Assembly: GCA_016650175.1 (NCBI GenBank)
Contig: JAENWG010000003.1
Location: 21,839-85,838 of the forward strand
Length of the DNA: 64,000 nucleotides
Origin: Peptostreptococcaceae bacterium
GTDB taxonomy: Bacteria; Bacillota; Clostridia; Peptostreptococcales; Anaerovoracaceae
Direction of reading: 5' to 3'
In this document: piece after piece, positions 1-64,000 of the stretch
How the letters are laid out: each line of letters begins with the position of its first letter
Numbering within the stretch: position 1 is the first letter of the stretch
The notes under the pieces: model-generated
What the model was told of the DNA's origin: nothing
Databases searched by the model: none
What the model saw: only the letters and a program-made list of their open reading frames with translations
Translations under genes and position numbers: made by a program

Positions 1-185
1 TGTACTATATCCGTTGTATCGCCTACTCCCCTTTGAAACAGTTCAGTAGCTTCAAAGACTGGCGTTCTTGCTTCCTTAAATCCATATCTGTCACAAATAT
101 CTGCAAATGATTTTTCTATATAGTGCCACTTGTATATTTGATCTGGAAAAATGTCCTTTGTACCTTTTTGTGCTTTAATTGCCAT
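1..185 (-). CDS. hisS: Histidyl-tRNA synthetase, N-terminal part (truncated by window edge)
   Basis: Reverse-strand translation from ATG at 185: [62 protein letters not shown], typical HisS N-terminus; AGGAGGTAATTA upstream. Confidence 0.9.
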
Positions 186-1574
186 TTAATTACCTCCTAA
201 ATATCCTTTTTTTCTATTTATCATGTCTTCAATTCTAGCTATATATACCTCATAATTAGATACATTTGGCACTCTTTCATGCCTTTCTTCCGAAGGAAAG
301 TAAATTTTACTTGCTCCTCCAGCCCCTAACGCTATAATTGATTGTCTTTCATTCATAATTCTAATGTTATATATGCAATGGGTTTTATCCCTTTGATAGC
401 CAATATTTTCTAAAGCTCCTGCCATATGTTTTTGTCTGTAAATATAGTATGGAGAATATCCATTTTCTTTTAGCTTTTTATCTGCCAAATCAAGCATATT
501 CATAACTAGTTCACCATTATTCCTATAGTAATTAGGATTGGTTTCTTCTAGTTTAGAGCCTTTTTTAACTGCCAGTGAATGAACTGTTACATTTTCAGGA
601 TTTAGCTGTATTATCTTATCCACCGTATTTTCAAAATCACTAATTTCTTCATCAGGAAGTCCTGCAATTATATCAGAGTTAATTGATTTAAAACCTACTT
701 CTTTTGCCATATCATATGCTCTATATATTCCATCTACCGAATGATTTCTACCTATTTTCACAAGAGTATCTTGACTGAAGGTTTGTGGATTTATTGAAAT
801 TCTTTCAATGTCATATTTTTTTAATATTTTAAGCTTCTCAATACTTACAGTATCAGGTCTACCCGCTTCAAATGAATATTCTTTTAAACCGCTTAAATCT
901 ATATTTTCTTTAATTTCGCCAACGAGTAACTCCAACTGATTTTCATCTAATACGCTTGGCGTACCTCCACCTATATATATAGATTCTGGCTTCAAGCCTG
1001 TTCTTCCTATATATTCTATCTCTTTAATTAATGCTTCTAGATATCTATCAACTTCACCAGTTTTCGCTATGTTTGAAGTGAATGAGCAATACGCGCATCT
1101 TGAAGGACAAAATGGTATCCCTATATAAATGCCTACAGTATTTTCTTCAGCTGCCACTACATTATTCATTTGATATTCTAATATATCTATCAACATATTA
1201 GCCTTCTTATCAGATAATATGTAATATGCTTTTAAATGTTCTTTAGCTTTTTCTAAATCACCTGTTAGTTCAAACGCATTTATAGCCGGTTTAAGAGGTC
1301 TTACTCCTATCATTGATCCCCATAGATGCTCATGACCCGTAATTTCAGTAAGTTTTATGTATAGCTCTCTTAAAATTTCATCTCTTTCAATCGAATCAAC
1401 ATCATTTATTAAAAACGAATTAATATCATCAACTGTAATATCTTTTTTATTAAAATTCATCACTATCTCGTATTCTTCTCTTCTTAAAAATACTTTAACT
1501 AATTCCTCATAGTGATGATCATTTGTTATTTTATTAATATAGAATTTATACAAATGGATTGTTCCTCTTTTCAT
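186..1574 (-). CDS. hemZ: Coproporphyrinogen dehydrogenase HemZ-like radical SAM protein
   Basis: GIPFCPSRCAYCSF radical SAM CxxxCxxC motif and GGGTPS; position upstream of hisS as in other Firmicutes. Confidence 0.88.
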   Translation of the reverse strand: MKRGTIHLYKFYINKITNDHHYEELVKVFLRREEYEIVMNFNKKDITVDDINSFLINDVDSIERDEILRELYIKLTEITGHEHLWGSMIGVRPLKPAINAFELTGDLEKAKEHLKAYYILSDKKANMLIDILEYQMNNVVAAEENTVGIYIGIPFCPSRCAYCSFTSNIAKTGEVDRYLEALIKEIEYIGRTGLKPESIYIGGGTPSVLDENQLELLVGEIKENIDLSGLKEYSFEAGRPDTVSIEKLKILKKYDIERISINPQTFSQDTLVKIGRNHSVDGIYRAYDMAKEVGFKSINSDIIAGLPDEEISDFENTVDKIIQLNPENVTVHSLAVKKGSKLEETNPNYYRNNGELVMNMLDLADKKLKENGYSPYYIYRQKHMAGALENIGYQRDKTHCIYNIRIMNERQSIIALGAGGASKIYFPSEERHERVPNVSNYEVYIARIEDMINRKKGYLGGN

Positions 1575-2172
1575 ACCCTATATCCGTGCTATCCATATGA
1601 CCAGGATAAACCTTGGTATTGTCTGGTAATTTGAATAATTTTTCTTTTATTGATTTTATAATCTTAGTCATAGATCCTTGAGGAAAATCTGTTCTTCCAA
1701 TTGACATCTTGAAAAGAGTATCGCCACTAAATACTACATCATCTAGTAATATGCACATGCCTCCATTAGAATGGCCCGGAGTATGAATAAACTTAAGCTC
1801 AAGTTCACCTAATTTTAATGAGTCAGATTCTTCTACCCATATATCTGCTTCAAGTTCAATAGCTTTACCGAATATTTCTTTTGAACAGTTTATTTTGCTA
1901 CTTCTTAGCATTTCTGCTTCTTCTTTATGTGCTACTATTAAAACATCATCATATTTTTTTAATATTCTAGGAATTCCACCTATATGGTCACCGTGACCAT
2001 GCGTTAAAATAATATACTTTAGTTTACTTTCGTTATCTTTTATAGCTTTTTCTATTCTTTCATCGAAGAACCCTGGGTCAATTATGGCTGTCTCTTTAGT
2101 CGCTTCATCTACTATAAGATAAGCATTTTCGCCAATAGGTCCACCTTCAAACTCAAATATTTTCTTTCCCAT
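1546..2172 (-). CDS. MBL-fold hydrolase (glyoxalase II-like)
   Basis: THGHGDHIGG, HTPGHSNGG, FSGDTLF motifs. Start reassigned to MGKKIFEFE at 2172, which has an AGGAGAAAT RBS, rather than the ORF-track start. Confidence 0.88.
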   Translation of the reverse strand: MGKKIFEFEGGPIGENAYLIVDEATKETAIIDPGFFDERIEKAIKDNESKLKYIILTHGHGDHIGGIPRILKKYDDVLIVAHKEEAEMLRSSKINCSKEIFGKAIELEADIWVEESDSLKLGELELKFIHTPGHSNGGMCILLDDVVFSGDTLFKMSIGRTDFPQGSMTKIIKSIKEKLFKLPDNTKVYPGHMDSTDIGYEKRNNPFV

Positions 2173-2179
2173 ATTTCTC

Positions 2180-4369
2180 CTATACCTTAGCCCTGAACAC
2201 CTGTGTAACACCTTGTATGTTCCTTAGTTTTCTAGATACCTTTTGTATCTGCTGAGTACTGTTAATAGAAAGAGTTAAAACCATATTAACATCTCCACCT
2301 TTACCAGTTTTCATATTTACACCTGCAATATGTACATTCATATCTTCACAAGTTTTAGAGATATCACTAAAAAGGCCTTTTCTGTCATCTGCTTCTACAG
2401 TTATATCAGCATAATATGACTTACCCGCCTTTAAGTCTTCCCATTCTACTTCTATGAATCTACTCTTTTCACTTTCAGGAAGATTTACTATATTAGAACA
2501 ATCTGTCCTATGTACCGATATTCCTCTACCTTTAGTAATAAATCCTACTATTTCATCCCCTGGTACTGGATTACAGCATCTAGAGACTCTTATCATTAGA
2601 TTATCATAACCTTTTACGATAACACCTGCATTGTCATAATTCTTATTGGTTAAATTTTCTTTTTTCTTAGTTAATTCTTTTATATCGTTTTCCTGCTGGT
2701 TATCGATTATTGCCTTATCTTCTTTATATAAAGTTATTAAGCTTGTTCCGATTTTAGCTAGAATAGAGCCTCCATGTGAAACTTGAATATACATTTCACT
2801 TAAGGTAGTCATATTGGCATTTTTCACTGCTTTTAAAAGATAAGCATTTTTACATACTAATTTAGGATCATATCCCTTTTTACGTAGGTATTTATCTATA
2901 TTGTCTTTCCCTTTGTCTAAATCATCAGATTTATTTTCTTTTTTCAACCAGTTTCTAATCTTAGTTCTAGCATGTGAGCTCTTAGCTATTTTAAGCCAAT
3001 CCATACTAGGTCCGCTCGAATTAGAAGATGTTACAATTTCAATTATATCTCCGTTTTGAAGTACATGATCGATTGTAACCATTTTCCCGTTTATCTTAGC
3101 ACCTACACATCTTGCCCCTACATCGCTATGTATCTTAAATGCAAAATCCAAAGGAGTTGATTCCGCAGGAAGTTCTATAACATCTCCCTTAGGTGTAAAT
3201 ACATATACTTGCGTTTCAAACAAATCAAGCTTAAGCGATTCCATAAATTCTACAGGATCCTCTGTATCTTTTTGCCATTCTAAAGTCTGTCTTAGCCAAG
3301 CTAGCTTCATATCAGATTCGTCTGTTTTACCAGAGCTGTCACCTTCTTTATATTTCCAGTGCGCTGCTATACCATATTCTGCTACTTGATTCATGGCATA
3401 AGTTCTTATCTGTATTTCAAAAGGGTCTCCGTTATCGCCTATTACTGTCGTATGAAGCGATTGGTACATATTAGTTTTCGGCATAGCTATATAGTCTTTA
3501 AATCTACCAGGTATTGGCTTCCATAAATTATGCACATGTCCTAATACAGCGTAACAATCTCTTACATTCGAAACAATAACTCTAACTGCTATTAAATCAA
3601 ATATTTCGTCTAATTGTTTTTGCTGAATAACCATCTTCTTGTATATACTATATAAATGCTTGGATCTTCCTTTAATATCATATTGGATATCCGTTTGATC
3701 TAAATTTTCTTTTATCTCTTCAATTAACTGCAGAACTATTTTTTCTCTTTCAGTTTTCTTGACTGTTACCTGCGCCGAAAGTCTCGTGTAATCTGCAGGA
3801 TGTAAATATTTTAAAGACAAATCCTCTAATTCGAACTTTATGCTATATATACCTAATCTGCTTGCAAGAGGTGCATAAATTTCAAGCGTTTCTCTAGCCT
3901 TTTCCACTTTCTTTTCTGTGGGCATATATTCTAACGTTCTCATGTTATGCAGTCTGTCAGCTAGTTTTATTATTAAAACTCTTATGTCTTTGGCCATAGC
4001 TAAAAACATTTTTCTAAAATTCTCAGCCTGAAGTTCTTCCATAGAACCAAATACGATATTACCTAGTTTAGTAACTCCGTCAACAAGTACTGCCACATCT
4101 TCGCCAAAATCCTCTACCAGATTTTCTCTAGTATAGTCTGTATCTTCAACTACATCGTGCAAAAGCCCGCCCACTATAGCGTCATTATCCATACCTAGGC
4201 GTGCTAAAACTAAGGCCACGTTAAGCGGATGAATTATGTAAGGTTCACCGCTTCTTCTTAACTGTCCTTTATGGAGCTCATAAGCTTTATCGTATGCAGC
4301 TCTTATTATTTCATTGTCATACTTAGGATTGATTTCTGCTAATCCTATAAAAAAGCTTTTCTCGTCCAA
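2180..4369 (-). CDS. relA: Bifunctional (p)ppGpp synthetase/hydrolase
   Basis: HD domain (LLHDVVEDT), synthetase domain (YQSLHTTV), TGS and ACT C-terminal domains. Confidence 0.95.
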   Translation of the reverse strand: MDEKSFFIGLAEINPKYDNEIIRAAYDKAYELHKGQLRRSGEPYIIHPLNVALVLARLGMDNDAIVGGLLHDVVEDTDYTRENLVEDFGEDVAVLVDGVTKLGNIVFGSMEELQAENFRKMFLAMAKDIRVLIIKLADRLHNMRTLEYMPTEKKVEKARETLEIYAPLASRLGIYSIKFELEDLSLKYLHPADYTRLSAQVTVKKTEREKIVLQLIEEIKENLDQTDIQYDIKGRSKHLYSIYKKMVIQQKQLDEIFDLIAVRVIVSNVRDCYAVLGHVHNLWKPIPGRFKDYIAMPKTNMYQSLHTTVIGDNGDPFEIQIRTYAMNQVAEYGIAAHWKYKEGDSSGKTDESDMKLAWLRQTLEWQKDTEDPVEFMESLKLDLFETQVYVFTPKGDVIELPAESTPLDFAFKIHSDVGARCVGAKINGKMVTIDHVLQNGDIIEIVTSSNSSGPSMDWLKIAKSSHARTKIRNWLKKENKSDDLDKGKDNIDKYLRKKGYDPKLVCKNAYLLKAVKNANMTTLSEMYIQVSHGGSILAKIGTSLITLYKEDKAIIDNQQENDIKELTKKKENLTNKNYDNAGVIVKGYDNLMIRVSRCCNPVPGDEIVGFITKGRGISVHRTDCSNIVNLPESEKSRFIEVEWEDLKAGKSYYADITVEADDRKGLFSDISKTCEDMNVHIAGVNMKTGKGGDVNMVLTLSINSTQQIQKVSRKLRNIQGVTQVFRAKV

Positions 4370-4402
4370 AATATTATCTCCTGTTGTTTATTGTAATTGC
4401 TT

Positions 4403-6637
4403 TTAATTACTTTTTTTCTTCTCTTCTTTGTTTTTTCTAGCTATATATTTAGAAACATCTTCACTTTTGGTCATGTCATACAAGACAGGTGTACATAAGA
4501 ATATTGAAGAATATGTACCTACAAAGACACCTATTAACAGTGGAATTATAAATTCTCTAATTGTTGATGAAACAAGTATGAATAACGGTAACATTACAAC
4601 TAATGTAGTAAGCGATGTCATAACAGATCTTGACAAAGTTTGGTTTACGCTATCGTTTAGATTTACAAGGTTATTATTTTTCTTATAAAGTCTCTTATTT
4701 TCTCTAATCCTATCGAATACTACAATTGTATCATTTATCGAATAACCTACTACCGTAAGTATACCTGCGATAAATGGATTGTTTATTGTAAAACCGAATA
4801 TCGCATATAACGATAAGGTTACTAGTACATCGTGCAACAAACCACTTACTGCTGCAACTCCATATTTATATGTTTTAAATCTAAAGATTACATATACAAG
4901 TATGGATAAAGCCGCTATTAATATAGCTTTTACAGCATTTTGTCTAAGTTCTTTACCAATGCTAGGGCCAAATTCTTCAGATGCTAGTACGTCACTGCTT
5001 GAAACGTCAAAGTCTTCACCGATTGCAGCTACTACTTCTTCCCTCTTCGCATTATCTAATGCATCAATAGTTTTTATGATTATTTGCTCATTATCATCAC
5101 CTGCATAGATAATTGACGGGCTCAAATCAAACTCTTCTATTGATTTTTCAACTTCATCAACAGCCACTTTCTCACCCATGTCAAGCTGTATCATTGTACC
5201 GCCTGTGAAATCTATACCGTAATTAAAACCTTTTGTAAGCATAAAGCCTGCGCCCAAAAGAATTATTGCTAAACTTAGTGCATAAAATTTCTTTCTGTTT
5301 TCAATAAATTTAAAGTGAGGAGTGTAATCTTTTCTGTATGTTCCATCTTCGTTCATTCCGAAGAAACTGTTTTTTCCGAATTTTTTACTTTCAGCAAGCA
5401 TTCCCATAAGTAGTTGCGTAATAACTATTGCAGTGAATATACTTATTATGATACCAATCATTAATGTTAAGGCGAATCCTTTAACTGATGTAGTTCCTAT
5501 TAAGTAAAGTACTATTGATGCTATAAGGGTTGTTATTTGAGCATCAAGTACGGTTGTCAGCGCTTTTTTGAAACCTGCATCTACTGCTACTCTAAGCGAT
5601 TTACCCTTAGCTATTTCTTCTCTTATTCTTGTAAATATAATTACGTTAGCATCAACTGCCATACCAATTGATAATATGATACCTGCAATGCCTGGTAACG
5701 TCAGTACTGCTCCCATAGATACGAGTATCCATAAATCAAGTCCTACGTATAAGGCAAGTGCAATGTCTGCAACGAGTCCAAGCATTCTATATACAACTAA
5801 CATAATTAAGAATACTAATACCAAACCTATTATACCTGCTTTTACACTTTTATTTAACGCATCAACTCCGATTGTAGCTGTTTGAACTGATGATGTTATT
5901 TCTTCAAGTGAAGTAGGAAGTGCACCACCACGTATTAGTGCTGCAGTAGAAGAAGCTTCTTCTTTTCCGAATCCTGAGCCTCTTGTAATTTCGCAAGTAA
6001 GACCTGATATTGCGCTATCACATGTAGGCGCTGATATAATCTGGTCATCAAGCATGATTACTATAGCATTATTATACACTACTGTTCCATCTTCTTCTTC
6101 CATTGTAGGAGTTACTGTTCCGCTAGAAGCTTGTTTTGTAGCTGCTTCAAATTGCTCTGAACCTGTATTTGTAAATTCCAATGTTATTTTATATCCACCA
6201 TTATCTTGATCATTTTCAATTCCGGCATCTTTAACTTCTGAACCATTCATTACAAGCGTTCCGTCAGCTAAATAAAAATTAAGTTGAGCCGTTTGACCGA
6301 TTTGTTCTATGGCTTCCGACGCATTTTCTACTCCCGGTAATTCTACTCTTAATCTGTCATTTCCTTCTATGGTTACCGTTGACTCTGATATACCCATAGC
6401 GTTGACTCTGTTTTCAAGTACAGATTTTGTTTCTTCCATAAGGCTATCTAGGTCTGAGCCTGTACTATCTGTTTGTGCTTCCATTACTACATAAACACCG
6501 CCGTTTATGTCTAACCCATATTTCATTTGGTCTCCTATATTTTTAAAACTTCCGACACCAAATATGGTAATGTACCAACCTATTAATACTACCGCTATTA
6601 CCGCAAATGATAATGTTTTTTTCAGTTTTGAATTCAT
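4403..6637 (-). CDS. secDF: Protein translocase fusion SecDF
   Basis: SecD and SecF halves fused in one ORF (YGLDINGGVYVVME; FNYGIDFTGGTMIQ). Start MNSKLKK at 6637 follows AAGGGTGACAATAGA. Confidence 0.93.
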   Translation of the reverse strand: MNSKLKKTLSFAVIAVVLIGWYITIFGVGSFKNIGDQMKYGLDINGGVYVVMEAQTDSTGSDLDSLMEETKSVLENRVNAMGISESTVTIEGNDRLRVELPGVENASEAIEQIGQTAQLNFYLADGTLVMNGSEVKDAGIENDQDNGGYKITLEFTNTGSEQFEAATKQASSGTVTPTMEEEDGTVVYNNAIVIMLDDQIISAPTCDSAISGLTCEITRGSGFGKEEASSTAALIRGGALPTSLEEITSSVQTATIGVDALNKSVKAGIIGLVLVFLIMLVVYRMLGLVADIALALYVGLDLWILVSMGAVLTLPGIAGIILSIGMAVDANVIIFTRIREEIAKGKSLRVAVDAGFKKALTTVLDAQITTLIASIVLYLIGTTSVKGFALTLMIGIIISIFTAIVITQLLMGMLAESKKFGKNSFFGMNEDGTYRKDYTPHFKFIENRKKFYALSLAIILLGAGFMLTKGFNYGIDFTGGTMIQLDMGEKVAVDEVEKSIEEFDLSPSIIYAGDDNEQIIIKTIDALDNAKREEVVAAIGEDFDVSSSDVLASEEFGPSIGKELRQNAVKAILIAALSILVYVIFRFKTYKYGVAAVSGLLHDVLVTLSLYAIFGFTINNPFIAGILTVVGYSINDTIVVFDRIRENKRLYKKNNNLVNLNDSVNQTLSRSVMTSLTTLVVMLPLFILVSSTIREFIIPLLIGVFVGTYSSIFLCTPVLYDMTKSEDVSKYIARKNKEEKKKSN

Positions 6638-6756
6638 TCTATTGTCACCCTTCATTGAATTATTTATGTATACAAAATTATGGCATTATATTGGATTTTG
6701 ATATACATTTTATTCTACTACAAAAGTCCCTATATATCAAGCGTTTTCCCTATTAA

Positions 6757-6784
6757 AAAAGCCCCATTTTAATGGGGCTTTCCA
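6757..6784 (-). terminator. Intrinsic terminator downstream of yajC
   Basis: AAAGCCCCATTttaaAATGGGGCTTT-type hairpin with a T-run on the minus strand. Confidence 0.75.
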
Positions 6785-6794
6785 TAGCTTTTGT

Positions 6795-7220
6795 TTAGTT
6801 TTCTTCTTCTTCATGCTCTTTTTCTGCTACAGCATTTTCCAAAGCTTCTTCTTTAATATCTTCAGCTTTTTTCTTACCTCTACCAAGTTTTTTAGGAACG
6901 ACCTTTTTAGGTTCATCCTCATCCTCAATTGTTTCTTTGTAAGATTTTGGTTTGTCAGTTTTCTTAGTAACACTTCCTACAGCTGTTCTTAATAATTCGA
7001 ACTTAACTTTGTCAGCGCCTACTTGAACTATTACTGTGGTTTCTTTAGTTTTTACAATTTTACCGCAAATACCACCTATTGTTACGATTTCATCTCCTAC
7101 TTCAACGGAGTTTCTCATAGCCTTTGTTTCTTTGTCCCTTTTGTTCTGTGGTCTAATCATTAAGAAATACATTACTCCTAATAATATTACCAATGGAATT
7201 AATGAAGTCAATCCTGTCAT
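6795..7220 (-). CDS. yajC: Preprotein translocase subunit YajC
   Basis: N-terminal TM segment followed by MIRPQNKRDKE and VTIGGICGKI; charged C-terminal tail. Confidence 0.9.
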   Translation of the reverse strand: MTGLTSLIPLVILLGVMYFLMIRPQNKRDKETKAMRNSVEVGDEIVTIGGICGKIVKTKETTVIVQVGADKVKFELLRTAVGSVTKKTDKPKSYKETIEDEDEPKKVVPKKLGRGKKKAEDIKEEALENAVAEKEHEEEEN

Positions 7221-7257
7221 AGTATCCTCCTACTTATATCTTATTTATATCTTTTAT

Positions 7258-7344
7258 TGGTGCCGGCGATGGGGGTCGAACCCATACGGTGTTACCACCA
7301 CAGGATTTTGAATCCTGCACGTCTGCCAATTCCATCACGCCGGC
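7258..7344 (-). tRNA. tRNA-Leu (anticodon CAA), CCA encoded
   Basis: Reverse strand GCCGGCGTGATGGAATTGGCAGACG...CAGGATTCAAAATCCTG...GGTTCGACCCCCATCGCCGGCACCA: class II tRNA with long variable arm. Confidence 0.93.
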
Positions 7345-7395
7345 AATTCAATGATGTAATTCTAACATACGGTATTATCAACGTCAAGTAAAATA

Positions 7396-7479
7396 TGGTG
7401 CGGCTGACTGGACTTGAACCAGCACGGTATATACCACACGCCCCTCAAGCGTGCGCGTCTGCCATTCCGCCACAGCCGC
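7396..7479 (-). tRNA. tRNA-Leu (anticodon GAG), CCA encoded
   Basis: Reverse strand GCGGCTGTGGCGGAATGGCAGACG...CACGCTTGAGGGGCGTG...GGTTCAAGTCCAGTCAGCCGCACCA. Confidence 0.93.
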
Positions 7480-7494
7480 ATTAACATTATTATT

Positions 7495-8091
7495 TTATAC
7501 TTTTTTCTGGTATTTTTCAAGTAATTTATCAATTTGATTATAAAGAAATTTTAAGTCCGACGAATTATCAATAACTTCATCTGCCAATATAACCTTAGTT
7601 TCTTGGTCCATCTGGTTTTTTATAATATCCATAACTAATTTTTGCGTTGTATTGTCTCTATCAATTACTCTTGCAATTCTTTCTTTGTCATCTGATATTA
7701 CTAACCAGTTATAGTCCATTTGTTTATGCATATTTTTTTCAAAAAGTAACGGTACCTCTGCAAAAATCAAAGTATCACTGTCTTTATGCTTGTTCATTTC
7801 ATCTAATAAATTCTTTGCTATTTTAACAGTAGTTGCTGATTCATAAAGAGCCAGCTTCTTCTTATCGTTATACACTAAATCAGCCAGTTTTTTTCTATCT
7901 AGATTACCATCTGCTTTTATCATCTCATCACCGAAGTGTTCTATGATAAAGGGTATAGCTTCTCCGCCCTTTTTAGTTAGCTCCTTGCCCATAGCATCTG
8001 CATCAAGTACTATATATCCTTTTTTTCTTAGGTACCTGGAAACAGTACTTTTACCTGCTCCTATACCTCCTGTTAGTCCAATTTTAAGCAT
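7495..8091 (-). CDS. coaE: Dephospho-CoA kinase
   Basis: IGLTGGIGAGKSTVS P-loop, DADAMGKEL. Confidence 0.92.
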   Translation of the reverse strand: MLKIGLTGGIGAGKSTVSRYLRKKGYIVLDADAMGKELTKKGGEAIPFIIEHFGDEMIKADGNLDRKKLADLVYNDKKKLALYESATTVKIAKNLLDEMNKHKDSDTLIFAEVPLLFEKNMHKQMDYNWLVISDDKERIARVIDRDNTTQKLVMDIIKNQMDQETKVILADEVIDNSSDLKFLYNQIDKLLEKYQKKV

Positions 8092-8098
8092 ACCTACC

Positions 8099-10738
8099 TC
8101 ATTTTAATTCAAACCATGATTTACCTGTATTTATGTCACTTACAAGTTTTACTTTCATAGACATAGCATTCATCATATTTCTAGTTAATATCTCTTTAAC
8201 CTCTTCTACTTCATCAGGTGTAGCTTCAATTATCAGTTCATCATGAATTTGAAGTATTAGCTTAGATTTAAAATCTCTTTCTTTAAGTTCAGAATATACT
8301 CTTATCATGGCTAACTTAATAATATCAGCTGCCGATCCTTGTATAGGAGTATTCATAGCTAATCTTTCACCTAGTTGCCTAGTCATATATTTAGGAGAAC
8401 GAAGTTCAGGAAGCCATCTTTTTCTGCCCATTATAGTTGTTACATATCCTTTTTCTTTTCCGCTTTCTATTTGTTCATCCATATAGGCCCTTACTTCAGG
8501 GTGTTTATTGAAATATTCATCTATATATTCTTTAGCTTTTTTCATGCTTATCCCTAGCTCTTCACTAAGTCCAAAACCGCTCATTCCATATATTACACCA
8601 AAGTTAACAGCTTTTGCCCTTGATCTATCAATTGAAGTTACGTCTTCAAATGGTATATCGAAAACTCTTGACGCAGTAAGTTTATGTATATCTTCTCCAT
8701 TATTAAATGCAGATATTAATTGTAAATCTGAACTAATATCAGCTAAAACCCTTAGTTCTATCTGCGAATAGTCAGCTCCTATTAAAATATTTTCTGAATC
8801 GGCTACTTTAAAAGCTTTTCTCAGTTCTCTTCCGTATTCGTTTCTAATAGGAATATTTTGTAAATTAGGTTCATTACAGCTTATTCTTCCAGTCACAGTA
8901 ATCGTTTGATTAAAGTGCGGATGTATCTTTTCATCATTACCAATAAGAGGTATCATTCCTTCTACATATGTTCCTCTAAGCTTTGCATATGTCCTGTACT
9001 CTAGTATTAAGTTTATTATTGGGTGAACATTTCTCAATTTGTCTAATACATCAACATTAGTGGAATATCCACTTTTTGTTTTTTTAAAAGTAGGTAGTCC
9101 TAATTTTTCAAACAGTATTACTCCTAGCTGCTTAGGCGAATTTATATTAAATTCTTCACCTGCCAGTTCATGTATTTTATCTGTTAAATCATTTATCTTT
9201 TTATTAAGAGCGCTACCAATATCTTCCAATACCTTCTTATCTACATGTATGCCATTTAGCTCCATTTCAGCCATGACTTCAATTAAAGGTAGTTCACAGT
9301 CATATAGCACGTTTTCGAGTTCAAACCTTCTTATTCTTTCAAATAGAACTTCTTTCAAACTAAACACTATACTTAAATATTTTTTATAGTATTCTATTTG
9401 TGCATCTATATAATTTCCAAAAAGATCCACTTGATTATTTGCCTTAAGGAATTCATCTTCGTTTTCAAGTTCAACACCAAGATAGGTTATCGCCATTTTA
9501 TCAATCAGATATTTTGATCTTGTTGGGTCTAAAAGATACATAGCTATTTCTGTGTCAAATTCAATGGTAAAATCTTTAAGCCCGTAATACATAAGCTGAT
9601 ATATATCAGATTTAATATTATTACCCATAATATTTAACTTCTTGTTATTTAATATGTTGACAGCATCTTTAAAATCGGAATCTATAAAATATATGTTATT
9701 TTTATCTAAAATAATAATCGAATCTATTTGCGGAGCCTTTACATGACTATAGTCTCCAAGTACTTTAATAGCTACCGAAGAATTTTCCTTTAGCTCTTTT
9801 AAATCTTTTTGTATTGAGATTTTTGACACATCTAAGATATTTACTGCCACTGCTTCTTGTTCCATTATTTCTTTAGGAATATCAAGTCTTCTTATGAATG
9901 CATTAAATTCTAGCTTTTTATACATAGACAGCAGTCTTTGCATGTCCTCTTCCTTCACTAAAAAATCATCGAGTGTTTCTTCGATTGGTACATTAAGACA
10001 TATAGTTGCAAGTCTCTTAGACATAATGGCCTGGTCAGAATTATCTTTAACTAGGTTTTTAATTCTTTCTTTTTTAATTTCATCAGCATGTTCTATTAGG
10101 TTTTCTATACTTCCAAATTCCTTTAATAGACTAGTACCTGTTTTAATACCTACTCCAGGAATCCCGGGTATATTATCAGAGTTATCACCCATAAGTCCTT
10201 TTAAATCTATGAATTCACTTGGGGTCAGCTCATATACTTCTTGCATCTTCTCTAAATCATAAGTTTCAAATTGGGTTACTCCCTTTTTGTTTATTATTAC
10301 CTTAGTATTGTCAGATACCAATTGAAGTGCATCTTTATCTCCCGTTACAATGTACGAATCCAGTTTAGCTTCATCGGCCATTCTAGAAACTGTTCCAATT
10401 ATATCATCAGCTTCATATCCCTCAAGTTCCAGCACCTTAATATTCATGGCATCTAAAACATCATGAAGAAGAGGTATTTCCATAAGTAATTCAGGTGGTG
10501 TAGGTTTTCTACCTGCTTTATATTCTTTGTATTCTTTATGCCTAAAAGTAGGCGCTTTTAAATCAAATGCTATCATTATATGCGAAGGCGAATAATCAGC
10601 ACGCAACTTTGTAAGCATGTTAATAAAAGAATATATACCTTGAGTATATATTCCATCTTTCGTAACCATAGGTATAGTCATCGCATAATATGCTCTAAAG
10701 AGTAGGCTATTACCATCAATTATTAATATTTTCCCCAT
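8099..10738 (-). CDS. polA: DNA polymerase I
   Basis: N-terminal 5' nuclease domain (DGNSLLFRAYYA) and family A polymerase motifs (DYSQIELRVLA, RSRAKAVNFGVIYGMS, QIHDEL). Confidence 0.96.
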   Translation of the reverse strand: MGKILIIDGNSLLFRAYYAMTIPMVTKDGIYTQGIYSFINMLTKLRADYSPSHIMIAFDLKAPTFRHKEYKEYKAGRKPTPPELLMEIPLLHDVLDAMNIKVLELEGYEADDIIGTVSRMADEAKLDSYIVTGDKDALQLVSDNTKVIINKKGVTQFETYDLEKMQEVYELTPSEFIDLKGLMGDNSDNIPGIPGVGIKTGTSLLKEFGSIENLIEHADEIKKERIKNLVKDNSDQAIMSKRLATICLNVPIEETLDDFLVKEEDMQRLLSMYKKLEFNAFIRRLDIPKEIMEQEAVAVNILDVSKISIQKDLKELKENSSVAIKVLGDYSHVKAPQIDSIIILDKNNIYFIDSDFKDAVNILNNKKLNIMGNNIKSDIYQLMYYGLKDFTIEFDTEIAMYLLDPTRSKYLIDKMAITYLGVELENEDEFLKANNQVDLFGNYIDAQIEYYKKYLSIVFSLKEVLFERIRRFELENVLYDCELPLIEVMAEMELNGIHVDKKVLEDIGSALNKKINDLTDKIHELAGEEFNINSPKQLGVILFEKLGLPTFKKTKSGYSTNVDVLDKLRNVHPIINLILEYRTYAKLRGTYVEGMIPLIGNDEKIHPHFNQTITVTGRISCNEPNLQNIPIRNEYGRELRKAFKVADSENILIGADYSQIELRVLADISSDLQLISAFNNGEDIHKLTASRVFDIPFEDVTSIDRSRAKAVNFGVIYGMSGFGLSEELGISMKKAKEYIDEYFNKHPEVRAYMDEQIESGKEKGYVTTIMGRKRWLPELRSPKYMTRQLGERLAMNTPIQGSAADIIKLAMIRVYSELKERDFKSKLILQIHDELIIEATPDEVEEVKEILTRNMMNAMSMKVKLVSDINTGKSWFELK

Positions 10739-11697
10739 TAAATGTCCTCCACTGCTATAAAGCCATAATCTGTTTTTGCAGATTTAACTCCATCTACTAT
10801 TGCTTCTTCTAAAATTCTAGCTCCTATTACTCCGATTGAATCAAACGAGCCTTCTACAGTACATGTGCTCATTACAAATACGGTATCTCCGTCAGCAGAG
10901 CTATGAACCGGTTTTATACTTCTTGCATAAGCATCATGAAGTATAGATGCTAATTTATTACACTGAGCTTTTGTTAATTTTACATTAGTTAAAAAACATG
11001 AAATGGTAGTATTTCCCGAAAAAACATGTCTATCTTCCAAAGCTTTATTTATCATTACTTCTTCAGTATTTAATAGCTTCTTAGTGTCTTTATCATAAAG
11101 ACCTGCTATTAATTTCCCTTTATCATATATATCTCCAAGCGCATTTACTGCTACTATTGCTCCTGCTTTAATATTTCCTATTTCTGCTGCTTTAACTCCG
11201 ATTCCGGATTTCATTGCAGTGTCAATTCCTAAATATTTGCCTATGGTAGCACCTGTGCCTGCTCCATGATTGCCTTTTTCAAAGTTACACAAAAAAGCAT
11301 TCTGGGCGCTTTTGTACCCCATTTCTCTTGTAGGTCTTACTTTCGAATCACCTGCTATAAGATCAAATAAGGATGCTCCACATACGATAGGAACTACTCC
11401 TACTCCTACATTAAAACCTATTCCTTTTTCTTCAAGGTAATTCATTACTCCAGAGGCTGCTTCTAATCCATAGGCACTTCCACCGCTTAAAACTACGCTG
11501 TGTATTTCCTGCACCATATTTTCTGATTTCAATAGATCGGTTTCTCTAGTCGCAGGTCCGCCACCTCTTACATCTACCCCAGCTACTGCACCTTTTTCAC
11601 ATATAATAGTAGTGCAACCTGTACCACCAACTTTGTCTTCGGCGTTACCTATTCTAAAACCTTCTATTTCCTTTATATCAATATATTTCATGTCCAC
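10738..11697 (-). CDS. P1/DmpA-family peptidase
   Basis: FRIGNAEDKVGGTGCTTIICEKGAVAGVDVRGGGPATRETDLL and HSVVLSGGSAYGL; characteristic of S58/P1 peptidases. Confidence 0.85.
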   Translation of the reverse strand: MDMKYIDIKEIEGFRIGNAEDKVGGTGCTTIICEKGAVAGVDVRGGGPATRETDLLKSENMVQEIHSVVLSGGSAYGLEAASGVMNYLEEKGIGFNVGVGVVPIVCGASLFDLIAGDSKVRPTREMGYKSAQNAFLCNFEKGNHGAGTGATIGKYLGIDTAMKSGIGVKAAEIGNIKAGAIVAVNALGDIYDKGKLIAGLYDKDTKKLLNTEEVMINKALEDRHVFSGNTTISCFLTNVKLTKAQCNKLASILHDAYARSIKPVHSSADGDTVFVMSTCTVEGSFDSIGVIGARILEEAIVDGVKSAKTDYGFIAVEDI

Positions 11698-11730
11698 CTC
11701 TTTTAGTATTATATAGATTTTTCCTTAATA

Positions 11731-12588
11731 TTACAATGCTAACCTTTCAAAATATTCTGTTAGATAATCGTAAAACTTATCCACCGTATCATTATTAACC
11801 TTATTTCTTTTTTTCTTTATTACTATATTTCTATAGCACCTAGGGTAACTAATCGGAAGCAATTTAAATTTTTCACTTTTTCTTCCACCCCAAGTAAACG
11901 ACGGCCAAAACCCTACTCCAAGGCCCGCCTCTATAAAGTTTCTAACACTGGTAGTATTGTCACTTTCAAATACGATATTTGGTTTGAATCCAGATTCTCT
12001 GCAATATATATCAGTAATGTATCTAATACCTTTACCGTATATAGCTGCAAACTTCTTGTCCTTCATGTCTAATAAATCAACTGAATTAGCATTTGATGAA
12101 ATATCACTTTTGGGAACCGCCAGAAAAATTTCTTCTGTAATTACTGAAGTTAAGTCATCAACATGAACTTCATCCCTTGTGGTTGATATTACAATATCAC
12201 TGTTATTAGTTGCTACTTGACTAAAATTAAATACAACTTCATCGTTATCTTTTTTGTAGTTTAATATTGCATCAGTAACTAACATCGATGCTGCTAATAC
12301 GTTTATATTTATAGTTACATCTTCTATTGCAGTAAGGCCATTCATTCTATGTTTTATGTCGTCAAAGTCATTTATAATCGGTTCTACTATTTCAAGTAAG
12401 TTTTTACCATATTTTGTTAGTACTATATTTCTCCCTTTTGGCGTAAACAAAGGGACACCCAGTTCCTTTTCCAGTTTATGTATCATCTGGCTTAAAGCCG
12501 GTTGAGCAATATGCAATTCCTTAGCAGCCTTAGTAATATGCTGCATCTTTGCTACTTTTTCAAAGTATTTAAGATTATTGATATCCAT
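11731..12588 (-). CDS. LysR-family transcriptional regulator
   Basis: N-terminal wHTH MDINNLKYFEKVAKMQHITKAAKELHIAQPALSQMIHKLEKELG. Confidence 0.92.
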   Translation of the reverse strand: MDINNLKYFEKVAKMQHITKAAKELHIAQPALSQMIHKLEKELGVPLFTPKGRNIVLTKYGKNLLEIVEPIINDFDDIKHRMNGLTAIEDVTININVLAASMLVTDAILNYKKDNDEVVFNFSQVATNNSDIVISTTRDEVHVDDLTSVITEEIFLAVPKSDISSNANSVDLLDMKDKKFAAIYGKGIRYITDIYCRESGFKPNIVFESDNTTSVRNFIEAGLGVGFWPSFTWGGRKSEKFKLLPISYPRCYRNIVIKKKRNKVNNDTVDKFYDYLTEYFERLAL

Positions 12589-12690
12589 AGTTTCCCTTTC
12601 ATAAGTTTAACTTATCATTACTATATAAATTATATATTAGAATTAATGAATAATCAAGTGTACAATCATAATGAAATGGAGGACATTATT

Positions 12691-12990
12691 ATGTCACAGA
12701 TATTTGAAACAGCTATGCTATTATGCTTTGGTGCCTCTTGGCCACTTGCTCTTGTTAAAAATTACAAAGCCAGAACAGCTAAGGCAATCAGTTTACCGTT
12801 TCTGACCTTAATAACTTTTGGTTATATATGCGGGATTTCCGCTAAAATAGCTGATGGTAATTATACTTACGTATTCTGGGTTTACATATTTAATATTACT
12901 TTACTAATATTAAATCTAATGGTATATGCAAGAAATTCCAACCTTGATAAAGGTATTGAAACCAATAGAGGCCTAAGAAAAACAGCGTAA
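12691..12990 (+). CDS. PQ-loop (SemiSWEET-like) small membrane protein
   Basis: MSQIFETAMLLCFGASWPLALVKNYKARTAKAISLPF...: three TM segments and PQ-loop-like N-terminal motif. Start taken at 12691 after GGAGGACATTATT; divergent from LysR. Confidence 0.75.
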   Translation: MSQIFETAMLLCFGASWPLALVKNYKARTAKAISLPFLTLITFGYICGISAKIADGNYTYVFWVYIFNITLLILNLMVYARNSNLDKGIETNRGLRKTA

Positions 12991-13009
12991 TAAAACAATA
13001 TATAAATAA

Positions 13010-13050
13010 AGGGACTGGATTCTGTTTCTAACAGAACCCAGTCCCTTTTA
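13010..13050. terminator. Bidirectional terminator between convergent PQ-loop gene and hydrogenase
   Basis: AAAGGGACTGGATTCTGTTTCTAACAGAACCCAGTCCCTTTT hairpin with A and T flanks. Confidence 0.75.
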
Positions 13051-13090
13051 GTATCTTGAATAAAGTATCTATACTTTATTATTAATCATT

Positions 13091-14830
13091 TTATACAAAT
13101 GGATTTGGAGGAATGTCCCACTTTGTATGATCCGTATGAAGTTCATGAACTAAATCAGGTCGTCTTTCATATAACGAAATAATTGATGGATTTTCATGAC
13201 TGAATCTTAAATCGGCTTTTTTATCTAATGTATATAACGTCGAGCCACGAAAAAGTGATATTTCAAAATCATGAGATATAGGTTGACCTCCGCCACCTAC
13301 GCAGCCTCCTGGGCAGGCCATTATCTCAACAAAGTGATAATGTTTTTCTCCCTTTTCTACAGCATCTACTATTTTTCTGGCATTAGCAAGACCACTAGCT
13401 ATGGCAATATTTAGTGTCTTATCACCAATGTCTATCTTAGCTTCACGCCATCCAACATTACCATCTACCGGGCGTACGTTATAGAATTTGCTTGGGTCAG
13501 GTTTTTCATTGGTAAGTATAGCATATACACTTCTAAGTGATGCTTCCATTACTCCTCCTGTAGCCCCAAAAATCACTCCAGCTCCTGTACCATCGCCTAC
13601 GTTAGCTCCCTGAATTCTGTCAAATTGACCTTCCTCTAAAACTGCAGGGTCGATGAAACTTGCTTTAACCATTCTAGCCAATTCTCTTGTAGTTATTACT
13701 AAATCAACATCAGGGTCTCCATTAGTTTTCATAGTAGGAAGTTCGCGTTCAGCTTTTTTTGCTAAACATGGCATAATAGATACTACATTAATATTTTCTC
13801 TATCTATACACATGTTTTTAGCAACCTCTTCTTTAATTACTGTACCAAACATCTGCTGAGGAGACTTAGCTGTTGATAAGTGTTTAACTGAATTCGGAAA
13901 ATTAGACTTAATAAAACTAACCCAAGCTGGACAACAAGAAGTATAAAGCGGAAATTTAGATTCATCACCTTCTTTTAGTAAATGAATAAATTCCATACCC
14001 TCTTCCATTATTGTTAGGTCAGCTGAAAACGTAGTATCAAATATATAATCAGCACCCATTCTTCTAAGAGAAGTAATTAGTTTTTCTACTGTAGCTACTT
14101 CAGAACTAATTCCAAGATCTTCGCCCCACGCAGTTCTAATGGCTGGTGCTATCTGTACTATAGTTACCTTACTTTCATCGTGCAACATATCTCTAAATAT
14201 TTCTGTATCATCTCTTACTCGTAACGCGCCAACCGGACAATGAACTATACATTGCCCACATAGTACGCAGTGAGAATCATTAATATCCTTGTTTCCGTAT
14301 ACACCTACTGATGTCTTACCACCGCTATTTACTGTATCCCAAACACCTACATTTTGAATATTATTACAAACTTGTACGCATCTTAAGCAACTTATACACT
14401 TAGCATTATCTCTAATTAAAGGAAAATTTATATCCCAAGGTTTTTTTACTATCTTTTTTTCATATATGTTGTCGATTATTCCCAAAGTATTTGACAAAGT
14501 TTGAAGTTCACAGTTACCAGATCTTACGCACGAAGTACATGTTACTTCATGATTAGAAAGAAGAAGTTCTACATTTATTCTTCTAGCTTTTCTTACTTTT
14601 TCGGATCTTGTATTTATTACCATATCCTCAGATACTACCGTATTACAAGAAGTAACAAGCCTTTGGGCTCCTTCTACTTCAACGAGACAAACTCTACAAC
14701 TACCTGTTTGATTTACATTTTTAAGATAACAAAGCGTAGGTATTTTTATTCCTATCTCCTTGGCAGCTTCTAATATTGTAGTACCTTCTTTTACGCTGAC
14801 TTTTTCTTTATTTATAGTTAAATTTACCAT
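13091..14830 (-). CDS. [FeFe]-hydrogenase catalytic subunit (group A type, NuoG-like N-terminus)
   Basis: 2Fe-2S domain (CYLKNVNQTGSCRVC), HEVTCTSCVRSGNC, two 4Fe-4S clusters, H-cluster motifs YTSCCPAWV, MPCLAKKAE, EIMACPGGCVGGGGQP. Confidence 0.93.
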   Translation of the reverse strand: MVNLTINKEKVSVKEGTTILEAAKEIGIKIPTLCYLKNVNQTGSCRVCLVEVEGAQRLVTSCNTVVSEDMVINTRSEKVRKARRINVELLLSNHEVTCTSCVRSGNCELQTLSNTLGIIDNIYEKKIVKKPWDINFPLIRDNAKCISCLRCVQVCNNIQNVGVWDTVNSGGKTSVGVYGNKDINDSHCVLCGQCIVHCPVGALRVRDDTEIFRDMLHDESKVTIVQIAPAIRTAWGEDLGISSEVATVEKLITSLRRMGADYIFDTTFSADLTIMEEGMEFIHLLKEGDESKFPLYTSCCPAWVSFIKSNFPNSVKHLSTAKSPQQMFGTVIKEEVAKNMCIDRENINVVSIMPCLAKKAERELPTMKTNGDPDVDLVITTRELARMVKASFIDPAVLEEGQFDRIQGANVGDGTGAGVIFGATGGVMEASLRSVYAILTNEKPDPSKFYNVRPVDGNVGWREAKIDIGDKTLNIAIASGLANARKIVDAVEKGEKHYHFVEIMACPGGCVGGGGQPISHDFEISLFRGSTLYTLDKKADLRFSHENPSIISLYERRPDLVHELHTDHTKWDIPPNPFV

Positions 14831-16668
14831 TTTTTCCTCCTATCTTTCCATTCTGCTCCGTAACCATAGTGATCACATCTCATGCATCGGCTAGCTTCTT
14901 TAACAGCTTCATCAAGAGACAAACCATTCTCTACAGCTTCAAAGTCATGGCGACGAACTCTTGCTAATCTTTCACTAGCATTTGCTCTGCCCCAAGGAGT
15001 TATGTTTACAATATCTGGATATGGTGCATCTAATTCAGGTTCTATAATATGGTTAAATCCTAAGTAATTATCAATATTTGCAGCCGCTACTTTTCCTGCA
15101 GCTACAGCCTTTATAACAGTTGCTGGACCAGTTACGCAGTCACCGCCTGAATACACGCCTTCCATTTGACCTACGTGTGCTTTTTCATTAGCTACTATTG
15201 CATCTCTGTCTAGTGGTATACTGTTCCTACCAAAGTGGTCAGATTCTATAGCTTGACCTATAGCTACAATTACTACATCGCAGTCAAATCTAAATGAAGG
15301 TGCAACTGAAGGAATAGGTACAGGTCTCTTTGACGAATCAAGCTGACCTGCTCTTTGACCTTTTGCCCAAAATGCAACTATTTGACCATTTTCATTTCTT
15401 TCTATCTTTTCAGGTGCCATTAGAGTTATAAGTTCGCAGCCTTCTGCTACTGCACCATCTATTTCATCCTCTAAAGCAGTCATATCTTGTCTGCCTCTTC
15501 TATATATTATTGATGTTGTTTCAGCTCCAAGCCTTACTACTGTTCTTGCAGCGTCCATTGCGACATTTCCACCACCAATTACGCATACTCTTTTGCCTGA
15601 AAAATCATATTCTTCGCCGTCTTCTATTCTTCCTAAAAGATCGATTGCAGGTATTACATCATCGCAATCAACACCTTCTATATCAAGCTTTTTATCACTG
15701 TGCGCACCAATTGCTATATATACTGCATCAAACTCTTTTCTTAGATCACTTATTCCTTTATTCCCGTCACTGCCTATCTTTGAGTTGAAATTTACATTTA
15801 TCCCAACTTTTAGTATGCTGTTTATATCTTGGTCTAAATTTTCTGCTGGTAACCTGTATCTCGGAATACCATATCTCATCATTCCACCAAGAGTTTTATG
15901 CTTTTCAAACACCTCAATATCATGACCCATTATTGCCAAAAAATATGCTGCGGTAAGACCAGCTGGACCGCCACCAATTACTGCTACTCTTTTGCCTGTA
16001 GGTTCACACTTTTTAGGCGGTTCTATTTCATTAGATGCATTATCACATGCAAAACGCTTAAGTTCCCTAATATTTACTGCATCATCTATTAATCTACGTC
16101 TACACTTAGTTTCGCAAGGGTGTTCACATACATATCCGCATACTGCAGGAAAAGGATTGTCTTTACGAATAATCCTAATTGCATCTTCATATCTCCCATC
16201 TGCTACCATAGCAATATAGTCAGGTACTTCAACACCTGCCGGGCATTGTGCCTGACATGGTATTTCCTGAGTTGTAGTAAATGCACAGCAACCGTGCTCA
16301 ATATGGCTGATATAGTCTTCTCTAAAACAATTGACGCTGTTAATTACTGCTTCTGCTGCCTTAAACCCTATTGCGCAGTCAGCAGAATTATATATAGTAT
16401 CGGCAGTTGTTTCTAAAAGTTCTAACGTCGCATAATCACCCTTACCATCCATTATTTTTTCAAGCATGATGATAAGTTGTGCTATTCCTACTCTGCACGG
16501 TGTACACTTACCACATGATTGTGCATGGCAAAGTCTTAAAAATACTGTTACCATGTCAACAGGGCATAATATAGCTGCACCTGAGTTAACACGCATCGTC
16601 ACTGAAGCATAAATTTGGTCTAATGCCAGTTCCGCTCTTGAAGGGGGTTCAATCTTAATCCTATCCAC
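14824..16668 (-). CDS. NuoF C-terminal 4Fe-4S domain fused to GltD/NfnL-like NAD(P)H/FAD oxidoreductase
   Basis: CGKCTPCRVG (NADH_4Fe-4S) then CQAQCPAGVEVPDYI...CGYVCEHPCETKCRR (GltD N-terminal Fe-S) and two dinucleotide-binding motifs (VAVIGGGPAGLTAAY, VCVIGGGNVAMDAAR). Overlaps hydA by 7 nt. Confidence 0.88.
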   Translation of the reverse strand: MDRIKIEPPSRAELALDQIYASVTMRVNSGAAILCPVDMVTVFLRLCHAQSCGKCTPCRVGIAQLIIMLEKIMDGKGDYATLELLETTADTIYNSADCAIGFKAAEAVINSVNCFREDYISHIEHGCCAFTTTQEIPCQAQCPAGVEVPDYIAMVADGRYEDAIRIIRKDNPFPAVCGYVCEHPCETKCRRRLIDDAVNIRELKRFACDNASNEIEPPKKCEPTGKRVAVIGGGPAGLTAAYFLAIMGHDIEVFEKHKTLGGMMRYGIPRYRLPAENLDQDINSILKVGINVNFNSKIGSDGNKGISDLRKEFDAVYIAIGAHSDKKLDIEGVDCDDVIPAIDLLGRIEDGEEYDFSGKRVCVIGGGNVAMDAARTVVRLGAETTSIIYRRGRQDMTALEDEIDGAVAEGCELITLMAPEKIERNENGQIVAFWAKGQRAGQLDSSKRPVPIPSVAPSFRFDCDVVIVAIGQAIESDHFGRNSIPLDRDAIVANEKAHVGQMEGVYSGGDCVTGPATVIKAVAAGKVAAANIDNYLGFNHIIEPELDAPYPDIVNITPWGRANASERLARVRRHDFEAVENGLSLDEAVKEASRCMRCDHYGYGAEWKDRRKKW

Positions 16669-16670
16669 AG

Positions 16671-17246
16671 TTAATTCTCCTTTACATATATCAAATTATT
16701 TTTATCAAAATATTTATTAACATTTTCATCGTGCGTAGCTATGATTACGGTCTTCCCTACGCTCATCTCTTTTACATATCCCATAACTTTTACGAGTGTT
16801 TCTTTATCTATTCCAACAAAGGGTTCATCCATTATCAGTAGATCCGAGTCCTTAAGAAGCGCTCTAATTATTGCTACTCTTCTTTTCATTCCTCCTGAGA
16901 GCTCATTTACTTTCTTGTTTTTAGCATCAAAGATTTCCGTTCTCTTTAATGCTTCATATATTTTTTCTTTGTCTTCTGTAACTAAGTTTAAATTTTTGAA
17001 AACACTAAGGCTTTCAATTAATCTGTCTTCTTGAAATACGGTAGATAAACTTTTATCTGTAAACCCTGTTATTTCTCCTTTATCAATCTCAACAAACCCC
17101 ATAAGTACTCTTAGAATCGTTGTTTTGCCACTTCCCGACTTACCTAACAACAGATTTATCTTGTTATCAATAAAAGTTTCATTAAAGTCTTTTACTATAT
17201 ATTTATCTGATATTTTAATGTCTACATTTTTAAACTTTATATCCAT
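16671..17246 (-). CDS. ABC transporter ATP-binding protein (NitT/TauT type)
   Basis: Walker A GKSGSGKTT, signature LSGGMKRRVAI, Walker B LLIMDEP. Confidence 0.9.
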   Translation of the reverse strand: MDIKFKNVDIKISDKYIVKDFNETFIDNKINLLLGKSGSGKTTILRVLMGFVEIDKGEITGFTDKSLSTVFQEDRLIESLSVFKNLNLVTEDKEKIYEALKRTEIFDAKNKKVNELSGGMKRRVAIIRALLKDSDLLIMDEPFVGIDKETLVKVMGYVKEMSVGKTVIIATHDENVNKYFDKNNLIYVKEN

Positions 17247-17250
17247 AAAA

Positions 17251-17997
17251 TCACCTTAAAAGCCTTTCTATGCTAACATCAAAAAGTTTAAGAATAACCT
17301 TTTCAAATATGATACTAACAATTATTATGACTATAGTAAAGGCTAATATATCTGCTGTATCAAGCTGTATCTTAGCTAAGTAAAGCTGTTCTCCTATTGA
17401 ACCGTCAGGTATACCTATTACTTCAGCAGCAATTCCTGCCTTCCAGCACATTCCTATTGCTAAATTAAGACCTGCTGTAAAATATGACTTTACTTCTGGT
17501 ACATATACATATATGGCTTTTTTAATTCCTTTTATTTCAAATATTTTTGACATTTCAATTAAGTTTTTATCCACATTTTCTATACCGTTTAACAGATTAG
17601 TATAAATTATAGGAAAACCTATCAAAACAGATATTAGTATTGATAGGTTATTAGAAGATATAAATACAAGTGCAAATATAATAAAAGAAGCAACAGGTAT
17701 TGATTTTATTGTAACAAGTAGTGGATAAAGAAGTGATTTTACCCAATTTGTTTTATGTGATAAAGGTGCCAATACTAATGCAGTAATTATTGAAATAAAT
17801 ATTCCTAAAAATATTCTTAGAGATGAATATCCTATAGACATCCAAAACTCTGATTCACCTGCTAAAACAACTAACCTTTTAGATACGTCCACTAAAGAAA
17901 CAAAAAGAAAGTTATCGCTATTTAAAATAGCGATACTTTCCCATACTATAATCCAAAATACTACTGTCCATATCTTTATTCCATCAGGTCTTTTCAT
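17251..17997 (-). CDS. ABC transporter permease (NitT/TauT type)
   Basis: Multiple TM segments; EAA-like loop; flanked by SBP and ATPase genes. Confidence 0.88.
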   Translation of the reverse strand: MKRPDGIKIWTVVFWIIVWESIAILNSDNFLFVSLVDVSKRLVVLAGESEFWMSIGYSSLRIFLGIFISIITALVLAPLSHKTNWVKSLLYPLLVTIKSIPVASFIIFALVFISSNNLSILISVLIGFPIIYTNLLNGIENVDKNLIEMSKIFEIKGIKKAIYVYVPEVKSYFTAGLNLAIGMCWKAGIAAEVIGIPDGSIGEQLYLAKIQLDTADILAFTIVIIIVSIIFEKVILKLFDVSIERLLR

Positions 17998-18005
17998 TCT
18001 ATCCC

Positions 18006-18971
18006 CTATTTATTAATATAGTAAAATTCATCGCCAGGTAGTTCACCACCAACAGCTTCTGGATTTTGATTATATAACTCTTCAAGATATCCTTGTAGTT
18101 TAGTTTTCATTTTGTCACCGGTAATGCATACTATGTTGCAAGTAGGTATGGCAACTTTAGCTACTTCTTCCGGAAATATATCAAACTTACCGATTAGCGC
18201 AGCCGCTTCATCGTTATTATCGTTTACATAGGTAACACTTTCTTCATAACTCTCTAAGAATCTATCAACAGCATCAGGGTTATTGTCTACAAATTCTTTA
18301 TTCCCTATAATTACTCCTGTGATTAAAGTACTGGTATCGGTAACCTTATTCCATTCTTCAGTTAAATCAAGAGCTATTCTAACGTTTTCACCTTTCATGG
18401 TACTAGTCGTTACAAATGGCTGTGGAAGCATTGCTATAGTGCCTTCATTAGCTATAAGTGTTGCAGCACATTCCGAGTGTTCACTCTTCCATTCTATATT
18501 TACATCAGATGCAGGATCTATTCCGTTAGCTTCTAATATGTAATTTAAGCTGTATTCAGGAGTCGCACCTTTACCAGACGCTATGATTGTCTTCCCTTTT
18601 AGATCTTCTATGCTTTTTATGCTATCACCGTTTTCGCATATGTATATAACACCTAAGGTGTTAATGGCAAGTACATTTACATTACCATCTGTTTTATTAT
18701 ATAAAGTTGAAGCTAGATTAGCAGGTATACATGCTAAATCCGTTTCGCCTTTAGATATTTTAGCTACTACTTCATCTATAGAACCTGAAATCGTAAATGT
18801 ATATTCATTTTCGTTTACTGCTCCACTTTCAGAATCTTCCATTAATTTAACAAGTCCCATAGCTGTAGGCCCTTTTAATGTAGAAACATCAACACTGGCT
18901 GTTTCCTGGCTGCCACAACTTGTAAGTAATAATGTAAAAATCACTAATAATGCTACTATTATCTTTTTCAT
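18006..18971 (-). CDS. ABC transporter substrate-binding lipoprotein (NMT1/TauA-like)
   Basis: Lipobox LLLTSCGS; SBP-like fold sequence with IEDLKGKTIIASGKGATPEYSLNYILEANGI. Confidence 0.87.
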   Translation of the reverse strand: MKKIIVALLVIFTLLLTSCGSQETASVDVSTLKGPTAMGLVKLMEDSESGAVNENEYTFTISGSIDEVVAKISKGETDLACIPANLASTLYNKTDGNVNVLAINTLGVIYICENGDSIKSIEDLKGKTIIASGKGATPEYSLNYILEANGIDPASDVNIEWKSEHSECAATLIANEGTIAMLPQPFVTTSTMKGENVRIALDLTEEWNKVTDTSTLITGVIIGNKEFVDNNPDAVDRFLESYEESVTYVNDNNDEAAALIGKFDIFPEEVAKVAIPTCNIVCITGDKMKTKLQGYLEELYNQNPEAVGGELPGDEFYYINK

Positions 18972-19240
18972 TTCAACCTCTTCTTTGTTAAATATTTGAC
19001 TATATATAATTTACCATAGTTTGTATGAATTAACAATAATTTTACAAATTAACTTTGTACTTTTATCCAAACAATAATTTAATGAGTCCCATATGTTTCT
19101 TTAAGCCTTTTTTCTTCTAACATTTTTGCTTTTGCATAATAATTAAATTTTGACAGACAAATAAAACAATTCCTAAATAAATATATTATATTACTTATCA
19201 GAAACATCAATTTTGCCATTTAATTACACTATTAGCAAAA

Positions 19241-19281
19241 ACAGAAGAAAACCGTTTTTCACGGTCTTCTTCTGTAAATTA
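19241..19281 (-). terminator. Terminator downstream of nucleotidyltransferase gene
   Basis: ACAGAAGAAAACCGtttttcACGGTCTTCTTCTGT hairpin; minus-strand T-run (…TTCTTCTGTTTTTGC). Confidence 0.7.
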
Positions 19282-19342
19282 CATATATAATAATTTTCTT
19301 TAGAAAATACAATTTCCAGATAGTTACATAAAGTTATTCTTC

Positions 19343-20092
19343 CTATCTACAGTATATTTCTTTTAGTAACGCTACTATATCTTCAATACTTACATTAGAA
19401 AGCTTAAGATTTTTCATATCTGTTGTTTCATTTTGTAGCATTTCAATAAATAGTTCCATGTCATTTTTCACTGTATCTGGAAACTCACAATCACGCTCTA
19501 GCGACATTTCCGATGTAATTCTTATTATATCGTTTTTATGTTTTTTAATATCTCGTGAATCCACGTGTTTGCCTTGTTTCTTTTTTTCTTGCAAGTCTAG
19601 CCACGCCTTAGCCTTAAACGGTATTAAATATGTCGATTTCAAAATTGAAATATCCTTGACAATAATACGTCCTTTCAACATAATTTCATAGTAATCATCA
19701 TCTAGAAGTATTGCTGAAAGGCTCGATACCGAATCATCAATATGAATCGGAGTTAATGTTTTATCCTCCGTTAAAATGATGTCTGTTTTGGCAAACAATT
19801 CTAACACCTGTGGGAAACCGTTTTTCGTGGGTTTGTCAAAACGATAGAACTGCGGTTTGCTGTTATTTTTTGTCCTGTTTTGGTATTCACCGTCATTTAT
19901 AAATTTCCAGAACAGGTCACCAAACTCCTTAGTCAAAGCTTCAACTACTAAAACAATATCCAAATCACGTGTAGCGCGAAAGTCAGAGTTATTCTCCGTA
20001 AACAGAATGTCGCAAGCAGCTCCGCCTATAAGAACATACTGTTCCCTATAATCAGCAAAATATTCCCTGAACTTCTCCATTCCTTTTACCAT
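19343..20092 (-). CDS. AbiEii/AbiGii-like minimal nucleotidyltransferase (putative toxin)
   Basis: VLIGGAACDILFTENNSDFRATRDLDIVL (GG...RxTxDxD), FKAKAWLDL and DSRDIKKHKNDI resembling AbiEii motifs. Confidence 0.7.
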   Translation of the reverse strand: MVKGMEKFREYFADYREQYVLIGGAACDILFTENNSDFRATRDLDIVLVVEALTKEFGDLFWKFINDGEYQNRTKNNSKPQFYRFDKPTKNGFPQVLELFAKTDIILTEDKTLTPIHIDDSVSSLSAILLDDDYYEIMLKGRIIVKDISILKSTYLIPFKAKAWLDLQEKKKQGKHVDSRDIKKHKNDIIRITSEMSLERDCEFPDTVKNDMELFIEMLQNETTDMKNLKLSNVSIEDIVALLKEIYCR

Positions 20093-21036
20093 ACATATTC
20101 CTCCATCATCTCATTTAATGATTTCTCTACACGCGGGTCTGTTTTTTCTGTATCAGAAATCAACATCCATACAGAAAATGGATCAATTGCCTCATTATTG
20201 CCAAAATCAACCATGTATCCTAATTCCTGAACAATACACCCTGGTACTTCTAAAGCTTGAACTCGGTCATTATAACTCAGTTGCAGTTCTTTTAATGCGC
20301 TTTTAGTAACAGCATAAGTTCTATATTCATTATCACTAAGCATGGAATAATTGCAAAGTGCAGATATATCACTTAACCTTAAATCTTTTTCTATATCCTG
20401 TTTTAGTTCATATTGCTTAATAAGAGGATTACGTAAATATGGCTTTAAAGTTAGCCACATTTCTTTTTTATCTTCAATACCACAAAATAACCGCGATCTT
20501 GATTTTGTTTTAAGATATGGTATTTCTAATATTTCCAGCTCATTATAGCATCTAGTAATCGACGTTTTAGCAACTTTAAGTTTCTTCGCTGCTTCTGTAA
20601 CATTAATATCTTTCCAGCCTTCATATATAGCTGTCAAAAGGAGTTTCTGTGTTAGAAACGAAATCTGTTCACATGTTTTTAGCGCCCTTTTATCATAATT
20701 ACTTAAAGCCATTCCTAAAAACGGTAAATATATTTGCTTACCTTCTAAGATAAAAGGAATTCCTTCTAGTAACATCATTTCCTTTGCATAGTAATTAAGT
20801 TTTGTTAAGTAAAGAACACATCGTAGTTCAGTTAGTTTTTCCAACTGTTTATGTTGCTTTCGCAGAGCAGACAGATTCATTTTTTGGACAGGTTCCGCCA
20901 TCAAAAACTGAACTTTACCGATTTCAGCCAAATATAGTTTATAATTACTTTTATAAATCAGTGGCAATTTCTCTGTTTCCGTGTATTCAACTATATCAAT
21001 ATGCTGATGCATTGTATTTTCAAAATATTCTTTCAT
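20086..21036 (-). CDS. Winged-helix protein paired with the nucleotidyltransferase (putative antitoxin/regulator)
   Basis: Central HTH-like segment DINVTEAAKKLKVAKTSITRCYNELEILEIPYLKTKSRSRLF; overlaps the downstream nucleotidyltransferase by 7 nt. Confidence 0.6.
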   Translation of the reverse strand: MKEYFENTMHQHIDIVEYTETEKLPLIYKSNYKLYLAEIGKVQFLMAEPVQKMNLSALRKQHKQLEKLTELRCVLYLTKLNYYAKEMMLLEGIPFILEGKQIYLPFLGMALSNYDKRALKTCEQISFLTQKLLLTAIYEGWKDINVTEAAKKLKVAKTSITRCYNELEILEIPYLKTKSRSRLFCGIEDKKEMWLTLKPYLRNPLIKQYELKQDIEKDLRLSDISALCNYSMLSDNEYRTYAVTKSALKELQLSYNDRVQALEVPGCIVQELGYMVDFGNNEAIDPFSVWMLISDTEKTDPRVEKSLNEMMEEYVW

Positions 21037-21164
21037 AAAACACCCCCAAAATGAATATATTTAAATTGTAACCCATTTCGTGTTACAAGTCAAATTTATT
21101 CACAGCACTAACCAGCTTCAATATAAATATCTGTTTTAACAATTCAGATATGATTTGAATATTT

Positions 21165-21198
21165 AAAGAAAACCGCTTTTAACGTTCTTCTTCTGTAA
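21165..21198 (-). terminator. Terminator downstream of L,D-transpeptidase gene
   Basis: AAAGAAAACCGCTTTTAACGTTCTTCTTCTGTAA; hairpin similar to 19244-19277, 30/34 identical. Confidence 0.6.
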
Positions 21199-21207
21199 GT
21201 CAGCTTT

Positions 21208-22275
21208 TTACTCAATCACTACCTTTGTTCCGGTGCCTACAAGTCCGTATAATTCTTTTATACTGTTCGTAGGCATATTTATGCAACCATGCGAACCATC
21301 CGTCTTGTAGATTTCGCCGCCAAACTCCCCATTTCTCCAGCTCGCATCATGAAAGCCATATTGGGAGCCTATAAATCCGATCCAGCGCTCTACATATACA
21401 ACAACATATTTTCCGTGCAGTGTAATATTTGTGGCTTTTTGTGTAACTCTATATATCCCAGTAGGAGACGCCAGTCTGGTTTTAAGATCGCCTGTCACTA
21501 CATCGCACTGCAACTTTACTATCCCGTTTTCATAATATGTCAACTTTTGGCTAGATATATTGACATATATATATGTGTTTTCTATTGAAGTAGTATATTC
21601 ATGAACAGGTGAATACTCTAAAGCATATCGGTACTTCCCCTCAACTTTTTCATCAACATATGCGCGTATTTTATAATAATAGTTAGTATTTGACTGTAAA
21701 CCACTATCTATGTAATCTGTAGTATTTTCATTTTTTGTTTTTATAATTTTTTCATACTCACCATCTTTAGAGGTTGCTCTATAAATATCATATCCATCTG
21801 CGTTTTCAGCTTCATCCCAATACAAATGGATAGATGTTGCATTTTTAGTTGCACTACTGAAATCAACTCTAACTACTTGTTTTATACGATGAGTAGTATA
21901 TTCATGAACAGGCGAATATTCCAAATCATATTTATTCTTTCCAAATACTTTTGTACAAGCATATGCACTTATCTTATAATAATATTTAGTATTTGACTGT
22001 AAACCACTATCTATATAATCAGTAGTATTTTTATTTTTTATCTTTATAATTCTTTTATACTTGCCATCTTTGGAGGTTGCTCTATAAATATCATATCCAT
22101 CTGCGTTTTCAGCTTCATTCCAATTCAAATGGACAGATGTTGCATTTTTAGTTGCACTACCAAAATCAACACTGCCTACTTGTTTTATATTTATGTTTGC
22201 AAATACAATTACTAGTATCATTATAATACCAACTAACATAGTTACTCGCATACCAGTTGGGAATTTGCTTTTCAT
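21208..22275 (-). CDS. Membrane-anchored L,D-transpeptidase (YkuD) with two FN3 domains
   Basis: N-terminal TM; two near-identical FN3-like units (ENADGYDIYRATSKDG...YYYKI.AY...SPVHEYTT); catalytic HGxx/SHGCINM motif. Confidence 0.9.
   Translation of the reverse strand: MKSKFPTGMRVTMLVGIIMILVIVFANINIKQVGSVDFGSATKNATSVHLNWNEAENADGYDIYRATSKDGKYKRIIKIKNKNTTDYIDSGLQSNTKYYYKISAYACTKVFGKNKYDLEYSPVHEYTTHRIKQVVRVDFSSATKNATSIHLYWDEAENADGYDIYRATSKDGEYEKIIKTKNENTTDYIDSGLQSNTNYYYKIRAYVDEKVEGKYRYALEYSPVHEYTTSIENTYIYVNISSQKLTYYENGIVKLQCDVVTGDLKTRLASPTGIYRVTQKATNITLHGKYVVVYVERWIGFIGSQYGFHDASWRNGEFGGEIYKTDGSHGCINMPTNSIKELYGLVGTGTKVVIE
21589..22189. repeat. Tandem duplication (~303-bp period) encoding FN3 units in the L,D-transpeptidase
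   Basis: Copy 1 begins agtagtatattcatgaacaggtgaata (21589), copy 2 agtagtatattcatgaacaggcgaata (21892); long identical stretches such as tctataaatatcatatccatctgcgttttcagcttcat. Confidence 0.9.
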
Positions 22276-22417
22276 TTTATCCTCCGAAATTTCAATGATA
22301 ACAATATTTTTTTAATTATATCATAATTTTAATTAACTAAATGAAATATTTATATATTAAAACCTGCGTTTTTCTTAGCCTTAACTTGTCTTGAGGGATA
22401 TATTGTAATACACAAAA

Positions 22418-22449
22418 AGCTTAGGTTATTATTAGACCAAGCTTTTCAG
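22418..22449 (-). terminator. Terminator-like hairpin downstream of OPT pseudogene fragment
   Basis: AAAAAGCTTAGGTTATTATTAGACCAAGCTTTT. Confidence 0.5.
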
Positions 22450-22461
22450 TTTAATGATATT

Positions 22462-22727
22462 TTATATTTCTATAATTGCAATATATATAGCTATTAATAC
22501 TCCTACGACGGCTTCGCCTCCTAGACAACCTGCAACAATTATATTTCCGTTATCCTTAATTCTAGGGCTTTTATCAAATCCGTCTACTACTAAATGCCGT
22601 AGCGTTTAGATAAAATGGTATATATGCTCCAAGGCCCAGTGTCATTACATGAAAGTTTAAGAAGTACAATATAACAGTTGCAATCATACCTGTTAAAAAG
22701 GCTGTCATATTAGATATCTCGCCTACC
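22462..22727 (-). pseudogene. 3'-terminal fragment of an OPT-family transporter gene, frameshifted
   Basis: Colinear with the 3' end of the intact OPT gene (26507-26792), including the stop codon position, with a single 20-bp deletion (tcttatcatgccaccaataa missing) that shifts frame. Confidence 0.88.
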
Positions 22728-22833
22728 TAGCTATACTAATTCCTTCTTCACCACATCTTTCAACTACTTCTTTCGAATTATTTTTCACTTTTCCCTGGTC
22801 AATATATAAACTAGGGGAACTTACCATTTCCAT
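22728..22833 (-). pseudogene. 5' fragment of a gene resembling alanine/ornithine racemase-family PLP enzymes, truncated
   Basis: Reverse translation MEMVSSPSLYIDQGKVKNNSKEVVERCGEEGISIAR* resembles the N-terminus of YggS-like/ORR-type racemases; coding similarity ends where the OPT fragment begins. Confidence 0.45.
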
Positions 22834-22937
22834 TTTAACGGTAATTTAATTAAAGGTGGTACAAAAATAACTTGATTTTCTTAATTTGATCACGCTAATT
22901 AGTTACAATGATCCTTGAAATAAAACCTAAAATAATA

Positions 22938-22966
22938 ACAGCCCCAGTTAATTCTGGAGCTGCTAC
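22938..22966 (-). terminator. Terminator downstream of nhaC-like gene
   Basis: AACAGCCCCAGTTAATTCTGGAGCTG hairpin with T-rich minus-strand 3' side. Confidence 0.5.
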
Positions 22967-22999
22967 TAATTATTATTTATTATTACATCTTTAGGCAAT

Positions 23000-24493
23000 T
23001 TAAGCTTCAGCTAGTGCTCTTTCTGCCATTGCTGCATCTAATTCTCTTTGTTCTAAAACTTTTTCATATTCCTCATCTGTCATTTTTTCCATGGTGAAAC
23101 CAGTAAAACCATATATTATTGATACTATAGGATTTACGTAGTTAAGTACAGCATAAGGTAAATATGCTAATGTTGGTACTCCTAAGAAACCACTCATTGT
23201 AGCACCACACACATTCCAAGGAACAAGTGGAGATGTTAATGTTGCAGAATCCTCTAAGCATCTAGATAGATTCTTATTCTTTAATCTTCTGTCCTCAAAC
23301 GCTTGTTTATACATTCTACCAGGCAAAATAATTGCTAAGTATTGATCTGCAGCGATTATGTTGATGAATATGCAAGAACATATAGTAATTAAAACTAATA
23401 AACCATCGTTCTTAGCAGCTTTTAAAATAGTCTCTGCTAATGAAGCCATCATACCTGTTGATTCCAAAACGCCACTAAAAGACATGGAGCATAATACAAT
23501 ACTAACTGTCCATAGCATGTAATTGAATCCACCGCCACCTATTATATCAGCAACCGTATACGCATCTGTTAATATTGCAGTAGAACTTGCTTCATATCCA
23601 TAATGCATAATACTGAAAAAGTCTACTAACGGAATACCTTGTACAGCACCCATACAAATCAATCCCGAAACTATGCCAATAATCATAGCTGGTAATACTG
23701 GTACTTTAAACGCTACAGCTACTATCAATAATAATACAGGTATAATCAATAGAGGACTAACAACAAATTCATTTTGAATTTCCTCTTGCAAAATTTCAGA
23801 CAATCCCATTGATACTGCACTTTCACTAGCATTTCTACCTAATATATAGAAAGCTGCAAGCGCAATTATATATGAAGGTGTTACTGTGTAAATCATGTGC
23901 CTAATATGTGTAAATACATCAGTTCCTGCAGTTGCTGGAGCTAGATTTGTAGTATCTGATAAAGGAGACATCTTATCTCCAAAATATGAACCTGAAACAA
24001 CAGCTCCTGCTGTCATAGCTGGATCTATTCCTATACCAATCGAAACGCCTATCATAGCTACACCTATTGTTCCTGCAGTCGTATAAGAGCTTCCTATACA
24101 TAGTGATACAAAGCTACATAGCAGACATACAGTTACCAAGAAATATGATGGGTTTATTATGTTTAAACCATAATAAATCATTGAAGGTATTACTCCACCA
24201 GCTTTCCAAGTAGAAACTATTATACCTACAAGTAGAAGAATCAAGCAAGCTTGCATAGATCTATCTATTCCTGAAAGTATACCTCTTTCAATATAACTCC
24301 ATTTCCACTTATTAATAACACCTACAATAGCTGCTATAACCGCAGCGCACAGTAAAGGCATATGGAGTTCCCCATAACTAAAAAATATTGAATACATAAT
24401 TATACCCAAACCTAAAATAATAACTAATAAAATTTGCCACATTGGAATTTTCTTACCCATTTGTTTTTCTGTAATACCATTTAGGGCTAGCAT
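23000..24493 (-). CDS. nhaC: NhaC-family Na+/H+ antiporter
   Basis: Many TM segments; GAVVSGSYFGDKMSPLSDTTNLAPA is diagnostic of NhaC. Confidence 0.93.
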   Translation of the reverse strand: MLALNGITEKQMGKKIPMWQILLVIILGLGIIMYSIFFSYGELHMPLLCAAVIAAIVGVINKWKWSYIERGILSGIDRSMQACLILLLVGIIVSTWKAGGVIPSMIYYGLNIINPSYFLVTVCLLCSFVSLCIGSSYTTAGTIGVAMIGVSIGIGIDPAMTAGAVVSGSYFGDKMSPLSDTTNLAPATAGTDVFTHIRHMIYTVTPSYIIALAAFYILGRNASESAVSMGLSEILQEEIQNEFVVSPLLIIPVLLLIVAVAFKVPVLPAMIIGIVSGLICMGAVQGIPLVDFFSIMHYGYEASSTAILTDAYTVADIIGGGGFNYMLWTVSIVLCSMSFSGVLESTGMMASLAETILKAAKNDGLLVLITICSCIFINIIAADQYLAIILPGRMYKQAFEDRRLKNKNLSRCLEDSATLTSPLVPWNVCGATMSGFLGVPTLAYLPYAVLNYVNPIVSIIYGFTGFTMEKMTDEEYEKVLEQRELDAAMAERALAEA

Positions 24494-24556
24494 TACATGC
24501 TCCTCTCTCTATAAAATATATAATATCAACGTCATCCCTATATGACTAACAAACCA

Positions 24557-26056
24557 TTATAATTTATTGTAAATATCAATCAATTCTGGGCCTTTTGCTT
24601 TATCCAAACCAGAATCCAAACATACATCTAAAAACGCTTTATCAAGAGCTTTTATTCTCTCATCATTTAAATCATTACTCTTCATTTCATTTATTCGCTC
24701 AACATAATCTCTTGATTTATCAAAGATAGTTTTACTACCTTCTTTTTTCCATATTCCTCTATCTTGATAATTCATTACTATGTTTCCGTAATACTGTTCC
24801 TTTTTATAATTTTTTAATGTATGCTTGTTAGCCATATAATTTCCGCCAGAACCAACATCAAATATTACGTCTTTTGCTAAAGTTGAATCATTGAATCTCA
24901 TTCCCTTTTCTAGGTGTTTTAATGTACCAATAAAATCAGCATCCATAACCAGTTTTTCAATACTCATTTCAGCAATAACATTTAACCCTCCTGGTCCAGA
25001 TACATTATCTATCCCAAGCATTAGTGCCATCATTCCACTTCTAGCAGTTTCACTTCCAGCCTGATAATCAATAACCTTTGAATCTGACATTGCTGCGTAA
25101 GTGTGAACTGGAAGACCATAATATTTACCCATAAGTGCATACCCTGCTGTAATCATGTTAGATTCCATAGCTTCCATAGGAGTATACATTGTTTTCATAT
25201 TGAATATACATGGTGCTCCACCATAAACAACAGGATGTCCTGGTTTTACAAGCTGTGCCAAAACCAAACCTGATAGTATTTCAACAGTATGTTGTAATAC
25301 TGCGCCTGCCAGTGTTATAGGTCCAGTTGCACCTGTGATTTGTGCAGAAATCAATTCTAAAGGTATATCTCTCTTCGCACAATCAATTATATTCTTTGCA
25401 CCAATAGTTGACCATTTCAAAGGTGAAGTAACACATACATCAAAAATTGTATATGGTTTATTTCTAACATTTTCCTCAGAGCCTAATACCGCTTTTAATA
25501 ACTCAAAGGTTCTTAATACTCCGTCTACGTCTGTAGATCCTCCTATAATAGGTTTACTGGAATTTCTCATTTCCGTATAATACAAGTACTGAGAACCAAG
25601 CTCACCTGGAGCTTCTTCACACACGATTGAAGATGATATAAAATCAAGTTCATCTAGACTATCCGCTACTTTTGTAAGTAACTTTAAATCACCAACATTT
25701 GAAAGTCGAACAGTAGAACCATCATGATCCAAAACGTTACAAGCACTACTTCCAGGATTAAACCTTATCTTGCCATCTCCAAAATCACAGTATTCATTAC
25801 CTTCTCTATCGTAAAGTTTAAACTGCGAAGGTGTACTGCATATACATTTTTCTACTATTTCTCTTGGGATTTTAACTTTTTGTGTATCCCAATCAACTTC
25901 ACATCCACCGTTTTCAAGTATTTTTAATGCTTCATCATACGCATATACGATTCCCAAGTTTTCTAGCAAATCTATTGCATTTTCATGCATTTCTTCAACC
26001 TGATTATCATTTAATATCCTAAACTGAGGCATATTATCAAACTCAAATTTCTTCAT
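24557..26056 (-). CDS. Trimethylamine methyltransferase (MttB) superfamily protein, non-pyrrolysine
   Basis: MttB-like sequence (GSSACNVLDHDGSTVRLSNVGDLKLLTKVADSLDELDFISS...GATGPITLAGAVLQHTVEILSGLVLAQLVKPGHPVVYGG); uninterrupted ORF with no internal TAG. Confidence 0.88.
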   Translation of the reverse strand: MKKFEFDNMPQFRILNDNQVEEMHENAIDLLENLGIVYAYDEALKILENGGCEVDWDTQKVKIPREIVEKCICSTPSQFKLYDREGNEYCDFGDGKIRFNPGSSACNVLDHDGSTVRLSNVGDLKLLTKVADSLDELDFISSSIVCEEAPGELGSQYLYYTEMRNSSKPIIGGSTDVDGVLRTFELLKAVLGSEENVRNKPYTIFDVCVTSPLKWSTIGAKNIIDCAKRDIPLELISAQITGATGPITLAGAVLQHTVEILSGLVLAQLVKPGHPVVYGGAPCIFNMKTMYTPMEAMESNMITAGYALMGKYYGLPVHTYAAMSDSKVIDYQAGSETARSGMMALMLGIDNVSGPGGLNVIAEMSIEKLVMDADFIGTLKHLEKGMRFNDSTLAKDVIFDVGSGGNYMANKHTLKNYKKEQYYGNIVMNYQDRGIWKKEGSKTIFDKSRDYVERINEMKSNDLNDERIKALDKAFLDVCLDSGLDKAKGPELIDIYNKL

Positions 26057-26433
26057 ACCAACCTCCTATTTCTCTTCTGTCAAGTTTATCTTATTAAAAT
26101 AATACTATTTATTTGTATTATTTTATATACAATAATATTGATAATACCGTATTATTTTTGGGTAATTTTTATTATATGTCAAACTTTTGACTGTTTTTTA
26201 AATTTTCAGTTTTATAGTAATTTATATATGTGGTTTTGTACTAAATTCTTTTTTTTTTACCATTTTTCAATTAAAACACTTGCACATTTATCAACAAAAT
26301 TTTAACAAATAGCCTTACTCCTTTTAATAAAACAACACCCTACCCAAATAACTGCTTTGCCGTTATTTGGGTATTTATATTTTTAATCCGTTTTACATAA
26401 GCTTGTTTTTTATTAAACACAAAAATTGTAGCT

Positions 26434-26481
26434 CAATTAATAAAACAGAGTAGAATAAATTCTACTCTGTTTTATTAATTG
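26434..26481 (-). terminator. Strong terminator downstream of OPT transporter gene
   Basis: Perfect 22-bp inverted repeat CAATTAATAAAACAGAGTAGAA-taaa-TTCTACTCTGTTTTATTAATTG. Confidence 0.75.
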
Positions 26482-26506
26482 TTTATACTTCACTTTACCA
26501 GATATT

Positions 26507-28126
26507 CTATATTGCTGTAACAGCAATGTATATTGCTATTAGCACACCTACTACAGCCTCGCCACCTAGGCAACCTGCCGCAATTATATTTCCGTTATCC
26601 TTAATTCTAGGACTTTTACCAAATCTGTCTACTACTAATCTTATCATGCCACCAATAAATGCCGTAGCACTTAGATAAAACGGTAGATATACTCCAAGAC
26701 CCAGTGTCATTACAGGGAAGTTTAGGAAGTACAGTATAACAGCTGCAATCATACCTATTAAAAAGGCTGTCATATTAGATATCCCGCCTACCATAGATGC
26801 TACTGCTGCCGCTTGCGCTGCAGGGAATTCCTCAGATCCTATAGCTCCGCCACCGTACGCTTTAAATATTATATATAACGTAGCTACTGACACGACAGCC
26901 CCTATCATGCCACCGATGCATTCCGCTATCCACTGCGCTTTAGGATTACTGTTTAATATATGGCCTTCTTTAAAGTCATTCATTACATCTCCTACAAGCC
27001 CGCATGCTACAGCTACTATTGCAGCTACATAAAATGCTTCAATGTCTCCAATATTTGTAACAGCTTTCACTGCTATTAGTACTAAAATACCAAATATTTC
27101 CATAGGGTTAATTCCTGATTGTCCTACGCACTGAGATGACATTGATGTGGCTAGCCATACTCCAATAATAGTTATAACCGAAGCAATAACTCCTAGATTT
27201 AATACTGTTGTAAATATGAATGCCAAAAGTACCATTACAATCGGTGCCCATCTCATCCTAATTATTGAATCACCTGAATTTTTACTAAACATAGAACCAA
27301 ATATTTCTTTTGCATTAGGCAATATTCCTTTTAGAAGTATTCCAAACCCCGTTCCTACCATTAGTCCTATTCCAAGTGACTGTTTAAAAGCAACAGCTTC
27401 TGTATAGTCAAATATACCCATTGATTGAGTGCCTATCATTATTCCGAAGTCGCCTATTATAGCGCCTAAAAACCATATACTTATAGCTAGAGGACCTATT
27501 ATATAACCGACTGCAATAAGCATTGGTGATAACCATATTCCGCCGAGGGATCCATATGACATCATTTTTTGGTTTAATAGCACTGCTGGTATTTTATGGA
27601 ACCAATCTCTTAGAAGTGCAAACAATCCGGCTACAGCTAAGCTTGAAAAAAGCAACTTTGCTTTTGAGCCACCTTCATCACCTACTATTAGTGTTTCTGC
27701 TGCAGCTTGACCCATAGGAAACGCTAAATCCTGAGTCTCAACAAAATACTTACGAATTAATGCCGTAAAAATAAGGCCTAATATAGTGCCTCCAATTGAT
27801 ACGATAAGTATCATAAGAAAATTTGGTTCAGCATCAGGTCTCAATATCCAAATACCTGGTATAGTAAACGCTAATCCTCCTGACACCATAGCTCCTGCAG
27901 ACATTGCTGTATGAGTTACGTTGATTTCATTTAGATTAGTATTCCCAAGTCCTTTTAAAGCAAACATAGAAATTAAAGCTACAAACATAATTGGCCATGG
28001 CAATGAACTTAGTTTCAGCGCTACAAACATAGAACTCATCGTAATAATGACTGCTCCTATTGCACCGATAACCATACCTCTTGCCGTAAGCTGCTTTACT
28101 ACTGCATTTACGGATTCTTTATTCAT
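26507..28126 (-). CDS. OPT-family oligopeptide transporter
   Basis: Polytopic membrane protein with OPT features (LTARGMVIGAIGAVIITMSSMFVALKLSSLPWPI). Confidence 0.88.
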   Translation of the reverse strand: MNKESVNAVVKQLTARGMVIGAIGAVIITMSSMFVALKLSSLPWPIMFVALISMFALKGLGNTNLNEINVTHTAMSAGAMVSGGLAFTIPGIWILRPDAEPNFLMILIVSIGGTILGLIFTALIRKYFVETQDLAFPMGQAAAETLIVGDEGGSKAKLLFSSLAVAGLFALLRDWFHKIPAVLLNQKMMSYGSLGGIWLSPMLIAVGYIIGPLAISIWFLGAIIGDFGIMIGTQSMGIFDYTEAVAFKQSLGIGLMVGTGFGILLKGILPNAKEIFGSMFSKNSGDSIIRMRWAPIVMVLLAFIFTTVLNLGVIASVITIIGVWLATSMSSQCVGQSGINPMEIFGILVLIAVKAVTNIGDIEAFYVAAIVAVACGLVGDVMNDFKEGHILNSNPKAQWIAECIGGMIGAVVSVATLYIIFKAYGGGAIGSEEFPAAQAAAVASMVGGISNMTAFLIGMIAAVILYFLNFPVMTLGLGVYLPFYLSATAFIGGMIRLVVDRFGKSPRIKDNGNIIAAGCLGGEAVVGVLIAIYIAVTAI

Positions 28127-28218
28127 TTTTTCCTCTTCCCGGCTACTGCCTCTTTAGTACCTGTTCTTCTCGAATCAAGTCTAAAAAAAATATATCACAA
28201 AAATTATTTTTTTGCAAT

Positions 28219-28397
28219 AAAAAATCCCGAAATACCGTCAAAACAATTAATTGACTCCCTATCGTTTGATAAGGTGGTTGTCTTATTCTAGTATCTGTCT
28301 TCCACTCAAGGAGGCTTGACATCCATCTAAGAAACTCAGATTCCCATTTAAAGTATGTAGGTTCAATTAATATATCTCAACGCATATTCCAGGAACT
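28219..28397 (-). ncRNA. ssrS: Probable 6S RNA
   Basis: Reverse strand CCTGGAATATGCGTTGAG...TTGAACCTACATACTTTAAATGGGAATCTGAGTTTCTTAGATGGATGTCAAGCCTCCTTGAGTGGAAGACA...CAACCACCTTATC...GACGGTATTTCGGGATTTTTT: closing stem CCTGGAATAT/GGTATTTCGGG and Firmicute 6S-like internal blocks. Confidence 0.65.
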
Positions 28398-28404
28398 TCT
28401 TTAA

Positions 28405-29130
28405 TTATTCTAATACACTACTATCGCAGTTTGTGTATACCTTTTGAACATCATCGTTCTCTTCTAATATATCTATTAGTTTCTTTAACTTCACGATATC
28501 ATGTTCTTCACTTGGTTTAGATTCCATAGAAGGTAAATATTCAATATCTGCCTCTGCGATTTCATAACCGGCGTCTGCAACTGCTTTATGTACATCATGA
28601 TATACCAACGGATCAGTCAAAATTTCAAAGCTGTCATCATTAACGATCATGTCGTCAGCTCCTGCATCTAATGTTACCATTAATACTTCATCTTCGTCTA
28701 TATCATCTTTTTTTTCAATAATTATAGTACCTTTTCTAGCAAACATATATGATACACATCCTGTAGTACCTAGGTTCCCACCGTATTTATCTAATGTAGA
28801 ACGAACAAATGATGTTGTTCTGTTCTTGTTATCGGTAAGAGCTTCTATAATTATTGCCACTCCTGCTGGTCCATAGCCTTCAAATACTAATTCTTCATAA
28901 GTTTCGCCTGATAATTCACCGGTACCTTTTTTAATGGCTCTATTAATGTTTTCATTAGGTAATCCATTAGTTTTTGCCTTATCAATAGCCACTCTTAGTG
29001 ATGCATTATATTCAGGATCTCCTCCTGCTTTTGCCGCTACTGTAATAACTCTAGCATACTTTGTGAAATTAGCCGATCGTTTAGCATCTTGTGCTGATTT
29101 TCTACCTGCAATCGTTCCGTGTCTTCCCAA
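28405..29130 (-). CDS. yebC: YebC/PmpR family regulatory protein
   Basis: MGRHGTIAGRKSAQDAKRSANFTKYARVI; conserved YebC sequence. Confidence 0.95.
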   Translation of the reverse strand: MGRHGTIAGRKSAQDAKRSANFTKYARVITVAAKAGGDPEYNASLRVAIDKAKTNGLPNENINRAIKKGTGELSGETYEELVFEGYGPAGVAIIIEALTDNKNRTTSFVRSTLDKYGGNLGTTGCVSYMFARKGTIIIEKKDDIDEDEVLMVTLDAGADDMIVNDDSFEILTDPLVYHDVHKAVADAGYEIAEADIEYLPSMESKPSEEHDIVKLKKLIDILEENDDVQKVYTNCDSSVLE

Positions 29131-29194
29131 TCAAGACACCTCCTATTCTTATTTGTTTTATAATATTATACACCAAATACAGTAAATTTTCAAG

Positions 29195-32100
29195 TTACTC
29201 CATGTTTTTAAAAGCATTTGCCATCATCAACTTAATTCTATTAAGCTGATTTACATTACTAGCACCTGGGTCATAATCTATTGCTACTATGTTTGCGTCC
29301 TCATCATAATTTCTAAGCCCTTTTATCATACCCTTACCAGTTACATGATTAGGTAAGCATGCAAAAGGTTGTAAACATAGTATGTTTTTAACGTCTGAAT
29401 CAAGTAGTTCTACCATCTCTCCAGTTAAAAGCCATCCTTCGCCACACTGGTTTCCTAATGACAAAATGTTTGAAGCTTTTTCAGCAATATCAGAAATTTT
29501 AGAACCTTCCGTAAACCTCTTGCTATTTCTAAGAGCTTTTCTCACAGGTCTTCTATAGAATCCTACAGCTTGTATGCCAAGCCAATTTTTAAGCATTGCT
29601 TTATAAGTGCCGGAAAGACTTTCGTAATTAAACTTTTTACTGTACATACCATACATAAAGAAATCTAAGAAATCAGGAACTATAGCTTCTCCGCCTTCTT
29701 CTTCAATTCTTTCAACTATAAAATCATTTGCATTAGGATGATACTTAACAAGAATTTCTCCTACTACGCCTACTTTAGGTTTTTTGATATCTTTTAACGG
29801 AATTTCATCAAAGTCATTAACTATTTTTTTAATGTTTTTTCTGAATTTCTTAGGATTCATATCCATTACATTTTCAACTATTTTATCATACCAACCATCA
29901 TGTATAGCATTGGCCGAACCTACTACTTCTTCGTATGGCCTTGTCTTATATAGACATTTCATAAATAAGTCACCATATAATACAGCATAAACAAGTCTAA
30001 TACCCATCTTAGTCGAAATCTTAAATCCTGGATTGGTTTCTAGTCCACCTGCATTAAATGATATTACAGGTACTTGCTCCATTCCTAGGTCTTTAAGCGC
30101 TTTTCTGAGTAGCGATACATAGTTACTAGCTCTGCATCCCCCTCCTGTCTGAGACATAAATAGAGCTACTTTGTCTAAATCATATTTACCAGATTTTAAA
30201 GCATCTATCATCTGCCCTAACGTTACTATAGTAGGATAACACGCATCATTATTTATATATCTAAGGCCTTCTTCCTCTGAATTTTTACTAGCTGCAGGAA
30301 GCAATTCCACATTATATCCTTCAGATTCCATTATAGGTACAAAGTACTGGAAATGTATCGGTGACATCTGTGGTATAAGGAGAGTATAATCCTTTTTCAT
30401 CTCTTTCGTGAATATCTTTCTTTCATAGTTTGTATGTATATTACTTGTAACAATACCACTATTAGATCTTTCTTCCATTGCCGCCTTAAGAGATCTAATT
30501 CTAATTTTAGCAGCTCCTAGATTTGAACCTTCGTCTATTTTAAGTACAGTATACAGCTTATTATTAGCGCTTAATATCTCTTCAACTTGATCTGTAGTTA
30601 CAGCATCAAGACCGCAACCAAATGAGTTAAGCTGAATCAGCTCTACATCCTCACGACTACATACAAATTTAGCGGCTTTGTATAGTCTTGAGTGGTATAC
30701 CCATTGGTCTAATACTCTAATAGGTCTATCTAGATTAGTTTCATCTATTATTGAATCCTCAGTAAGTACAGCCATATCAAATGAAGTAATCAAATTATCA
30801 ATTCCATGATTTATTTCTGGGTCAACATGATAAGGTCTTCCTGAAAGTACAACGGCTTTCATGTTATTTTTTTCAATATAATCTAAAACTTCCTTACCCT
30901 TGTTTTGAAGATCAGTCTTAAATTCTTTGTATTCATTTCTTCCTGCTTTTATAGCTTCTTTTATCTCTTTTTTAGATATATTTTGAGTAAACAAAGAATA
31001 CTTTTTAGCATCAGTATCATACCCATAAGCTTTGCTAACTTTATCAATTCCATCTATATCAATTTCTCGTTTACCATTGAAAAACTTATAGAACTCTTCT
31101 ACCATCTTTTCATCATTATCAAACGGTACAAACGGATGATAGTATTCAACATTATTAGTTTCTAATAGCTCCATCATGTTTTTGTCAATTGCTTCAGGAT
31201 AAGTTGCTACTATTGGACAGTTATAGTGGTTCGGAGCACTAGGATCTTCATTATTCTCATAGTTAATACAAGGATAAAATATCCTTTTTTGTCCTTGATT
31301 TACTAGCCATTTTATATGTCCATGAACAATTTTTGCCGGATAACAAGCCGTATCAGATGGTATGCTTTCCATCCCCATTTCATATATATCTTTGCTACTT
31401 GATGGACTTAATACTACCTCAAATCCAAGTTTAGTAAAAAACTCATGCCAAAACGGATAGTTTTCAAACATATTTAATACTCTTGGTATACCTATTTGGC
31501 CTCTTACTGCATCTTCACCTACTAGACTTTTTCTATCAAAAATCTTCTTATATTTATATTCATATAAGTTCGGAGCCTTTTTATTGGATTTTACTCCACC
31601 TGCTCCTACTTCACATCTATTTCCTGATACATATCTACTACCATCAGCAAACTTCGATATAGTTAATATACAGTTATTTTCACATCCATGGCATCTTCCA
31701 TTACTGGTTTTAACTTTAAAATCATCTAATTCACTTACAGTTAAAATCTCAGATTTTTCACCTGATTTGTGCTCATTTCTACCTATAATAGCCGCTCCGT
31801 AAGCACCCATAATTCCAGATATGTCAGGTCTTATAACCTCTTTACCTAGTATATTCTCTATGCTTCTTAATACAGCTTCGTTTAAGAAAGTACCACCTTG
31901 AACCACAACTTTTTCGCCAGTTTCTTCAGGGTTTCTTAATTTAATTACTTTGTATAATGCATTTTTTATTACGGAATACGAAAGCCCTGCAGAAATATCT
32001 CCTATAGTAGCTCCTTCCTTTTGTGACTGTTTAACTCTAGAATTCATAAATACTGTACATCTAGTACCTAAATCTACAGGATTTTTAGAATTTAAAGCTT

Positions 32101-33496
32101 CTTCTGCAAACTCTGCAGGTTCCATATCTACTGATTTTGCATACGTTTCAATAAAAGAACCACAACCTGAAGAACATGCTTCGTTTAGCATTATGTTATA
32201 TATAGCTCCATTTTTTATCCTCATACACTTCATATCTTGACCACCTATGTCTAATATGAAGTTGACGCCAGGTAAAAATTCCTCGGCCGCCTTATAGTGG
32301 GCCATGGTTTCTATTTCACCTTTATCTAGCCTATACGCAGTCTTGACTAAGCTTTCACCGTAACCGGTAACTACAGCTTTACCTATATATGCTTTATCTG
32401 GCATTTTACTATATAACTCTGTTAATATCTTTTTAACTATTCCAAGAGGATCGCCTTTATTTCCTGAATAGTATTCAAATAACAGATTTTTATTTTCGTC
32501 TATGAGTGCTGCTTTAGTAGTCGTAGATCCTGCGTCTATTCCTAAAAATACAGGTCCTTTTACCTTACTTAAATCAGCTCTTTTAATTTTAGCTTTATCG
32601 TGTCTTTCTTTAAATTTTCTGTATTCCTCTTCACTACTGAATAAAGGATCAAGATACTTAGATACACAAAGCAAGCTCCTATCGGCATTTTTAACAGTAT
32701 TTATTACATCTTCCAATTTCTTAGATTCTACTTTCTCGGACAAAAAAGCTGCCCCAATTGCTACAAAGTATTTAGAATCATTAGGAAATATTACTTCTTC
32801 ATCTGTTAATTTTAGTGTCTCTATAAACCTTTTTCTTAACTCAGAAAGAAATGTTAAAGGTCCTCCTAAAAAAGCTACATTTCCTTTTATTGTGTGACCA
32901 CAAGCTAGACCTGATATAGTCTGATTTACTACAGCCTGAAATATTGATACTGCTAAATCTTCATGCGCAGCTCCATCATTTATTAAAGGTTGAAGATCAG
33001 TTTTAGCAAAAACTCCACACCTAGCAGCTATTGGATAAATTATCGAATAGTTTTTTGCTACTTCATTTAAACCATTAGCATCTGTGTTTAACAGTACTGC
33101 CATTTGGTCAATAAAAGCACCGGTACCGCCTGCGCATGTACCGTTCATTCTTTGCTCTATCGTTGCTCCATAAAAAGTTATTTTAGCGTCTTCGCCACCT
33201 AGTTCTATAACAATCTCAGTTTCTGGTATAATTCTTTGTACAGCTTCGCTACATGCGATTACTTCCTGTTCAAATTTCAGCTCTAATAGTTCAGCCAGAG
33301 AAAGTCCTCCTGAACCAGTTATAACTGCCGTTACCTCTATATTACCGACTTCGTTATATAAACCATTTAGAAGCTCCGTAACTTTTTCAAACACATTAGA
33401 CATGTGTCTTTCATATCTAGAATAGATTATTTCATCTTTTTCATCTAACAAGACTAACTTAACAGTTGTTGATCCTACGTCAATACCTAATCTCAT
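29195..33496 (-). CDS. Giant 2-hydroxyacyl-CoA dehydratase activase-like protein (two BadF/BcrA ASKHA domains + DUF2229/HgdB-like)
   Basis: Two ASKHA modules (MRLGIDVGSTTVKL; FLGIDAGSTTTKAAL), CAGGTGAFIDQMA and CSSGCGSFIETYA cluster motifs, long C-terminal DUF2229-type region. Confidence 0.9.
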   Translation of the reverse strand: MRLGIDVGSTTVKLVLLDEKDEIIYSRYERHMSNVFEKVTELLNGLYNEVGNIEVTAVITGSGGLSLAELLELKFEQEVIACSEAVQRIIPETEIVIELGGEDAKITFYGATIEQRMNGTCAGGTGAFIDQMAVLLNTDANGLNEVAKNYSIIYPIAARCGVFAKTDLQPLINDGAAHEDLAVSIFQAVVNQTISGLACGHTIKGNVAFLGGPLTFLSELRKRFIETLKLTDEEVIFPNDSKYFVAIGAAFLSEKVESKKLEDVINTVKNADRSLLCVSKYLDPLFSSEEEYRKFKERHDKAKIKRADLSKVKGPVFLGIDAGSTTTKAALIDENKNLLFEYYSGNKGDPLGIVKKILTELYSKMPDKAYIGKAVVTGYGESLVKTAYRLDKGEIETMAHYKAAEEFLPGVNFILDIGGQDMKCMRIKNGAIYNIMLNEACSSGCGSFIETYAKSVDMEPAEFAEEALNSKNPVDLGTRCTVFMNSRVKQSQKEGATIGDISAGLSYSVIKNALYKVIKLRNPEETGEKVVVQGGTFLNEAVLRSIENILGKEVIRPDISGIMGAYGAAIIGRNEHKSGEKSEILTVSELDDFKVKTSNGRCHGCENNCILTISKFADGSRYVSGNRCEVGAGGVKSNKKAPNLYEYKYKKIFDRKSLVGEDAVRGQIGIPRVLNMFENYPFWHEFFTKLGFEVVLSPSSSKDIYEMGMESIPSDTACYPAKIVHGHIKWLVNQGQKRIFYPCINYENNEDPSAPNHYNCPIVATYPEAIDKNMMELLETNNVEYYHPFVPFDNDEKMVEEFYKFFNGKREIDIDGIDKVSKAYGYDTDAKKYSLFTQNISKKEIKEAIKAGRNEYKEFKTDLQNKGKEVLDYIEKNNMKAVVLSGRPYHVDPEINHGIDNLITSFDMAVLTEDSIIDETNLDRPIRVLDQWVYHSRLYKAAKFVCSREDVELIQLNSFGCGLDAVTTDQVEEILSANNKLYTVLKIDEGSNLGAAKIRIRSLKAAMEERSNSGIVTSNIHTNYERKIFTKEMKKDYTLLIPQMSPIHFQYFVPIMESEGYNVELLPAASKNSEEEGLRYINNDACYPTIVTLGQMIDALKSGKYDLDKVALFMSQTGGGCRASNYVSLLRKALKDLGMEQVPVISFNAGGLETNPGFKISTKMGIRLVYAVLYGDLFMKCLYKTRPYEEVVGSANAIHDGWYDKIVENVMDMNPKKFRKNIKKIVNDFDEIPLKDIKKPKVGVVGEILVKYHPNANDFIVERIEEEGGEAIVPDFLDFFMYGMYSKKFNYESLSGTYKAMLKNWLGIQAVGFYRRPVRKALRNSKRFTEGSKISDIAEKASNILSLGNQCGEGWLLTGEMVELLDSDVKNILCLQPFACLPNHVTGKGMIKGLRNYDEDANIVAIDYDPGASNVNQLNRIKLMMANAFKNME

Positions 33497-33509
33497 TTGT
33501 TTCTCCTAC

Positions 33510-34856
33510 TTAATCCAATATTTTTATTTCTTTTTTATATATTATGTAAAGGGTTATACCATAAAATATCAACCCCGAAATTTCTGCTATAGGGAATGCC
33601 CACCAAACATATTTAATTCCAGAAAAATGCAAAATCAAATATACAAATGGCAATATTCCAATTATTTGTCTAATGAATGACCCTATCAGTACAAGAAACC
33701 CATGTCCAATTGCTTGATACAGTGCTGAAGTTATTACACCAAATGTCGCCGGTATAAAGCATATGCTTATTGTTCTCAGTGCACTTACGCCAATTTCCAT
33801 CATTTCGCCTTCAGCATTAAACATTCCAAGAAGTTTATATGGCATTAACTGAAATAGCAATGTTCCTAAAATCATGATGATCCCTGCATATAAGTATGAA
33901 TACTTAAGTGCTGAAATTATTCTCTCTTTATTCTTGGCTCCATAGTTATATCCCATAATTGGCATAGCGCCTTGCCTAATACCAAACACAGGCATAAATA
34001 CGAATTTTTCAAGTCTCATATATACTCCGAGTACCGCTACCGCAGATGATGAATAAGCAGATACGGCTAGGCTCACCAACATTATCATAACAGAAGATAG
34101 CGTCTGAGTTATAATGGCTGGAAAGCCAACTACGTAAATATCTTTTATTATTTTAAAATCTGGCCTATAGTTTTTCAGACTAATACTAACCAGATGTTCT
34201 TTTTTAAGTATTATATATACAATATATAATACTGCAAAAAATTGAGCTATTATTGTAGCTATTGCAGCACCTTTTACTCCAAGAGCTGGAGCACCTAAAT
34301 ATCCAAATATTAGTATCGGATCTAAAATTATATTAGTGCCTGCTCCGATTAACATAGATATCATTGGATGTATCATATCTCCCGTAGCCTGAAGTATCTT
34401 TTCAAATCCCATAGCAGATAATACGAAAACTGAGCCTAAAGTAATTATTTGAAGATATTCTAAACCATTTTCTAATATGTATGGATCATTTGTATAATGA
34501 CTGATAAATGTTTTTGCAAGGAATAGTCCAAAAACTGCAAATAAAATATAATTTACCAGTTCTATATATACCCCTGCATTAGCTGCATTGTCTGCAGAAA
34601 TTTGATTTTTTTCACCTAGTTTTCTAGCTATAACTGAGTTTACACCAACTCCACTACCAACTCCAAAAGCAACTAGCATAAGCTGAATAGGCAACCCTAT
34701 AGTTACTGCGACAAGTGCGCCTTCTCCTAAATATGATACAAATATGCTATCTACTATACTGTATACCGCATTTATCATCATAGAAAGCATCGCGGGCCAT
34801 GACATTCCTAGTATTAAATTTTTGATTGGGGCACTCCCCATTTTGTTTTCTGTCAT
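33510..34856 (-). CDS. MATE-family efflux transporter
   Basis: 12-TM MATE protein (NLILGMSWPAMLSMMINAVYSIVDSIFVSYLG). Confidence 0.92.
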   Translation of the reverse strand: MTENKMGSAPIKNLILGMSWPAMLSMMINAVYSIVDSIFVSYLGEGALVAVTIGLPIQLMLVAFGVGSGVGVNSVIARKLGEKNQISADNAANAGVYIELVNYILFAVFGLFLAKTFISHYTNDPYILENGLEYLQIITLGSVFVLSAMGFEKILQATGDMIHPMISMLIGAGTNIILDPILIFGYLGAPALGVKGAAIATIIAQFFAVLYIVYIILKKEHLVSISLKNYRPDFKIIKDIYVVGFPAIITQTLSSVMIMLVSLAVSAYSSSAVAVLGVYMRLEKFVFMPVFGIRQGAMPIMGYNYGAKNKERIISALKYSYLYAGIIMILGTLLFQLMPYKLLGMFNAEGEMMEIGVSALRTISICFIPATFGVITSALYQAIGHGFLVLIGSFIRQIIGILPFVYLILHFSGIKYVWWAFPIAEISGLIFYGITLYIIYKKEIKILD

Positions 34857-34877
34857 TTATTCTCCAAAAAAATAGAA

Positions 34878-35226
34878 TTGGGCAAACCTATAAGCCGGGT
34901 TTTGTATTAGACAATCATCCATCTCGAACCACCATTGCTGATAGCCTCTAGCGACATACCTATCGGGCTGTAACGGGTCGCTACTTCATTGCCCTAATTT
35001 GTCTTGCTCCGGATGGGGTTTACACGGCCGCATTGTCTCCAATACGCCGGTGAGCTCTTACCTCACCATTTCAACCTTACCACGCACCCTAAGGCCGTTC
35101 GGCGGTATGTTTCTGTTGCACTTTCCCTATAGTTACCTACGCCAGACGTTATCTGGCATCCTTACCCTATGGAGCCCGGACTTTCCTCATACAGAAATCT
35201 CTGCACGCGATTGTCTGGTTTACCCA
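34878..35226 (-). ncRNA. rnpB: RNase P RNA
   Basis: Reverse strand contains GAGGAAAGTCCGGGCTCCATAGGG, AGGGTGCGTGGTAAG, ...TACAAAACCCGGCTTATAGGTTTGCCC; typical bacterial RNase P RNA conserved regions. Confidence 0.93.
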
Positions 35227-35250
35227 AAATTGTATTATAACATAAAATTG

Positions 35251-36036
35251 TTAATTTTCAAGATATTTATATGGATCAGAATTCTCTATAAACTCATACA
35301 TAGGTATGTATTCACCAATTAGATCAAGTTCATTTACAAGAAGCTCAAAAAAGTTCTCTATAAAGAATTTTTCTGTACCATAATGACCTAAATCAAGAAG
35401 ATTAAATCCTTCTATTTTGGCACGCATAGCATCGTGATATTTAATATCACCTGTTATATATACGTCGCATTTATTTTTTATTGCATCATCAATATATTCT
35501 GCGCCTGAACCTGTACATATTCCTACTTTATTTACCAAACTATCCGAATCTCCAATATAGCTTATTGCATTACCCGGAATTTCTAGTTCTTCAGAGCAAT
35601 ATTTTATTAGCCCTAAAAAGCTAATTTCCAAAGACAAATCACCAACTATACTATAATCGTTAATTCTTTTCATATTTTTTAAGTTCAATATGTTTCCAAG
35701 ATAAAAGCTATTACCTTTATCAACTTTATCAAACGGTGTATGAAGTGCGTAGAGCGATATATCATTTTTAATCAGTTGACTAATAAGCATACCTGTTCCG
35801 GTTTCGTAATCAATAGTTTTTATTTCTCCAAACAGTAGTGGATGATGTGTAACTATTAAATTGGCCTTTTTGAAAACAGCTTCTTCAATTACTTCTTTAG
35901 TAACATCTAAAGCTATTAATATTCCTGTAATATCTTTATCATCTGTCACTACTTGATAACCACTGTTATCCCATTCCTCTTGAATTTCAAGGGGTGCTAT
36001 TTTGTCTGCTAAAAATGTGAACTCTTTAATTTTCAT
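35251..36036 (-). CDS. Nif3-like dinuclear metal center protein
   Basis: WDNSGYQV, THHPLLFGEIKTI, ITGDIKYHDA, DLGHYGTE motifs. Confidence 0.92.
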   Translation of the reverse strand: MKIKEFTFLADKIAPLEIQEEWDNSGYQVVTDDKDITGILIALDVTKEVIEEAVFKKANLIVTHHPLLFGEIKTIDYETGTGMLISQLIKNDISLYALHTPFDKVDKGNSFYLGNILNLKNMKRINDYSIVGDLSLEISFLGLIKYCSEELEIPGNAISYIGDSDSLVNKVGICTGSGAEYIDDAIKNKCDVYITGDIKYHDAMRAKIEGFNLLDLGHYGTEKFFIENFFELLVNELDLIGEYIPMYEFIENSDPYKYLEN

Positions 36037-36752
36037 TATTTCACCTTCTTCATAAACTCCGTTAAATACTCTAATTTATATTCATATTCTTTAACCATCT
36101 CAGTTTTATTGTCTGAGCTAAGCAAAAGATTATCAAGCACTTTCTTAGAATTATTAATATTTCTTTCTAACAGCTCTATTACTAGTTGTTTATCATTATC
36201 TGCTAATGTTACTGGCACAGATAGTTCAATGGATTCTTCGTTTAACTCCGAAATATCAAAAAGTGGCATCCCCGATTCTACTATTAATATTTCAGGGATA
36301 TATTTATTTTCTCTTACTAATATATCAGAGACTATGTTAAACCCATTATTAAGAAGCCAATATCTAAGCTCCCCACTATGGTTCCTCGGTTGAAGTATGA
36401 ATTTTTGAAAAGATCTAGTCTTCTCAATGTCATAAGACATAATGTCACGAATTAATCTTCCGCCCATTCCTGCTATTATGATGTCATCAACTTCAGCAAA
36501 ATCTAACGCTTTTAAGCCATCTCCTAATCTAAAATCTATTATGCTTTTCTGCTCTTCGTTAACTATGCTTTGTACATTGTTTCTGCCTTTTTCTAACGAA
36601 TCACAACTAATATCAACTAAAACCACATAAGGTGACTTCCCTGTTTCAATCAGTTTAATAGGAATAAAACCATGGTCAGTTCCAATATCTGCCACGGTTT
36701 CTCCTTCTCTTATAGCATTATAGATGATATTTAATCTGTCGCTTAACTTCAT
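36036..36752 (-). CDS. trmK: tRNA (adenine-N1)-methyltransferase TrmK
   Basis: VADIGTDHGFIPIKLI, IIAGMGGRLIRDIM; adjacent to nif3 and rpoD. Confidence 0.88.
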   Translation of the reverse strand: MKLSDRLNIIYNAIREGETVADIGTDHGFIPIKLIETGKSPYVVLVDISCDSLEKGRNNVQSIVNEEQKSIIDFRLGDGLKALDFAEVDDIIIAGMGGRLIRDIMSYDIEKTRSFQKFILQPRNHSGELRYWLLNNGFNIVSDILVRENKYIPEILIVESGMPLFDISELNEESIELSVPVTLADNDKQLVIELLERNINNSKKVLDNLLLSSDNKTEMVKEYEYKLEYLTEFMKKVK

Positions 36753-36755
36753 CTT

Positions 36756-37892
36756 TTACTCCAAATAGTCTTTAAGTTTTTTGCTTCTACTAGGGTGTCT
36801 TAATTTTCTTAGAGCTTTAGCTTCAATCTGACGTATTCTTTCTCTGGTTACATCAAATTCTTTTCCTACTTCCTCTAATGTTCTAGGTCTACCATCTTGA
36901 AGTCCAAATCTCAATGTAAGCACTTTTTTTTCTCTTTCTGTAAGTGTATCTAAAACTTCCATAAGTTGTTCTTTAAGCATAGAAAACGCTGCTGCGTCTG
37001 CTGGTGCTGGGACATCATCATCAGGAATAAAGTCACCAAGATGGCTGTCTTCTTCTTCACCAATTGGTGTTTCAAGTGAAACAGGATCTTGTGAAATCTT
37101 TTGAATTTCTCTTACCTTTTCAACGGTGATTCCCATTTCCTTAGCAATTTCTTCTGCGGTTGGCTCTCTACCATATTCCTGAAGTAACTGTCTTGAAACA
37201 CGAATCAATTTATTAATTGTTTCTACCATGTGAACAGGAATTCTTATAGTTCTAGCTTGATCTGCAATAGATCTTGTTATTGCCTGCCTAATCCACCATG
37301 TAGCATACGTAGAAAATTTATATCCTTTTGTATAGTCAAATTTATCTACAGCTTTAATAAGGCCTAGGTTACCTTCTTGAATCAAATCAAGAAAAAGCAT
37401 ACCTCTACCTACATATCTCTTAGCTATACTAACAACAAGTCTTAGGTTGCACTCACAAAGTCTGCTTTTAGCTTCCTCATCACCATTTTCCATTCTGATA
37501 GCTAATGCTCGTTCTTCTTCTCCGGTAAGTAATGCTACTTTTCCTATTTCCTTAAGATACATCCTTACAGGATCGTCAATAGCTACGCCTTTTGGTATAG
37601 CATTATCCATTTTCCCTTTGCCGCCACCTTCAAGTTCAGATAGTTCACTAGCATGAGGTTCTCTAGCTTCTACTACTTCGATTGATTTTGACGCAAGAAT
37701 TGTATAAGCTTCTTCAATTTCAGTTTTATCTAACTCAAGTTCAGATAGATACAAACTAATTTCAGTGAATGTAAGCTCATTATTTTTTTTCTTAGCATCT
37801 GCCGCTAAATCAGCCAGATATCTATTTCTCATTTTAATGGCTTTTTCATGTTTTTCGTCTATTACAGCTTCTTCTACAACTACTTTTTTCAT
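36756..37892 (-). CDS. rpoD: RNA polymerase primary sigma factor
   Basis: Region 2 ([31 protein letters not shown]) and region 4 ([36 protein letters not shown]). Confidence 0.97.
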
Positions 37893-37895
37893 GCT

Positions 37896-39635
37896 TTAAT
37901 TTCTCCTAAATTTTCTTACTTCTAAGCTAACTTCCATTAATTCTCTTGTTAATTCATCGACTTTTATTTCGTTGCCGTCATCTTCTGCTACTGCAATTAA
38001 GTCAATAAGTTCAGATTCCCGCTTTTTATACTTTCCATATTTATGGCTACTAATGCATTGATTGAAAAAATCATCTTCTTCCGAACCGATTAAAATCTGA
38101 TTATATATATCTCTTAAAATCGATTCTTGTTCCAATTCAAAATATTTTATAAATTCTTCAAAATCTATTACATTTTCACTTTTGTAGTTATTGTTTATTA
38201 CTTCTATTACTCTATCCCCTAGCGTGGATTCAAATTTAAAATCCTCTTCTACCAATTTACTTAAATAATATGGATTTGAAATCATAATTCTTATAAGGTT
38301 TTTTTCTACATTAGATATATAGGATTCCTGTATCTTAAATGTTTCTTGGACTGCTCTAGGTTTTCTTTTAATTTCTTTACCACTTATTTCCATTTTTATA
38401 GCTTGTGCTGAAATTCCTAATTCCTCAGAAAGCTTACTTATATATATGTCACTTTCTACAGGGCTTAGTTTATCGAATATCGGAATCGTACTTCTTATAT
38501 ACTCAAGTACTTTCATTTTATCCGTTAAATCATATTTCATCTTGTTGTTATTAAGCATAAACTCAGCACCAGGTATTGCATTTTTTACAAGCTTATCAAA
38601 AGCATCCTTACCTTTTTTCCTTACATAATCGTCAGGATCCTTCTCGCCACTTATTTCTAGTACCTTTGCTCTTCCTCCAGTACCCCTTACTATATCTATA
38701 CCCCGATATGCTGCATTTACACCAGCTTTATCAGAATCATAAGATAAAACTATGTTTTTACTGTATCTTTCTATTAATCTGCATTGATTTTCTGTAAGAG
38801 CGGTTCCAAGTGAAGCTGCTACATTTTTTATACCGTTTTGATAAAGAGATATCAAATCCATATATCCTTCTACTATGATGGCATTATCTGCATCACCTAT
38901 ATCTCCCTTTGTGAAGTTTAAACCGTATAAATTGTTTTTCTTTTTAAATACTGAACTTTCGGATGAATTAAGATATTTGGGCATGCCGTCATCGAGTATT
39001 CTCCCACCGAAACCAATTACTTTCCCCATTGTATTAAAAATCGGAAACATTACCCTATTTCTAAATTTATCAAAATATCTTTCACCTTTTTTAGAAACTA
39101 GTCCCAAATCAAGCATTTCTTTGTCACTTACTTTTGCTTCTTTTAAATAGTCCCTTAAAGTCGTCCATCCAGAATCGGCATAACCTATACCAAATTTTTT
39201 AAGGGTTTCATCTGTCAACCCTCTCTTTCTCATATATGTATATCCCGGGTTTTCACCTTTAGTAAATGCATCATAAAAGAATCTTGCGGCAATTTTGTTT
39301 ACTTCATAATACCTATCTAAATTCTCATCCTTTTTGAAATTGTAATTAGTAAGACGTACGTTGTATTCTTCTGCCAACTTTTCTATAGCTTCCTGAAAAG
39401 TCAGGCTATAGTACTTCATTACAAATTCTATTGCATCACCTTTTGCTCCGCAACCAAAACAAGTAAATATTTGTTTTGTCTCAGAAACAATAAAAGAAGG
39501 CGTTTTTTCGTTATGGAACGGACAAACACCTTTAAAGTTACTTCCAGTTTTGGTAAGAGACACTACTCTACCTATAACATCCACAATGTTTATTCTTGAT
39601 TTTAATTCATCGATTACATTGTTATTATAGCCCAT
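37896..39635 (-). CDS. dnaG: DNA primase
   Basis: Zinc-binding CPFHNEKTPSFIV..CFGCGAKGDAI; TOPRIM VEGYMDLISLYQ. Confidence 0.96.
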   Translation of the reverse strand: MGYNNNVIDELKSRINIVDVIGRVVSLTKTGSNFKGVCPFHNEKTPSFIVSETKQIFTCFGCGAKGDAIEFVMKYYSLTFQEAIEKLAEEYNVRLTNYNFKKDENLDRYYEVNKIAARFFYDAFTKGENPGYTYMRKRGLTDETLKKFGIGYADSGWTTLRDYLKEAKVSDKEMLDLGLVSKKGERYFDKFRNRVMFPIFNTMGKVIGFGGRILDDGMPKYLNSSESSVFKKKNNLYGLNFTKGDIGDADNAIIVEGYMDLISLYQNGIKNVAASLGTALTENQCRLIERYSKNIVLSYDSDKAGVNAAYRGIDIVRGTGGRAKVLEISGEKDPDDYVRKKGKDAFDKLVKNAIPGAEFMLNNNKMKYDLTDKMKVLEYIRSTIPIFDKLSPVESDIYISKLSEELGISAQAIKMEISGKEIKRKPRAVQETFKIQESYISNVEKNLIRIMISNPYYLSKLVEEDFKFESTLGDRVIEVINNNYKSENVIDFEEFIKYFELEQESILRDIYNQILIGSEEDDFFNQCISSHKYGKYKKRESELIDLIAVAEDDGNEIKVDELTRELMEVSLEVRKFRRN

Positions 39636-39708
39636 GCATTCCCCTTTTTTTATACTCTATATTATATTATTCAACAGAAATCACTGGTTTCCTTTATTTT
39701 ATTTTAAT

Positions 39709-40719
39709 TTATTTCCAAGCTTTAGGTACAAATAGCTCAGAATACGCAGACAATGCATATCTATCAGTCATTCCCGCTATATAATCCTTAACAGCAACAT
39801 TTGTTCCTTCATTTTTTACTATTTCATGGTAAATCTTGGGCATCTTATCTGGATGCTCCACGTAGTAGTTATATAAAGATGTTATAACTACTTCAACTTT
39901 ATTTAAATCTTCTGCCTTTTTTACATTTTCGCTGTTATATACATTTTCAAACATAAACGAACGCATCTCATCTAGAGCAACGCCGTGTTCATCATCTAAA
40001 GTTATACGATCTTTTCGTTCACTACTTATTACCAAGCTTTCAATTAGATTATTAATTCTTTTACTATGTGTTTCACCTAATATTTTAATCGGCCATTTAG
40101 GAAAATCCGGCATTGTTATTACACCGCTTCTTATCGCATCATCCATATCATGATTTACGTAAGCTATTCTATCACTTATCTTAACAATCTGGCCTTCTAA
40201 TGTTATAGGGTCTATATCACCCGTATGATTTAGTATTCCATCTTTAACTTCATACGTTAGATTCATACCGTTTCTATCTTGACCAGTTTCAAGCAATTCG
40301 ACCACTCTTAGACTTTGTACGTTGTGCTTAAATCCGCCAGGATGAATACTATTTAATACCATTTCACCGTTATGACCAAAAGGTGTATGTCCAAGGTCAT
40401 GTCCCAGCGCTATGGCTTCAGTTAAATCTTCATTGTAGTTAAGAATTCTAGCTATAGTTCTGGCTACTTGGGATACCTCTAAAGTATGCGTTAACCTTGT
40501 TCTATAGTGATCACCTTCTGGCGATAAAAAGACTTGAGTCTTATGCTTTAATCTTCTAAGTGCCTTAGAGTGAATAATTCTATCTCTGTCTCTTACAAAT
40601 TCAGTCCTATACTCACATTTTTCTTCAGGTAAAGCCCTACCTTTTGTATTAACCGCTTTCATAGCTCTTTCATCTAATGTATTAAGTTCCCTATTTTCTA
40701 TATCAACTCTTTTAAGCAT
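39709..40719 (-). CDS. dgt: Deoxyguanosinetriphosphate triphosphohydrolase-like HD protein
   Basis: RTRLTHTLEVSQVARTIAR, GHDLGHTPFGHNGE. Start reassigned to MLKRVDIE at 40719 (AGGAGTGTAAA upstream). Confidence 0.92.
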   Translation of the reverse strand: MLKRVDIENRELNTLDERAMKAVNTKGRALPEEKCEYRTEFVRDRDRIIHSKALRRLKHKTQVFLSPEGDHYRTRLTHTLEVSQVARTIARILNYNEDLTEAIALGHDLGHTPFGHNGEMVLNSIHPGGFKHNVQSLRVVELLETGQDRNGMNLTYEVKDGILNHTGDIDPITLEGQIVKISDRIAYVNHDMDDAIRSGVITMPDFPKWPIKILGETHSKRINNLIESLVISSERKDRITLDDEHGVALDEMRSFMFENVYNSENVKKAEDLNKVEVVITSLYNYYVEHPDKMPKIYHEIVKNEGTNVAVKDYIAGMTDRYALSAYSELFVPKAWK

Positions 40720-40720
40720 T

Positions 40721-41149
40721 TTACACTCCTGTATGTCCAAAGCCTCCGGCGCCTCTTACGGTATCATTTAGCTCTTCCACTACTTCAATTTCAGCTCTCT
40801 CATATTTAGCTACTATAAGTTGCGCTATTCTGTCTCCGTTATTTATTTCGAAGTCTTCGTTCGAAAAATTTATAGCAGGTATTTTCAGTTCTCCTCTGTA
40901 ATCAGAATCAATTGTTCCTATGCTGTTTACAAGTCCTATTCCTTTTTTAATAGCAAGACCTGATCTCGCTCTTACCTGTCCTTCATATCCAAGCGGTAAT
41001 TCAATAAATATTCCGGTTGGAATTAGCTTTCTCTCCATTGGTTTTAGAATTATTGGGTCATTTATATATGCCTTTAAATCCATTCCCGCCGATCCTTCAG
41101 TTTCATACCTTGGTATAACACCGCTTTTACTTACTATTCTCAGTTTCAT
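40721..41149 (-). CDS. dut: dUTP diphosphatase
   Basis: AGMDLKA, RSGLAIKKGI, GTIDSDYRGEL, GDRIAQLIV, GAGGFGHTG: all five dUTPase motifs. Confidence 0.96.
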   Translation of the reverse strand: MKLRIVSKSGVIPRYETEGSAGMDLKAYINDPIILKPMERKLIPTGIFIELPLGYEGQVRARSGLAIKKGIGLVNSIGTIDSDYRGELKIPAINFSNEDFEINNGDRIAQLIVAKYERAEIEVVEELNDTVRGAGGFGHTGV

Positions 41150-41150
41150 A

Positions 41151-42383
41151 TTACCTACCCTTTACTACTGCCAGTGAATAATCCGAAATATCATATATTA
41201 ATTTACTTACATTTACTATATCCTCATGACTTACATTATTAAGTCTATCTATAATTTCTTGTTGTCCTAATATCATTCCAAGCTGAAGATTACTTCTACC
41301 ATTTACTATCATTCTGCCTTGAACTGTTTCTAGGCTAAACATATACCCTGATTTTAACTGTTCTCTTGCTGAATCTATTTCTTCTTTAGTAATCTCACCT
41401 GTTTTTAATTTATCCATTTCTTCTTTAATACCTTCTAATGCTTCGTCGATTTTATCTTTACCTACTCCTGCATATATTTTAAAATATCCGCTTTCTTTGT
41501 AGTATGAAGCTGATGAATAAACTGAATAAGCAAGTCCTCTTATTTCTCTTATGTTCTGGAACAATCTTGAAGACATTGATCCTCCGAACAGATTGCTAAG
41601 TATTGCAAGTGCATAGTGATCTTTATCTTTTACAGATAAACCCTCTTTCGCAAGACATATATGAGCCTGTTTTATATCTTTTTCAAGATACTTAGTTTGT
41701 GGCTTATGTAAATAAACTCTATCACTTGGTTGTTGTTTAGTTTCCAAAAGATTATTGAATTTAGTGTTAAAATATTCAATTACTCTTTCCTCATCAAATG
41801 AACCTGCTATAGAAATAAATACAGAATCTTTAGTATACTGATTATCAAAATAGCTTCTTAAAGCTTCCGGTGTAATTGATTTAACTGTTTCTTCAGTACC
41901 CAAAACACTGTTACCAAGATTTGAATCTCCGAAAACAAATTCATCAGTTACGTCTAATATCAAATCTGTAGGATCGTCAAAATTCATTTTAATTTCTTCG
42001 CATACTACTTGTTTTTCTCTTTCCATTTCCAACTCATCAAATAGTGGATTTTCTATCATATCTACAAGCACATCAGCGCATTTGAATAAATTAGTATTTA
42101 AGCATTTAATATAGAAGCATGTGCCTTCTTTTCCAGTAAATGCATTCATCTGTCCGCCTACGCTATCAACTTCTGATACAAGCTGCATAGATGTTCTATT
42201 AGTAGTTCCTTTAAAAAGCATATGCTCAATATAGTGGGATATACCGTTAATCCCCTCAGTTTCGTTAACTGCTCCTGTTTTTGACCAAACTCCAATAGAT
42301 ACAGATGAAACAGAGTCGAATTTATCCATGATTAATTCGATTCCAGATTCTAGTTTTATTTTTTTTATCATTATTTTCCCCAA
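41151..42383 (-). CDS. M16-family zinc peptidase
   Basis: HYIEHMLFKGT (HxxEH) inverted zinc motif; processing-protease-like sequence. Confidence 0.92.
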   Translation of the reverse strand: MGKIMIKKIKLESGIELIMDKFDSVSSVSIGVWSKTGAVNETEGINGISHYIEHMLFKGTTNRTSMQLVSEVDSVGGQMNAFTGKEGTCFYIKCLNTNLFKCADVLVDMIENPLFDELEMEREKQVVCEEIKMNFDDPTDLILDVTDEFVFGDSNLGNSVLGTEETVKSITPEALRSYFDNQYTKDSVFISIAGSFDEERVIEYFNTKFNNLLETKQQPSDRVYLHKPQTKYLEKDIKQAHICLAKEGLSVKDKDHYALAILSNLFGGSMSSRLFQNIREIRGLAYSVYSSASYYKESGYFKIYAGVGKDKIDEALEGIKEEMDKLKTGEITKEEIDSAREQLKSGYMFSLETVQGRMIVNGRSNLQLGMILGQQEIIDRLNNVSHEDIVNVSKLIYDISDYSLAVVKGR

Positions 42384-42733
42384 TACCTTTCCAAATATTC
42401 CTGATCTTCTATTTCAAGATCTTTAATGCCTGACAATCCTTCCATATGATGTCTAAGCTCGTGTCTTACTACTTCTCTTATCTTACTTGTTATAAATTCT
42501 GTACTTTCAAACTCAAACATTCTCACAAACGAACCATAAAATAATAATATGGTCATGCCAGAATGATTTCTTACATATTCACCCAATATATATAAGTCAT
42601 CTCTTTTTCTTTGTGGGTGAAGCATTTCTTCTTCCCTAACTACAACGCCTCCACTTAGTTCCTTAAACAAGATATCTGGTATTTCATCTACAATTTCACC
42701 TGCTATTTCTATGAATTTATCTATACTTATCAT
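42371..42733 (-). CDS. Small zincin-like metallopeptidase-family protein
   Basis: VVRHELRHHMEG, an HExxH-like motif (HELRHH) in a 120-aa protein. Confidence 0.75.
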   Translation of the reverse strand: MISIDKFIEIAGEIVDEIPDILFKELSGGVVVREEEMLHPQRKRDDLYILGEYVRNHSGMTILLFYGSFVRMFEFESTEFITSKIREVVRHELRHHMEGLSGIKDLEIEDQEYLERYWGK

Positions 42734-42735
42734 AA

Positions 42736-43674
42736 TTAATCCTCAAACTCTCTTATTATGCAATTTATGGTATGGTTTCTATTTTCTATATATGCCGCTT
42801 TAGGCTGAGCCTTACTTCTCTCATCAGACCAATATTTTTTTTCATGCTCCGTCTGTATTTCCTTTAGCGTCTTGCCTCTTCTTCTTAAATCAAGAATCAT
42901 ATTTTTTTCTCTTTCAGACTCCTCTATATATAATTCGAAGTAAGTATCTATATAGTAATTCGGTATCATACCAAAGTGAGGAGATAATAATTGCTTAGGT
43001 TTATATTCCCTGCATTTTATTGCTGATTCAATCGCATCTTTATAGCTTTTTAAAATAGATGAATGAATATCTCCTTTACTTCTTAGTACCCCAGTACTCT
43101 CAGAACAAAACATTATACTTTCAGGTTCAAGTACAAATGTTAAACTACAGTCAGTATGCCCTTTGGTTTCAAGCACCTTCATATATGAACTTCCTAAACT
43201 TATTTCATCGCCCTCTGATACTACTTTATCTATTCTAAAGTTATCATTTCTAATTTCTATATCACTATGCACAAAGTTATCTCGAGCTTTTTCACCTAAT
43301 GCTTTCATTAGATTCCTAGCGCCTTTACTTTCGAATACTTTTTTAGCTTTCAATGAGCCACATATTATTGCATCTGGCCACTCGTCTATTACATATGGTA
43401 AAGCGCCTACATGATCATAATGAGTGTGAGATATAAAGATATAGTCAATTTTATCTCTGCCTCTCTCTATTAATGCTTCCTTGATATTTTTAATAAAGTT
43501 TTCCGCACAATAAGCCATACCCGTATCGTAAAGCGACGTGTATTTATCAGTAAAAATAAGAATGGCTTCTCCACCCATTCCTGCAGTAACTCTTTTTAAA
43601 TTTTCAGGATAATTAAATCTATCGTGATTCTCGAAATCCTTGTATATACTCGCACTGTGCTTTAGATCCTTCAT
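42736..43674 (-). CDS. MBL-fold metallohydrolase
   Basis: FISHTHYDHVGALPYV, LETKGHTDCSLTFV motifs. Confidence 0.88.
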   Translation of the reverse strand: MKDLKHSASIYKDFENHDRFNYPENLKRVTAGMGGEAILIFTDKYTSLYDTGMAYCAENFIKNIKEALIERGRDKIDYIFISHTHYDHVGALPYVIDEWPDAIICGSLKAKKVFESKGARNLMKALGEKARDNFVHSDIEIRNDNFRIDKVVSEGDEISLGSSYMKVLETKGHTDCSLTFVLEPESIMFCSESTGVLRSKGDIHSSILKSYKDAIESAIKCREYKPKQLLSPHFGMIPNYYIDTYFELYIEESEREKNMILDLRRRGKTLKEIQTEHEKKYWSDERSKAQPKAAYIENRNHTINCIIREFED

Positions 43675-44740
43675 TTTTAATTTCCTTTATCACTATTATA
43701 AAATTAATTGTCATCATTATTATTATTAAAAACCCTAAATACCCCTCTATGGGAAACATGTAGGCTACTATATTTTTGAAGCCAAAAAGTCCCAGCAAAA
43801 ATCCAATCCATGCTGACACTATTATGAATTTTTTCTTTTTTGGTCCGGTTTTTATCTTTGTCGTAAAACCATAGAAATTGCTGGTAGCAGATGCATATAT
43901 AGAAAGCATCAATACTACTACATATAATATATGAACAGGTTTAGAAAGTTTAGCAGAATAACCTAACATCGGAAGATCAAGTGCTTGAGAAAAATGCATA
44001 TCCTTTTGAAGTGCCAGTACAAGCAAAAATGCGAGCACTGCAAGCATAAGTCCGCCTAGCATACTTCCAACTATTGCGTGTCTATTGTTCTTCGCATTTA
44101 TCGAAGCAGTAGCCACTATAGGTATCATTGAAAGTATGTTATATGATATGTACAAAAATGCCGCTATCACAAAATTAGAGGCTATAGGGCTAGGCTTCAC
44201 AGGATCATCGTACCCTGTATAACCTATATCTTTAAATATTACCATTAAACATACCATAACTACTATTACAAACATTGCCGGCATAATATATCTAAAGACC
44301 CTAGATACTCTTTCAAATTCGCCTAGAACTGTAAATAGCACCATAATAATTATTACAGCGCCTCCAAATATTTTACTCATGCCAAATTCTTGTCTTACAA
44401 GAGATCCTCCTGCCGCACTCATTGTTACTAATACTGTGAATATTATTACAGCCATGAAATACCCTACAAAATTTATGATATGCTTATTCCCTCCTGGAAC
44501 TATTACTCTTCCCATATCATTTGTATTAAAGTGCCTAGCATTAATGCTAGCCATAACTCCTGTCAATATAAAAAGTACTCCAACAAAGAAAACGCCCCAT
44601 TTAGCGTTTTCGTTAAACACTCCAAAGAATTGCCATATTTCTCTGCCTGAAGCAAATCCTGCCCCCATAATAGCTGAAGTATACATTATTGCTACACCAA
44701 AAAAGTTTAGGCTAACACTACTTGTTTTAGAGTTCTTCAT
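43619..44740 (-). CDS. YkvI-family membrane protein
   Basis: Ten-plus TM segments; MGAGFASGREIWQFF motif. Confidence 0.82.
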   Translation of the reverse strand: MKNSKTSSVSLNFFGVAIMYTSAIMGAGFASGREIWQFFGVFNENAKWGVFFVGVLFILTGVMASINARHFNTNDMGRVIVPGGNKHIINFVGYFMAVIIFTVLVTMSAAGGSLVRQEFGMSKIFGGAVIIIMVLFTVLGEFERVSRVFRYIMPAMFVIVVMVCLMVIFKDIGYTGYDDPVKPSPIASNFVIAAFLYISYNILSMIPIVATASINAKNNRHAIVGSMLGGLMLAVLAFLLVLALQKDMHFSQALDLPMLGYSAKLSKPVHILYVVVLMLSIYASATSNFYGFTTKIKTGPKKKKFIIVSAWIGFLLGLFGFKNIVAYMFPIEGYLGFLIIIMMTINFIIVIKEIKNEGSKAQCEYIQGFRESR

Positions 44741-45272
44741 ATTCTTCTAATTCTTCTATATCTTCCGTTTCTTCTTCTATGCTTATTGCATATTCATCAA
44801 GATCGTATTCTAAAGCTTCAGTAAAATCAAATCTATCTTCATTTCCACTTAATTTATTAAACCTACAATTAGTAAGAGCATCTCTTACGTTTAAGAGGTC
44901 ATCACCTCTTTTAACGCTCTTCTTAAAAACAAACCAGTTTCTAAATTTTACTATTTCTTCACTAAGCTTGTCATAAGTTACTGCATTGCTTCCATTTTCG
45001 CATATCCCCATGAAAGCTAATTTCATCATTTCCATAAGAGCGACAAACTCAGCTTCTTGATCTGGAACAGATTCGGTTATATCTTCAAAATATGTTTCAA
45101 ACAATCCTTTAACTATATTAATATCAGCTTCTTCCATTACCAAAAATATGATATCTTCATCTATATATTCATCGCATTCTAATAAATCTGACATATTATC
45201 AAAATATTCAAATCCTGCTCCGCTTTCAATATCAAGCATTTCAAAAAGTTTTTCTTTGTTCATAATTCTCAC
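44727..45272 (-). CDS. Hypothetical acidic protein
   Basis: 181-aa ORF with Glu/Asp-rich tail; overlaps downstream YkvI-family gene by 14 nt. Confidence 0.65.
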   Translation of the reverse strand: MRIMNKEKLFEMLDIESGAGFEYFDNMSDLLECDEYIDEDIIFLVMEEADINIVKGLFETYFEDITESVPDQEAEFVALMEMMKLAFMGICENGSNAVTYDKLSEEIVKFRNWFVFKKSVKRGDDLLNVRDALTNCRFNKLSGNEDRFDFTEALEYDLDEYAISIEEETEDIEELEEYEEL

Positions 45273-45360
45273 CCATCATATTTATTTTATGTTATAATAT
45301 CTTTGTTAATATTTAAATATTATACTACATAGATACAAAAAATACTACTATGGAGGAAAA

Positions 45361-47136
45361 ATGACTACAAAAAAAAGAAATGAAATAGATGATAACTTTA
45401 AGTGGAATATTGAGGATATGTACAAGGATAATGCCCTTTGGACTAAGGACATAGAAGATGTACTAAAACTAACTGAAGAATTTGTAAAACTTGCAGGACA
45501 TATTACTGATTCTGCTGATTCTTTATATACCGCTATAAGCAAGCAAAATAACATTTGGCTAAAATTAGAAAAAGCCTTTGTTTTTGCTCATATGAAATTA
45601 GATGAAAATACTACTTCTACAGTATACCAAGGAATGAATAGTAAATGCCAAGGTGTTATGGCTAAGGTTTCGGCATCTATGTCTTTCTTTACTCCGGAGC
45701 TTTTATCAAAATCTAAAGATACCATAACCACATATATTAAAGAAGATAAAAGATTAGATGTTTATGATTTCTATTTAAATTCAGTATTTAGGGAAAAAGC
45801 TCATGTTCTGAGTGAACCCGAAGAAAATATATTAGCTCAACTTAGTGAAGTTACAAGAGCTTCATCAGAAGTATTCAGCATGCTAAACAACGCTGATATG
45901 AAATTTGATGATGTAAACGGTCAAAGTTTAACTCATGGTAATTACATAAATTACATGGAGTCATCTGATAGAAGCATAAGAAAAATCGCTTATGAAAATG
46001 TATATAAAAAATATATGAACCAAATAAACACTATTGCTACCACATATAACTATAGTGTTAAAACTGATGTAATATCTTCAAGAATACGTCATTACAGCTC
46101 ATCATTGGATTCAGCTCTATACGGAGATAACATTCCTAAAGCTGTTTACACTAACTTAATCGATGCTGTTCATGAGCACCTAGGCTCCCTGCATGATTAT
46201 ACTGAGCTTAGAAAAGAAAAATTAGGATTAGATGATTTAAGAATGTATGATATATATGTCCCTATTTGTAAACCTGATGATAAGAAATACACATTTGACG
46301 ATGCTGTAGATATTATGAAAAAAGCCTTAGCTCCTTTAGGCGAAGAATATATAGATATTTTAAGTAAAGGAATAAAATCCGGCTGGGTTGATGTCTATGA
46401 AAACGAAGGTAAAACTTCAGGTGCATATAGCTTCGGTTCATACGACAGTATGCCTTATGTGCTTATGAATTTTAACGGTAACTTAAAGGATGTGTTTACA
46501 TTAGTACACGAATGCGGTCACTCTATGCATTCATATTATACTAGGCACAATCAACCTTTTATATACGGAAGTCACTCCATTTTTACCGCTGAAGTTGCAT
46601 CAACTGTAAATGAAGCCCTGCTCATCGGCTATCTTCTTGACAATGAAGACAATCCTGAAATTAGAAAGTACTTAATTAATTTTCACATAGAAGCATTTAG
46701 AACTACGCTTTTCAGACAGACTATGTTCGCTGAGTTTGAAAAAATAACTCACGAAACTATAGAAGAAGGTGGAGCTTTAACGCCTGAGTTCTTATCTACT
46801 GAATATGAAAAATTGAATAAGCTATATTTTGGTGATTCTTTATCAGATGATGAGTATATAAAATATGAGTGGTCTAGAATCCCTCATTTCTATAGAGCCT
46901 ACTATGTTTATCAGTATGCTACAGGTTATTCCGCAGCAACTGCTATTGCTAACGGAATATTAACTGGAGAAGATAAAAAAAGAGAAGCTTATTTAGAGTT
47001 TTTAAAAACAGGAGACAGTAATTTCCCTGTAGAACTTTTAAAAATCGCCGGTGTTGACATGAGCAAAAAAGAATCTATTAGTAATGCCCTATCTACTTTT
47101 GATGATTTGGTAAAAGATTTAAGGAGCATATTATGA
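45361..47136 (+). CDS. pepF: Oligoendopeptidase F
   Basis: M3 family HECGHSMHSYY zinc motif; YQYATGYSAATAIA. Confidence 0.95.
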   Translation: MTTKKRNEIDDNFKWNIEDMYKDNALWTKDIEDVLKLTEEFVKLAGHITDSADSLYTAISKQNNIWLKLEKAFVFAHMKLDENTTSTVYQGMNSKCQGVMAKVSASMSFFTPELLSKSKDTITTYIKEDKRLDVYDFYLNSVFREKAHVLSEPEENILAQLSEVTRASSEVFSMLNNADMKFDDVNGQSLTHGNYINYMESSDRSIRKIAYENVYKKYMNQINTIATTYNYSVKTDVISSRIRHYSSSLDSALYGDNIPKAVYTNLIDAVHEHLGSLHDYTELRKEKLGLDDLRMYDIYVPICKPDDKKYTFDDAVDIMKKALAPLGEEYIDILSKGIKSGWVDVYENEGKTSGAYSFGSYDSMPYVLMNFNGNLKDVFTLVHECGHSMHSYYTRHNQPFIYGSHSIFTAEVASTVNEALLIGYLLDNEDNPEIRKYLINFHIEAFRTTLFRQTMFAEFEKITHETIEEGGALTPEFLSTEYEKLNKLYFGDSLSDDEYIKYEWSRIPHFYRAYYVYQYATGYSAATAIANGILTGEDKKREAYLEFLKTGDSNFPVELLKIAGVDMSKKESISNALSTFDDLVKDLRSIL

Positions 47137-47936
47137 AAACTAAAGTATTCATACATACAAACGAAAGTAAAGCCTCTAAGGTAGTAAAAGAACAATTAAT
47201 ATCTATGCTCGAAAAATCAAACTTTATAGTCACAAGCTCATTTGATAAGAGCATTGATCTTTTGGTTTGTGTCGGTGGCGACGGTACATTTCTTCAGGCT
47301 GCTCATAAATATGGTTTCCCTGATGTTCCGTTTATAGGAATAAATACTGGTCACCTAGGGTTTTTTCAAGAAATAATGCCTAATCAGTTAGATGAATTCA
47401 TATATTACTACAATACCAATAAGTACAGAATACAAAAAATAACTACTGTTCAAGCCGAAATTAAAACTAAAGATGAAACACATAACCTAATAGGAATAAA
47501 TGAAATACAGATAAAAGGACCATCTACTAGTTCTACTCATTTAAACATTTCTATCAGCGGTAGTTTTATAGAGAGATTTTCTGGAGACGGTATACTAGTA
47601 TCCACTCCATCAGGTTCTACAGCATACAACTACTCATTAGGTGGAAGTATTGTAGATCCTAGGGTTAACCTTCTTCAGGTTACACCAATAGCACCTATCA
47701 ATACCACAGCGTACCGTTGTTTTACTTCAAGTATCGTAATGCCTGCAGAGCTTACATTAGAAGTTGAGCTTGATGATTATACTAACGGCAAGACATTGAC
47801 CGTTATATATGACGGAATGCCTATAGTTTACGATAATGTAGAAAGCGTAAACTTCACTATGTCTAAAGAGACTATTAATTTACTCAGATTCGAAAGCTAT
47901 GACTTTTGGGCAAAAGTTAAAAGTAAATTTATTTAA
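47133..47936 (+). CDS. nadK: NAD kinase
   Basis: VGGDGTFLQAAH; NTGHLGFF; SGDGILVSTPSGSTAYNYSLGG. Confidence 0.95.
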   Translation: MKTKVFIHTNESKASKVVKEQLISMLEKSNFIVTSSFDKSIDLLVCVGGDGTFLQAAHKYGFPDVPFIGINTGHLGFFQEIMPNQLDEFIYYYNTNKYRIQKITTVQAEIKTKDETHNLIGINEIQIKGPSTSSTHLNISISGSFIERFSGDGILVSTPSGSTAYNYSLGGSIVDPRVNLLQVTPIAPINTTAYRCFTSSIVMPAELTLEVELDDYTNGKTLTVIYDGMPIVYDNVESVNFTMSKETINLLRFESYDFWAKVKSKFI

Positions 47937-47946
47937 AGGATATTTT

Positions 47947-48840
47947 ATGTCAGAATTCAAATATACAGTAACTAAAAAAGATGTTGACTTAACGATTGGA
48001 CAAATTGTTAAGCAGAATTTTAATTTCTCATCGAGATTAAAGTCAAAAATAAGGCAGCAACATTTAACCACTTTAAATGGTAGCTATGTTCACGGATATT
48101 TAAAACCCACTTTAGGCGATGTGATATTAGTAAATATGCCGAAAGAAAAAAGTGATTTTCTTGCTGAGGATATCCCTATATACCCTGTATATGAGGATGA
48201 TGATTTATTAATAATCAACAAACAAGCCGGTGTTATAATCCATCCGACTAAGGGCCACCCTGTTCATACAATCGCAAATGGGCTTATGAAATATATGGAA
48301 GATACCAATCAGACTTTTAAAATTAGGTTTGTAAACAGGCTAGATATGGACACTACAGGTTTAGTTATAGTCGCTAAAAATTCTAATACTCAAAACCAAC
48401 TATCTAAACAAATGAAATATAACACAATATCAAAAGAATACGTAGCTATTGTTAACGGAACTTTAGAAGAAGACTCTTTCACTATAAACCTTCCTATCGG
48501 AAGACCTGATTTAGAACAAGTAGCAAGAAGCGTAATGGAAGAAGGCTCCCCTTCTGTCACTCACGTTAAAGTAGTAAAAAGATTTAAGAAACCTTTCACT
48601 ATGGTAAGACTAAAGCTCGAAACTGGAAGAACTCATCAAATAAGAGTTCATATGTCTCATATAGGTCACCCTGTAACTGGAGATTACCTATACGGTGGAG
48701 ACAAACCCTTCTTAATAGAAAGACAGGCACTTCATGCAGAAAAGCTTACTTTTTTTCATCCCGTAACCGAAGAAGAAATAGTTGTTACTGCACCAATTCC
48801 AGATGATATATTAGAATGTATAAAAAAAATAGAAGGCTAA
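47947..48840 (+). CDS. RluA-family pseudouridine synthase
   Basis: RFVNRLDMDTTGLVIVAK, GRTHQIRVHMSHIGHPVTGD. Start at 47947 after AAAGGATATTTT. Confidence 0.94.
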   Translation: MSEFKYTVTKKDVDLTIGQIVKQNFNFSSRLKSKIRQQHLTTLNGSYVHGYLKPTLGDVILVNMPKEKSDFLAEDIPIYPVYEDDDLLIINKQAGVIIHPTKGHPVHTIANGLMKYMEDTNQTFKIRFVNRLDMDTTGLVIVAKNSNTQNQLSKQMKYNTISKEYVAIVNGTLEEDSFTINLPIGRPDLEQVARSVMEEGSPSVTHVKVVKRFKKPFTMVRLKLETGRTHQIRVHMSHIGHPVTGDYLYGGDKPFLIERQALHAEKLTFFHPVTEEEIVVTAPIPDDILECIKKIEG

Positions 48841-48859
48841 CTAATGCCTTCTATTTTTA
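48828..48859. terminator. Terminator between convergent rluA and DUF975 genes
   Basis: ATAGAAGGCtaactaatGCCTTCTATTTTTAT. Confidence 0.75.
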
Positions 48860-48869
48860 TATCTACAAT

Positions 48870-49694
48870 TTATTTATCCTCATCATTATTTTCTATAAGT
48901 CGACTTGAAAACTCTATGTTAGGTTTAAGTCCTTTTTCACCTTCGTATGGGAAATCTTCTCTTTTACCAAATTTTAGTAATTCATAATATATTGTTTCAG
49001 CTGTACTAAAGTAAGTTGAAACGATTGACATAGGTATAATTAGACATATATTAAAAATAATAGTATATGTCACCTCACTTGTACCAGTCATAAACATCGC
49101 AGCTATAAATGCAGGTAAGAAACCCAATAAATACCATCCAAGAAAACTAATATAAACTCCAAATAGATGTGCCTTGTTACCAACCATCATAATCTTGCTT
49201 TCATTTATGCATTGCAAAATACCCTTTGAAGGATCATCTACAAGAATAAAATATGCTTGAGAATATCTGTAATATGCTATTATGCCTGGAACAATAAATA
49301 GTAATGACCATAGAAATATAAACATGCCTGTTACTAATGTCAGTCCAAATGCTTTTAAATAGTGCGAAAAGCCTTCAAAAAGATTATCATAATGTATAGC
49401 TCCTTCTCTAAGTATTGCTAAAATATACATCCTAAATCCATAGGTTAAAGCTCCTAACATTAAAATATTATATAATCCGCTAACCATTGATGTTTGTGTT
49501 GTTTCTCCTACTATCTCATTGAAATATGAAGCTGTCGGAAATAGTGTTGCCAAAATATCAGGAATTAGTGTTAACATAATTTGATATATTAGTACGCCTA
49601 TTACAACTGCTACCCATTTGTTTTTAAGTATAAATCTTGACATTCCTCTTATTTCTGATGCTGAATCTTTTACTAAATAATTATTCATGTACAC
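48870..49694 (-). CDS. DUF975-family membrane protein
   Basis: Polytopic protein with YRYSQAYFILVDDPSKGILQCINESKIMMVGNK, characteristic of DUF975. Confidence 0.82.
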   Translation of the reverse strand: MYMNNYLVKDSASEIRGMSRFILKNKWVAVVIGVLIYQIMLTLIPDILATLFPTASYFNEIVGETTQTSMVSGLYNILMLGALTYGFRMYILAILREGAIHYDNLFEGFSHYLKAFGLTLVTGMFIFLWSLLFIVPGIIAYYRYSQAYFILVDDPSKGILQCINESKIMMVGNKAHLFGVYISFLGWYLLGFLPAFIAAMFMTGTSEVTYTIIFNICLIIPMSIVSTYFSTAETIYYELLKFGKREDFPYEGEKGLKPNIEFSSRLIENNDEDK

Positions 49695-49766
49695 TCCTTC
49701 ATTGTTTTATATCAGAGGTTATTGTATAATAAATATAGTAATAAATCAACCGAAAGGGTTCATTAT

Positions 49767-50375
49767 ATGTTAAATAAATGTTACATACTAACTTCATACT
49801 TCCAAAATCAATCTGCCGATTTCTTTAAATCTATTAGAGAAAGTGATGGTTTATTAATCTGTGCTGACGGAGGACAAGACATTGCTAAAAAATGGAACCT
49901 TATTCCATCACTTATCATTGGGGATTTTGATTCATCTGAAAACAGTGATATAAAGAATATCCGCTATCCTAAAGAAAAGGATGTAACTGATACAGAAGCA
50001 TGCATCATCTATGCTTTACAGGAAAGCTATACGGATATTACCTTACTTGGAGGACTTGGAGGCAGAGTCGATCATACCTTGGGTAATTTAGCACTTTTGG
50101 CTAAGTACCATGTAGTTATGATAGATAATCAAAATATCGTAAAATGTTTAAAAAACGAAACTATAAATGTAAACGCAAATGGATACAAATATATTTCTGT
50201 TATTTCATTTGGTAATGCTAACGCAATTGTTACACTAAAAGGAGTTAAATTCCCATTAAAAGATTACGAGCTACCTTTTGACAGTACCCTTGGTATAAGC
50301 AACGAAATAACTTCAAGCACCGCAGAAATAACTATTCAAGGAACAGCTCTAATTATACAATCAAAAGATTTATAA
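49767..50375 (+). CDS. thiN: Thiamine diphosphokinase
   Basis: LICADGGQDIAKKWNLIPSLIIGDFDSSE, KDVTDTEACIIYAL, LGGLGGRVDHTLGNL. Start at 49767. Confidence 0.92.
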   Translation: MLNKCYILTSYFQNQSADFFKSIRESDGLLICADGGQDIAKKWNLIPSLIIGDFDSSENSDIKNIRYPKEKDVTDTEACIIYALQESYTDITLLGGLGGRVDHTLGNLALLAKYHVVMIDNQNIVKCLKNETINVNANGYKYISVISFGNANAIVTLKGVKFPLKDYELPFDSTLGISNEITSSTAEITIQGTALIIQSKDL

Positions 50376-50418
50376 ATAACTATTGACAAATCCTAAAATA
50401 ATAGTAAAATTACTTTAG

Positions 50419-50500
50419 CTAGGGGAGCTTGTGCTGAGAGATTCCATTTGGAAACTACCCTCAAAACCTGATTCGGATAATACCGACGAAGGGAAGCAAA
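50419..50500 (+). promoter_or_regulatory. TPP riboswitch aptamer (THI element)
   Basis: GGGGAGCTTGTGCTGAGAGATTCCA...ACCCTCAAAACCTGATTCGGATAATACCGACGAAGGGAAGC. Confidence 0.96.
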
Positions 50501-50552
50501 ACGTATTTTTGCGTTTTCACAAGTACTCCTTAAAATTTAAGGAGGTTTTTTT

Positions 50553-51182
50553 ATGTTCGGAAATTTACAGGATTTTTTTACATCCACAACTGGAATTACC
50601 ATTACGGTACTTCTAATTATTACCATTCTATTTTTCATCCTACGCGGTGGAAAAAATGATGATAAAAGAAACAATACTAAAGTACTAACTATTTCTGCCC
50701 TACTTATTGCACTTGCAATGGTACTCGGCGAAATAAAGATTTTTCAGATGCCACAAGGAGGTTCAATAACCCTTCTAAGTATGCTACCTATTGTATTTTG
50801 CGGCTACCTTTTTGGTGTAAGAAGAGGTGTTATGGCAGGAATTTGCGTAGGACTTTTAAATCTTATCTTTGGGCCATATATCATTCATCCACTTCAAATG
50901 CTATTAGATTACCCTATTGCATTCGGAGCTATGGGTCTTGCAGGTCTTTCTAAAAAGAGTTTAACCAAAGGTTATCTCATTGGTATCAGCGGAAGATTCG
51001 TTTGCGCAGTAATCAGCGGCATAGTTTTCTTTGGGGAATATGCACCTGAAGGTTTTAATGCAGTTTCATGGTCTATATGGTATAACTTAACCTACATTTC
51101 AATAGAAGCAGTTATAACTATAATAATCATTAACATTAAACCTGTTAAAAACGCATTAGAAAGATTAAAAAACAGTATTTAA
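50553..51182 (+). CDS. thiT: Energy-coupled thiamine transporter ThiT
   Basis: ThiT-like S-component downstream of TPP riboswitch; LTISALLIALAMVLGEIKIFQMPQGGSITLLSMLPIV. Confidence 0.92.
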   Translation: MFGNLQDFFTSTTGITITVLLIITILFFILRGGKNDDKRNNTKVLTISALLIALAMVLGEIKIFQMPQGGSITLLSMLPIVFCGYLFGVRRGVMAGICVGLLNLIFGPYIIHPLQMLLDYPIAFGAMGLAGLSKKSLTKGYLIGISGRFVCAVISGIVFFGEYAPEGFNAVSWSIWYNLTYISIEAVITIIIINIKPVKNALERLKNSI

Positions 51183-51188
51183 CTAAGT

Positions 51189-51219
51189 AGTGTCATAAGT
51201 AAAATTATGACACTTTTTA
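51189..51219 (+). terminator. Terminator downstream of thiT
   Basis: AGTGTCATAAgtaaaaTTATGACACTTTTT. Confidence 0.8.
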
Positions 51220-51284
51220 ATTGCAAAAATATAATAAAAGTGTTAGTATGTGTATGAGAATTTTAGTATGAAAGGGAAAATAAA

Positions 51285-52061
51285 ATGTACAATAACATTA
51301 AATTTGAGAAAAACGAAGGCCTAGCTACAGTTACCATAAATAGACCTAAAGCTATGAACGCATTAAACGAAGATGTATTAAACGAATTACTAATAGTATT
51401 TCACTCAATTGCTAAAGATGATGATGTAAAAGCAGTGATTGTTACAGGCGAAGGAAAAGCCTTTGTAGCTGGCGCTGATATTGCACAAATGTCTAAGTTA
51501 AGCGCACTTGAAGGACGAAAAATGATGTCGCTCGGTCATGAAGTTATGAATTATATAGAAAATATTGAAAAACCCGTAATTGCTGCGGTTAACGGATTTG
51601 CATTAGGCGGCGGATGTGAGCTTTCTCTTGCATGTGATATCAGAATTGCTTCAACAAAAGCAAAATTCGGACAACCTGAAGTAGGTCTTGGAATTATTCC
51701 TGGTTTTGGAGGTACTCAAAGATTAGCTAGACTTGTAGGAAAAGGTATGGCTAAATACCTAATTATGACAGCTGAAATCATTGGTGCTGATGAAGCATAT
51801 AGAATTGGTCTTGTTGAAAAATTAGTTGAACCTGAAGAACTTATTGACACTGCTGTAAAAACAGCTCGTACAATAATGTCTAAAGCACCTATTGCAGTAG
51901 GAACTGCTATAACAGCAATAAATAAAGGCTTTGATCTTGGGATGGCAGAAGCAAGTGCTTTTGAAATTGAAACATTTACTACAGCATTTGGGTCAGATGA
52001 CAAATCGGAAGGAATGGACGCTTTCTTAAACAAGAGAAAAGCAGAGTTTAAGAATCGCTAA
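51285..52061 (+). CDS. Enoyl-CoA hydratase/crotonase family protein
   Basis: AFVAGADIAQMS, AVNGFALGGGCELSLACD, GIIPGFGGTQRL. Confidence 0.93.
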   Translation: MYNNIKFEKNEGLATVTINRPKAMNALNEDVLNELLIVFHSIAKDDDVKAVIVTGEGKAFVAGADIAQMSKLSALEGRKMMSLGHEVMNYIENIEKPVIAAVNGFALGGGCELSLACDIRIASTKAKFGQPEVGLGIIPGFGGTQRLARLVGKGMAKYLIMTAEIIGADEAYRIGLVEKLVEPEELIDTAVKTARTIMSKAPIAVGTAITAINKGFDLGMAEASAFEIETFTTAFGSDDKSEGMDAFLNKRKAEFKNR

Positions 52062-52066
52062 ATATT

Positions 52067-52918
52067 ATGTATAACAGCAATTTAGTTTTAGAGGGCGGAG
52101 CACTCCGCGGAATATTTACATCAGGACTACTTGATTTTTTTATGGAACAGAATATAGAGTTTTCAAACATAACAGGCGTATCTGCAGGTTCTTTTAATGC
52201 GATAGATTATTTATCCAATCAAATTGGCAGAACAAAGACATGCGTAATGGCTGAGGGAAAAGATGATAATTGTGTAAGTTATAAAGATTTTTTCACTAAA
52301 AAGCAACTGATCGACTTTGATAAAACCTTTTTAACTTTTTCTAATGAAAGATATTTATTTAATTATGAGAATTACTTCAAATCAGATATGAAGCTTGAAA
52401 TAGTAGCTACGAATTGTTTAACAGGTAAACCCAAATATCTAGTACCCACTACTAACGATGAAATTATGCTATACTGCCGAGCCTCTTGCTCTATGCCTAT
52501 GTTTGTAAACATGGTAAATATAGAAGGTACACCTTATTTAGATGGTGGTATTTCCGCTGCTATTCCAGTAGAATATATTATGGAGAAAAATTTTGATAAA
52601 AATGTATTTATACTAACTAGGCAAAAGGGTTTTAGAAAACCTATGCCGCGTATTCCTGCTATAAGGCTTCTTCATATAATGTATGAAAATTATCCCGAGC
52701 TATTCCATGCTTTAAGAACAGCTAATAAGAGATATAACATGATTTTAGACTACATTGATAAATTAGAAGAAGAAGGTAAAATATTCGTGATAAGACCTAC
52801 TGAAAAACCTGTCTCTCATTTCGAAAAGAATCCAGATAAACTCAATGCTTTTTATGAGCATGGTTATAATACGGCAAAAAAAGAATATTCAAGATTAATT
52901 GAATACTTAGAAAAATAG
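52067..52918 (+). CDS. Patatin-like phospholipase family protein
   Basis: LVLEGGALRGIFTSGLLD; GVSAGSFNA (GxSxG); DGGIS. Confidence 0.92.
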   Translation: MYNSNLVLEGGALRGIFTSGLLDFFMEQNIEFSNITGVSAGSFNAIDYLSNQIGRTKTCVMAEGKDDNCVSYKDFFTKKQLIDFDKTFLTFSNERYLFNYENYFKSDMKLEIVATNCLTGKPKYLVPTTNDEIMLYCRASCSMPMFVNMVNIEGTPYLDGGISAAIPVEYIMEKNFDKNVFILTRQKGFRKPMPRIPAIRLLHIMYENYPELFHALRTANKRYNMILDYIDKLEEEGKIFVIRPTEKPVSHFEKNPDKLNAFYEHGYNTAKKEYSRLIEYLEK

Positions 52919-52985
52919 AATGAATATGCTCTGATAAATTCAGAGCTATTTTTTTGCAAAAAAATAATTATATCAACCTATGTTA

Positions 52986-53231
52986 TGACATCTTTTCCGA
53001 CAAAGTTTCCATCGTTACCATAATATCCTAATTTTCTTTTTTACTCGCACTCAATTGCGACTTAAATCATTTTTTAAACACCGGATATTAATTTGTAATC
53101 TTTCTTCTTTGACTTTTTCCTATGTATCACATCATCCGATACAAGGCGGTCTATAACATATGGTTGATATAATGTTTGTGAGTTTTGTTGTCTTTTTGCA
53201 CTTCTGGTGGTCTCACTCCCTTCTTTCAATT
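52986..53231 (-). pseudogene. Possible decayed small gene (single frame with internal stops)
   Basis: One frame reads LKEGSETTRSAKRQQNSQTLYQPYVIDRLVSDDVIHRKKSKKKDYKLISGV*KMI*VAIECE*KRKLGYYGNDGNFVGKDVIT; homology not recognised. Confidence 0.3.
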
Positions 53232-53475
53232 ACGTCAGTAACTGACTTGTATATATAATAGCCTTGGGTAAGTTACCCCTTAGCTTTATTAACTACATAA
53301 TACCATTTTCCACATTGTTGTCAATAGTATTTTATATCTTTTTTATGTATTTTTATGCTCATTGTATACAAATACCTCTTACCCAACATATCAATATTTA
53401 AGTGTCTAAACCACCTCCATAAAATCGCCACAATAAAAAAGACATGCTTTTTTATCAGCATGCCATCGCCTATAT

Positions 53476-54303
53476 TTATATGTTGAAATCTCTCTTCCTA
53501 TATACTATACCACCTACAGTAACTAGCGCTATCATAACTAATATGTATATTACCAGATTAGTAATCGTTCCGTTAGAAAGCTCTAGCGCATTAGTAGGAC
53601 TAAATAACTGAAAAGGACTAAAATATATTAGCCATTCACCCTTATCTTTTAATAGTTCACCCAAATATCCTAGCATATATGATGCTACTACTACCATAGC
53701 AGATACCATCCCTACTGAAATTCTTGATGTAACTCCTGCTAGGAATAACGCTATCCCTGTGAAAAAGAATGCAATAAATCCCGAAATCACTACAATTTGA
53801 AAGAATTCTGGTAATATAAAGGTTTCTCCACCGTTTAAAAATCCACATATAGTAGCTGATGCGACTAAGCTTAGTAATACTAATAAAAATGCCACTACAG
53901 CAGTCAATATTTTTGATACGTAAATTTCTGTTCTGCTTATATGGAGAGAATATAGAAACTCTATTGTTTTGCTTTTTTCTTCTTTAAATACTATGCCTGC
54001 GCTAAAAGTAACAGTAAATATTGAAATAGCTATAAGAAGCAAATTATACATCATGCCAAAGTATCCGTTATAGTCATTCATTATACCAAAGCTCTTTATA
54101 CCCATAAATTCTAACACTTCTACCGGCATATTATCCCATTCGGCCAAAGCCATCTCTTGCATTGATGAAAACAATATCATATATAGGAAGGTTATTGCAA
54201 AAACTGAAATCATCCATCCAAATATTAATCTACTATTGTTTTTTAAATCAAAACCGGATAATCTGATGACATTTTTTGATTCAAATTTATTCATGAACTT
54301 CAC
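53476..54303 (-). CDS. ABC-2 type transporter permease
   Basis: Six TM segments; overlaps the upstream ATPase gene by 17 nt. Confidence 0.87.
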   Translation of the reverse strand: MKFMNKFESKNVIRLSGFDLKNNSRLIFGWMISVFAITFLYMILFSSMQEMALAEWDNMPVEVLEFMGIKSFGIMNDYNGYFGMMYNLLLIAISIFTVTFSAGIVFKEEKSKTIEFLYSLHISRTEIYVSKILTAVVAFLLVLLSLVASATICGFLNGGETFILPEFFQIVVISGFIAFFFTGIALFLAGVTSRISVGMVSAMVVVASYMLGYLGELLKDKGEWLIYFSPFQLFSPTNALELSNGTITNLVIYILVMIALVTVGGIVYRKRDFNI

Positions 54304-55126
54304 CCCCCTTATAGTATCTGATAAACTCTTCTTCTACAGATTTAGCTCTTATCTCTAAGAATTTTAAATCTAGTGCCGAAAGTTTTTCGACTAATTCATT
54401 TACGTTACCTTCATATTCATAGCTTTCCGCTTTCCCATCTGCTGTCTTATATGAAACCGTTTGTACTTTTGCGACTTCTATTTCTTCCATATTTAAATCG
54501 TCTACAATTATACCGTCTTTAATAATTAATGCTCTGGTACAATATTTCTCGATTTCATTTAGGTTATGAGATGATAAAAATACAGTAACTCCCTTTTCTG
54601 CTTCTTCTTTAACTTTATTAAAGAAATTGTTTTGCATTAAAGGGTCTAACCCCGCAGTAGGTTCATCCAATATAAGTACCTTACCTTTATTTAAAAACAT
54701 AAGTACAATAGATACTTTCTTTCTATTGCCTACACTTAATTCAGATACCCTTTTGTTTATATCAAGCTCAAAATATTTAGCTAGTTCTTCAGCTTCTTTC
54801 ATGTTGCTATTATTAAAAGAAATTGCCAACTTAAATAGTTCTTTTGATGTAACTCTTTCATAAAGTTCAGTTTCAGATGGCATATAACTTATCTCACTTT
54901 TAATGGCTTTTGCATCTTTAATTGAATCCATTCCAAGTATTCTAATACTGCCCTCCGTAGGGAATAGCATATTAGACATACATCTTATAGTTGTACTTTT
55001 ACCAGCACCATTTTTTCCTACAAATCCTACTATTTCTCCCTTATTTACATTAAAACTTATGTCTTTTACAGCCGAAAACTTACCATATTTCTTTGTAAAG
55101 TCTTTTACTTCTATACAATATCCCAT
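54287..55126 (-). CDS. ABC transporter ATP-binding protein
   Basis: Walker A GKNGAGKSTT, signature LSVGNRKKVSI, Walker B VLILDEPTAGLDP. Confidence 0.93.
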   Translation of the reverse strand: MGYCIEVKDFTKKYGKFSAVKDISFNVNKGEIVGFVGKNGAGKSTTIRCMSNMLFPTEGSIRILGMDSIKDAKAIKSEISYMPSETELYERVTSKELFKLAISFNNSNMKEAEELAKYFELDINKRVSELSVGNRKKVSIVLMFLNKGKVLILDEPTAGLDPLMQNNFFNKVKEEAEKGVTVFLSSHNLNEIEKYCTRALIIKDGIIVDDLNMEEIEVAKVQTVSYKTADGKAESYEYEGNVNELVEKLSALDLKFLEIRAKSVEEEFIRYYKGGEVHE

Positions 55127-55206
55127 TTTCTACCCTCCATTTCCTATATATTACCTATTAATTAGCTATAAGTCAAGAAAATCACAGCTTTCACACCTAA
55201 AAATAG

Positions 55207-55235
55207 TTGACAAAAGTCTTAAATGTATATATACT
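55207..55235 (+). promoter_or_regulatory. SigA-type promoter of DEAD-box helicase gene
   Basis: TTGACA (55207-55212), 17-bp spacer, TATACT (55230-55235). Confidence 0.8.
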
Positions 55236-55256
55236 TGTAAAGTTCGTATAGAACTG

Positions 55257-55285
55257 TTGCGTTCACAGGAATGCAATTTTTTTTT
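55257..55285 (+). terminator. Leader (5'UTR) terminator hairpin upstream of DEAD-box helicase start codon
   Basis: TTGCGTTC-acag-GAATGCAA followed by nine T, between promoter and ATG at 55300. Confidence 0.7.
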
Positions 55286-55299
55286 GAAAGAAGAGGATT

Positions 55300-56757
55300 A
55301 TGAAAAACATTAACGAAGATATTAGAAAAGCTATACAAGAAATGGGATTTGTAGAGCTATCTCCAATACAGGAAAAAGCCATACCACTACTTGACAATGG
55401 CCAAGACGTAATAGGTCAAGCTCAAACTGGTACAGGTAAAACAGCTGCATTTGGAATTCCACTCATTCATAAAATCGATCCTGAACTAAATAAAGTTCAA
55501 GGAATTATTTTGTGTCCCACTAGAGAGTTAGCTATGCAAGTATCTGAGGAAATTAGAAAGTTCTTAAAATACACTAAAGATATCAAAGTAACAGCGATAT
55601 TTGGTGGACAAGATATGACTAGGCAAATACAAGCATTAAAAACTACTAAAATAGTAGTAGGTACACCTGGCCGTGTTATGGACCATATGAGAAGAAGAAC
55701 TTTAAAATTAGATAGCATTAAAATGGCAGTTTTAGATGAAGCTGATGAGATGCTTAACATGGGATTTAGAGAAGATATCGAAACTATACTAGGAAGTATA
55801 GATCACGATATTCAAATTGCCCTATTCTCAGCTACAATGCCAAGAGCAATAATTGATATTGCAAACACTTATCAAAAGAACGCCATTTTGGTTAAAACTT
55901 TAAACAAAACACTTACTCTACCACAAATAGAGCAATATTATTTCAACATTAAAAGCAACCAAAAGACACTACTTTTAGCTAGACTAATAGATTTTTATCA
56001 ACCTAATAAATCTATGGTATTCTGTAAAACTAAAAGAGGTGCAGATACTTTAACAGGTGAAATGAATTACCTAGGTTATAATGCAGTTGCTTTGCATGGT
56101 GACTTAAGCCAAGGACAAAGAAATGCAGCTATGGCGCAGTTTAGATCAGGTAAAGCTCGTATGATTATAGCTACCGATGTTGCTGCTAGAGGTATTGATG
56201 TTGATGATGTAGAAGCAGTATTCAACTATGATATACCACTAGAAGAAGAATATTACGTACATAGAATTGGTAGAACAGGTAGAGCCGGAAAAAGTGGTAC
56301 AGCTTTCACATTTGTTGTGGGTAGAGAAACAGCTAAACTTCGTAAAATCGAAGAATACTGTAAAACAAAGATTACACCGGGAACTATTCCTTCGGCTGAA
56401 TTAATTATTAAAGCTAAAGCAGATAAGGTATTTAAGAAAGCTACACTTGCATTAGCAAAAAAAGATCCAACAACTATTAAAGATATGATTTATAAGTATT
56501 GTGAAGATAATGACGTAACTGTTGATAATATGGCTGCTGCTCTACTTATGGAACAACTAGGTGGCGAAACTCAAGATATTAATACTGACACAAGTCACGG
56601 TAGAGACGGTAGAGATAGAAACAGAAGTAACGATAGAGACAGAGGCAGAGATAATAACAGAAACGATAGAGGCAGAAGTAGCAGAGACCATAGATCTGAT
56701 TCTTCTTACAGAGGGAAAAGTAAAAATTCTTCTAGCCGTAAAAGAAAAGATAAATAG
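55300..56757 (+). CDS. DEAD-box ATP-dependent RNA helicase (CshA-like)
   Basis: AQTGTGKTAAFGIP, DEAD (VLDEADEML), SATMP, HRIGRTGRAGKSG; Arg/Ser/Asp-rich C-terminal tail. Confidence 0.95.
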   Translation: MKNINEDIRKAIQEMGFVELSPIQEKAIPLLDNGQDVIGQAQTGTGKTAAFGIPLIHKIDPELNKVQGIILCPTRELAMQVSEEIRKFLKYTKDIKVTAIFGGQDMTRQIQALKTTKIVVGTPGRVMDHMRRRTLKLDSIKMAVLDEADEMLNMGFREDIETILGSIDHDIQIALFSATMPRAIIDIANTYQKNAILVKTLNKTLTLPQIEQYYFNIKSNQKTLLLARLIDFYQPNKSMVFCKTKRGADTLTGEMNYLGYNAVALHGDLSQGQRNAAMAQFRSGKARMIIATDVAARGIDVDDVEAVFNYDIPLEEEYYVHRIGRTGRAGKSGTAFTFVVGRETAKLRKIEEYCKTKITPGTIPSAELIIKAKADKVFKKATLALAKKDPTTIKDMIYKYCEDNDVTVDNMAAALLMEQLGGETQDINTDTSHGRDGRDRNRSNDRDRGRDNNRNDRGRSSRDHRSDSSYRGKSKNSSSRKRKDK

Positions 56758-56760
56758 TTA

Positions 56761-56799
56761 TAACGTCGTTATGCAAATTAGTATAACGACGTTATTTTT
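56761..56799 (+). terminator. Terminator downstream of DEAD-box helicase
   Basis: TAACGTCGTTAT...ATAACGACGTTATTTTTA. Confidence 0.8.
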
Positions 56800-56923
56800 A
56801 CCCTAAATTATTTAAGCACCACAGTTATATATTATATCAACGTAAACATTACTAAATCGGAAATACTCCTACCCCTCACTTCTTGTTTTTTCTTTATCTC
56901 TTAAAGCATTTTTTAGTAATTAA

Positions 56924-56952
56924 AATGCGTGAACCTTAAAGGTCCACGCATT
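56924..56952 (-). terminator. Terminator downstream of hppA
   Basis: AATGCGTGAACCTTAAAGGTCCACGCATT hairpin. Confidence 0.7.
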
Positions 56953-56981
56953 GTTTTATTTATTATTTAATCTATCTTAAT

Positions 56982-59012
56982 TTACATGTTTAAGAACATA
57001 AGAATTTTTCCCCCGTATTGCATGAATACAGGTGCAAATACTAAAGATATGATTGTCATAAGTTTGATTAAAATGTTAATTGAAGGACCCGATGTATCTT
57101 TGAACGGATCACCTACAGTATCTCCAACTACAGCAGCCATATGAGCATCTGAACCTTTTCCACCATGCGCTCCGCCTTCGATGTATTTCTTGGCATTATC
57201 CCAAGCACCACCAGCATTAGCCATCATGATAGCAAGTACTACTCCAGAAGATAAAGCTCCTCCAAGCATGCCACCTAAAGCTTCAGTTCCAAGTAGTAAA
57301 CCTACAAGTAATGGAGCAATTATAGCAATTAAACCAGGAGCAACCATTTCCTTAAGTGCTGCAGTTGTTGAAATATCAACACATCTAGCATAATCAGGTT
57401 TAGCTGTTCCTTCCATAATGCCCTTAGTTTCTTTAAACTGTCTTCTAACTTCTTCTATCATTTCATTAGCAGCTTTACCTACTGAATTCATTGTAAGTGC
57501 TGAGAATAAGAATGGAAGCATAGCTCCAATAAATAGACCAACAATTACGATTGGATTAAGTAAGCTTATAGTGCTTAAATTAGTTACTTCTGCATATGCT
57601 GCGAACAATGCAAGAGCTGTTAATGCAGCAGAACCAATAGCAAATCCTTTACCTATAGCAGCTGTTGTATTACCAACTGAATCTAAAGTATCTGTAATTT
57701 TTCTAACGCCTGAAGGTAATTCTGACATTTCTGCTATACCACCAGCATTATCTGCTACAGGACCATAAGCATCTACAGCGATAGTCATACCTGCTGTTGA
57801 TAGCATACCTACTGCAGCAAGTGCAATACCATATACTCCTACAAAACCATAGGCAACCATAATTCCTACGCATATAAGTATTATAGGTCCTACAGTTGAC
57901 ATCATTCCAACTCCAAGTCCACTTATTATAGTAGTAGCAGCGCCTGTTTCTGACTGCTCAGCTATATTTTTTACATACTTGTATTCATCTGAAGTATATA
58001 TTTCAGTTATTTTTCCAATTAATATACCAACGACTAATCCTGCGATAATAGCGAATGCATAAGAGTAATCTCCCATCATCTGCTTACTTAATATAATTGA
58101 AGAGACTATAACGATAGCTCCACTAATATATGTTCCTGCGTTTAATGATTTAGATGGATTTGAAGTTTCACTACCTCTAACACACATAATACCTATTATT
58201 GAAGCAATAACACCTATTGCTGCAATTAGCAATGGGAATAAAGCAGCTGTTTCTTCATTAAAGTAAGTTCCACCCAATGTATCACTTACTGCTACTGCAG
58301 CTAAAGTGATTGCTGAGATTATTGAACCAACATATGATTCAAATAAATCAGAACCCATTCCTGCTACGTCACCAACATTATCTCCAACGTTGTCTGCAAT
58401 AACTGCAGGGTTACGAGGATCATCTTCTGGTATACCTGCTTCTACCTTACCAACTAAGTCAGCTCCAACATCTGCAGCTTTAGTATAGATTCCTCCGCCT
58501 ACTCTTCCGAATAGAGCCATTGACGATGCACCTAAACCAAATCCTGTTACGCATTCTACAACAGTAGCTAAATCAAATGCAATAAATATAATTCCGAGTC
58601 CTAATAAACCAAGTCCTGTTACACATAACCCCATAACAGCGCCACTTCTAAACGCAATCTTCAATGCCTTTGGCATTCCTGATGTCATAGCAGCATTTGC
58701 TGTTCTAACATTACCTAAAGTTGCTACCCTCATTCCGAAGAAACCTGCTAGTACTGATAATAATGCACCTGCTACATAAAGACCTGCTGTAATCCATCCG
58801 ATGAATATTCCAATTAATAGGAATAATGCAACGATTACTATTACCATAGTCTTATATTCTCTCTTTAAAAACGCCATAGCGCCCTCACGAATATAACCGG
58901 CTATTTCTTTCATTCTATCAGTGCCCTCTTCAGCTTTTCCTACCCATGCTGCTAAACTAAACGCTACGATTAGCGCGATTACAGCTGTAATAGGAATAAT
59001 CCAATTCAACAT
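56982..59012 (-). CDS. hppA: Membrane-bound ion-pumping pyrophosphatase (K+-dependent type)
   Basis: [35 protein letters not shown] and [27 protein letters not shown] (Ala at the K+-dependence position). Confidence 0.95.
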
Positions 59013-59092
59013 AAAAACCTCCCCTTTGTCATTAATATATACAGAGGTACTTTACAGTACCTCAATTTTAACGATTATTAACAATTAATAAT

Positions 59093-59326
59093 TTAATTAA
59101 ATACTGCTACTATAACTAATGCTAATAATACATATAGTACAGCACATATTGTAGTTATTCTTGATAGTATAGCATCATAACCTCTACTCTTTTTTTTACC
59201 AAAAAGTTGTTCTGCACCACCACCAATAGATCCCGATAAACCTGCACTGTTACTTGACTGCATTAATATACTGCCAATCAACACTACACTCGCTATTATT
59301 AGAACTATCATTAAAAATGTTTCCAT
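59093..59326 (-). CDS. secG: Preprotein translocase subunit SecG
   Basis: Two TM segments; LMQSSNSAGLSGSIGGGAEQLFGKKKSRG. Confidence 0.93.
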   Translation of the reverse strand: METFLMIVLIIASVVLIGSILMQSSNSAGLSGSIGGGAEQLFGKKKSRGYDAILSRITTICAVLYVLLALVIVAVFN

Positions 59327-59381
59327 AGTTTTTCCTCCTTGCTAAATAACTATGTAAGTTTACCATAGTAAAACAAATAAA

Positions 59382-60149
59382 TCAATGTTTTTTTGTAAAA
59401 AATGCCTTATTATATATGTCCATAAACATATCCACATCAAGGCTCGCACCGCCTATCAAAGCCCCATCAATATTGGGTTTTATAAGTATATGTTCTGCAT
59501 TCTCAGGTTTAACACTACCACCATATTGAATTATAACTTCTTCTGCTATCATTTCGCCATATTTTTCATTTAAAAAATTTCTAATTTCTAAGCATATTTC
59601 TTCAGCTTGTTCAGGTGACGCTGTTTCACCAGTGCCTATAGCCCAAATAGGTTCATATGCTATGGTCGTATTCATAATATCATCTGAGTTTATGTCTGCA
59701 AGTCCATTTTTCAGCTGACTTCTTATGTGACCAACCGCATTTCCTGCTTTTCTAATATCTAAAGTTTCACCTACACACATTATAGGTCTAATATCATTTT
59801 CAAGAAGGAGCTTAAGCTTTTTGTTTACTATATCATCTGTTTCATTAAAATACTGCCTTCTTTCAGAATGGCCTATTATACAGCAGTCAATATCTATTTC
59901 TTTAAGCATATCTATAGAAATCTCTCCTGTATATGCTCCACTTGTTTCTTGAAAAACATTTTGTGCACCTACCATAACAGGTCTATTTTGTAAAACAGAT
60001 ACTAAAGTTTGCAGTTGAGTATATGGCGCTATAACTGCCAATTCGACTTCATCATGCATTTTATTTGATTTTAAAACATTAGCAAATTTCTTTGCTGATG
60101 CCGTTGTTTTATTCATTTTCCAATTTCCAGCAATAAAAATTTTCCTCAT
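59382..60149 (-). CDS. tpiA: Triosephosphate isomerase
   Basis: FIAGNWKMNKT; IIGHSERRQYF; AYEPIWAIGTG; YGGSVKPEN. Confidence 0.97.
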   Translation of the reverse strand: MRKIFIAGNWKMNKTTASAKKFANVLKSNKMHDEVELAVIAPYTQLQTLVSVLQNRPVMVGAQNVFQETSGAYTGEISIDMLKEIDIDCCIIGHSERRQYFNETDDIVNKKLKLLLENDIRPIMCVGETLDIRKAGNAVGHIRSQLKNGLADINSDDIMNTTIAYEPIWAIGTGETASPEQAEEICLEIRNFLNEKYGEMIAEEVIIQYGGSVKPENAEHILIKPNIDGALIGGASLDVDMFMDIYNKAFFTKKH

Positions 60150-60158
60150 TGCTACCTC

Positions 60159-61343
60159 CTATTTATCATCCAAAACTTCAATACCTGGAAGTCCTTTACC
60201 TTCTAAGTATTCCAAAGAAGCTCCTCCGCCTGTAGATATATGTGTCATCTTGTCAGCTAAATTAAATTTATGGACAGCTGCAGCTGAATCTCCACCACCT
60301 ATAATAGTCGTGGCATCAACTTTTGCTAAAAATTTCGCTATTTCTTTTGTTCCTACTGAGAAATTATCTAGTTCAAACACACCCATAGGCCCATTCCATA
60401 TTATTGTTTTTGCTTCTGATAACGCATCACAAAATTTCTTTATACTCTTAGGACCAATATCAAGGCCCATTTTATCATTTGGTATTTTATCAAAGTCATA
60501 ATAGCCATAATTCGCATCATTAGAAAATTCACTAGCTGCTACTATATCCAGCGGCAATAATAATTCAACTTTTTGAACTTTAGCCATTTCAATAATTTCC
60601 AAAGCCAGAGGAATGCTTTCGATATCTAAAATAGACGTTCCAATATTATATCCCATCGCTTTGAAAAAAGTGAATGCCATTCCTCCTGATATAATAAGTG
60701 TATCTACTTTTTGTAACAAGTTCTTCATAACAGGAATCTTATCATTAACCTTCGCGCCTCCCATAATAGCGATAAATGGTCTTTCTGGTTTTTCTACAGC
60801 CTCACTTAAAAACTTAATTTCTTTTTCAATAAGAAATCCCGAAACAGCAGGAAGATAATTCGCTATTCCAGCTGTAGATGCATGCGCTCTGTGTGCTGTA
60901 CCGAAAGCATCTTGTACAAACAAGTCTCCCAAGTTTGCTAATTCTTCTGCAAAATTAGCTTCATTTTTAGTTTCTTCTGCACGAAAACGCACATTTTGAA
61001 GTAGCGCCACATTTCCATTTTTCAATTTATTTACAGCGGCTATAACGTTATCATCAACTACATTATCCGATTCAATAAATTGAACTTTCAAATTTAATAG
61101 TTCTGATAACCTATCTGCTACAGGTTTTAAAGTATAGTCATGATTAGGTTTACCTTTAGGTCTGCCAAGATGCGACATAAGAACCAGTTTGGCACCTTTA
61201 GCTATTAAATACTTAATCGTAGGCAATGACGCTACAATTCTAGAATCGTCAGTAATTATACCGTTTTCTATAGGTACGTTAAAATCACATCTTACTAATG
61301 CAATTTTCCCTATTACTTCAATATCCCTAATAGTTTTTTTCAT
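60159..61343 (-). CDS. pgk: Phosphoglycerate kinase
   Basis: VRCDFNVPIENG; MSHLGRPKGK; FIAIMGGAKVNDKIPV; GGGDSAAAV. Confidence 0.97.
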   Translation of the reverse strand: MKKTIRDIEVIGKIALVRCDFNVPIENGIITDDSRIVASLPTIKYLIAKGAKLVLMSHLGRPKGKPNHDYTLKPVADRLSELLNLKVQFIESDNVVDDNVIAAVNKLKNGNVALLQNVRFRAEETKNEANFAEELANLGDLFVQDAFGTAHRAHASTAGIANYLPAVSGFLIEKEIKFLSEAVEKPERPFIAIMGGAKVNDKIPVMKNLLQKVDTLIISGGMAFTFFKAMGYNIGTSILDIESIPLALEIIEMAKVQKVELLLPLDIVAASEFSNDANYGYYDFDKIPNDKMGLDIGPKSIKKFCDALSEAKTIIWNGPMGVFELDNFSVGTKEIAKFLAKVDATTIIGGGDSAAAVHKFNLADKMTHISTGGGASLEYLEGKGLPGIEVLDDK

Positions 61344-61361
61344 GATTCTACCCTATCCTCC

Positions 61362-62375
61362 TTATTGGTGGTCCACCTTATACATATGTCTTATCATTTC
61401 TAGAGTTTTAGAAGAATATCCAAACTCATTATCATAAAATGATATTAATTTAAACCATTTATCATTCATTTCCATTCCTTCTCTTGCATCAAATATTGAT
61501 GTATGAGCATCTCCTAGAAAGTCACTTGATACTACTTCATCATCAACATACTCAAGTACACCTTTCATATATGTTTCTGAAGCCTCTTTCATCTTATCAC
61601 ATATATCCTTATATGTAGTAGCTTTCTTTAGTTTAACATTTAAGTCTACTACTGATACATCCGCAACTGGCACTCTATAAGAAATACCCGTCATTTTACC
61701 TTGTAAGTCAGGAATTACAAGACCTACTGCTTTTGCAGCTCCTGTAGTTGATGGAATTATATTGCCAAAAGCAGATCTTCCTCTTCTCCAGTCACTTTCG
61801 GATCTCATATCTACTACAGCTTGTTTTGCAGTTGCAGCATGTATGGTTGACATTAAACCACCTTCTATACCGTAAAAGTCGTTTAAGACTTTACATGTAG
61901 GTGCTAAACAATTAGTTGTACACGATGCGTTAGATACAACATCATAATCAGTTATATATTCATCGTGATTTACTCCATACACAAAAGTAGGAGTTCCCAT
62001 ATCTTTTGCTGGTGCGGATATTATTACTTTTTTAGCGCCTGCCACTAAATGAGCTTTCGCTTTTTCTGTGGTATTATATGCTCCTGTACCTTCCATAATA
62101 TACTCTGCGCCACATTCTGACCATGGTATTTTACTTGCATCAGATTCGCTATATACAGGTACTTTTTTACCATTTATGATAAGTCCTTTATCATATCTTC
62201 CAAGCTCTTTGTCGAATCTACCAAATACCGAATCATATCTAAGCATATATTCCATATACTCAATATCAGCATTCCTTTTATTTATTCCGACTATTTGAAT
62301 ATCATCCATTACCATAGCCGCTCGTATTACCACTCTACTTATTCTTCCATAACCACTAATACCAATTTTAATCAT
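61362..62375 (-). CDS. gap: Glyceraldehyde-3-phosphate dehydrogenase
   Basis: IGISGYGRISRVV; VVSNASCTTNCLAP. Confidence 0.96.
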   Translation of the reverse strand: MIKIGISGYGRISRVVIRAAMVMDDIQIVGINKRNADIEYMEYMLRYDSVFGRFDKELGRYDKGLIINGKKVPVYSESDASKIPWSECGAEYIMEGTGAYNTTEKAKAHLVAGAKKVIISAPAKDMGTPTFVYGVNHDEYITDYDVVSNASCTTNCLAPTCKVLNDFYGIEGGLMSTIHAATAKQAVVDMRSESDWRRGRSAFGNIIPSTTGAAKAVGLVIPDLQGKMTGISYRVPVADVSVVDLNVKLKKATTYKDICDKMKEASETYMKGVLEYVDDEVVSSDFLGDAHTSIFDAREGMEMNDKWFKLISFYDNEFGYSSKTLEMIRHMYKVDHQ

Positions 62376-62421
62376 TCTCTCATTTTCCTCCTCAATTAAA
62401 ATAGCAAAATAATTTATATCA

Positions 62422-63804
62422 TTAATACCTTCTTCTCTTTGAAGAAGATAAAATGTTCAATTCTTCTCGATACTTAGCCACCGTTCTTCTCTTAATATCG
62501 ATACCTTTTTCATTTAGTAAATCAACTATTTTTTGATCACTTAAAGGTTTTTTAACATCTTCTTTTTCTATAAACTCCTTTATAAAGTATTTTATACTAT
62601 TTGAAGAAATTTTTCCATCATTACTGTAAACTCCTGAGGTAAAAAAGTACTTTAGTTCAAAGCAGCCTCTAGGACTTTGCATGTATTTTCCATTAATTGC
62701 TCTACTTACTGTAGATTCGTGAACCCCAACTTTGACTGCAACTTCCTTTAAAGTCATAGTTTTAAGATATTTAGTACCTTCATCAAAAAAACCTTTTTGA
62801 TAGTCAACTATAGTTTTAGCTACAGATAGAATAGTACCTTTTCTCTGTTCTATACTTTTTATAAGCCACATAGCAGAATTATATCTATCATTTAGATATG
62901 TACTTACTTCTGAATCTTTCCCCACTTGTTTAGACACTTTACGGTAATATGAACTAACCATTAACTTAGGCACGCTATCATCTAATAACGTAACTATATA
63001 TTCACCATCCACCTCTTCAACTCTAATCTCAGGTACTATATATCTTGTAGCATCTCCTGAAGAATATGCTCTTCCTGGTTTAGGCTCTAATGTTTTTATC
63101 AGATCAGTTATATCCTGAATCTCTTCTATAGTAGCTCCCGTTTCTTTAGATATATTTGAAAGCTTGTTATTAGCTAAATCCTCTAAGTGATTAGTAACTA
63201 TATCTATAGCATAGTCATTTGATAAGCAGCACTGTTTTAGCTGTATCAATAAACATTCTGATAGATTTCTTGCACCTACTCCTGAAGGATCAAATGATTG
63301 GATAAGTTTTAGTATTTTCTCAACTTCTTCTAACTCTACATTCAGCTTATTAGAAACCTCTTCTGAGCTTACAGTTAAATATCCGTTCTTATCTATTCCT
63401 TCTATTATATATCTTCCTATTAAATTCTCTTCTTGATTTATATTTAAGTAAGACAGCTGAGTGTTTAGCTCATCAAACAATGTAATGTCAGCCGTAGCAA
63501 ATTCTTCCAATGTAAATTCTTTTTTATCACTATTGTATTGTTTATAGCTTATATCATCATATTGTCCTTCAATTATCTTTTCTTTAATTTCATCTGGTAT
63601 TTCTTTCTGTTTATTATCTTCATAGTTTTCATCATCAGAAGTAACCGGTTGCTTTTCCAACACCGGATTCGCAGTTAATTCTTCCTCTATATAGGAACTC
63701 AGCTCATGATAATTAAATTGTAATATCTTAATCGCCTGAATAAGCTCAGGTGTCATAGATAATTGTTGTTTCTGTTCAACAGTTAAATTATAGTTTAATT
63801 TCAT
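62422..63804 (-). CDS. rpoN: RNA polymerase sigma-54 factor
   Basis: Region I QQLSMTPELIQAIKILQFNYHEL; core-binding DPSGVGARNLSECLLIQL; C-terminal RRTVAKYREELNILSSSKRRRY (RpoN box). Confidence 0.95.
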   Translation of the reverse strand: MKLNYNLTVEQKQQLSMTPELIQAIKILQFNYHELSSYIEEELTANPVLEKQPVTSDDENYEDNKQKEIPDEIKEKIIEGQYDDISYKQYNSDKKEFTLEEFATADITLFDELNTQLSYLNINQEENLIGRYIIEGIDKNGYLTVSSEEVSNKLNVELEEVEKILKLIQSFDPSGVGARNLSECLLIQLKQCCLSNDYAIDIVTNHLEDLANNKLSNISKETGATIEEIQDITDLIKTLEPKPGRAYSSGDATRYIVPEIRVEEVDGEYIVTLLDDSVPKLMVSSYYRKVSKQVGKDSEVSTYLNDRYNSAMWLIKSIEQRKGTILSVAKTIVDYQKGFFDEGTKYLKTMTLKEVAVKVGVHESTVSRAINGKYMQSPRGCFELKYFFTSGVYSNDGKISSNSIKYFIKEFIEKEDVKKPLSDQKIVDLLNEKGIDIKRRTVAKYREELNILSSSKRRRY

Positions 63805-63897
63805 AATATCCTCTTATTAGCAATAATCATACCAACTTAATTTCCTAGTACAGTATAACATAATATAGAATAATTTCAACTATTTTATGATTTGTTA

Positions 63898-63953
63898 TTG
63901 ACATATGCTCATAACGATGTTACTATGACATTGCAAGGTAATGGTCATATGAC
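63898..63953 (+). promoter_or_regulatory. SigA-type promoter with downstream palindromic operator-like element
   Basis: TTGACA-17 bp-TACTAT, then GGTAATGGTCATATGACAGTAACC containing the perfect palindrome GTCATATGAC. Confidence 0.55.
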
Positions 63954-63988
63954 AGTAACCGAAACGTGTAATAGAAAGGATGGCAATT

Positions 63989-64000
63989 ATGTCTAAATTA
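63989..64000 (+). CDS. Start of a CDS truncated by the window edge (MSKL...)
   Basis: ATG preceded by GAAAGGATGGCAATT; only four codons visible. Confidence 0.5.

Follow-up and report, generated by a model that had tools for sequence, protein, structure and literature searches.

An ABC importer linked to [FeFe]-hydrogenase genes, a candidate route of H-cluster precursor salvage in bacteria without HydE, HydF and HydG

The window, meaning the whole 64,000-nucleotide stretch analysed here, comes from a 1.6-Mb draft genome (G000, 78% complete) of a Peptostreptococcaceae bacterium. It carries five minus-strand open reading frames that encode, in the order of transcription, a substrate-binding lipoprotein (SBP), an ABC permease, an ABC ATPase, a flavoprotein and the [FeFe]-hydrogenase HydA (Table 1). 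The first four genes are separated by 8, 4 and 2 nt, and the flavoprotein and HydA genes overlap by 7 nt. A sequence-only reading of the window had proposed a five-gene operon with these positions and spacings; an open-reading-frame check bears out every one of them, and the operon is confirmed. A terminator scan found no terminator-like hairpins between the five genes. One such hairpin follows HydA and another closes the preceding unit, while two weaker matches fall within the operon's coding sequence (17935-17913 and 14670-14657), the number of terminator-like matches being near chance level. In the sister genome (G036, 97% complete), the genes stand in the same order wherever its contig covers them, with 79-94% identity.

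Table 1. Genes and terminator-like features of the operon, in window coordinates
Feature	Position	Strand	Details
Substrate-binding lipoprotein (SBP)	18006..18971	-	321 aa; lipobox LTSC; NMT1/TauA/SsuA-type fold; PF09084 E 5e-12
ABC permease	17251..17997	-	248 aa; PF00528 E 1.5e-15
ABC ATPase	16671..17246	-	191 aa; Walker A GKSGSGKTT, signature LSGGM; PF00005 E 6e-28
NuoF C-terminal [4Fe-4S] domain fused to GltD-type NAD(P)/FAD oxidoreductase	14824..16668	-	614 aa; GTG start
[FeFe]-hydrogenase HydA, group A	13091..14830	-	TIGR02512 456.3 bits (cut-off 405.95); motif check
Terminator-like hairpin 3' of HydA	13008..13048	-	19-bp stem
Terminator-like hairpin upstream of the SBP gene	19241..19275	-	closes the preceding unit

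The three transporter proteins belong to the NMT1/TauA/SsuA class of ABC importers: PF09084, PF00528 and PF00005 are all matched above their gathering scores, and the SBP, whose lipobox reads MKKIIVALLVIFTLLLTSC, has the fold of the class. Its AlphaFold model (pLDDT 93.2, pTM 0.88) finds 3hn0 from P. distasonis as the best Foldseek match, followed by TauA, SsuA, PqqT with PQQ and ThiY-type proteins, with Thi5 also present; E-values against 3hn0, TauA, SsuA and the thiamine-type SBPs run from 1e-13 to 1e-22. The SBP has a nearly invariant signature, consisting of GPT 34-36, N85, P183-x-P185 (PxPF), W207, P276-x-C278, GG 308-309 and P312 (GG-x-P); C278 is cysteine in 67 of 70 aligned sequences and serine in the other 3. 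The importer falls below every NCBIfam equivalog cut-off for sulfonate, nitrate, taurine, choline and Sao transporters (SsuC 57.8 against 347, NtrB 41 against 209, SaoX 20.6 against 300, SaoP 54.3 against 295), and the transfer of an equivalog name was rejected on these scores. Fold neighbours such as TauA, SsuA, ThiY-type proteins and Thi5 would suit an importer of an ordinary nutrient, such as a sulfonate, a thiamine precursor or iron, that hydrogenase-bearing anaerobes happen to need. We consider this quite unlikely: the SBP scores 62.7 against the SsuA family model, far under its cut-off of 163.5, and no riboswitch was found in the window operon, searched up to E=1, nor did any of seven relatives show one.

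HydA is a group A [FeFe]-hydrogenase, with a TIGR02512 score above the cut-off and intact cysteine motifs of the H-cluster (TSCCPAW, MPCLAKKAE and EIMACPGGCVGGGGQP). Its presumed electron partner, the flavoprotein, matches NF009410 (584.5 bits, cut-off 516), PF10589 (E 6e-22), PF14691 and PF07992. It had been described from sequence as a NuoF-GltD protein and as NfnL-like. The GltD part of the first description holds, and the NuoF part narrows to PF10589, its C-terminal [4Fe-4S] domain; the FMN/NADH domain is absent. The second is only partly apt; none of the five operon genes is of the NfnS type, and the operon thus does not encode the NfnSL pair of an Nfn transhydrogenase. The pairing of NuoF-GltD with HydA also occurs at L046, L076, L079, L080 and L194.

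The importer and its hydrogenase neighbourhood extend well beyond the source genome. Orthologues of the SBP, defined as strong matches with E 3e-46 or better, occur in 46 of the 149 genomes of the family set, and a scan of named genomes adds 80 SBP loci in Lachnospiraceae, Oscillospiraceae, Coriobacteriia and Spirochaetes. The SBP of Gallibacter intestinalis is identical to that of one relative in the family set (G077), and the set therefore probably corresponds to GTDB's Anaerovoracaceae. The genes for SBP, permease and ATPase keep together as a conserved trio in most relatives whose flanking sequence is long enough to tell; the permease gene lies apart from the SBP gene in G019 and G148. HydA is found near the trio in many relatives, and in several gene orders. 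The order trio, NuoF-GltD, HydA is that of the window and its sister; elsewhere HydABC stands before or after the trio, NuoF-GltD and HydA are divergent from the SBP gene (G102, G019, G148), or both hydrogenase types surround it (G143). HydA lies within 10 kb of the SBP gene at 12 of 45 family loci (one genome counted twice) against 0.75 expected, and at 13 of 80 named-genome loci against 1.5 expected, where the expectation assumes three HydA genes per 2.5 Mb and the observed counts are lower bounds because many contigs are short. An unbiased clustering of neighbouring genes gives the same picture: HydA is the commonest family after the transporter genes, setting aside one cluster (no. 4) that has no measurable position relative to the SBP gene and looks like spurious open reading frames, and HydB, HydC and TM1266 are next in frequency. 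The linkage of SBP and HydA is therefore conserved across genomes, and the lack of it that the sequence-only reading had named as evidence against its own proposal is not what is seen. Two further observations concern individual loci. Three SBP orthologues contain one in-frame TAG or TAA (G058:C58, G086:C57, G114:C58), possibly through decay or assembly errors, and in the Gallibacter relative a ROOL RNA (L043 4432-4998) precedes the SBP gene by ~5 kb.

HydE, HydF and HydG are the known maturases of the H-cluster. Some species are known to have an [FeFe]-hydrogenase without any of the three (PMC3226654). Neither the window's genome nor its sister, both of which encode HydA, has HydE, HydF or HydG above the NCBIfam cut-offs. 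Across the family set, the SBP is present in 46 of 113 genomes with HydA and in none of the 36 without it. Among the genomes with HydA, it occurs in 30 of 40 that lack HydE, HydF and HydG and in 16 of 73 that have any maturase (Fisher p=7e-8), a contrast that persists at ≥90% completeness (20 of 24 against 12 of 48, p=3e-6) and when each genus is represented by a single genome (17 of 22 against 12 of 44, p=2e-4), in tests that are not fully tree-aware and include many drafts. The named genomes agree, since 24 of 25 with the SBP encode HydA. Eight isolates have HydA and the SBP with none of the three maturases above cut-off, namely Gallibacter intestinalis, Murimonas intestini, Blautia hansenii, Blautia sp. 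Marseille-P3201T, Eisenbergiella tayi, Slackia faecicanis, Roseburia inulinivorans and Olsenella uli An820.

Many genomes of the set are draft metagenome assemblies, and the missing maturases could in principle be an artefact of incomplete assembly or of divergent maturase sequences, with the rest due to chance linkage. We regard this as extremely improbable, in view of the 20 SBP-bearing genomes that lack all three maturase genes at ≥90% completeness and of the eight isolates. Divergent maturases should also have been detected, because the profiles reached as far as ThiH and PylB, which are related, and GTPases, which are not. One such match, a HydE-like hit in the window's genome, was rejected as a maturase, as it is PylB (L165, G000:C54:12480-13340, 400 bits). 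As a separate matter, since PylB is encoded, this genome may use pyrrolysine; by reading, an MttB-like methyltransferase frame without an in-frame TAG lies in the window at 24557-26056.

The association has exceptions of several kinds. For sixteen SBP-bearing family genomes, import would be an extra, as they also encode at least one Hyd maturase (all three in 14). Conversely, the SBP is missing from ten HydA-bearing genomes that have no maturase either, four of them at ≥90% completeness, and the importer is therefore not the only route. Paraeggerthella hongkongensis (L138) has the SBP with no HydA, HydF or HydG detected. With that exception, the importer shows both genomic properties proposed for a salvage importer: it keeps company with HydA and is enriched in genomes that lack HydEFG. 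In Paraeggerthella, a Crp/Fnr-like gene lies just upstream of the SBP gene. Along a tree of 70 SBP sequences, at least 16 changes of the maturase label occur, at least 6 of them on well-supported branches, which we read as repeated HydEFG loss in lineages that retain the importer. The tie to HydA is specific to true orthologues. Of 26 genomes with only weak SBP homologues, probably paralogues, 13 lack HydA, compared with none of the 46 genomes with orthologues, and this too speaks against the import of an ordinary nutrient.

The neighbourhood of the SBP gene also overlaps that of the maturases. TM1266, the 'iron-only hydrogenase regulator' family (here matched at 111 bits against a cut-off of 60.8), is found in 58 of 73 genomes with HydA and a maturase, where it commonly adjoins hydE or hydG, and in 1 of 36 genomes without HydA. 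Among maturase-less genomes, it occurs in 15 of 30 with the SBP and in 1 of 10 without; 11 of those 15 carry it immediately upstream of the SBP gene, in the same orientation. In G025, hydG, TM1266 and the SBP gene are neighbours. A gene for a HydE-like radical SAM protein, scoring 189.7 bits against the HydE cut-off of 254.6, directly follows the trio in G111 (L052 4841-5839) and G045 (L163) and lies on a separate contig in G037 (L164); all three genomes lack HydF and HydG. The importer therefore occupies the genomic place of maturases.

These patterns bear on the substrate that had been guessed at from the operon, either a precursor of an electron donor or acceptor or a cofactor. The operon shared with HydA and a GltD-type oxidoreductase, together with the organic anions that the importer family transports, would suit an importer of an electron donor or acceptor, or of a precursor of one, linked to the H2 enzyme through its metabolism. 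However, the importer accompanies several hydrogenase types, including GltD-linked enzymes, HydABC and more distant HydA proteins, a variety that would go unexplained if the cargo were a dedicated electron donor or acceptor, and the neighbour clustering shows no recurrent catabolic enzyme beside the trio. This explanation also leaves the excess of HydEFG-less genomes and the TM1266 neighbourhood unaccounted for. It explains least of the readings considered; we hold it to be very unlikely, and rejected it for want of a recurring catabolic gene and of any account of the maturase pattern. Of the guesses made from sequence, the cofactor or precursor is the one favoured by the tracking of HydA, by TM1266, by the occasional HydE-like or HydG neighbours and by the enrichment in genomes lacking HydEFG, all of which the donor or acceptor fits poorly.

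The associations give good support to a role of the importer in H-cluster supply. The main rival to salvage of a diiron unit concerns what would be supplied: the importer may provide a simple building block, such as an amino acid, a thiol, a cyanide or CO donor or an aromatic compound, to a HydEFG-independent pathway of H-cluster assembly. Such a supply would likewise account for the ties to HydA, to TM1266 and to the absence of HydEFG, and the HydE-like gene after the trio in G111 and G045 is consistent with it. Further support comes from 19 family genomes that have HydA, HydE and HydF without HydG, all of which lack the SBP. At many of the HydG-less loci examined, HypF, HypD, HypE and/or NifH/NifD/NifK-like genes stand beside HydF, HydE or TM1266 (the loci are L189 in G082, L194 in G093, L185/L186 in G021 and G103, L202 in G079, L193 in G056, L184 in G032, L187, L188 and L191); in the one such locus scored, HypF, HypD and HypE are well above the NCBIfam cut-offs. 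These genes hint that the H-cluster may get its CO and CN ligands from a source that does not depend on HydG, and because of their position alternative assembly routes seem to exist. Nevertheless, among maturase-less genomes no family of assembly enzymes is found repeatedly next to the trio. Its commonest neighbours are HydA, HydB, HydC and TM1266, and we judge the import of a building block unlikely, if still to be reckoned with.

A second, unrelated ABC importer with a FecCD/BtuC-type permease was also seen in the family, adjoining hydE, TM1266 or nitrogenase-like genes (L172 in G146, L173 in G099, L174/L201 in G134, L190 in G057, L195 in G117 and L196 in G090). Its ATPase often has a C-terminal TM1266 domain, and a FecB-type SBP is present in L201 and L190. 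These features hint at a second importer tied to the H-cluster system.

On the reading we prefer, the trio would be a cofactor-salvage importer for the diiron subsite or one of its precursors, whose uptake would let apo-HydA be activated without HydEFG; we put the chances for and against it about level. The lipoprotein would capture, from outside the cell, an anionic precursor of the H-cluster; the likeliest candidate is the diiron dithiolate subsite carrying CO and CN, or an intermediate close to it. The permease and ATPase would carry this cargo inward. It would then insert spontaneously into apo-HydA already holding its [4Fe-4S] cluster, and with that insertion HydE, HydF and HydG would not be needed. 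In the source genome, the importer shares an operon with the GltD-linked hydrogenase that would use the product. The cofactor would have to come from outside the cell, for example from lysed HydEFG-positive neighbours. The step from H-cluster supply to a diiron cargo is one we infer, and the fact that the NMT1/TauA/SsuA fold family binds many anions counts against it. Import of a diiron complex is chemically possible, because synthetic [2Fe]adt added to the medium activates apo-HydA in E. coli cells without maturases (PMC6984386). Our search of the literature open without subscription turned up neither an importer connected with the assembly or supply of the H-cluster nor HydG-less maturation. 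More broadly, bacteria of several gut lineages may repeatedly have lost HydEFG and come to obtain the finished organometallic diiron subsite from neighbours through a dedicated importer, as a shared, vitamin-like good, a proposal that we find possible if on balance doubtful.

The analysis names a candidate gene set for metal-centre supply in [FeFe]-hydrogenase species without maturases (compare PMC3226654), and such species include ordinary cultured gut bacteria. If salvage of the diiron subsite is true, an organometallic cofactor would join the substances that microbes share, the H2 output of the gut would depend on cross-feeding, and a natural uptake route would be at hand for hydrogenase activation in engineered cells.

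Several known systems offer comparisons. The operon's HydA gene resembles those of group A2 of HydDB, the 'glutamate synthase-linked' hydrogenases, in adjoining a GltD-type gene. The published rule asks for a downstream protein with a GltD-type and not a NuoF domain (PMC5037454), and it fits imperfectly because the GltD-type gene here lies upstream and carries the NuoF C-terminal [4Fe-4S] domain. With the HydEFG maturation system, the importer has in common the client HydA and the TM1266 gene; unlike that system, it is found mostly where HydE, HydF and HydG are absent. PqqT (9b1v), a periplasmic PQQ-binding protein, has the same fold as the SBP (E 7.5e-15). Many bacteria with PQQ enzymes import PQQ rather than make it (PMC12124388), and the logic, in which strains without the biosynthesis of a cofactor take it up, would be common to both importers. 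PqqT differs from the SBP in sequence (~14% identity) and in its presumed cargo, the SBP being a Gram-positive-type lipoprotein encoded beside a hydrogenase. The nearest solved structure, 3hn0 (Parabacteroides distasonis BDI_1369, a structural genomics entry labelled 'nitrate transport protein'), is ~21% identical to the SBP and shares with it a GPT-type loop, a cysteine aligned with C278 and a GG-x-LP end. Finally, the nitrate, sulfonate, taurine and HMP importers of the NMT1/TauA/SsuA/ThiY type have the lipoprotein SBP, the permease and ATPase domains and the fold in common with the importer described here, which differs from them in a signature of its own and in its linkage to [FeFe]-hydrogenase. 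The importer proteins are a variant of a known importer class, for which the proposed cargo would be new.
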